Of a stretch of 22,919 nt of DNA, positions 1 through 22,919 are shown in pieces. The translations under genes were made by a program, and so were the position numbers. The stretch lies in the IMG/VR virus record IMGVR_UViG_3300034110_000948, positions 1 through 22,919 of that record; one strand, written 5' to 3'. The notes under the pieces were generated by a model. That model was not told the origin of the DNA. It saw only the letters and a list, made by a program, of their open reading frames with translations, and searched no databases. Each line of letters begins with the position of its first letter. The stretch's first letter is position 1. This DNA comes from a virus.

Positions 1-15
1 ATCCCCTTTAGCCAT
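1..15 (-). CDS. 5' end of a truncated phage gene
   Basis: Only five codons are visible (MAKGD) before the window ends. The ATG is preceded by a strong Shine-Dalgarno (AGGGGGATGT), and the position downstream of the tail-tip cluster and a terminator pair fits a further phage gene, such as one for lysis or a tail accessory. No function can be read from five residues. Confidence 0.4.
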
Positions 16-39
16 ACATCCCCCTATAAAATTGGCATT

Positions 40-60
40 AAAAAAGAGCCTTTCGGCTCT
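40..60 (-). terminator. Intrinsic terminator
   Basis: On the minus strand a 6-bp stem (AGAGCC / GGCTCT with a 4-nt loop) is followed by a T tract. It is the second of two hairpins downstream of the DUF4376 gene and lies just before the ribosome binding site of the gene cut by the window edge. Confidence 0.75.
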
Positions 61-100
61 GGTGGATCATTCGACATTGCGCCCCCTAAATTTTGGTAAT

Positions 101-120
101 AAAAAAGCACCCGGAGGTGC
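101..120 (-). terminator. Intrinsic terminator
   Basis: Minus-strand stem GCACC / GGTGC with loop TCCG, followed by six T and then ATTA. The stem overlaps the last base of the DUF4376 stop codon, so it ends the transcript carrying J and this gene. Confidence 0.8.
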
Positions 121-662
121 TATAAATTAATTGCTTCAACCTGATCTTTGGTTTCGGCTTCATGGATTAACTGCCTTGCGATACGCCCACGTTCATGAGC
201 GTTTGCAATATGCGCTTGCAATGCGGCATAGAGTTGCTGCAACTGTGATGCGCTTAAATCAATTGTTGTGTTATCAGCCAAAGTCCAAATTTGATCTACA
301 CCTGCAACAGCAGCGCTCATGATACGACCCTGTGAAACCTGATCTGAATCATAAATACCACCTTCAAACTTAAAACCGCCGAATTCCAGTCGGTCGCGCA
401 TAGCTTTAATCTCGGCCCATTTCTGAGTCTTGATTTCGTCTAGGGTGCGCGGATCAATCCAATCCTTTAGATCATAATTAAATATGTGGTACGGGGATGG
501 CTGAGCGGGCATTACCACCCAGCCACCCTGATAATACATATTTGACCCAGGAGGGTCTTCAACCGCAAGACACCCTTCAGGAGTATTCATCTCTACAACA
601 TCGTCAGGGGCGCTTATTGACTTAATAAATCGCCCCGTATCTTTTTCTACTATCGCTGTCAC
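120..662 (-). CDS. DUF4376 phage tail-associated protein
   Basis: A 180-residue protein. The C-terminal half (about residues 80-175) has the DUF4376 pattern seen in phage tail-fibre-proximal proteins: a Trp-containing helix, a GGF segment, a DSDQVSQGRI segment, WTLADNTT and a closing helix with regularly spaced His. The N-terminal part is short and beta-rich, with several Trp and Tyr. Its ATG overlaps the J stop codon as ATGA, so translation is probably coupled to J, and it ends in a terminator. Proteins in this position often assist fibre or tail-tip assembly or form part of the tip. That role is inferred from position; the domain call comes from motif recognition. Confidence 0.75.
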   Translation of the reverse strand: MTAIVEKDTGRFIKSISAPDDVVEMNTPEGCLAVEDPPGSNMYYQGGWVVMPAQPSPYHIFNYDLKDWIDPRTLDEIKTQKWAEIKAMRDRLEFGGFKFEGGIYDSDQVSQGRIMSAAVAGVDQIWTLADNTTIDLSASQLQQLYAALQAHIANAHERGRIARQLIHEAETKDQVEAINL

Positions 663-3600
663 TTCTTAATCTCCATTACTGCTAATGATGCTGAAACTAC
701 AGAAGGCCAATACTCAGCAGGTGTAGCCGGCCTACTCATATATACTCCGGCCGGACTGTTCCTTGTTGTTCCTATGCCGATGCGCAAGGTATATGTTGTA
801 TTCCCTGTGCCTGCATCATCCAAGTGGATAGGCATATTCACAAATCCATTAAACTGAGCAATTGTATCCCCGAGCAAGACTGTGTTGGCGGGTACGCGCA
901 TTCTCCGGATAACGCTTCCGTTTTTCAGCAAAATAAGCCCTACATATAGCGTTTGGTTTGAATTTGCCAAGGCGGTTTGATTGCTTGACCATACTACTGC
1001 CTGTAGATTTTTAAACTCTACGTTACCTTCAATGCGACACTTACCTCCAGACCTGTTCAGTGTGATACTTATAAGGTCGCCAAAGGCATTTGAGGTATCA
1101 TCTAGGGTTGCAGTACCTCCTGCGTATGTGCCGGGAGTTCGCGCGGTCATACTTGAAGGCCATGTATTTGACGTATCGTTGTACGAGGCAATAGGCACCG
1201 TAACAGCATTATCCTTAATCTTTAGTGTATCGACCTGTAGATCGCCAATCTTCGCAGTAGTCACCGCCAAATCATCAATCTTTGCAGTCTTAACCGCCAA
1301 ATCTTCAATATGCGAAGTTTTGACAGACTGATAATCCATCATTGCTGATTTCAAGTAAGCGGACACCGGAAACACTGTACCCGTCACCGGATCAGTGAAT
1401 GGCGTATTGCGGAAAATGAATGGGTAGTATGGTGTACTTCCTGCACTTGCTGGCCCTGCTAAAGCAAACGAGTTAGCACGAATAGCAAAGTTACTGTAAT
1501 TCGTACCTCCGCTTTCCTCAACCGCCAAGCCATAAGACGAAATCACACCACCCGAATCAAGTTTAATCGTGTGCTGCGCTTTAATCTTACTTTCAGTCAG
1601 AACAAGTGAGTTTAGCTTCGCTTTATCTGCTGTGATTTTAGCAACTTGCGATGCAATAGCGGCTTTCTGTGCATTTGCGTCAACCTTAGCAGCGTTTAGC
1701 TCTGCGATTTGGCTTGTATAAAGATCAATTAATTCCTGATTTTTATCAGGCTTCGCTGCCTCCTTTGTGCGCTTGCTAGTTATCTCAGCAATTCTTGCAT
1801 CATAACCATTTACTGCCGACGTGAGTGCTGCGACCTGCCCTTGCAGCTTGGTGGTGTCCTCATCAAGTCGAGCTTTTGCAATTTCATTCTTGAGTTTGTT
1901 TAGATCACCAACAGCACTTACAACCTCAATACCTGTCTGCTGACCATCCACATAACCCTGAATTGTCTTAATCTCACCACCGATTGCATCAAGCCTGTCA
2001 GTAAAGACACCCTGCTCAAGCTTAATGGTTGCGATGTTCTCAGTTGCAGTATTCGCCTTATCAAGAGCTTCTGTCGCTGTATCTTGAGCCTTTTTTGCTG
2101 CTGCTGCCGCATCGGTTGCAGCTTTGTCAGTAACAGTAATCCATGCTGACCCATTCCAGCGCTTCGGCGTGTTTAGTCCTCCTGTTGTGTCAATCCATAA
2201 GTTTTGAGGTAGGCGCTTATCGGCTGCGGGATTGGTTGAGCCAAAAATAACCTCACCCTTATTGCCTGCTGCTGTAGCTGCTGCGCTGGCTGCTTGTTGT
2301 GCTGCATTTGCAACAGCCTTGGCTGCCGCTTCTGCCGCGTTAGCTTTGGCAGTTGCATCAAGTGCTGCCGCATCAATAGCTGCTTGCTTTGCATCGTCAG
2401 CTTTGTTTTTAGCGTCTAGCGCAGCCGCAGCTACAGCCGCCGCCTCTGCTGCATCTGCTTTCGCTGTAGCATCATCTGACGCTGCTGCAATGGCTGCTAA
2501 ACGCTCTGCTTCGGCTTGGGCTGCGGCATAAGCCTTAGCTGCTAATTCTGCGGCTGCTGATTTGTTCTGTGCATCCAAAATTGCTTGATCGGCTGTGTCT
2601 TTCGCAGTCTTTGTGGACGCTTGAAGTGTATCGAACCGACCAGCAAAGGATTCATTGTCAGTCGCTCGCGCTGTTTCCAGTGTTACGATTGCTGCCTTAT
2701 TCCCATCAACATCAACTTTTAGCGTGTTAATGCGAGATGATAGTGCCTCATTCTCCTGCGCTCTTGCGTAAGCTTCGGTTTGAACCAGTGCTTTTGCATT
2801 GTCAATTTCTGCAACAGTGGTGTCGATGCGCTGACTTAAAGCCATATCGCCTTCAATCACTGCCGACTGCAAAGTCCACGTTCCAACATGACCAGCAGTT
2901 GAACCAATCAGCCCTTCTGTTGATCCGATCATGTCTGGATTGACTTGCGCATATACACCGTTAAGCCGTGTGGTGTTTGCGTTAACCTTTCCATCAACCT
3001 CGGCAATGTTGGCATTGGTTTGATTTAGTGCGCCAGTGCTGGCTTTGGTTCCAAGTTCAGCGGTAATTTCCTCAATCTTATTTGCATTCGCATCTGATTT
3101 TGTTGCTGAAGCGGTTGCTTTTTCTAGCGCACTTGCTGCTCCTGCTGCTGCTGTGTCTGCCGTATCTGCTGATTGCTCTGCAACTGCCTTAACTTCGGTC
3201 ACAAGGCTTGATAGTGCTTTTGTGTCATCAATCGCAATATTGGCTTTCTGCAAAGCACTTGCTGAGTTAAACAAAGCATTTCCAGCTTCATCTTCCGCAA
3301 CCTGCACCCGACCATCTAGCGCTTGAGTTCTTTCAATCGCTAAAGATGAGTCGGTTAATGCAATATCAAGACTATCCTGAAAACTAGCAAGCGCATTGTC
3401 ATTGCTGAGCTTGTAAGTGTTCACATAGCCATAGATTGCAGTTTCACCATTTTGGCGATCTAAAACTTCTTGCGTTAAGCCATCGTCTAAGTCTTGAATT
3501 GCTGTAACTCGTTGCTGACGCTCCAAAGCAAGTTCATCACTAATTTGATCTGTCTGAGTTTGAACAGCACTAATATTTTCAATCAAATTACCAATGTCGC

Positions 3601-6154
3601 CATCAAGACCCGCAATTGTGTCGATCTTATCAATCTTGGTTTGCAAGTTTTGGTGTAGCTGAGTTTCAGTAATTTTGCCCGACAAAATATCAAGCACAGC
3701 CGACGCATCTGCAGACGTAGTTGCGCTTGCTAAAGCAGACCACGGCCCCACATTCCCGATCCGGTCAATCAAACGTCCACGGAAATAACGAGTTAAGTTT
3801 GGCTGCATGCCCTGAATAACGTGAGTATCTGTTGGGTATGCAAATAAACCGAGTTGTGACTTGTTGGCACCATTCGCAGTGCTTGCAATCTCAATTTCCG
3901 TATAAGCCGTATCTAGCGCACCAGTCGCAGGGAAATTCCAATTTAAACGGTAGCCAAATAAGATACCTGCTGCTGTAATGTTAGCTAAGGCAGGCGGCAA
4001 ACCTTGCTTGCCTGACAAAGTTGTGAGCATTGAGTAAGTTGGCAGAGATGCAACGTCAAACGCTGAAATCGCAGTAACACGCGCTTCATAGTTGCCCGCA
4101 TAAATACCCTGTACTTCAACTGAATTGTTGCCTGTAATTGGCAATTTAATCCAACTACCATCATCTTTACGCCATTCAACTTGATACTTTGTAGCGCCTT
4201 GTGCTTGATCCCAAGTAATCAACATGGTTTCAACAGACAAGCCTTGCTGAACCATGTTTTCAGATGAAATCAAAACATTAGTGACAGGTGCTTGAGTGGT
4301 CGGATTGATGATTGAAATCGGACGCTCATCAATGAAAGCACCAAAGTCGATTGCATCATATTTTGCTGATTCATACTGTAGCGCAGTGATTGAAAACTGA
4401 TGCTTGTCGTCTTGAGTGATACTCATGACGCGAAACTTCATTGTTTTTAAATCTTGCGCATCAACGACCCACACATTTTCAGCAGCAACAGAATCAAACG
4501 CCACTGTGACTGTGACTTTGCGCCCAATTTTTGATGACACGATTCGAGCTTGCGCTTTACCATTTTCACCATTTACAACAAGCCGATCACCCGCACGACA
4601 CACCACATCATCACGATCCAGAGTAATGACTTTGCGATCAGCGCTGACAGCAGAAATACGACCACCATTGGCACGGCCTGCAAAAAGCTCGTCTGCGATT
4701 TCAATCACTTTACCTGGTTGTGGAATATAACCATCAAGACCGACTTTAAAAGATACAGTGCGAGTTTCCAGTTGCTCAGACTTTAACGCCCAAAGACCTG
4801 CACGTTGCGCTTGACCCTCAGAAGTACAACCCCACGCGTCAATCTCAGCAATACGCACACCGAGCTTTGCGATAGCTGCTTCATCACGCACATAAACATA
4901 CTCAGTTTTATAGTGGTTTGCAGGGTTATCCCATGCAACCTTAGCAACTGTGTGACGGTCACGCGCACGTGTGCCTGTGTACTCAAATAGACCATCGATA
5001 ACATTGGCACGGGTATAAGTGAAGTAAGTATCTTGCGGAATATCAGCATCACAGACAATTGAATTGCCGTCCCAATAAGAAATTGCACGGAATACGCCTG
5101 CCAATTTGCTTAAAATCGTATAAGCATCTTCGGTAGATTGTAGATATACGTTACAAGTAAAACGTGGCTCTTTCCCACCTTTACCATCATTCACCATTTG
5201 GTCGCAGTATTGGGCAAGGCGATACAAAGACCACTTGTCCAACATTGCAGACGTTAAGCGGTCACCCAAAGCATAGCGCTTTGATGTGCAGATATCGTAA
5301 TAAATCCACGCGGGGTTATTGGTATAAGCGCGTTTGAATGTGCCATCCCACATGCCTGCATAGGTACGTGCAACTGGATCGTAATTTGACGGGACTTGAA
5401 GCTTAATACCTTTTAGATCAACTGCGACTTTTGCCACATTGGAAAAGGTTTCTGCGTCATATTGCAGACCAAGTAAAGCTGTATTCGGATAACTGAGTTT
5501 TAGATCAATCACTTCAGTCAATGCATCAACATACATCTTGTCACTGATATATTCTGATGTGGAGTTGGGTGTCAATCGACGCACACGAACTGTCCAGCCG
5601 GTATCGGCTTTAGGCAAGTCAATCCGATGTGAGCGCTCATAGTTTGCAGAGGTTTTGTCAGCGATTTGAGTATTTAAAACTTCAGTCCATGTGCCGCCAT
5701 CAGTTTGCAGATCAATTGCATACTGAATGACGATACCTTTAACATCGCCATTTTCAGCATTCTGCTCGCGTAGCGGCCCCCACTTGAAGCGCAAGCGCAC
5801 AGCATCCAGATCGGTATTAGTGACTGAGCGCACCCAAGGTGTATCAGACTTTAATTCGACATTAATCGCGCTCTCAGATGAAATATCCGGAAAGCCTTCG
5901 ATATGAGTCTGATCATTGGTGCCATGACGAAAGTCAGCCTGAACATCTTCAAAGTTCCAACCACCCGCCGGATTCTGTAGCGGCGTTTCCTCAAGAAATA
6001 CCGATTGCAAGCCATTGGCCAGTCCCTCAACCTCACCTTCAGACAAGCCATACAGAATCTTAATATAGGTTTTTGACTGAGCTGAGTCAGGTGCAATCAC
6101 TGCTTTTCTTGCCTTGCCTTCACCTGCCTTTGCGCCTTTAATTACTGCGTTCAT
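659..6154 (-). CDS. J: Tail tip / host specificity protein J
   Basis: An 1831-residue homologue of lambda gpJ, the central tail-tip protein that contacts the host receptor. The first ~620 residues carry the conserved J region, beginning with the KTYIKILYGLSEGEVEGLANG type start. Two fibronectin-III-like segments follow (about 630-720 and 730-830; Trp, Tyr and RIGNVGPWS motifs). A long central stretch (about 850-1500) is predicted coiled coil, including an extremely Ala-rich segment near 1200-1300 (DNA around 2240-2560). A Gly/Trp mini-domain (KRWNGSAWITVTDKA) interrupts the coil. Four 10-residue I-x-D-L-x-V-x-T repeats precede the C-terminal beta-rich domain (about 1660-1831), the most likely receptor-binding part. 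It is longer than lambda gpJ (1132 residues), mainly because of the coil. The start follows AGGGAAAAGT, just downstream of a hairpin and T tract. Confidence 0.95.
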   Translation of the reverse strand: MNAVIKGAKAGEGKARKAVIAPDSAQSKTYIKILYGLSEGEVEGLANGLQSVFLEETPLQNPAGGWNFEDVQADFRHGTNDQTHIEGFPDISSESAINVELKSDTPWVRSVTNTDLDAVRLRFKWGPLREQNAENGDVKGIVIQYAIDLQTDGGTWTEVLNTQIADKTSANYERSHRIDLPKADTGWTVRVRRLTPNSTSEYISDKMYVDALTEVIDLKLSYPNTALLGLQYDAETFSNVAKVAVDLKGIKLQVPSNYDPVARTYAGMWDGTFKRAYTNNPAWIYYDICTSKRYALGDRLTSAMLDKWSLYRLAQYCDQMVNDGKGGKEPRFTCNVYLQSTEDAYTILSKLAGVFRAISYWDGNSIVCDADIPQDTYFTYTRANVIDGLFEYTGTRARDRHTVAKVAWDNPANHYKTEYVYVRDEAAIAKLGVRIAEIDAWGCTSEGQAQRAGLWALKSEQLETRTVSFKVGLDGYIPQPGKVIEIADELFAGRANGGRISAVSADRKVITLDRDDVVCRAGDRLVVNGENGKAQARIVSSKIGRKVTVTVAFDSVAAENVWVVDAQDLKTMKFRVMSITQDDKHQFSITALQYESAKYDAIDFGAFIDERPISIINPTTQAPVTNVLISSENMVQQGLSVETMLITWDQAQGATKYQVEWRKDDGSWIKLPITGNNSVEVQGIYAGNYEARVTAISAFDVASLPTYSMLTTLSGKQGLPPALANITAAGILFGYRLNWNFPATGALDTAYTEIEIASTANGANKSQLGLFAYPTDTHVIQGMQPNLTRYFRGRLIDRIGNVGPWSALASATTSADASAVLDILSGKITETQLHQNLQTKIDKIDTIAGLDGDIGNLIENISAVQTQTDQISDELALERQQRVTAIQDLDDGLTQEVLDRQNGETAIYGYVNTYKLSNDNALASFQDSLDIALTDSSLAIERTQALDGRVQVAEDEAGNALFNSASALQKANIAIDDTKALSSLVTEVKAVAEQSADTADTAAAGAASALEKATASATKSDANANKIEEITAELGTKASTGALNQTNANIAEVDGKVNANTTRLNGVYAQVNPDMIGSTEGLIGSTAGHVGTWTLQSAVIEGDMALSQRIDTTVAEIDNAKALVQTEAYARAQENEALSSRINTLKVDVDGNKAAIVTLETARATDNESFAGRFDTLQASTKTAKDTADQAILDAQNKSAAAELAAKAYAAAQAEAERLAAIAAASDDATAKADAAEAAAVAAAALDAKNKADDAKQAAIDAAALDATAKANAAEAAAKAVANAAQQAASAAATAAGNKGEVIFGSTNPAADKRLPQNLWIDTTGGLNTPKRWNGSAWITVTDKAATDAAAAAKKAQDTATEALDKANTATENIATIKLEQGVFTDRLDAIGGEIKTIQGYVDGQQTGIEVVSAVGDLNKLKNEIAKARLDEDTTKLQGQVAALTSAVNGYDARIAEITSKRTKEAAKPDKNQELIDLYTSQIAELNAAKVDANAQKAAIASQVAKITADKAKLNSLVLTESKIKAQHTIKLDSGGVISSYGLAVEESGGTNYSNFAIRANSFALAGPASAGSTPYYPFIFRNTPFTDPVTGTVFPVSAYLKSAMMDYQSVKTSHIEDLAVKTAKIDDLAVTTAKIGDLQVDTLKIKDNAVTVPIASYNDTSNTWPSSMTARTPGTYAGGTATLDDTSNAFGDLISITLNRSGGKCRIEGNVEFKNLQAVVWSSNQTALANSNQTLYVGLILLKNGSVIRRMRVPANTVLLGDTIAQFNGFVNMPIHLDDAGTGNTTYTLRIGIGTTRNSPAGVYMSRPATPAEYWPSVVSASLAVMEIKK
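1218..1337 (-). repeat. Four 30-bp tandem repeats inside J
   Basis: Four consecutive 30-bp units (starting 1218, 1248, 1278 and 1308) encode diverged 10-residue repeats of form I-x-D-L-x-V-x-T-x-K. The two middle units are most alike. Short regular beta repeats like this usually build a stalk that links a coiled coil to a receptor-binding head; that structural reading is inferred. Confidence 0.75.
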
Positions 6155-6171
6155 ACTTTTCCCTAGACAAT

Positions 6172-6193
6172 AAAAAAGGCGCTTATTGCGCCT
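6172..6193 (-). terminator. Intrinsic terminator between I and J
   Basis: Minus-strand stem GGCGC / GCGCC with a 5-nt loop, closed by one more A-T pair and followed by six T and ATTG. It lies after the stop of gene I and only about 17 nt before the J start codon. J is therefore read-through dependent, or the hairpin works in RNA processing. Confidence 0.7.
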
Positions 6194-6207
6194 GTGTTTT
6201 TAAGTGT

Positions 6208-6789
6208 TTACATCAAATCTTCTGGATACTGTCCGGCACTTGCAATAAAGCCGCCCACTTCACGCTGGCCATAAAGCACTGGCACTGGATTACCCTGAGC
6301 AATTGTGGTGACTGCACCACCAAAGCCTTTGTTAGCCTTATTGCCATCTTGGTTCTGGTCTTGGTTTTCAATCTTGGGCATGAGCATCATAGCAATACCA
6401 CCAACCATCATACCGACACCTGCGCCAATTAATGCTGCACCAACCGCACCCGCCGAACCAAAGGACATGCCAGTCACAACAATACCCACTACCACCAATA
6501 CAGCACCGATAATGGTTTGAACTACACCGCCAGCACCCTTTACTTTCGGAACAACCTTAATCACTTTAGCGCTGGTGCTCATGTCGAGTTCGGTTTCAGA
6601 AATATTTTGCTTATCCTGAAAAACTGCAAACTCCAAACCTTGTTCGTGTGCATGTAGCATGAAATGCTCAAAGCCTGGCACCTGCACACATAAAGCACGC
6701 ATTGCTTCACGGGTATTATCAACAGCTAGATGAAACTCTTTGCCAAATTTCTTGGCTAGAATGCCGTACAACTTAATTTTTTTGAGCAT
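6208..6789 (-). CDS. I: Tail assembly protein I
   Basis: A 193-residue protein related to lambda gpI, which acts with K, L and J in building the tail tip. The N-terminal ~75 residues are a globular domain starting MLKKIKLYGILAKKFG. The middle holds two closely spaced hydrophobic Gly-rich segments (IIGAVLVVVGIVVTG and ALIGAGVGMMVGGIAMML). The C-terminus has the conserved NPVPVLYGQREVGG segment. The start at 6789 is chosen over one 69 bases upstream because it has a good ribosome binding site (AAAGGTGG) and begins the conserved domain. It overlaps the end of K by 17 bases. Confidence 0.88.
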   Translation of the reverse strand: MLKKIKLYGILAKKFGKEFHLAVDNTREAMRALCVQVPGFEHFMLHAHEQGLEFAVFQDKQNISETELDMSTSAKVIKVVPKVKGAGGVVQTIIGAVLVVVGIVVTGMSFGSAGAVGAALIGAGVGMMVGGIAMMLMPKIENQDQNQDGNKANKGFGGAVTTIAQGNPVPVLYGQREVGGFIASAGQYPEDLM

Positions 6790-7522
6790 ATCGAACCACC
6801 TTTGCAACTCGTTCCTGCCATTGCTGACCAAAGATTTCACGAACAGATTTACGGCCATATGGATGATGTAGAATCAATGCGGATCCAATGCAAGGCTCGG
6901 TTTGCTCAGATTTCAGCATGCCATTATCGCTCAACCAGATCACCGCATGATTGACATGCTCGGTACGTCCGACTCGACACAACAAGACATCACCATATTG
7001 CGGCTGATCTACTTCAATGAAGCCTTCTTTCTCAAAGTTATCAAGATAAAGTGAAGGGCTGTCCTTAGACTCCCACCACAAGTCTTGACGCTCATAGTCT
7101 GGAATGCTGATGCCCAGCTCGCGCTGATAAAAATCACGGACAATGGCATAACAGTCTTGAATGCCGTGGATATAGTTGCGGCCGACTAAAGGTGCTTTAT
7201 ATCCGCATGGCTCATACACTTGAAATTCAATATCAGGATAAGCAAAGATGACCCAGGGCTTTTCATGTAACTCAATCTGAATTAAATCAATTTCAGATGC
7301 ACGTGCTGAAGCATTTGGGTGTGAATGAACAAAGGCTTGAATTTCGCCCAGATCCTCAGCCTTAGCTAAGTCTTCATGATGAATTTCAAACTGATCTTTA
7401 TTGTCTGAAATATTGCGACACGGAATGTATTCTTTACCTACAATCACACCACAGCATTCCTCTGGATATACTTCAGCGGCATGCGCCTGTATTGCTTTTT
7501 TAAGTTTTGCGGTTAGTTTCAT
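6773..7522 (-). CDS. K: Tail tip peptidase K (JAB + NlpC/P60)
   Basis: A 249-residue two-domain protein like lambda gpK, needed for tail-tip assembly and probably for cell-wall processing. The N-terminal JAB/MPN domain has the full JAMM zinc set: Glu near 21-22 and H66-S-H68 with S76 and D79 (HSHP, seven residues, S-E-I-D). The C-terminal NlpC/P60 domain starts near 115 with Cys124 (QDCYAIV) as nucleophile and a His in EHVNHAVIW. The start at 7522 has AGGTGG upstream and lies 8 bases after the L stop. A longer reading start at 7687 lies inside L and is rejected. Both catalytic centres look intact. Confidence 0.93.
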   Translation of the reverse strand: MKLTAKLKKAIQAHAAEVYPEECCGVIVGKEYIPCRNISDNKDQFEIHHEDLAKAEDLGEIQAFVHSHPNASARASEIDLIQIELHEKPWVIFAYPDIEFQVYEPCGYKAPLVGRNYIHGIQDCYAIVRDFYQRELGISIPDYERQDLWWESKDSPSLYLDNFEKEGFIEVDQPQYGDVLLCRVGRTEHVNHAVIWLSDNGMLKSEQTEPCIGSALILHHPYGRKSVREIFGQQWQERVAKVVRYAQKN

Positions 7523-7529
7523 ACACCAC

Positions 7530-8324
7530 CTAAAATAATGAACTTGCAGGGAAGGCACCAATACGCAGGACATTACCCTTACCAAATCGACACTCGCAGC
7601 CATTTGTTCTTTTTGGGCACTTGTCGAGCGCAGGATTGTCAGTAGGTTCATCTCTGTCCGTAAACATTGCTGCGCCTGTATAGCCACATTGTTCGCTGCG
7701 ATATTCCCATGCGCAATAACTGGAAATCTGCCGAACTGGTATCTTCAAGCCTTCGAAATCAATCGGGTTTGAAAGTTCAAATGTTACAGCATTGGCGTTT
7801 TCGGAAGTCTTTTGCTCGATATACCAAAGCTGCTCTTTAGCTTCATTTGATGCGGTAGGGTTGCCAGTGCTAAAGTTTTCGGCATCCAGATATTTAGCCA
7901 GTGTGGTAATGACTTTAAGCTTTGCTCCTGCAAAGTCACCAAACTGTAAACAAAGAGCAGAAACTGCGTTTTGAATACCACCAATATTGTTTGCCATGCT
8001 GAAAGTTGGTGCTGATGCTTTACCATCTGAGCGCATTTCTAGGCCAGACACTTCCAATGCCATAGGCTCAAATGTTTGACCCTGCCAAATGATGTTTCTG
8101 AACCATGTTTTCTGTTCACTATTCTTGAATGCTTCACCGATGAGCTTACTGGTATCGCCCATTAACTCATTAGAGCCAATTGAACTGTAAATGCGCTCCC
8201 ATTCTTCATAAGAGATATGGCCATGAAAACGTAAAATGCCCGCACCTAAAGCGCGAGCATCGAGTTCAAACAGCGTAATCAGACCATCAACATACAGCTT
8301 CTGAAAGTCACTATTTAAAGCCAT
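7530..8324 (-). CDS. L: Minor tail protein L
   Basis: A 264-residue homologue of lambda gpL, a tail-tip component. The C-terminal third has the Cys-rich region of the family (SYCAWEYRSEQCGYTG, then DKCPKRTNGCEC), followed by the short hydrophobic tail ending in IGAFPASSLF. Lambda gpL is known to bind an iron-sulphur cluster through such cysteines, so a cluster here is likely. The start is preceded by GGGGTGAAAAT. It is separated from M by a four-gene insertion, whereas in lambda M and L are adjacent. Confidence 0.93.
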   Translation of the reverse strand: MALNSDFQKLYVDGLITLFELDARALGAGILRFHGHISYEEWERIYSSIGSNELMGDTSKLIGEAFKNSEQKTWFRNIIWQGQTFEPMALEVSGLEMRSDGKASAPTFSMANNIGGIQNAVSALCLQFGDFAGAKLKVITTLAKYLDAENFSTGNPTASNEAKEQLWYIEQKTSENANAVTFELSNPIDFEGLKIPVRQISSYCAWEYRSEQCGYTGAAMFTDRDEPTDNPALDKCPKRTNGCECRFGKGNVLRIGAFPASSLF

Positions 8325-8336
8325 ATTTTCACCCCG

Positions 8337-8777
8337 CTAAAAAGTCAAAGCCTGCGACCAAAGCTCATCAATTTGAGCTGAAGATAACCCCATCAGCGCT
8401 GACATTGTGAGAAGGCTACTATTATTTCGCTCAAACACCGTAGCATCTTGCCATTCGATTTGAATAATCTGACGCTGCATATCATCTTCAATTTGAGCAA
8501 TAAGTGCTTCAATATCAGTAAGACTGTAGCCATTGGTTACGAGTGCAAGCCGAAACTGTCGTCGTGTTAGCGTGGGTAGTGCGGGACTCTCATAAGTCAC
8601 AGCCCAAACATATTCAGGATTGAATTGCGATAGTGCGTTGAGAATCTGCTGCTTATCTGTAATACCGCTCAGTAGCTCAGTGATTCCATTAAACGCAGGC
8701 GTGATTGATACTTCATTGTCTGCAATCGTGAGTTGATGTACTTCTACACCGTTTTTATTTGATACAAGTTTTAGCAT
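8337..8777 (-). CDS. Putative tail-protein assembly factor (146 aa)
   Basis: A 146-residue protein. The second half matches a module often found at the end of phage tail-fibre-associated proteins: a TRRQFRLALV helix, an acidic helix with IQIEWQDATVFERN, then ALMGLSSAQIDELWSQAL. The first half is short and beta-rich (MLKLVSNKNGVEVHQL). It follows the lectin-fold tail protein gene after 10 bases, with AAGGAAACT as ribosome binding site overlapping that gene's end. An adhesin-specific chaperone or attachment factor is a reasonable inference; no enzymatic motif is visible. Confidence 0.6.
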   Translation of the reverse strand: MLKLVSNKNGVEVHQLTIADNEVSITPAFNGITELLSGITDKQQILNALSQFNPEYVWAVTYESPALPTLTRRQFRLALVTNGYSLTDIEALIAQIEDDMQRQIIQIEWQDATVFERNNSSLLTMSALMGLSSAQIDELWSQALTF

Positions 8778-8787
8778 TTTAGTTTCC

Positions 8788-10041
8788 TTACAGATTTACA
8801 AAAGCTGGACGAGACCCGATGCTCGCGTTCGCGTTCGAACGAGCGCTGCTCAAGTTGAGATAGAACACGCCAGCTGTCGAACCGTTGTACCAGTGGCCGC
8901 CACGGACGGGAAGGCGCTCATTAGTCATTGCTTTGGCGAAGTAATCACCGTTATATGAAGCGGTATTTTCAGTATGCGGATATAAGCACAATGCTTTCAG
9001 TCGAGCTAAAGCTGCCGCAGTCACAGGCTTGGTTGTTGACAGGTTTTGGATTGCTCCAAAGCTACCACCGTTAATTGTGTAGTCTGCTGTGCCACCATCA
9101 GCATATTTGATTGTGCCTACCGTGGTTCCGCTGCCGTTCGGTGTGACCAGGTTGCCAGTTTCACCATCAATTGCCTTCCATTCGGTCGAAGCTGCGCCAA
9201 GATTGATCGCCAGCTTTGACGCGTTATTGTCTGCAATAACCTGAATCTCACCGTTAAAAATACGCATTCCGGAATTCCATTCCCATACGTTACCGGATAA
9301 ATCAGCAATGCCGTTTTCTTTACCGTTATGTCGCCATTGCACAGGTCCAGAGCCAGTTAGTGTACGTGCTGAACCCGCAGTATTTCCTGGAGCTAAACCA
9401 TCTTGACGGCGACCCACAAGTAAGGGGTTCTCCGAACTGCGGCCATAATAAGTATTCCCTAGCGGCTGGGTGTTATCCTTGTAGCATTGCAAGGCCACGG
9501 CGCTCCATTCAGCATTAGTGATTAAGTGGTGGCCGTTACCACACGCTCGCGCTGCTGTTAAAAAGTTGTCATAGTTAGTGCTATAGCTTGGCTCTACATT
9601 TGGCAGGCTGAGCAACTCACCATTAACGATTCTTCCCTGATACGTGCCGATAAAGATTTCAGGCTTTTCCACACCGTCCACAATAAATGCTGGGTGCGTA
9701 CCACTTAATGAAGCATCAATCGTACTCATATCGTACTTTTGAATGATGTTCATGTAGGTTGCTTGACCTTTTGCCGTATAAAGTACGGTTTGCAAGCCAC
9801 CAGATGCCAGCTCTACCGATTGACGCAATGAGTCTTTGATGAGAATAGTTAGTTCACTTTTATCTGAAATCACACCGAGTTTTGTACGAGTCTTTTCAAC
9901 AGTCAGCACACCGTCAGCTTCGGCCCCAAGATGCGTATAAAGCTCATCATCGTTTGCTTGTAGTTTTGCAGAACCTGAACGGAATGTATCACCACCAATA
10001 CCAGTTGGTGCTGTGCCTTGGTTAATTTTTTGCTTAGCCAT
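8788..10041 (-). CDS. Tail protein with FGE/C-type-lectin fold, receptor-binding candidate
   Basis: A 417-residue protein. The N-terminus (INQGTAPTGIGGDTFRSGSA ... NDDELYTHLG) is of the kind that anchors phage fibres to the tail. From about residue 130 it has the formylglycine-generating-enzyme/sulphatase-modifying (C-type lectin) fold: HLITNAEWSAVALQC, GIADLSGNVWEW and a terminal RGGHWYNGSTAGVFYLNL ... GSRPAF. The same fold and ending are used by diversity-generating-retroelement target proteins such as Mtd. No enzymatic Cys pair is evident, so receptor binding is more likely than catalysis. The start has AGGAATAATT upstream. The last ~110 bases are GC-rich compared with the rest of the gene. 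Confidence 0.82.
   Translation of the reverse strand: MAKQKINQGTAPTGIGGDTFRSGSAKLQANDDELYTHLGAEADGVLTVEKTRTKLGVISDKSELTILIKDSLRQSVELASGGLQTVLYTAKGQATYMNIIQKYDMSTIDASLSGTHPAFIVDGVEKPEIFIGTYQGRIVNGELLSLPNVEPSYSTNYDNFLTAARACGNGHHLITNAEWSAVALQCYKDNTQPLGNTYYGRSSENPLLVGRRQDGLAPGNTAGSARTLTGSGPVQWRHNGKENGIADLSGNVWEWNSGMRIFNGEIQVIADNNASKLAINLGAASTEWKAIDGETGNLVTPNGSGTTVGTIKYADGGTADYTINGGSFGAIQNLSTTKPVTAAALARLKALCLYPHTENTASYNGDYFAKAMTNERLPVRGGHWYNGSTAGVFYLNLSSARSNANASIGSRPAFVNL
8797..8908 (-). other. Variable-repeat-like 3' end of the lectin-fold gene
   Basis: The segment encodes RGGHWYNGSTAGVFYLNL through SARSNANASIGSRPAF. The fixed frame of residues interrupted by Asn, Tyr, Ser, Thr and Ala is what adenine-directed mutagenesis of an Asn-codon-rich template gives. 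I count 62 G/C in 8811-8910, against 44 in 8911-9010. No template repeat or reverse transcriptase was found in the window, so diversification is not shown. Confidence 0.4.
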
Positions 10042-10062
10042 AATTATTCCTGAAATTTAATT

Positions 10063-10218
10063 TTAAGAAGTGACCGGTAAACGGTTTCCAATAAAGCCTT
10101 CCGCCGAGCCGATTAAGTAAGTTGTTGAGCCTATTCTCAGACCCTTATCAATAAGCCCTTGTGCAATTCTTGTGGTTCGCGGTGTGTACAACCCCGCAGC
10201 AAGATTGGTTGTTTTCAT
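10063..10218 (-). CDS. Small phage protein (51 aa)
   Basis: A short gene encoding MKTTNLAAGLYTPRTTRIAQ and on to a terminal GNRLPVTS. It fills the space between the 78-aa gene (ends 10228) and the lectin-fold tail gene (starts 10041), with gaps of 9 and 21 bases. The start is preceded by a modest GAGAAAG element. The sequence is balanced in composition and has no signal peptide or membrane segment. The packing and clean frame argue that it is real. It is probably a small structural or linker component of the adhesin cassette, but I do not recognise a family. Confidence 0.6.
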   Translation of the reverse strand: MKTTNLAAGLYTPRTTRIAQGLIDKGLRIGSTTYLIGSAEGFIGNRLPVTS

Positions 10219-10227
10219 TAGCTTTCT

Positions 10228-10464
10228 CTATGTTGAGACGATGACAGTGTCGTTGTTTGATGGGTAGCTCACCCAAGCCCACAAGTCACCCAACGCCCCA
10301 TCGGTATAAACCTGCATGTCTTGATGAGACGCTTCTAAGTTGGTGGGCTGACTAGGCCCAAAAGCAAATCTGAATCGGTTGTGATGCGATTGGATATATG
10401 CTGGAGAATTGGCCGCAGCAACTTTTTGCGGTGTTGTGGTTAGTTTGACTTTTTGGGTTGGCAT
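10228..10464 (-). CDS. Small phage structural-type protein (78 aa)
   Basis: A 78-residue protein, beta-rich, with PTQKVKLTTTPQKVAA at the N-terminus and a DLWAWVSYPSNNDTVIVST end. No catalytic motif, signal or membrane span is visible. It opens the four-gene cassette inserted between M and L, and its start lies 13 bases after a terminator T tract with a weak GTGAGAAAAA ribosome site. Its shape and context resemble small head or tail decoration-type proteins, but I cannot assign a family. Confidence 0.65.
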   Translation of the reverse strand: MPTQKVKLTTTPQKVAAANSPAYIQSHHNRFRFAFGPSQPTNLEASHQDMQVYTDGALGDLWAWVSYPSNNDTVIVST

Positions 10465-10477
10465 GAGTTTTTCTCAC

Positions 10478-10499
10478 AAAAAAGCCCTCGATTGAGGGC
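10478..10499 (-). terminator. Intrinsic terminator after M
   Basis: Minus-strand stem GCCCTC / GAGGGC with loop AATC, followed by six T. It separates gene M from the lectin-fold cassette. Confidence 0.8.
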
Positions 10500-10515
10500 A
10501 TAAAATTGATTGAAG

Positions 10516-10860
10516 TTAAGGTTTAAAGTCTTGGGTGAAAGTGGTGGAGATGGACCAGACTGACCCACCAACCTGTCTTGGTTGGTATGAAGTTCCAGTC
10601 TTAACTCTCACCTCGCCATCCAAAGGAGAATCCCATAAAAATGAGTCAGCACCCTTGTGGCGATCAAAGAAGGCTTTAATTGCAATGATCTCATCCTTGT
10701 AGCCAGTTCTTTGATAAGCCCACTCGCCTTTACGATTGTTGATACCAACCGAGATGCTTTGCTCATACCCATCACCAAATCTACTAGACAACACATTAAA
10801 GCTCTGTGTATCCGAGCTGCCTTCTAGATCGCATGGGAAGGTAAATTTTTCGTTGCTCAT
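10516..10860 (-). CDS. M: Minor tail protein M
   Basis: A 114-residue protein of the phage minor tail protein family (lambda gpM). Family features are SFNVLSSRFGDGYEQ near the N-terminus, a central AIKAFFDRHKGADSFLW segment and a C-terminal WSISTTFTQDF strand. In lambda, M acts in tail-tip completion and sits between the tape measure side and L. The start follows directly on a terminator hairpin with only a weak GGACG upstream. Length agrees with the family (about 110 residues). Confidence 0.9.
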   Translation of the reverse strand: MSNEKFTFPCDLEGSSDTQSFNVLSSRFGDGYEQSISVGINNRKGEWAYQRTGYKDEIIAIKAFFDRHKGADSFLWDSPLDGEVRVKTGTSYQPRQVGGSVWSISTTFTQDFKP

Positions 10861-10872
10861 AAATTACGTCCA

Positions 10873-10896
10873 ATAAAAAACCTCCCGAAGGAGGTT
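10873..10896 (-). terminator. Intrinsic terminator before M
   Basis: Minus-strand stem AACCTCC / GGAGGTT with loop TTCG, followed by a T tract and ATTGG. The M start codon lies 13 bases beyond the tract. Confidence 0.8.
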
Positions 10897-10912
10897 TTGT
10901 TTAATCTATTTT

Positions 10913-11134
10913 TTAATTTAAATCAGGTGCAATGAAATACTGACCGGAGATCGGGTCTGTGAAACCATCATCCATATCCAACCCTACTGTTTGATTATTA
11001 ATCTCCACACTTTTTACCGCGTAAAGATATTGACTTGTTGTGGCCCCCATCGGAGTTGCATCAATCTCAGTAATGTTTGCAATAAACTCTTTAGCCACCC
11101 CATCTTTGCTTTTAAATGTCACTTTCTTTTGCAT
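10913..11134 (-). CDS. Small tail-module protein of unknown function (73 aa)
   Basis: A 73-residue protein beginning MQKKVTFKSKDGVAKEF, with a beta-rich body and acidic end (MDDGFTDPISGQYFIAPDLN). The start at 11134 is chosen because AGGAAG lies at good spacing upstream; an earlier in-frame ATG at 11176 would overlap the tape measure gene. It sits between the tape measure protein and M. No domain is recognised; a small tail-tip component is possible from position alone. Confidence 0.65.
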   Translation of the reverse strand: MQKKVTFKSKDGVAKEFIANITEIDATPMGATTSQYLYAVKSVEINNQTVGLDMDDGFTDPISGQYFIAPDLN

Positions 11135-11150
11135 GCTTTTTACTTCCTGC

Positions 11151-13964
11151 TTATTTAATCCCATAAAGCTCCCCACCTTGTCGTCTAGCTTTCAAAAATC
11201 TTTGGTCGACTTTTTGATCAACCATAGAATTGACCATCTTACCAATAGTGACCATTAATTCACCATCCTGATTTGTCGAAGTTTCAACTTTTTCAGAAGA
11301 GTAATTATTAATAACCACTTTAGGTTGAACGACAGTTGCGCCGCCAGAATTAATCGCACTCACAGCACCCATGCCAACACGGTGAGTATCCGCAACCAAT
11401 CCACCCGCCGAGTAACCCCGACGGATCGACTTTCGCAAATCCTCAAAGCCTTGAGGGCCACCCAATGCCTTAACTTCTTCTTGAGTTAAAACACCTTCGC
11501 CCTTATGTACGACACCTGCTGGCTCGTATTTACCACCGTGGCCTGTGTAGCCACCGTTGGCGAAGCCTGCGATTGTTTGAGCTGCAATCATGCCCACAGA
11601 AGCATAACCAGTGGCACGAATCACCCCTGCATACATAAGCTTTTGAGCCATTGTTAGGGCTGATGGGTCATTCATCACGCCAGTAGCGGCCAACTCTGTA
11701 TTAACAACGCCTTGAGCAATTGCAATCGCCTGCTGTGCTAAAAACATAACTTTGTAGGCAGCACTTGATTCGCCAGCGCTATCTTTAACCGTTTGGGTCA
11801 TCTCACCCCAAACCGCACCAGACTGAGATAATAATGAGCCGTACATGCTCAAGGTTGCAGAGTGTTGATCCTCAATCAGCCTTTTTGCATTATCGCTATA
11901 TTCAACATCCAGTGCCTTCATATTGGCTATATGAGTAGCTTTCGCTTGCTCTAACAGTGCATATCTCTGTTGAGCCTGCTCAGGTGTGTCATAGTCCCGA
12001 TTAATGCGGTTCACATTGTTTGTATATGAATCAAATTCACTGCTTTTACTACGAGCTGAGGCAATATTTAAACTAGCTGTTTTATACTCAAGGCCCTCTC
12101 CACCAAACTTGTTGGCTATACCAGATAATAAAATCGCATTTTCAGCATTCGCCATCTGGTCGAGCAGATCGTTTTTATATGAGTCTAATTTCTCCTTTTG
12201 AGCAGCTCGGTATGACTCAACATCCCGATCATATGCCTCTTTAGCTTTCCTGAGATAAAGTTCACGATTTGCAGAGTCATTAATAAACCCCTTTTCGATC
12301 TCTTCTTTTGATTTGTTGTAATCAATAAGAAGCCTTTCTTCTCGGGTCGCGTACTCTCGTATTACGCTCTCTTTAGCCCTTTCAATTTCAGCTTGCAATC
12401 GTTCAGCTTCACGTTTTTTTTGTTCAGCTAATCGTTTGGCTTCATTTAGTGCCTTGTTGGTTTCAGCCTTGCTAGACTTTGGTGCTTTAGCGGTTGGGAA
12501 GAGATTTCTGTTTTGCTCTGCACCACCTCCACGCCCTGCCTTTTGAGTCTTATTCCATTCCAATTGAGCTTTTCGATTGTTAATAATGGATTGTGTGAGG
12601 GCATCATATTTTCCACTTGTTCCGGTAATAATATTACCCATGGATTTAAAGCCGTTGACACTATTTTCAATAACCTTGCTTGTTGTGCCTACAGCATTTT
12701 GATATGAGCCGCTTACCCCACCCCACAATGCCTTGCCTTTTGCCATAATTCCATCAGCAGTTGCAAAGTTAACCGCAGTCTGCCCAATAATTTTTAGCTG
12801 ATTTAAAGCACCACCAATGATGGTGACGAGGTTTTGCAATCCTGTTGCAAGCCCAATGATAATGACACCCACGCCTTTTGCAGCAACACCAACAGCATCC
12901 AAAACCCCAGCAAATTGCCCGCCTTTACCAGCACCCTCAAGAAAGTATCCAATTACCTGACTTAAAACAGGCATCACTGCTGAAGCAAGCTCGCTCTTAA
13001 GTGCTGTAAAGCGCATTTGTACAGATTCGGTTTGAGCAGCCAATTCAATAGACTGCTCAACAGCCTTCTGACCAGTAAGAATTCCAGCCTCTTCCATTGC
13101 AGCCTGGTAGTCTTTCCATAACTTCCCCCCATCCACAAGCAATGGAGCCAAGGCTGTGAGATCCGAACCCATTGATTCTAGATAGAATGACATTTCCTTT
13201 TGGTTAACACCTGCTTCCTCAAGCTTATCTACATAAGTTTGAAGTGCATCAATACCATCCATCTTTGACATTTCTTCAGCGAGCTTTTTAGCGCCTTCAG
13301 CACCATCTTCAGTCTTGACGGCAATTTGCTCAAAGAAGTCAACCGCACCGCCTGCGCCGATGGCATTAAACTCGCCGATTTTTTCATTGAAATCTTTGAG
13401 CATATCGGAGGTTTTTTCTTGAGAGACTCCGAAGGTTTGAGCGGCACCTGATAGGCCTTGAAAGTTCTGAATTGTAGTATTGGCTATTGCGGCAAATCTG
13501 GACAGCTCAACATTGTTTTTAGCTACCTCAATCGCAAGTCCTGCCAAGTAACCAGTGGCAGCAACTACTCCACCAACCAGTGCGCCTGTTACGGCAGCTC
13601 CCACAAGAAGCGCACCTCCGCGAAATTCGGATAACTTACCGGTGGCACTTTGGATTTGTGAACCAAATTTTCCATCATTAGCGGCTTGAGCAAGTATATT
13701 TCTCAATTCACTCATTTTGCCTGACGTTGTTTTGGCTTGCGTTCCGGCGCCACCTAAACTTTTAGATAAATCATCAACTTTTTTTGCTGATGTTGTTGAT
13801 GTGCTTCCTGCGTCAGAGATAACTTTGGCAGTGTCTTTAACTGATTTTTCTGTTTTATCGCCTTGAGTTTCCACATCCTTTAAAGACTTGGTAACATCAT
13901 CAGCGCCCTTTTTGGCTTTCGCTGTGTCGATGACAATCTCTAAGCGACTTTGTTGTGCGGTCAT
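11151..13964 (-). CDS. H: Tail length tape measure protein
   Basis: A 937-residue tape measure protein. The N-terminal ~110 residues are helical with KKGADDVTKSLKDVE-type heptads. A hydrophobic Gly/Ala-rich stretch follows (about 115-150), then a long helical body with a charged coil near 500-620 (RLAEQKKREAERLQAEIERA). Late hydrophobic segments lead to the lambda-family C-terminal motif FANGGYTGHGGKYEPAGVVH near 840. By the known lambda ruler relation of about 0.15 nm per residue, the tail would be about 140 nm long. The start has AGGAG upstream and follows a terminator hairpin. The gene normally lies next to the G/GT chaperones; here they are about 8.5 kb away. Confidence 0.95.
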   Translation of the reverse strand: MTAQQSRLEIVIDTAKAKKGADDVTKSLKDVETQGDKTEKSVKDTAKVISDAGSTSTTSAKKVDDLSKSLGGAGTQAKTTSGKMSELRNILAQAANDGKFGSQIQSATGKLSEFRGGALLVGAAVTGALVGGVVAATGYLAGLAIEVAKNNVELSRFAAIANTTIQNFQGLSGAAQTFGVSQEKTSDMLKDFNEKIGEFNAIGAGGAVDFFEQIAVKTEDGAEGAKKLAEEMSKMDGIDALQTYVDKLEEAGVNQKEMSFYLESMGSDLTALAPLLVDGGKLWKDYQAAMEEAGILTGQKAVEQSIELAAQTESVQMRFTALKSELASAVMPVLSQVIGYFLEGAGKGGQFAGVLDAVGVAAKGVGVIIIGLATGLQNLVTIIGGALNQLKIIGQTAVNFATADGIMAKGKALWGGVSGSYQNAVGTTSKVIENSVNGFKSMGNIITGTSGKYDALTQSIINNRKAQLEWNKTQKAGRGGGAEQNRNLFPTAKAPKSSKAETNKALNEAKRLAEQKKREAERLQAEIERAKESVIREYATREERLLIDYNKSKEEIEKGFINDSANRELYLRKAKEAYDRDVESYRAAQKEKLDSYKNDLLDQMANAENAILLSGIANKFGGEGLEYKTASLNIASARSKSSEFDSYTNNVNRINRDYDTPEQAQQRYALLEQAKATHIANMKALDVEYSDNAKRLIEDQHSATLSMYGSLLSQSGAVWGEMTQTVKDSAGESSAAYKVMFLAQQAIAIAQGVVNTELAATGVMNDPSALTMAQKLMYAGVIRATGYASVGMIAAQTIAGFANGGYTGHGGKYEPAGVVHKGEGVLTQEEVKALGGPQGFEDLRKSIRRGYSAGGLVADTHRVGMGAVSAINSGGATVVQPKVVINNYSSEKVETSTNQDGELMVTIGKMVNSMVDQKVDQRFLKARRQGGELYGIK

Positions 13965-13987
13965 GGAAACTCCTAAATTTTGGCAAT

Positions 13988-14009
13988 AAAAAACCCCGCT
14001 TTCGCGAGG
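13988..14009 (-). terminator. Intrinsic terminator before the tape measure gene
   Basis: Minus-strand stem CCTCGC / GCGGGG (one G-T pair) with loop GAAA, followed by six T and ATTG. It ends the lipoprotein gene transcript 24 bases before the tape measure start. Confidence 0.78.
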
Positions 14010-14031
14010 CTCCTTGGGATCTATTTAAATT

Positions 14032-14439
14032 TTAATTAATTTCTTTAGCGCATCTTGGTGTTGCTAACTTTAGCTCGTTATCAGCTCTATATTTCATATC
14101 AGCATTAAAAGCTGAGAAAGTTGTTTTGACATTTAAAAGCTGATTAGTAATAGTGATTTTTTTTAATGCCATTCCATTTTGAGCATAAATCAAACTACCG
14201 GAATTGCGAAGTTGGTAGACATTAACGCTATTGCCATTATCTTCACACATTATCCCAGTGCCATCTTGGTTAAGTTTAATGGTTGATAAACCACCCGCAG
14301 CAGCAGTTGTCCAAATTCCTGTAACTTCAGGCTGTGTCAACTGCACATCTAGAAATTTATTATCAATCATCTGGGTTGCTGGGCTAACACACCCTCCCAT
14401 CAACAATCCTGCAATACTTATCAGTAGAATTTTTTTCAT
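14032..14439 (-). CDS. Prophage lipoprotein (135 aa)
   Basis: A 135-residue predicted lipoprotein. MKKILLISIAGLLMGGC is a signal peptide with a lipobox-like LMGGC, cysteine at residue 17. The mature part begins VSPATQ, is beta-rich and contains two more cysteines (IMCEDNG and a terminal PRCAKEIN) that could form a disulphide. The start at 14439 is chosen because it gives the signal peptide; an in-frame ATG at 14481 overlaps the preceding gene. Phage lipoproteins in such spots often act on the lysogen surface to block superinfection, but no family is recognised here. Confidence 0.7.
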   Translation of the reverse strand: MKKILLISIAGLLMGGCVSPATQMIDNKFLDVQLTQPEVTGIWTTAAAGGLSTIKLNQDGTGIMCEDNGNSVNVYQLRNSGSLIYAQNGMALKKITITNQLLNVKTTFSAFNADMKYRADNELKLATPRCAKEIN

Positions 14440-14447
14440 ACGCTTAC

Positions 14448-14864
14448 TCATTTCAACAGCAAAATAAAAAAGATCATCCACCCAAAGCTAACAAATCTTG
14501 CAAGCGTTGAATATCCTTGTCTTAAAGTAAACCATGAGAATATGTAAGGCATGAAAAATATCCCTATCCCCAAGAGGATCGAGACGCTTCTTTCTGCCTT
14601 GTAATTTAAAGGGGGTGGTGTATCACTAAACAGTGAATTGGGTTGACTTTGAGTAGGCTTATTTTGAGTATTCTGCTTAAATGGTTGGTGTGAGCTATAT
14701 GATAAGCCTGTACCCGGCGCGCTTATTGTAGAGCGAACACCCTTTTTTCCTACACTCACCCGAGCGCCTTTACCACCTACTGAGAGACTACTAATACCTT
14801 TTTTACCTACATTAAGGCGAACACCTGGAGCAATCTTAAAGCTCTTTCTAAAATTTAGGCCCAT
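14448..14864 (-). CDS. DUF4236 membrane protein
   Basis: A 138-residue protein. Residues 1-53 are a clear DUF4236 domain: GLNFRKSFKIAPGVRLNVGK, then repeats of GKKGISSLSVGGKGARVSVG and ending PGTGLSYS. A Pro/Gln/Asn-rich linker follows, then two hydrophobic helices (about 92-111 and 120-137). The start has a strong AAGGGGGAAAT and overlaps the end of the YHYH gene region by spacing of 9 bases. DUF4236 has no established function. In this prophage it belongs to a run of envelope-directed small genes. Confidence 0.85.
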   Translation of the reverse strand: MGLNFRKSFKIAPGVRLNVGKKGISSLSVGGKGARVSVGKKGVRSTISAPGTGLSYSSHQPFKQNTQNKPTQSQPNSLFSDTPPPLNYKAERSVSILLGIGIFFMPYIFSWFTLRQGYSTLARFVSFGWMIFFILLLK

Positions 14865-14873
14865 ATTTCCCCC

Positions 14874-14999
14874 TTAATGGCAGTGTCTTTCGCCTGTCTT
14901 TGTTTCCTTGTGGCAGCCGTTCTTGTCAGTACGCCCACCATGAGAATAAGCAGTTGTCGCAAAGCAGGTTATTAAAATCAGCAATATAACTTTTTTCAT
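14874..14999 (-). CDS. Mini YHYH secreted peptide (41 aa)
   Basis: A 41-residue precursor starting MKKVILLILITCFATTAYS, a signal peptide likely cleaved after TAYS. The mature peptide of about 22 residues is almost only the YHYH-type motif: HGGRTDKNGCHKETKTGERH followed by CH. Two Cys and several His suggest metal binding or a disulphide. The start at 14999 is preceded by AGGAATAATC; an in-frame ATG at 15062 gives no signal-like start. YHYH domains usually form part of larger exported proteins, so this near-minimal form is notable. Function unknown. Confidence 0.72.
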   Translation of the reverse strand: MKKVILLILITCFATTAYSHGGRTDKNGCHKETKTGERHCH

Positions 15000-15062
15000 G
15001 ATTATTCCTATTTTTATAATAAGAATAATAGTTATAGCTGACTTCGTATATTTTTCAAGCAC

Positions 15063-15088
15063 AAAAAACCACCCGAAGGTGGTTTTTT
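15063..15088 (-). terminator. Intrinsic terminator (symmetrical)
   Basis: A perfect inverted repeat of AAAAAACCACC around a CGAA loop. It lies one base after the 194-aa gene's stop codon and ends its transcript on the minus strand; symmetry would let it work in both directions. Confidence 0.82.
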
Positions 15089-15673
15089 CTACAAACCACT
15101 TATATCTCTACTTTCTTTTTCTGCAAGGCATGCCTCATTGTTAGACAACTCATAAGAAAGAGTTATCACTCCTGTGCTTCTTCCAGTGGCACGGGCTTTT
15201 AGCATAATATTTTCAACCCCATTATCCTCCTTTGGCTCCCATGCGGCGGTTAATATGCGCTCTTCCCTATAAAGGCTCATCATCCACTCATTAGGATTTT
15301 TCCAAATACTGCCTGCCCTTAGAAAATCATAATCCCCAATAGGCTTACCATACTTTTTAATTAAGGACTCCTTGAGTGTGGAGAACTCTGCCTTAACTCC
15401 ATCACCATACACACTTGTTGTTATGGGATTCCCAAACCCCAAGACCTTACATAGTCCGCTTTTTGGTGTAATAACCATTAAGTAATCTTTAAAGCCCTTA
15501 TAAGGTATAGGTACATTTTTGAATGAATAATAGTTTTTCTCCAACACCTCTGCCGGCCCGCTAACCTTTTTAACTTCAGCCAATGACATTCCAACCTTTA
15601 ATCCAAAAGGTGCCTCAGCAAATGAACTAACAGAAGCCCCTACTAAAAAGATTGATAACAATATATTCTTCAT
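15089..15673 (-). CDS. Secreted prophage protein (194 aa)
   Basis: A 194-residue exported protein. The signal peptide MKNILLSIFLVGASVSSFAEA is followed by PFGLKVGMSLAEVKKVSGPA. The GMSLAEVKK...GPAE pattern recalls the BamE/OmlA-like fold, and SLIKKYGKP later repeats the same style; this is a weak resemblance. Two Cys (SGLCKV and NEACLAEK) may pair. The ATG overlaps the stop of the 125-aa gene as ATGA, which fixes the start at 15673 and implies coupled translation. The two genes probably act together in the periplasm. Function unknown. Confidence 0.72.
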   Translation of the reverse strand: MKNILLSIFLVGASVSSFAEAPFGLKVGMSLAEVKKVSGPAEVLEKNYYSFKNVPIPYKGFKDYLMVITPKSGLCKVLGFGNPITTSVYGDGVKAEFSTLKESLIKKYGKPIGDYDFLRAGSIWKNPNEWMMSLYREERILTAAWEPKEDNGVENIMLKARATGRSTGVITLSYELSNNEACLAEKESRDISGL

Positions 15674-16047
15674 AACCCATTCTTCTTGCATTCTAAAAAT
15701 GCTTTTGTTGAAAATTCTTTTGTAATGAAATACTGATCCCGTTTACTCTCAAATCTTGGTAGTTTATGTGCCTCAACAATCAGTTTTCTTTCTTTTTCAA
15801 TAAGATCGGCAGGTAATGTTGTATATGACAATAATTGCTGTAATTGGTCATCAATAGAAATTCCACCCTGGCGACCTTTCATGACCAATTCCGCAATATC
15901 AGGAACTGTTTTACATTTTAAGTCCTGCATTTCGATTAAGCTTTTTTGAGTCACTAACCCTTTAAGCTCTTCTTCGGTGGGTAATTCATACCCAAGAGCC
16001 CAGCAAGATAGGCTGCCAACCACCCCAGCAAGTATTATCTTTTTCAT
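15670..16047 (-). CDS. Secreted prophage protein (125 aa)
   Basis: A 125-residue protein with signal peptide MKKIILAGVVGSLSCWALGY and a helical mature part containing Cys near LKCKTVPDI and a last Cys in LECKKNGL, likely a disulphide pair. The start follows GGAGGGGTGTGGG. It forms an ATGA-coupled pair with the 194-aa exported gene. No family is recognised. A periplasmic superinfection or envelope role is possible, because the next three genes are also exported or membrane proteins. Confidence 0.7.
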   Translation of the reverse strand: MKKIILAGVVGSLSCWALGYELPTEEELKGLVTQKSLIEMQDLKCKTVPDIAELVMKGRQGGISIDDQLQQLLSYTTLPADLIEKERKLIVEAHKLPRFESKRDQYFITKEFSTKAFLECKKNGL

Positions 16048-16114
16048 CCCACACCCCTCCTTAATTGCTCATAAAATAACAAATAAATAGAACTGATGTA
16101 AGAATAATCTAAAC

Positions 16115-16465
16115 TCAAACAATCCCCTTAGCTTTCTCAACAATCCAGCTAGCCAGATTCATGTCAGGATCACTATGCATTAATAGTTGATAGGCATTCT
16201 CAGGCGAATAAGGTGTTTCTCCTTCCACTTCGCCAGCAGATGTTATGAATACAAGATTCTCCCAATCCTGAATCACATGCTTTGCAATAACCTTCATATA
16301 TTCCTGAGCAATCTTAAGCTCACTCATTTTGAAGATGGTTTTCTTTACGATTAAATCTCTTAATGCAGCAGCACATGCAGGACTGCTATATGGCTTAATT
16401 CTAAAACAGCCGAATTCCTGTCCACTTTCCAGTTTATATACAAACCATTTTGATTTATCGGTCAT
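16115..16465 (-). CDS. Tail-assembly-chaperone-like protein (116 aa)
   Basis: A 116-residue protein. The pattern RIKPYSSPACAAALRDLIV, a helix ending VIQDWENLV, PYSPENAYQLLM and a closing LASWIVEKAKGIV resembles small siphovirus tail assembly chaperones, which bind the tape measure protein before tube assembly. The start at 16465 is chosen because AGGAGCCAATC lies directly upstream. It is odd here, as a frameshifting G/GT pair occupies the right end. Either the phage has two chaperone-like proteins, or this is a divergent cargo protein with a similar helix plan. It follows the Septu terminator. Confidence 0.55.
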   Translation of the reverse strand: MTDKSKWFVYKLESGQEFGCFRIKPYSSPACAAALRDLIVKKTIFKMSELKIAQEYMKVIAKHVIQDWENLVFITSAGEVEGETPYSPENAYQLLMHSDPDMNLASWIVEKAKGIV

Positions 16466-16488
16466 GATTGGCTCCTGTAGGTATAAGA

Positions 16489-16509
16489 AAACCGCCACTT
16501 GGGCGGTTT
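16489..16509 (-). terminator. Intrinsic terminator after Septu genes
   Basis: Minus-strand stem AAACCGCC / GGCGGTTT with a 5-nt loop. The plus side is followed by TTTCTTT and the minus side by TCTTAT, so it is stronger as a plus-strand terminator. It separates ptuB from the downstream chaperone-like gene. Confidence 0.6.
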
Positions 16510-16523
16510 TTTCTTTAATTAAC

Positions 16524-17252
16524 TTAACTTCTTAAGGGTAAAACTAACTCTAAAGACTGGTTGTGGAGCTCTTCCAGTTCATTTGTCCATAATTTTTCGT
16601 CAATGAAACGCTTTTTCAATATCCCGTAAACTTCCGCATTATGGATAATAGTTGCAACAAAAGCCGCATATGGTCGATCTGATTGAGCTGCTTTCAAGAC
16701 AGCTTTAAATCTATTTCTCTTCCATCCATCAAGTTTCTCTAGATCTGAAAATTCCCTGTTCATCTGTACTAGAGAATTTTTTGCAGCCCCTGCAACTCTA
16801 CACCGCTTAACAAATAAATCTTCTTCATTAAGATCCAGAAGAGTTTCAGTATTTTCACCAATTTCAGTTATGCCAAAAATACTAAAGTGATCAAAACAGA
16901 ATTCTTTGCGTGGATCAGTTTCATAGGGATTTATGATCGGCCTTATTGAAATATCATCATCGTTTTTAGTTCCATTACATCTTTTACATGAAGGTAAAAG
17001 ATTATCCCATTCTACTACCAAATCTGGATACAGAGATTTTGGATGAAAGTGCTCAACTTCCATATAGGTACTAGGATCTGTTAAATCTGTTTCACAGTAA
17101 GCACATTTATGAGATGAGCTTTCCGAAAGAGGGTCCTTGATCTGTTTTTTATTCCAGACAGATTTTTCAGTAGCTACATACTCTTTAGTTAGTTGCTCTA
17201 CCTTATCTTCTGTTAAATATTCGGGCTTTTCGCCTCTTTGTAGCTTGATCAT
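16524..17252 (-). CDS. ptuB: Septu-type HNH endonuclease PtuB
   Basis: A 242-residue HNH nuclease. The core has CAYC (50-53), then MEVEHFHPKS (E67, H68, H70), WDNLLPSCKRCNGTKND (N84, C89, C92). This is the zinc-HNH layout of the TIGR02646-type nucleases paired with AAA ATPases in Septu and in retron Ec78. The C-terminal half is helical. The start is 3 bases after the PtuA stop, with GGAGAG inside the end of ptuA, so the two are coupled. Septu acts against phage, with PtuB as nuclease effector in complex with PtuA. No reverse transcriptase is present, so it is not a retron form. All visible catalytic positions are intact. Confidence 0.82.
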   Translation of the reverse strand: MIKLQRGEKPEYLTEDKVEQLTKEYVATEKSVWNKKQIKDPLSESSSHKCAYCETDLTDPSTYMEVEHFHPKSLYPDLVVEWDNLLPSCKRCNGTKNDDDISIRPIINPYETDPRKEFCFDHFSIFGITEIGENTETLLDLNEEDLFVKRCRVAGAAKNSLVQMNREFSDLEKLDGWKRNRFKAVLKAAQSDRPYAAFVATIIHNAEVYGILKKRFIDEKLWTNELEELHNQSLELVLPLRS

Positions 17253-17255
17253 GGA

Positions 17256-18416
17256 TTACTCTCCAAGACTATCAAGCTGCATTTGATAAATTGCTTTTAA
17301 TTCGCTGTGTGGATGAAGCATTCTCTTAAGCTTGTCAAAGGCTCCCCTTGCTCTTAGTTGATCTTGCTGTTTGAAAGCGTCCATGAACTCATTACGGATA
17401 GCTTCATATTCATTTGTGCGGAGATCTGTCATCCCCATCACATCTTTTAAAACCTCTTCAATGGTCCATCCCTGATAACCGTACTCAGAGGTAGGCAACT
17501 CACGACGAATAACTTCGCCATCTTTCCGCTCTAACGCGATTACTTCGCCCTGACGAGCTGTTTGAACTACATGAGGACTATGAGTTGTAATGAAGAATTG
17601 GGCTTTCGGGAATACTTCTTTTAATGCACCACAGACCCGCCCTTGCCATTCAGGATGAAGGTGTAACTCAATTTCATCAATAAGAATAATGCCTTCATAG
17701 TCTTCAGCTGCAATTTTATCCTTGAATCGAAGATCAAGTTCCTTAATGATTCCAAGTAAGATAAACAATGTAGATTTGAAGCCCGATGAAAGAAGCTCAA
17801 AATGTATCTCACCTCCATTGCTAGTTGGAGATTTTACATAGACTTCGAAGTCCGTTGCCACACTAGAAAAGCTATATTCAGGATTGAGAATACTAAAACA
17901 TTTAGTTGCTAAATCAGCATTTTGTTTCTGTGTTTTAGTCAAATTATCTTTCGCAAATCCTTTTCTAATTACTAACCAGTTTTTTAAATCCTCATTAGTT
18001 ACACCAGCAGTATTGTTTCTTGCAGCTTCTAAGGCATCTTTATCAACACTAATATTGCGTTCCTTTTTATATTTAAATACCCTATTGACTTGCAAATATA
18101 ATAATCTATCTACGATCCCATCACTCAGCTGATCAATGTAGCGTTCAATTGGTCCATATTGCTCAATCGCACGATTAATACGTTCAAAGTTCTGAAAATT
18201 TGTCTCAATAGCAATATGACCATTGTCAGCTCCCTTTCTCAGCGAAATAGAATTCCTATTTATTGCTGAAAACATATAGGCTATTGAATCTAGAATATTT
18301 GTCTTACCCACCCCATTTTCACCACAAATAATATTCATCTGTGGATTAATATCTTCTAATTTTAGATAGGGAATTCCACCTACATCTTTTAATTCCAATG
18401 ATGTAACTTTCATTGT
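17256..18416 (-). CDS. ptuA: Septu-type ATPase PtuA
   Basis: A 386-residue ABC-type ATPase of the AAA_21/SMC-like class. It has Walker A GENGVGKT (31-38), an ABC signature LLSSGFKS (about 207-214), Walker B IILIDEIEL (about 242-250) with HLHP following, and the switch TTHSP (about 276-280). It forms an operon with the HNH nuclease, the defining Septu pair. The start at 18416 (MKVTSLELKDVGG) is chosen because family proteins begin so and a candidate promoter lies just upstream. A longer in-frame start at 18494 would add 26 residues of low-complexity type. Both starts lack a strong ribosome site. It is separated from the antirepressor operon by a terminator. Confidence 0.83.
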   Translation of the reverse strand, partial: TMKVTSLELKDVGGIPYLKLEDINPQMNIICGENGVGKTNILDSIAYMFSAINRNSISLRKGADNGHIAIETNFQNFERINRAIEQYGPIERYIDQLSDGIVDRLLYLQVNRVFKYKKERNISVDKDALEAARNNTAGVTNEDLKNWLVIRKGFAKDNLTKTQKQNADLATKCFSILNPEYSFSSVATDFEVYVKSPTSNGGEIHFELLSSGFKSTLFILLGIIKELDLRFKDKIAAEDYEGIILIDEIELHLHPEWQGRVCGALKEVFPKAQFFITTHSPHVVQTARQGEVIALERKDGEVIRRELPTSEYGYQGWTIEEVLKDVMGMTDLRTNEYEAIRNEFMDAFKQQDQLRARGAFDKLKRMLHPHSELKAIYQMQLDSLGE

Positions 18417-18444
18417 TTCTAAGCCATTGTTGTTAGATGGATTC

Positions 18445-18472
18445 ATCATACATTCAATAGAAATTTTTCCAA
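18445..18472 (-). promoter_or_regulatory. Candidate promoter for the Septu genes
   Basis: Minus-strand TTGGAA (18467-18472), 16-base spacer, TATGAT (18445-18450). Transcription from here would start just before the 18416 ATG and exclude the upstream start. With a terminator immediately upstream, this would give the defence pair independent expression in the lysogen. Sequence match only. Confidence 0.45.
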
Positions 18473-18507
18473 GATTACTTTTTTGAGGCTTCATGAATTT
18501 TTTCCAA

Positions 18508-18533
18508 TAAAAAACCCACTCAAATGAGTGGGT
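18508..18533 (-). terminator. Intrinsic terminator after the antirepressor operon
   Basis: Minus-strand stem ACCCACTCA / TGAGTGGGT (loop TT), followed by six T and ATTGG. It ends the four-gene operon before the Septu genes. Confidence 0.82.
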
Positions 18534-18551
18534 CTGTAGGTGTTTTTTAAT

Positions 18552-18878
18552 TTACTTAATCACTAAGACTATCGCCACAATGACTAAAATAGCTGTTAGT
18601 AGATAGCAATTAGTTCGCCACATTAGAATGGTTTTAGTACCTCGCTTTATTAAAGCATCGTACTCCCGCATTTTATCCATTGCGCGAGCCATCGCTGCAT
18701 CACCTCTTTGCAGGAGAGTGATCATTTCCAGTTTCTCCTGCTCCAAGATTCGTCTTTCCTTGGCATGCAGGAGAATCATTTCATGATCTGCCAGAATTCG
18801 ATATTTAATATCCTCCAGCAACTCATCACGGCTCATGCTTAGAATATCTTCGCTTAACTCAAAATCTAGATCATTCAT
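18552..18878 (-). CDS. Coiled-coil protein with C-terminal membrane anchor (108 aa)
   Basis: A 108-residue protein. The first ~85 residues are acidic-to-mixed helix with coiled-coil character (LLHAKERRILEQEKLEMI). Residues about 88-107 are one strongly hydrophobic segment (TAILVIVAIVLVIK), giving a tail-anchored layout. The ATG overlaps the antirepressor stop as ATGA, so it is the last gene of the coupled operon. Possible roles are superinfection exclusion or a membrane partner. No family is recognised. Confidence 0.7.
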   Translation of the reverse strand: MNDLDFELSEDILSMSRDELLEDIKYRILADHEMILLHAKERRILEQEKLEMITLLQRGDAAMARAMDKMREYDALIKRGTKTILMWRTNCYLLTAILVIVAIVLVIK

Positions 18879-19657
18879 GCTGTGCCGCCTTGATCTTTAG
18901 CTAACTTTGCCAGACCTTTAGGCGTAATGCGTACCTGCTCAGTAATTTTGGTTGTACCATCACCTCGCGTCACCTCAGTTATCTTATGTTCCAGATAACC
19001 AGCTTGTACTTTATCCTGATAACCCAACCAATGAGAGTTACCTGCTCGCTTGTAAATCCATTTACCGGATGAAAGCTTGGCAATTAGATCTTTCGGGCGC
19101 ATTTGCAGGGCTTTAGCTGCATCAGTTAGACATAGACTTCCATCGGCTTTGGCAATTCGATCATAGGCTTCTACTGAAGGCTTCATTTCCTGAACTTCTT
19201 CCTCTAAACCCACAATCCTTTCGGAGTAACCTAGAAGCAAATCTCTCAAAACGCGCGGATCAGCTAAAGACTTCATTGGGTCAAAGTTCTGGATAAGCTC
19301 TTTGGTTTTGAAATAACCTTTGATTAATTGCTTCTGAACTTTCCAAGCTAGGTCATCAGTAAATGACTTAACTAGCATCAAGTAACCTGATTCAGTTAAA
19401 AGCTTTACATCACCATGACTTTTATCCGAGATAGAGCATATTTTGTGCGTCCGAATTTCGGACGAGCTAACCTCGAAATAATCTTCACCATCAACAAAAT
19501 GCTCCTTATTATCGTTGAAACGTTTTCGAGCTGTGCCTTCTGGACGACCATGAACTTCATCAACCATTGCGAAAGTTACAACACGCTGACCTTGGTACTC
19601 AACAATATCTAAAACTTTGTCAGCAACAGTCACGCTGTTATTTAATTTTGCATTCAT
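18875..19657 (-). CDS. ant: Phage antirepressor (ORF6N + KilAC)
   Basis: A 260-residue antirepressor. The N-terminal ~75 residues form an ORF6N-type domain (EYQGQRVVTFAMVDEVHGRP, then FNDNKEHFVDGEDYFEV). A helical linker follows, then the C-terminal KilAC/ANT domain from about 155: PSVEAYDRIAKADGSLCLTD, KALQMRPKDLIAKLSSGKWI, and ITPKGLAKLAKDQGG. Proteins of this type free phage from repression by binding the main repressor or a relative. It is the third gene of an ATGA-coupled operon headed by a small RHH protein. That order mirrors arc-ant of P22. Confidence 0.9.
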   Translation of the reverse strand: MNAKLNNSVTVADKVLDIVEYQGQRVVTFAMVDEVHGRPEGTARKRFNDNKEHFVDGEDYFEVSSSEIRTHKICSISDKSHGDVKLLTESGYLMLVKSFTDDLAWKVQKQLIKGYFKTKELIQNFDPMKSLADPRVLRDLLLGYSERIVGLEEEVQEMKPSVEAYDRIAKADGSLCLTDAAKALQMRPKDLIAKLSSGKWIYKRAGNSHWLGYQDKVQAGYLEHKITEVTRGDGTTKITEQVRITPKGLAKLAKDQGGTA

Positions 19658-20025
19658 GCTACTGACTCCTTTAAAACCAACTTCGCTGCTTTCGGTGAGT
19701 GTTGCTTAAAATACTCAACCTCTTCATTGCATGCAGTTGCCCAGTCATCCAACTTGTCCCAGGTTATAGATGCCAGTGTGTAAGCCGTAGTGTGCTTTTC
19801 AGACTTTTCCATAATTAAGCGAACTAGTGTTTCTAGCGCGCTAAAGCCTTCTTCCGCATTGTTAATAAAATCAACAAAGCGCTCTAATTGGTGTTCACTG
19901 ATCTGAACTTGATTCGCTTCAGTGATATGAGTTATATTTGACATAGTTACATTTCCTATTGTGACCACACTAAAGCTCCGGATCCGGCAAGATTGAGGGG
20001 CTTTTTTGTTGTCTGTTGATTTCAT
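19654..20025 (-). CDS. Antirepressor-operon protein of unknown function (123 aa)
   Basis: A 123-residue protein, mostly helical and acidic after residue 28 (SNITHITEANQVQISEHQLE; later EEVEYFKQHSPKAAKLVL). The start at 20025 overlaps the upstream RHH stop as ATGA, the same coupling seen at every other junction in this operon. A second start at 19944 has its own AGGAAATGTAACT and would give 96 residues; both products may be made. The N-terminal 27 residues are basic. A perfect CCGGATCCGG palindrome lies in the overlap part of the gene. No family is recognised. Confidence 0.65.
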   Translation of the reverse strand: MKSTDNKKAPQSCRIRSFSVVTIGNVTMSNITHITEANQVQISEHQLERFVDFINNAEEGFSALETLVRLIMEKSEKHTTAYTLASITWDKLDDWATACNEEVEYFKQHSPKAAKLVLKESVA

Positions 20026-20177
20026 GCTTTCGCACTCTTGCGTTTTTCTACTAGCAACTTAGCTGCCTCATTCATCAGATAAACCATTGATCTTTTATCT
20101 TCTTTTGCAATTGCTTTGAGTTCCTTGTGTAAGTCGCTATCAAGACGACCTTTAAAGTAAACAAACTCTTCTTTCAT
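20022..20177 (-). CDS. Small ribbon-helix-helix regulator (Arc-like, 51 aa)
   Basis: A 51-residue protein read as MKEEFVYFKGRLDSDLHKEL with a second helix KEDKRSMVYLMNEAAKLLVE. This is the ribbon-helix-helix plan of Arc/CopG proteins: a short basic or aromatic strand, then two helices. A strong ribosome site AAGGAGGAAGTA precedes the ATG. It heads the antirepressor operon and sits under the strong minus promoter next to three operator palindromes, so self-repression and control of ant, as Arc does in P22, is the natural inference. Confidence 0.78.
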   Translation of the reverse strand: MKEEFVYFKGRLDSDLHKELKAIAKEDKRSMVYLMNEAAKLLVEKRKSAKA

Positions 20178-20192
20178 TACTTCCTCCTTAGT

Positions 20193-20257
20193 CCCCAATC
20201 TGGGGTGTTAAATCATAGTACCCATTCTGGGGCTATTGGTCAAGCCCCAAAATGGGG
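20193..20257. promoter_or_regulatory. Three operator palindromes CCCCA-N3-TGGGG
   Basis: Perfect or near-perfect palindromes at 20193-20205 (CCCCAATCTGGGG), 20220-20232 (one mismatch, ACCCATTCTGGGG) and 20245-20257 (CCCCAAAATGGGG). Their centres are 27 and 25 bases apart. The second lies in the spacer of the minus promoter and the third in the spacer of the plus promoter; the first lies just downstream of the minus start. They are the likely sites of one or both RHH proteins encoded on either side. Confidence 0.85.
20215..20243 (-). promoter_or_regulatory. Promoter of the antirepressor operon
   Basis: Minus-strand TTGACC (20238-20243), 17-base spacer, TACTAT (20215-20220), close to the sigma-70 consensus. 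The spacer contains the middle operator, so bound RHH protein would block RNA polymerase. Confidence 0.75.
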
Positions 20258-20264
20258 TTATTAT
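20236..20264 (+). promoter_or_regulatory. Divergent promoter of the plus-strand RHH gene
   Basis: TTGGTC (20236-20241), 17-base spacer, TATTAT (20259-20264). Its -35 box overlaps that of the minus promoter, so the two compete for polymerase. The spacer contains the third operator. The leader would be about 18 bases with no clear ribosome site. Confidence 0.65.
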
Positions 20265-20288
20265 TAATTTTATTTTGGCGAATATTTC

Positions 20289-20759
20289 ATGAGTGAAGAT
20301 CAAAGCAATATCGTTACCCTTAAAGTTCGTGTAACACCTGAATTTCGTGAAAAAATTGTTGAAACAGCTAAAACAAATAATCGCTCCATGAATCAAGAAA
20401 TTGTAGCTCGATTAGAGGAATCTTTTGATAACAAGGATATAGGGCAAGAATTTTTTCAAAAAAACCTACATCTTTTCCTTTCTGCTTACTGTGCTGGTCT
20501 TGAAAGTAATTACGATGATGCGATATCTCAATTGGAAGAATCTCTTTCACAAACAAAAAATCCCGAGATGATTCAATTTCTTGAGCATCGACTTCAAGTA
20601 AATAAAATATTAAAAACAGAAATGCACAGACTGATGAAAAATAATTCGGAAAAGTTCAGTGCTGAATTATCTAAAGAGGTTTCTCAGAAACACCTTACCC
20701 ATCCACATCTAGCCAAAGATAAGCCACTCACTCCAATCAAGGACGAAGATATCGGGTAA
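20289..20759 (+). CDS. Arc/Mnt-type ribbon-helix-helix repressor (156 aa)
   Basis: The only plus-strand gene. The first ~50 residues are a classical Arc-family domain: VTLKVRVTPEFREKIVETAK then NNRSMNQEIVARLEESF. The remaining ~105 residues are helical, probably for oligomerisation as in Mnt, ending in a basic to acidic tail. It is longer than Mnt (83 residues). It faces the small RHH and antirepressor operon across shared operators, as mnt faces arc-ant in P22, so maintenance of lysogeny by repressing ant is the likely role. Its transcript would continue into the structured RNA up to the terminator at 21097-21119. Confidence 0.85.
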   Translation: MSEDQSNIVTLKVRVTPEFREKIVETAKTNNRSMNQEIVARLEESFDNKDIGQEFFQKNLHLFLSAYCAGLESNYDDAISQLEESLSQTKNPEMIQFLEHRLQVNKILKTEMHRLMKNNSEKFSAELSKEVSQKHLTHPHLAKDKPLTPIKDEDIG

Positions 20760-20770
20760 TACCTGAAGAG

Positions 20771-20970
20771 GTTTCCGAGACCCTCAATCTGAGCGTCTCG
20801 AAAGCTGCACCGATAACATCGGTTCAGTTTAAGACTGACTGACTTTCAGGTAGTCAGTCCAAAATTCGGGCTTTTGAGCTATCCCGAAGTGGATATCTCA
20901 AAAGCATCACCGATAAGATCGGGTATGTTTGTAACTGACCCTCTCTGAGATGGTTAGTCCAAATGCTTAA
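20771..20970 (+). repeat. Two 100-bp tandem repeats
   Basis: The blocks 20771-20870 and 20871-20970 align with exact 100-base offset at CACCGATAA-ATCGG, at AACTGAC-type stems and at TTAGTCCAAA/GTCAGTCCAAA. Identity is partial, highest in the short-hairpin core. Confidence 0.7.
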
Positions 20971-21072
20971 AAATATCTTATCGCTTCGTAAATTCCCGAA
21001 ACGATAAAACCTTTTCTCCTTAAATTAAGGAAAAGCTAATGAGGATTTTTCTTGCTATTGGGAATTTTCCCA
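20771..21072 (+). ncRNA. Structured RNA with tandem three-hairpin units
   Basis: This 350-base stretch (20760-21110) has no good reading frame and instead holds a chain of hairpins. Unit A: long hairpin 20771-20805, short hairpin 20809-20823 (ACCGAT/ATCGGT), hairpin 20833-20859 (GACTGACT/AGTCAGTC). Unit B, 100 bases on: 20870-20905 (14 pairs), 20910-20922, 20934-20958. Then a third, more different set: 20978-21007, 21011-21035 and 21059-21072. Stems keep pairing while the sequence changes (T840-A852 becomes C940-G952; G837-C855 becomes a G-U). It lies between a repressor gene and a bidirectional terminator. Strand is inferred from the upstream gene. Confidence 0.6.
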
Positions 21073-21090
21073 AACCCAAACACTGACCTC

Positions 21091-21119
21091 AAAAAAGCAC
21101 CCTAAGGTGCTTTTCTTTT
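21091..21119. terminator. Bidirectional terminator
   Basis: Stem GCACC / GGTGC with loop CTAA (21097-21110), flanked by six A on the left and TTTTCTTTT on the right. It ends the plus-strand RHH/RNA transcript and the minus-strand small membrane gene. Confidence 0.85.
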
Positions 21120-21134
21120 AATAAAGGCTGAATT

Positions 21135-21233
21135 CTAGAAAGCCCAATTACCACCTTGCCCCATCTCATAAACGATGAGAATTAAGATTAGCACCATTAG
21201 AATGACAACAACGATTTCGGCTTTGGTCAGCAT
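21135..21233 (-). CDS. Single-span membrane peptide (32 aa)
   Basis: Encodes MLTKAEIVVVILMVLILILI then VYEMGQGGNWAF: an N-terminal Lys/Glu segment, one strongly hydrophobic span and a short Gly/Trp tail. The start at 21233 has GGAG nine bases upstream. An in-frame ATG at 21254 would add MKSGAPK with no ribosome site. The gene lies between the nucleotidyltransferase terminator and the bidirectional terminator, in an AT-rich leader, so it has its own short unit. A toxin-like, holin-like or modulator peptide are all possible; none can be shown. Confidence 0.6.
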   Translation of the reverse strand: MLTKAEIVVVILMVLILILIVYEMGQGGNWAF

Positions 21234-21340
21234 TTTCGGAGCTCCACTTTTCATTATTCATATGATAAGCAAAGCAAACAATTAATAACAATAATATTAC
21301 AAAAAAATTATTGGATGTTACAAAGTTAAAGACAATAAAG

Positions 21341-21359
21341 AAAAACCTCCCGGAGGAGG
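21341..21359 (-). terminator. Intrinsic terminator after the nucleotidyltransferase gene
   Basis: Minus-strand stem CCTCC / GGAGG with loop TCCG, followed by TTTTTCTTTATTG. Confidence 0.78.
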
Positions 21360-21365
21360 CTTGGT

Positions 21366-22091
21366 TTACTTTATATAAAATTCTTTTTTCTGCCTAATAT
21401 AGGCAGCAAATTTGGTATTGACCTCAAAAACAATCTGATTGGCGCGCATTGACTCTATTTTCAACTCATCACATGCTATTGTTAGGTATTTCTGAGGATC
21501 ATCTTGGATTTTACTACAAGCAATCTCAAGCCCCCTAAATACCTCTTTGAAACTATAATGATTGTCTGCAGCGTGCCAAGTTTCATCTGATATTTCACCC
21601 CAATTTTCAAACATTGTTAGCAGATCAAATATATCTTTATAAGGCCTGTCATTATATCGATCTGCATTTGCTAGAATTTTTGTTAAGTAACATGATTGAT
21701 GATCGATAGAGGGAACTTCAAATTGATTTATCTCGTCTTTTTTGATCTCATAATTAGCAAAAGATACAAATTCCAACTTAATAGGCACGCCTTCCATTTG
21801 AATAAAGCAGCGCGTGCCATCTCGATCAAGTCGAATTTCTCGAAGATACTCAAATTCACTTTTTACAATATTACCCAAGCTATTGGGAGTTACTACTGCC
21901 CGAACTGCTCGGTAAGACTCTTTATCCGGGCAAAGAAAATCGATGTCTATAGATTCACGGTATTCGTCTAATTCAAGAGCAATCCTAGTACCTCCACCAA
22001 ATAATATTCGATGTTCATCTAAGTATTCAGAATTAAAATTCCTTAAGGCTTTTTGAATTAATTTATGATGAGGACGGGTAAATTCAAGCAT
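21366..22091 (-). CDS. AbiEii/AbiGii-family nucleotidyltransferase
   Basis: A 241-residue nucleotidyltransferase-fold protein. The signature GGGTRIALELDEYRESIDID (residues 32-51) has the Gly-Gly and the two Asp (49, 51) needed for metal and nucleotide binding. A later K-I-L-A...DRPYKDIFDLL segment also fits the family. AbiEii proteins act as toxins in abortive-infection and toxin-antitoxin systems, transferring nucleotides to RNA targets such as tRNA in known members. Here the usual larger AbiEi antitoxin is absent; a 68-residue gene lies 5 bases upstream instead. It ends in a terminator. Confidence 0.85.
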   Translation of the reverse strand: MLEFTRPHHKLIQKALRNFNSEYLDEHRILFGGGTRIALELDEYRESIDIDFLCPDKESYRAVRAVVTPNSLGNIVKSEFEYLREIRLDRDGTRCFIQMEGVPIKLEFVSFANYEIKKDEINQFEVPSIDHQSCYLTKILANADRYNDRPYKDIFDLLTMFENWGEISDETWHAADNHYSFKEVFRGLEIACSKIQDDPQKYLTIACDELKIESMRANQIVFEVNTKFAAYIRQKKEFYIK

Positions 22092-22096
22092 GAAAA

Positions 22097-22303
22097 TTAT
22101 GCTGCCAAAAATAATCCATGACCAATGATCTGAGTCAATCTATCGATCAGATTTCTTTCTTTGCCAGTTAGTTGTTGAGCATCAATATATTTCCATCTTT
22201 TTTCATAAAGATGAAAAGCTCTTTCAGCAGGAATTTGCTCAGCTGCAGTATCCCATAAAATATAATCTAAAGCAGGATACTCTTTTCTTGCAATTAGATT
22301 CAT
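22097..22303 (-). CDS. Small partner of the AbiEii nucleotidyltransferase (68 aa)
   Basis: A 68-residue protein: NLIARKEYPALDYILWDTAA, then FHLYEKRWKYIDAQQLTGKE, ending GHGLFLAA. The LWD...LYEKRWKYID pattern resembles short proteins often found before AbiEii-type nucleotidyltransferases, so an antitoxin or partner role is inferred. It has AGGTATAGCAT upstream of the ATG and a 5-base gap to the enzyme gene. The 189 bases upstream (22304-22492) are AT-rich and non-coding, with no clear promoter on the minus strand. Confidence 0.68.
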   Translation of the reverse strand: MNLIARKEYPALDYILWDTAAEQIPAERAFHLYEKRWKYIDAQQLTGKERNLIDRLTQIIGHGLFLAA

Positions 22304-22492
22304 ATGCTATACCTATATGATATGACTGGGTGCCTAAATATTAACACCTAGATTAATAATATATTGACATAGTATTTGATAGTGACATCACCGTCAATAA
22401 CGAATTATCATCGTTTCGTCAGCTCTTGTGACGTTTTGTTCTCTTGCATCGGCGTTAAGCATTATAAGTGGTGAGATTGAGCAAAAACCAAC

Positions 22493-22843
22493 TCACGCTG
22501 ATTTATTACTCATCTTCTTATACGCCTCATCAATAAACCGGTTGTCCAGATCAAAGATGACCGCATTAAAAATGTAACGCTCTACTGGCAACTCATACTG
22601 CTCACAATAGGCGTTTAAGTCGGCAATGCTTAATGCTAATGGCGTGCCTTGCTCATATCGACGTGAGCGTGAAATGACGTTGTAGGCTTCAATTAAGGCA
22701 TTGGCTGTATAGCTATATTCAGGCTTTTTCACCTCTTTGGGTGGTTGTTTACCTAATGCTTCAGCTATTGCGCGTTGTTTTTGGTTGTACTCGCTCGCTT
22801 CTTCTTCACTGGCGAATTGGAGGTATCGGTAGAGTTCTCGGAC
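22493..22843 (-). CDS. T: Tail assembly chaperone T domain, made by -1 frameshift (gpGT)
   Basis: The reading frame from the frameshift site to 22493 encodes 116 residues: VRELYRYLQFASEEEASEYN, a Lys/Pro linker, then a helical domain with ISRSRRYEQGTPLAL and LNAYCEQYELPVERYIFNAV ending in FIDEAYKKMSNKSA. This resembles the T part of lambda-like gpGT, which brings the tape measure and tail tube protein together. An in-frame stop just upstream (GCG TGA) and lack of a ribosome site argue against independent translation; a start at 22732 would remove the N-terminal 37 residues. It should be made as a fusion to the zero-frame protein. Confidence 0.75.
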   Translation of the reverse strand, partial: VRELYRYLQFASEEEASEYNQKQRAIAEALGKQPPKEVKKPEYSYTANALIEAYNVISRSRRYEQGTPLALSIADLNAYCEQYELPVERYIFNAVIFDLDNRFIDEAYKKMSNKSA

Positions 22844-22919
22844 TTTCCCAGAGCTTCACGCTTTTTTTTATCAGCTTCAATTTGGATTCGCTGGGATTGA
22901 GTAATCACCCATATGCCTA
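22765..22919 (-). CDS. G: C-terminal part of tail assembly chaperone G (zero frame, truncated)
   Basis: The frame entering from the window edge reads IWVITQSQRIQIEADKKKRE then ALGK at the slippery site, and continues with a hydrophilic Ser/Thr/Lys tail to the TAG at 22765. The short low-complexity tail after the slip site matches the lambda gpG plan, where normal decoding ends soon after the slip. The N-terminal part lies outside the window. Family identity rests on the frameshift layout rather than on the visible residues. Confidence 0.7.
   Translation of the reverse strand, partial: GIWVITQSQRIQIEADKKKREALGKSENSTDTSNSPVKKKRASTTKNNAQ
22843..22849 (-). promoter_or_regulatory. -1 ribosomal frameshift site GGGAAAG
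   Basis: The heptamer is in phase with the zero frame as G GGA AAG, the same heptamer used at the lambda G/T frameshift. Slipping by -1 enters the 116-residue T frame. An eight-A run (AAAAAAAAG) lies slightly upstream but would lead to a stop at once. Confidence 0.85.

Follow-up and report, generated by a model that had tools for sequence, protein, structure and literature searches.

A probable immI-type secondary immunity switch with a predicted sar-like antisense RNA in a relative of Acinetobacter phages

The immI region of phage P22, the textbook example of secondary immunity, contains one of the early-described antisense RNAs. To our knowledge, what is known of immI comes essentially from P22-like phages that infect enteric bacteria. 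The DNA discussed here, termed the window, is an IMG/VR virus record of 22,919 bp whose named relatives are Acinetobacter phages or prophages. In this window, two genes for ribbon-helix-helix (RHH) proteins face each other beside an antirepressor gene, which raises the question of whether the locus is a switch of the immI kind and which of its parts would carry out the functions known from P22. Sequence comparison indicates that the locus is, with good probability, an immI-type secondary immunity switch that includes a predicted sar-like antisense RNA.

Layout of the locus and its antirepressor operon

The features of the locus are listed in Table 1. Both divergent RHH genes named in a preliminary description of this DNA are present, with the small protein matching phrog_3180 ("Arc-like repressor", 9e-17) and the large protein matching Pfam Arc. 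For the small gene, a 58-aa version with a TTG start from the list of open reading frames was considered less likely than the 51-aa ATG version. As proposed, the small RHH gene leads an operon that contains an antirepressor gene on the same strand, and the sole predicted terminator of this operon follows the antirepressor. The antirepressor is the third gene of this operon, because ORF96 intervenes after the small RHH gene. ORF96 is also found in three relatives (L098, L111, and L113), and the loop of the predicted antisense RNA is located opposite its ribosome site. The start of the antirepressor gene overlaps the stop region of ORF96, so that translational coupling of the two genes is possible.

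Table 1. Coordinates of genes and predicted control features of the switch in the window
Feature	Position	Strand	Details
Predicted terminator, antirepressor operon	18512..18535	-	Terminator scan
108-aa ORF, operon end	18552..18878	-	No family match found
Antirepressor, ORF6N + ANT (KilAC)	18875..19657	-	Pfam ANT 1.3e-32, ORF6N 5.7e-18; phrog_4608 anti-repressor 1.2e-75
ORF96, function unassigned	19654..19944	-	96 aa; between small RHH and antirepressor
Predicted sar-like promoter	19909..19938	+	TTGATT-18-TATATT; scan; -10 ends 3 nt before complement of ORF96 start codon
Predicted sar-like antisense RNA	19942..20007	+	5' hairpin 19946-19965; terminator hairpin ~19972-20004; T-run 20002-20007
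Small RHH, putative repressor (Arc position)	20022..20177	-	51 aa from best ATG; first gene of antirepressor operon
Operator O1 (predicted)	20193-20205		CCCCA-ATC-TGGGG; just downstream of predicted leftward start
Predicted promoter, small RHH-antirepressor operon	20215..20243	-	TTGACC-17-TACTAT; promoter scan
Operator O2 (predicted)	20220-20232		aCCCA-TTC-TGGGG; leftward promoter spacer
Predicted promoter, large RHH	20236..20264	+	TTGGTC-17-TATTAT; read from sequence
Operator O3 (predicted)	20245-20257		CCCCA-AAA-TGGGG; rightward promoter spacer
Large RHH, putative repressor (Mnt position)	20289..20759	+	156 aa; Pfam Arc 1.5e-9, over cut-off

The hexamers of the two divergent promoters are located where they had been described and overlap in their -35 boxes, with positions 20238-20241 common to both. 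For the rightward promoter, the scan returned the identical -10 box, combined with TGGTCA at a spacing of 16. The promoter scan by itself was rejected as evidence, with 15 promoters found in the window against 10.8 expected and individually unremarkable matches. The weight of the divergent promoters derives instead from their conservation, as the relatives L008-L010 keep both sets of hexamers and the TTGGTCAA core that is common to both -35 boxes.

Gene for gene, this layout matches the annotated P22 genome, in which mnt faces arc-ant across the overlapping promoters Pant and Pmnt within the late operon. The immI-like layout put forward earlier is thus supported, with three amendments, of which the one on the operators is given below. 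The analogy holds for the RHH pair and the antirepressor, but the gene for a predicted sar-like antisense RNA, which completes it, had been overlooked. Furthermore, the case does not stand alone: about 80 such modules have been collected.

The surroundings of the switch contain several further elements. Short repeated hairpins, namely CCGATAAGATCGG and relatives, and GACTGACTGACTTTCAGGTAGTCAGTC, are found in the interval that follows the large RHH gene (20780-21010). Directly behind the antirepressor operon, a Septu-type defence pair is encoded at 16524-18494 (-), consisting of a PtuA ATPase (PADLOC 6e-143) and a PtuB HNH protein (6e-88). It looks like a recent insertion, as a near relative (L004) lacks exactly 16509-18550. 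An AbiEi/AbiEii-type gene pair lies beside the switch at 21366-22303 (-; PADLOC 3e-26 and 6e-79). L004 differs at the AbiE stretch as well, which suggests that genes are exchanged on either side of the module.

Operators and the two RHH proteins

Three palindromes of the form CCCCA-N3-TGGGG, described for both promoter spacers and one downstream site, are indeed present in the sequence between 20193 and 20257. Allowing 0-1 mismatches, the motif occurs three times in the 22.9-kb window and three times in a 52-kb relative, always at the switch and with no further copy elsewhere in either sequence, which argues against a chance occurrence. L008, L009, and L010 retain the three palindromes but vary in the letters of the palindrome spacers; the centres stand ~25 and ~27 bp apart. 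This constant spacing, together with the varying spacer letters and the retained TTGGTCAA core, constitutes a footprint of selection. The relatives therefore support the operators as real; they differ from those of P22, which has two different operators, whereas the intergenic region here contains one operator type in three copies, a type that follows the large RHH. No site there could be assigned to the small RHH as an operator of its own.

The triple palindrome alone was rejected as a marker of the switch, because similar patterns occur in 68 viral contig stretches, the majority of which lack an adjoining RHH pair and belong to other systems. In L014, L015, L018, L046, L057, L058, L059, L061, L063, and L069, a triple CCCCA-N3-TGGGG with shorter spacing stands beside unrelated non-RHH genes, several of which begin like MEQQIGNEVGRWLRRRDAWMRKLV; it may represent an operator or an iteron array. 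Another array, TACCCAAATTGGGTA / GCCCATTTTGGGT / TACCCAAGTTGGGTA with ~22-bp spacing, is conserved without an RHH neighbour in many other phage contigs (L011, L016, L017, L019, L023, L027, L030, L036, L041, L042, L047, L053, L062, L071, and L077).

In Arc, the base-contacting strand residues are Q9, N11, and R13. The large RHH protein has the strand VTLKVR, from which alignment to Arc yields the contact triad T-K-R, followed by a long helical tail. Its nearest solved structure is AmrZ (E 6.5e-5). The tail is 62% identical between the window and L005, despite the different RHH head in L005. The small RHH protein is 86-90% identical in L007-L010. It has no Pfam Arc match and a weak Antitox_RHH match below the cut-off, and a tblastn search with it alone gave no match among named phages.

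A search based on the conserved linker yielded 51 distinct modules with an RHH pair, and 81 once genome loci were added. Module pairs that are alike in the large but unlike in the small RHH protein have a median intergenic 6-mer similarity of 0.48 (31 pairs). For pairs alike in the small but unlike in the large protein the median is 0.10 (27 pairs), compared with a baseline of 0.08 for pairs unlike in both. Partial correlations with operator similarity are 0.29 for the large and 0.10 for the small RHH, although this similarity could partly reflect linkage. In L007, the small RHH is 90% identical, the large RHH is different, and the palindromes read CCACA-N3-TGTGG. The half-sites correspond to the class of the large protein: the triad T-K-R goes with CCCCA in 11 of the 13 modules that have a perfect palindrome, I-R-R with CCACA in 7/7, and the VTVRLR class with CCTCA, again in 7/7. 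The small-RHH types Y-K-R and D-R-R, on the other hand, recur across the operator classes of the large RHH. The large RHH is hence likely to bind the three operators, as judged from the fact that the operator class follows the large protein and its triad while small-RHH types cross classes.

Both RHH proteins might also use O1-O3, in which case the small one would be a competitor or a partner in mixed complexes, comparable to Cro, without an operator of its own. Such sharing would agree with the single operator type visible between the genes and with the Q-N-R and Q-K-R classes, in which mostly one triad is common to both proteins. In the class of the window, however, the triads differ (Y-K-R or D-R-R in the small protein against T-K-R in the large one), and the operators do not track the small RHH. 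Shared use is therefore regarded as unlikely, though it retains appreciable weight beside the preferred assignment of the operators to the large RHH.

Second immunity and the distribution of the module

The suggestion of a second immunity circuit fits the locus, because a near relative has a separate CI-type repressor. This 52-kb relative is 93-96% identical over the module and encodes a 245-aa HTH_3+S24 (CI-type) protein ~27 kb away. An HTH_3+S24 protein is also present in five other phages bearing such modules. In the window itself, no gene for a repressor of the CI kind was noticed, and the evidence comes from these relatives. The situation matches P22, where immI is secondary to immC and is located within the late operon as a region named the "ant moron" (PMC2629481, PMC11016777).

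A mechanism may be drawn from P22 and from the placement of the operators. In a lysogen, the large RHH would occupy the three operators and shut the leftward promoter, with O2 in its spacer and O1 at its start, and occupancy of O3 would limit the synthesis of the large RHH itself. After infection of a naive cell, the leftward promoter would yield the small RHH, ORF96, and the ORF6N/ANT antirepressor. The latter would disable CI-type repressors, so that lytic growth would be favoured. The small RHH, as the counterpart of Arc, might curb the antirepressor burst. The ~65-nt antisense RNA would cover the Shine-Dalgarno sequence and start codon of ORF96, as sar does on ant, and the burst would end. 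Since ORF96 and the antirepressor gene overlap, a block of ORF96 could repress the antirepressor by translational coupling.

Alternatively, the antirepressor could act mainly in trans on the repressors of other prophages, as a weapon or helper rather than as a regulator of its own lysogeny. The variety of cargo behind one control module would suit this role, as antirepressors with KilA-N, Bro-N, P22_AR_N, AntA, and ORF6N domains (five families) follow the element in relatives. The same applies to several genomes that carry at least two modules, in which the large-RHH classes differ wherever both are readable. Against this, the same phage type has a CI-type repressor of its own, P22 Ant targets the phage's own C2 repressor (PMC11016777), and with so few genomes, finding only different classes could be due to chance. 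The numbers are too small to conclude that modules sharing a genome avoid carrying the same class. Action mainly in trans is thus considered unlikely, and a role of the antirepressor in the phage's own immunity is preferred.

An in-house RNA model of the antisense element found 48 places distributed over 32 of 149 Acinetobacter genomes; the weakest of these matches are plain terminators. Across 293 genomes of the order, it found only the Acinetobacter starting genome and four marginal plain terminators. Of 34 Acinetobacter loci that were retrieved, 24 have a small RHH gene directly adjoining the element, and in 23 of these a large RHH gene faces it. A variant layout occurs in L223, L224, L258, L262, and L263, where the RHH pair is located ~0.7 kb further upstream with another gene in between. 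In these loci and in L222, a variant sar-like element stands apart from the RHH pair, and the next gene begins with MNSM or similar; in L224 this gene belongs to phrog_34801. One genome carries two sar-like elements on opposite strands 4.4 kb apart (L206 and L257), possibly two switches in one prophage.

Identical variants of the terminator hairpin are found with different 5' hairpins. Judged from the sequences, the RHH pair, operators, RNA, and antirepressors are a shuffled kit of cassettes, because the same terminator occurs with other 5' hairpins and the same large-RHH tail with other heads. A more far-reaching proposal is a combinatorial kit for second immunity, composed of an RHH head with its operators, a tail, a small RHH, a sar-like RNA with variable loops, and an antirepressor, each combination with private specificity and with the linker as the recombination joint. 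This proposal is tentative and given somewhat less than an even chance. If true, each cassette would have specificity at the DNA level (operator) and at the RNA level (antisense loop), and several related prophages could co-reside without cross-silencing.

The predicted antisense element and comparison with known systems

The conserved linker, ~100 bp of DNA that follow the small RHH gene (19933-20034), retains ~80-86% identity even with phages in which the genes on both sides differ, and a 34-base pattern from the end of the element was found in 105 viral contig stretches. The predicted RNA consists of a 5' hairpin, whose loop UUUCCUAU is complementary to the Shine-Dalgarno sequence of ORF96 (anti-SD), and a terminator hairpin. 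From viral contigs and phage loci, 47 distinct elements of 58-77 nt were cut between the start codon of the following gene and the T-run. Their folding z scores against shuffles average -2.25 on the antisense strand versus -0.66 on the sense strand, with the antisense value lower in 41 of the 47, where the versions and their cargo starts are related to each other and thus constitute non-independent samples.

Compensatory changes were counted in a structure-fitted alignment of 69 distinct sequences, which leans towards the structure. Over the whole structure, 31 cells compare with 16.6 in shuffles (0/500), and nearly all of them lie in the 5' hairpin. On a MAFFT alignment, RNAalifold retained the terminator stem alone. 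The loss of the 5' hairpin, and hence the need for a structure-fitted alignment, is explained by rows with CATGTT and CATAGTT being out of register. Little can be read from covariation in the terminator stem, which belongs to a very common type and scarcely varies. In 35 distinct starts, the best promoter-like site within a fixed window before the start codon has a mean percentile of 0.93 relative to windows elsewhere in the same genes, a value that overstates independence because cargo start regions are partly related. In nearly all of these starts, the -10 box precedes the start codon by 9 nt, or by 15 nt where the antirepressor is of the P22 type.

The element is designated sar-like by its anatomy, as a predicted antisense RNA, with common descent left aside. 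The label was chosen because the anatomy is the same as that of sar, yet no model matches significantly in either direction. Direct homology to P22 sar was rejected: in the P22 genome, the in-house RNA model ranks sar second best, with a non-significant E of 0.35. Conversely, an Rfam scan of the window up to E = 5 returned neither sar (RF00262) nor C4, but only unrelated or leader/terminator matches. Neither family matched four relatives at the gathering score, while P22 sar itself scores 97.8 bits.

The hairpin on the antisense strand could also be a mere terminator that shields the facing repressor gene from stray transcription, which would leave the RHH pair and the antirepressor as the switch. 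The terminator stem is in fact the most conserved part and shows little covariation, such GC stems are common, and the four marginal matches outside Acinetobacter are plain terminators. This explanation nevertheless leaves aside the preceding second hairpin with its compensatory changes and anti-SD loop, and the constant offset kept by the -10 box across start codons unrelated to one another; moreover, P22 sar has exactly such a design. A terminator without regulatory RNA is accordingly judged improbable compared with a sar-like antisense RNA. Highly improbable is a toxin-antitoxin module with the small RHH as antitoxin, which the weak Antitox_RHH match would favour, as the small RHH stands in the arc position with a second RHH facing it, no toxin gene was found adjoining it (its neighbours being antirepressors or unassigned ORFs), and antirepressors of five families, but in the cases checked never a recognised toxin, follow in relatives.

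Among known systems, AmrZ and similar Arc-like RHH regulators resemble the large protein in their RHH domain, but the latter is phage-borne, is paired with a second RHH, and has another tail and operator. C4 RNA, known from phages P1 and P7, controls an antirepressor. It shares with the element the use of phage antisense RNA in immunity, as do the C4-like sRNAs of A. baumannii AB5075 (PMC5320573). C4 differs, however, in its ~77 nt, its three stems, and its processing by RNase P from a longer transcript, and the C4 family has no match here. The identification of the A. baumannii sRNAs with the RNAs described here was therefore dropped. The Acinetobacter Vieuvirus phages Ab105, Acba_1, and Ab11510-phi share the layout near tail genes and the conserved linker, whereas their RHH classes and operators are others and their antirepressor is of the AntA type. 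The annotation of their loci goes no further than DNA-binding, regulatory, antirepressor, or hypothetical genes.

The closest counterpart in design is P22 immI (mnt / arc-sar-ant). Both have a divergent RHH pair, overlapping promoters, a small RHH gene leading an antirepressor operon, and a placement inside the late or tail gene region. The predicted element agrees with sar in strand, in lying between the small RHH gene and the gene that follows, in its two hairpins (5' hairpin and terminator), in being antisense to the ribosome site of that following gene, and in the offset of the -10 box (P22: TATACT-ATT-CAT). Its length is 66 nt, compared with 68-70 nt for sar. In contrast to P22, three copies of one operator replace the separate Arc and Mnt operators, the antirepressor, encoded by the third gene of its operon, belongs to the ORF6N/ANT type, and there is an extra 96-aa ORF. 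The switch is of a known kind, and the Acinetobacter version is a variant without close sequence similarity to P22. No description of an Acinetobacter immI-type switch or sar-like RNA was found in the literature searched, most subscription papers lying outside it. The whole immI architecture, including the predicted antisense RNA, is present in dozens of shuffled Acinetobacter versions and constitutes a natural data set. It can be used to ask how RHH proteins choose their operators, by setting contact triads beside half-sites, and whether prophages residing in one cell are divided into immunity groups by their antisense loops. Testable names thereby become available, by comparison with immI of P22, for loci entered in phage records only as hypothetical or DNA-binding proteins.

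Follow-up and report, generated by a model that had tools for sequence, protein, structure and literature searches.

The window, that is, the whole stretch of DNA analysed here, is a 22.9 kb virus record which, judged by its proteins and relatives, belongs to an Acinetobacter siphophage or prophage. Its minus strand carries tail genes, a Septu pair, an ORF6N-KilAC antirepressor gene and a short ribbon-helix-helix (RHH) gene. On the plus strand an Arc-like RHH gene is followed by an array of hairpins, after which an AbiE pair is found on the minus strand. The Arc-like gene and the antirepressor gene lie near each other, as expected for an immI-like region in which Arc/Mnt regulators accompany an antirepressor. 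The main features around the array are:

18875..19657, minus strand: the phage's own antirepressor gene, ORF6N-KilAC (Pfam ORF6N 5.7e-18, ANT 1.3e-32)
19448-19464, minus strand: coding hairpin of this antirepressor, CGTCCGAAATTCGGACG, within the ORF6N-KilAC gene
20193-20205, 20221-20232 and 20245-20257, no strand assigned: three CCCC-N5-GGGG-type palindromes seen in the sequence between the divergent RHH genes, probably operators
20289..20759, plus strand: gene for an Arc-like RHH regulator of 156 aa (Pfam Arc PF03869, E 1.5e-9), upstream of the array
21093..21114, both strands: bidirectional intrinsic terminator at the end of the array, its sequence kept in L003, L026 and L032

Two non-coding units of 100 nt, each with three hairpins, make up positions 20771-20970. 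A sequence-only reading had described this region as a gene-free chain of hairpins next to a lysogeny switch, with two units at an exact 100-base offset, paired stem changes between the units, a bidirectional terminator at its end and no counterpart among the named RNA families, and this description was borne out. The direct repeat has exact 100-base spacing (20796-20863 versus 20896-20963) and is 74% identical, and stem bases change in pairs from one unit to the other (T20840-A20852 to C20940-G20952, and G20837-C20855 to G-U). The region 20760-21120 folds at -126 kcal/mol compared to -77 ± 5.9 kcal/mol for shuffled sequences (z -8.3), and its minus strand folds too (z -9.6 versus shuffles). 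No ORF of at least 60 aa crosses the array; the stop-to-stop frames are at most 56 aa long and overlap across all six frames, and a continuous reading frame is absent. An Rfam search of the array at gathering and relaxed thresholds gave no family at threshold, and the sub-threshold matches were terminator-like noise. On the plus strand, no terminator was found between the Arc-like stop codon and position 21093 except for one weak match without a T tract, and the Arc-like gene and the array probably share one transcript.

The array locus is surrounded by defence genes. A Septu anti-phage defence system (PtuA/PtuB, 16524-18494, minus strand; PADLOC E 6e-143 and 6e-88) is present, and the cargo site that separates the array from the tail genes is occupied by a compact AbiE module (21366-22303, minus strand), consisting of an AbiEii nucleotidyltransferase and a short AbiEi-like partner of 68 aa. 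The suggestion in the sequence-only reading that the RNA might be a sensor for these systems found no support. Nor was there support for a type III toxin-antitoxin RNA serving the neighbouring AbiE genes, AbiEii and AbiEi being a protein pair. The stretch from the Arc-like gene to the tail assembly genes (20760-22490) is a variable cargo locus, also in L003, L026 and L032, and is bounded by a conserved terminator, AAAAGCACCCTAAGGTGCTTTT. A small membrane peptide ORF, MKSGAPKMLTKAEIVVVILMVLILILIVYEMGQGGNWAF (21140-21255, minus strand), lies in a region that is also present in L003, where it is found downstream of the terminator. Elsewhere in the window, a 417-aa protein with an FGE-sulfatase-like domain match (8788-10041, minus strand; end GGHWYNGSTAGVFYLNL..ARSNANASIGSRPAFV) recalls the diversified C-type-lectin fibre proteins; no reverse transcriptase was noticed in the window.

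Hairpins in antirepressor coding sequences and in the array

Hairpins were identified at one codon site within the coding sequence of about 70 ORF6N and 14 Bro-N antirepressor genes. In ORF6N genes the hairpin is located between the codons for GKHFFK and LWTE[RK]G. It is present in nearly every ORF6N gene examined, including those of Lactococcus phage TP901-1, P1-like phages, Gifsy-1, Stx phages and Acinetobacter phages, a range from Lactococcus to Enterobacteria and Acinetobacter. Bro-N genes carry their hairpin at the homologous place. Some antirepressor genes have two or three successive hairpins in frame, and such tandem in-frame modules are found in L050, L130, L181, L182 and L222. The shape of the coding hairpins is conserved and their sequence is hypervariable. 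Among 16 coding hairpins of equal length, 88.5% of the cells pair, and the covariation score is 0.667 compared to 0.200 ± 0.035 when shuffled; with slid partners it does not exceed 0.131. Synonymous-codon shuffling of the hairpin segments gave a mean z of -2.4 for ORF6N (n = 69) and -3.5 for Bro-N (n = 14), compared to -0.7 and -0.5, respectively, for neighbouring parts of the same genes. The covariation and the synonymous-shuffle results together indicate that the coding hairpins are elements at the RNA (or DNA) level, superimposed on the code, apparently an undescribed feature. N-terminal domains of the antirepressors are visibly swapped among close relatives. Rha-type regulators gave no signal as a further hairpin family (n = 2). 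A Bro-N-like hairpin core, CCTCAATTTGAGG, was seen inside ORFs of Roi or other phage regulators (L063 3901-3927, L114 19563-19589 and L175 8847-8873), which suggests that further gene families may carry such hairpins.

The hairpins of the array were compared with a library of 83 antirepressor hairpin regions. They are, with their closest antirepressor genes where these were found:

20776..20800, plus strand: hairpin A1, Bro-N antirepressor type, CGAGACCCTCAATCTGAGCGTCTCG; 26/27 identical to the coding hairpin of Bro-N gene L228
20804..20828, plus strand: hairpin B1, ORF6N type, GCTGCACCGATAACATCGGTTCAGT; 25/28 to the coding hairpin of ORF6N gene L043
20833..20859, plus strand: hairpin C1, ORF6N type, GACTGACTGACTTTCAGGTAGTCAGTC; sequence identity to ORF6N coding hairpins
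20870..20905, plus strand: hairpin A2, GCTTTTGAGCTATCCCGAAGTGGATATCTCAAAAGC; inverted repeat in the slot equivalent to A1
20902..20930, plus strand: hairpin B2, ORF6N type, core CACCGATAAGATCGG; 30/32 to the second coding hairpin of ORF6N gene L130
20934..20958, plus strand: hairpin C2, ORF6N type, C1 class; closest to ORF6N gene L129
20978..21007, plus strand: hairpin D, third set; resembles a terminator on the minus strand, where ATTTTT comes after it
21012..21035, plus strand: hairpin E, third set; no antirepressor match, from folding and comparison with the hairpin library
21058..21073, plus strand: hairpin F, third set; no antirepressor match, on the same basis

In nearly all viral contigs that matched the A1 pattern, the match lay in a Bro-N gene: among the 18 matched loci, the exceptions were an L003-type array and one unrelated gene. 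The Bro-N copies sit at the equivalent gene site, and their Bro-N identity was confirmed by Pfam for one A1-pattern locus, as it was for L210. The chance expectation for this pattern is less than one locus, a rough figure based on an assumed collection size. C1 (20834-20863) is identical in 30/30 positions to a segment inside the ORF6N antirepressor genes of L025, L026, L040 and L041, and the B1 match in L043 lies at this same ORF6N gene site; the version of B1 in L003 is identical to the L043 coding hairpin in 24/25 positions.

A1, B1, C1, B2 and C2 each scored higher than 300/300 dinucleotide shuffles and 500/500 stem-keeping pair-permuted shuffles, so that for five hairpins the sequence match to antirepressor mRNAs is beyond chance (0/300 and 0/500); C2, for example, scored 20 compared to a shuffle maximum of 15. 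The control for A1 is partly circular, since the library includes loci that were fetched with the A1 and C1 patterns. C1 and B1 first came to light in loci retrieved through protein similarity to antirepressors; B2 and C2 did so in loci retrieved with an ORF6N protein alignment. For A2 no matching antirepressor gene was found, nothing in the library being better than shuffles. The sequence-only reading had seen a third, more divergent set of hairpins after the two units. These hairpins do form (20973-21090), but a relationship to units 1 and 2 could not be demonstrated and their matches to antirepressor hairpins were no better than those of many shuffles. The match of D was not beyond chance (7/300 dinucleotide and 13/500 pair-permuted shuffles), and E and F gave only weak scores against the library.

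The five best matches are all in sense orientation and end at the hairpin boundary, with no flanking antirepressor homology around the hairpins, and no other stretch in the rest of the window attains their match score. Their sources comprise two antirepressor families, several alleles and differing reading frames. Both units follow a common slot plan (A, then B and C, both ORF6N), with alleles that differ between the units. Sequence comparison thus identifies the array as tandem non-coding sense copies of hypervariable hairpins from Bro-N and ORF6N coding sequences of other phages. The hairpin of the phage's own antirepressor matched the array no better than shuffles (23/200) and is missing from the array in both the window and L003. 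A search of bacterial genomes with the B core pattern gave chance matches only, and neither the array nor, at relaxed thresholds, parts of it found a relevant match in DNA collections of phages and plasmids.

Relatives of the array and other non-coding copies

One homologue of the array was found. The Arc-like protein has one identical relative, encoded in L003, and at the same place L003 contains a single A1-B1-C1 unit that runs directly into a terminator (4579-4596), followed by a different cargo gene and then the final terminator as in the window. Unit 1 of the window and the L003 unit differ by three bases, all within B1. L004, a more distant relative, is without any unit.

Other non-coding copies of this type were rare in the approximately 2.7 Mb of DNA examined. 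L210 is a related phage whose Bro-N antirepressor is of a different allele. Just 3' of the stop codon of this antirepressor gene lies the reverse complement of C1, with a terminator-like hairpin after it; the copy is perfectly antisense to the C1 alleles in the ORF6N genes of other phages. In TCUAN1 the place 3' of the antirepressor stop codon is occupied by a sense-oriented stretch of 20 bases from the hairpin of this phage's own antirepressor, and in L124 an RHH-like ORF (no Pfam family) is followed by a hairpin and a terminator. The order of regulatory gene, hairpin and terminator-like hairpin is also found in L003, L124 and TCUAN1. Antirepressor 3' UTRs in general consist mostly of plain terminators, hairpins of this sort being found only in TCUAN1 and L210, and a second genomic copy of the own antirepressor hairpin is absent in most phages, with TCUAN1 as the exception. 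The E. coli prophage L206 has two hairpin copies in non-coding stretches, and only 5/5426 genomes share the region that surrounds one of these copies. As in L003, L210 and TCUAN1, the location is 3' of phage regulatory genes. Intergenic stretches near antiterminator Q in L206 (2253-3031) contain several hairpins, two of them ORF6N-type, and are possibly a second kind of array.

Possible modes of action

The anatomy of the array is well supported, and from it we infer a mechanism, whether antisense, mimic or recombination cassette. The reading that we put forward, with a probability of about 0.4, is that of a phage-borne RNA immunity array, in which stored hairpins would be expressed with the phage's own repressor gene and each would block one class of foreign antirepressor; the targets would be the general hypervariable hairpin in Bro-N and ORF6N coding sequences. 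Transcribed by the prophage, the array would form a structured 3' end on the mRNA of the Arc-like repressor, stopping at 21093-21114. Array hairpins would then act in trans on the antirepressor mRNAs of superinfecting or co-resident phages with a matching allele, and contact between array hairpin and mRNA hairpin could block translation or expose the mRNA to RNase III. Trans action on the mRNAs of competing phages is a tentative proposal, to which we give somewhat less than even odds. As an outcome, the lysogen would be shielded against foreign antirepressors and its own antirepressor would be spared. One hairpin would represent one immunity specificity, and units and slots would add specificities, comparable to the incompatibility groups of plasmid antisense RNAs. 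The missing own hairpin and the different alleles per unit fit such a specificity set against foreign antirepressors. The sequence-only reading had named a sar-like, decoy or antisense RNA for phage immunity; a role in antirepressor or immunity control is plausible, but the origin of the hairpins from antirepressor genes had been missed.

The plus strand would be the simplest transcript, via the Arc-like gene. On the minus strand no promoter was seen close to the array, and terminators lie upstream on that strand. By dimerising with the target hairpin the sense strand gains 2.5-4.4 kcal/mol, compared to 17-32 kcal/mol that the minus strand would gain, and this small gain is a difficulty for the trans-action reading, in which the pairing may be antisense-like. 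The matches of five hairpins to antirepressor genes, the covariation and synonymous-shuffle signals of the parent coding hairpins, the antisense copy of C1 in L210, the recurring order of gene, hairpin and terminator, and the AbiE and Septu surroundings count in favour of a trans-acting array. A2 and the third set, which are without a matched target, and the presence of L003 as the sole array homologue count against it, and the non-coding copy in TCUAN1, which matches its own antirepressor, counts against foreign targets.

There are two serious rivals to trans action. A plus-strand RNA might imitate the antirepressor mRNA hairpins and titrate their usual binder, a small RNA or a protein. Such a mimic or sponge is unlikely, as binders of these hairpins are not known, L210 has the reverse complement, and the array lacks the match to the phage's own antirepressor that one would expect of a sponge. 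It agrees, however, with the sense orientation of all five matches, with readthrough from the Arc-like gene as the simplest path to transcription, with the end of the single L003 unit at a plus-strand terminator and with the weak sense pairing energy. Alternatively, the hairpins could be short DNA palindromes, mobile or recombining, that are exchanged between antirepressor genes and sites outside genes; the array would then be a site where they passively landed, or a store of cassettes for the shuffling of antirepressor alleles. The tandem in-frame modules inside antirepressor genes, the occurrence of both orientations at intergenic sites and the swapped N-terminal domains point in this direction. 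The homology of about 25-32 nt is short for recombination, however, and movers should be near-identical whereas the modules vary per allele with compensatory changes. That the plan of three slots recurs at a fixed period of 100 nt and that its slots are filled by differing alleles moreover suggests selection, and we regard DNA modules as a rather unlikely explanation.

Decayed remains of antirepressor genes would account for the descent of the array sequence from antirepressor coding regions, and a true decayed ORF6N gene is present elsewhere (L205). In the array, however, flanking antirepressor sequence is gone and folding is kept, and since two gene families and several alleles occur without flanks, out of frame and with a fixed 100-nt period, the array is not gene debris; we consider this origin very improbable. 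An antirepressor pseudogene or protein-coding gene was rejected, the reading frames being broken between A1, B1 and C1 with no flanking homology. An ordinary structured 3' UTR that merely stabilises the repressor mRNA would be in line with the position between stop codon and terminator and with the strong folding, but it leaves the sequence identity to antirepressor hairpins unexplained and is hardly to be expected.

Two connected features are apparently undescribed, namely a covarying, hypervariable RNA hairpin within the coding sequence of antirepressors from two widespread families, and non-coding arrays in which hairpins of this kind from other phages are gathered. The array points to a way, not described before, in which a resident virus could recognise its competitors and keep them under control. 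If it acts on the matching mRNAs, it would represent RNA-based multi-target immunity between temperate phages with a specificity that is readable from sequence, and the resistance of a lysogen to given antirepressor-carrying phages would become predictable and testable. Whatever the mechanism, the coding hairpins need explaining and offer a handle on antirepressor diversification.

Comparison with known regulatory RNAs and palindromes

In the parts of the open-access literature covered, work on RNA control of antirepressors deals with C4, group 1 sRNAs and IsrK, and neither the ORF6N/Bro-N coding hairpins nor the arrays are described. Like the array, the C4 antisense RNA of phages P1 and P7 (RF01695) is a phage RNA with hairpins that is tied to an antirepressor and to superinfection immunity. 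The C4-like group 1 sRNAs of Acinetobacter baumannii (PMC5320573) belong beside C4 in this comparison. These RNAs are processed from longer transcripts, control an antirepressor and have a variable target-recognition part, and the array may be likened to them in these respects. C4 pairs through its loops with the leader upstream of the antirepressor, whereas in the array whole hairpins match a site within the coding sequence. The C4 covariance model gave no match in the window at gathering score, in the array at E up to 10, or in L003, L026, L043 and L130; as a positive control, C4 was recognised at 78 bits in the E. coli contig L183, which has a coding hairpin as well. The array lies 3' of the Arc-like gene and not upstream of an icd/ant operon, and complementarity to a leader was not found.

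The sar RNA of P22 (immI: arc, mnt, ant) resembles the array in that it belongs to a bipartite immunity region, with an antirepressor and regulators of the Arc/Mnt type as neighbours. The sar RNA is an opposite-strand antisense to the leader of its own ant gene. Unlike sar, the array lies elsewhere and matches several foreign alleles, and it is not antisense to the own ant mRNA, the own hairpin being no better than shuffles. C4 and sar demonstrate that phage antirepressors can be controlled by RNA, but the array corresponds to neither: it lacks a match to C4, a target in a leader and a match to the antirepressor of its own phage. Functional likeness (an antirepressor immunity RNA) is to be kept apart from identity (an array of captured coding hairpins).

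Plasmid antisense pairs such as CopA/CopT and RNAI/RNAII also combine a conserved hairpin shape with a hypervariable sequence that sets specificity groups. These pairs arise from one locus, whereas the array holds sense copies, in trans, from several sources. REP/RPE-type elements are short palindromes that occur inside and between genes. They form a uniform repeat family, in contrast to the coding hairpins, which keep to a specific site in two homologous antirepressor domains and whose sequences are hypervariable and covary. In L183 (708-896) C4 and isrK are located just upstream of a hairpin-bearing ORF6N antirepressor gene, and in L181 (7849-7933) sRNA-Xcc1 has the same position, indicating that both RNA layers coexist.
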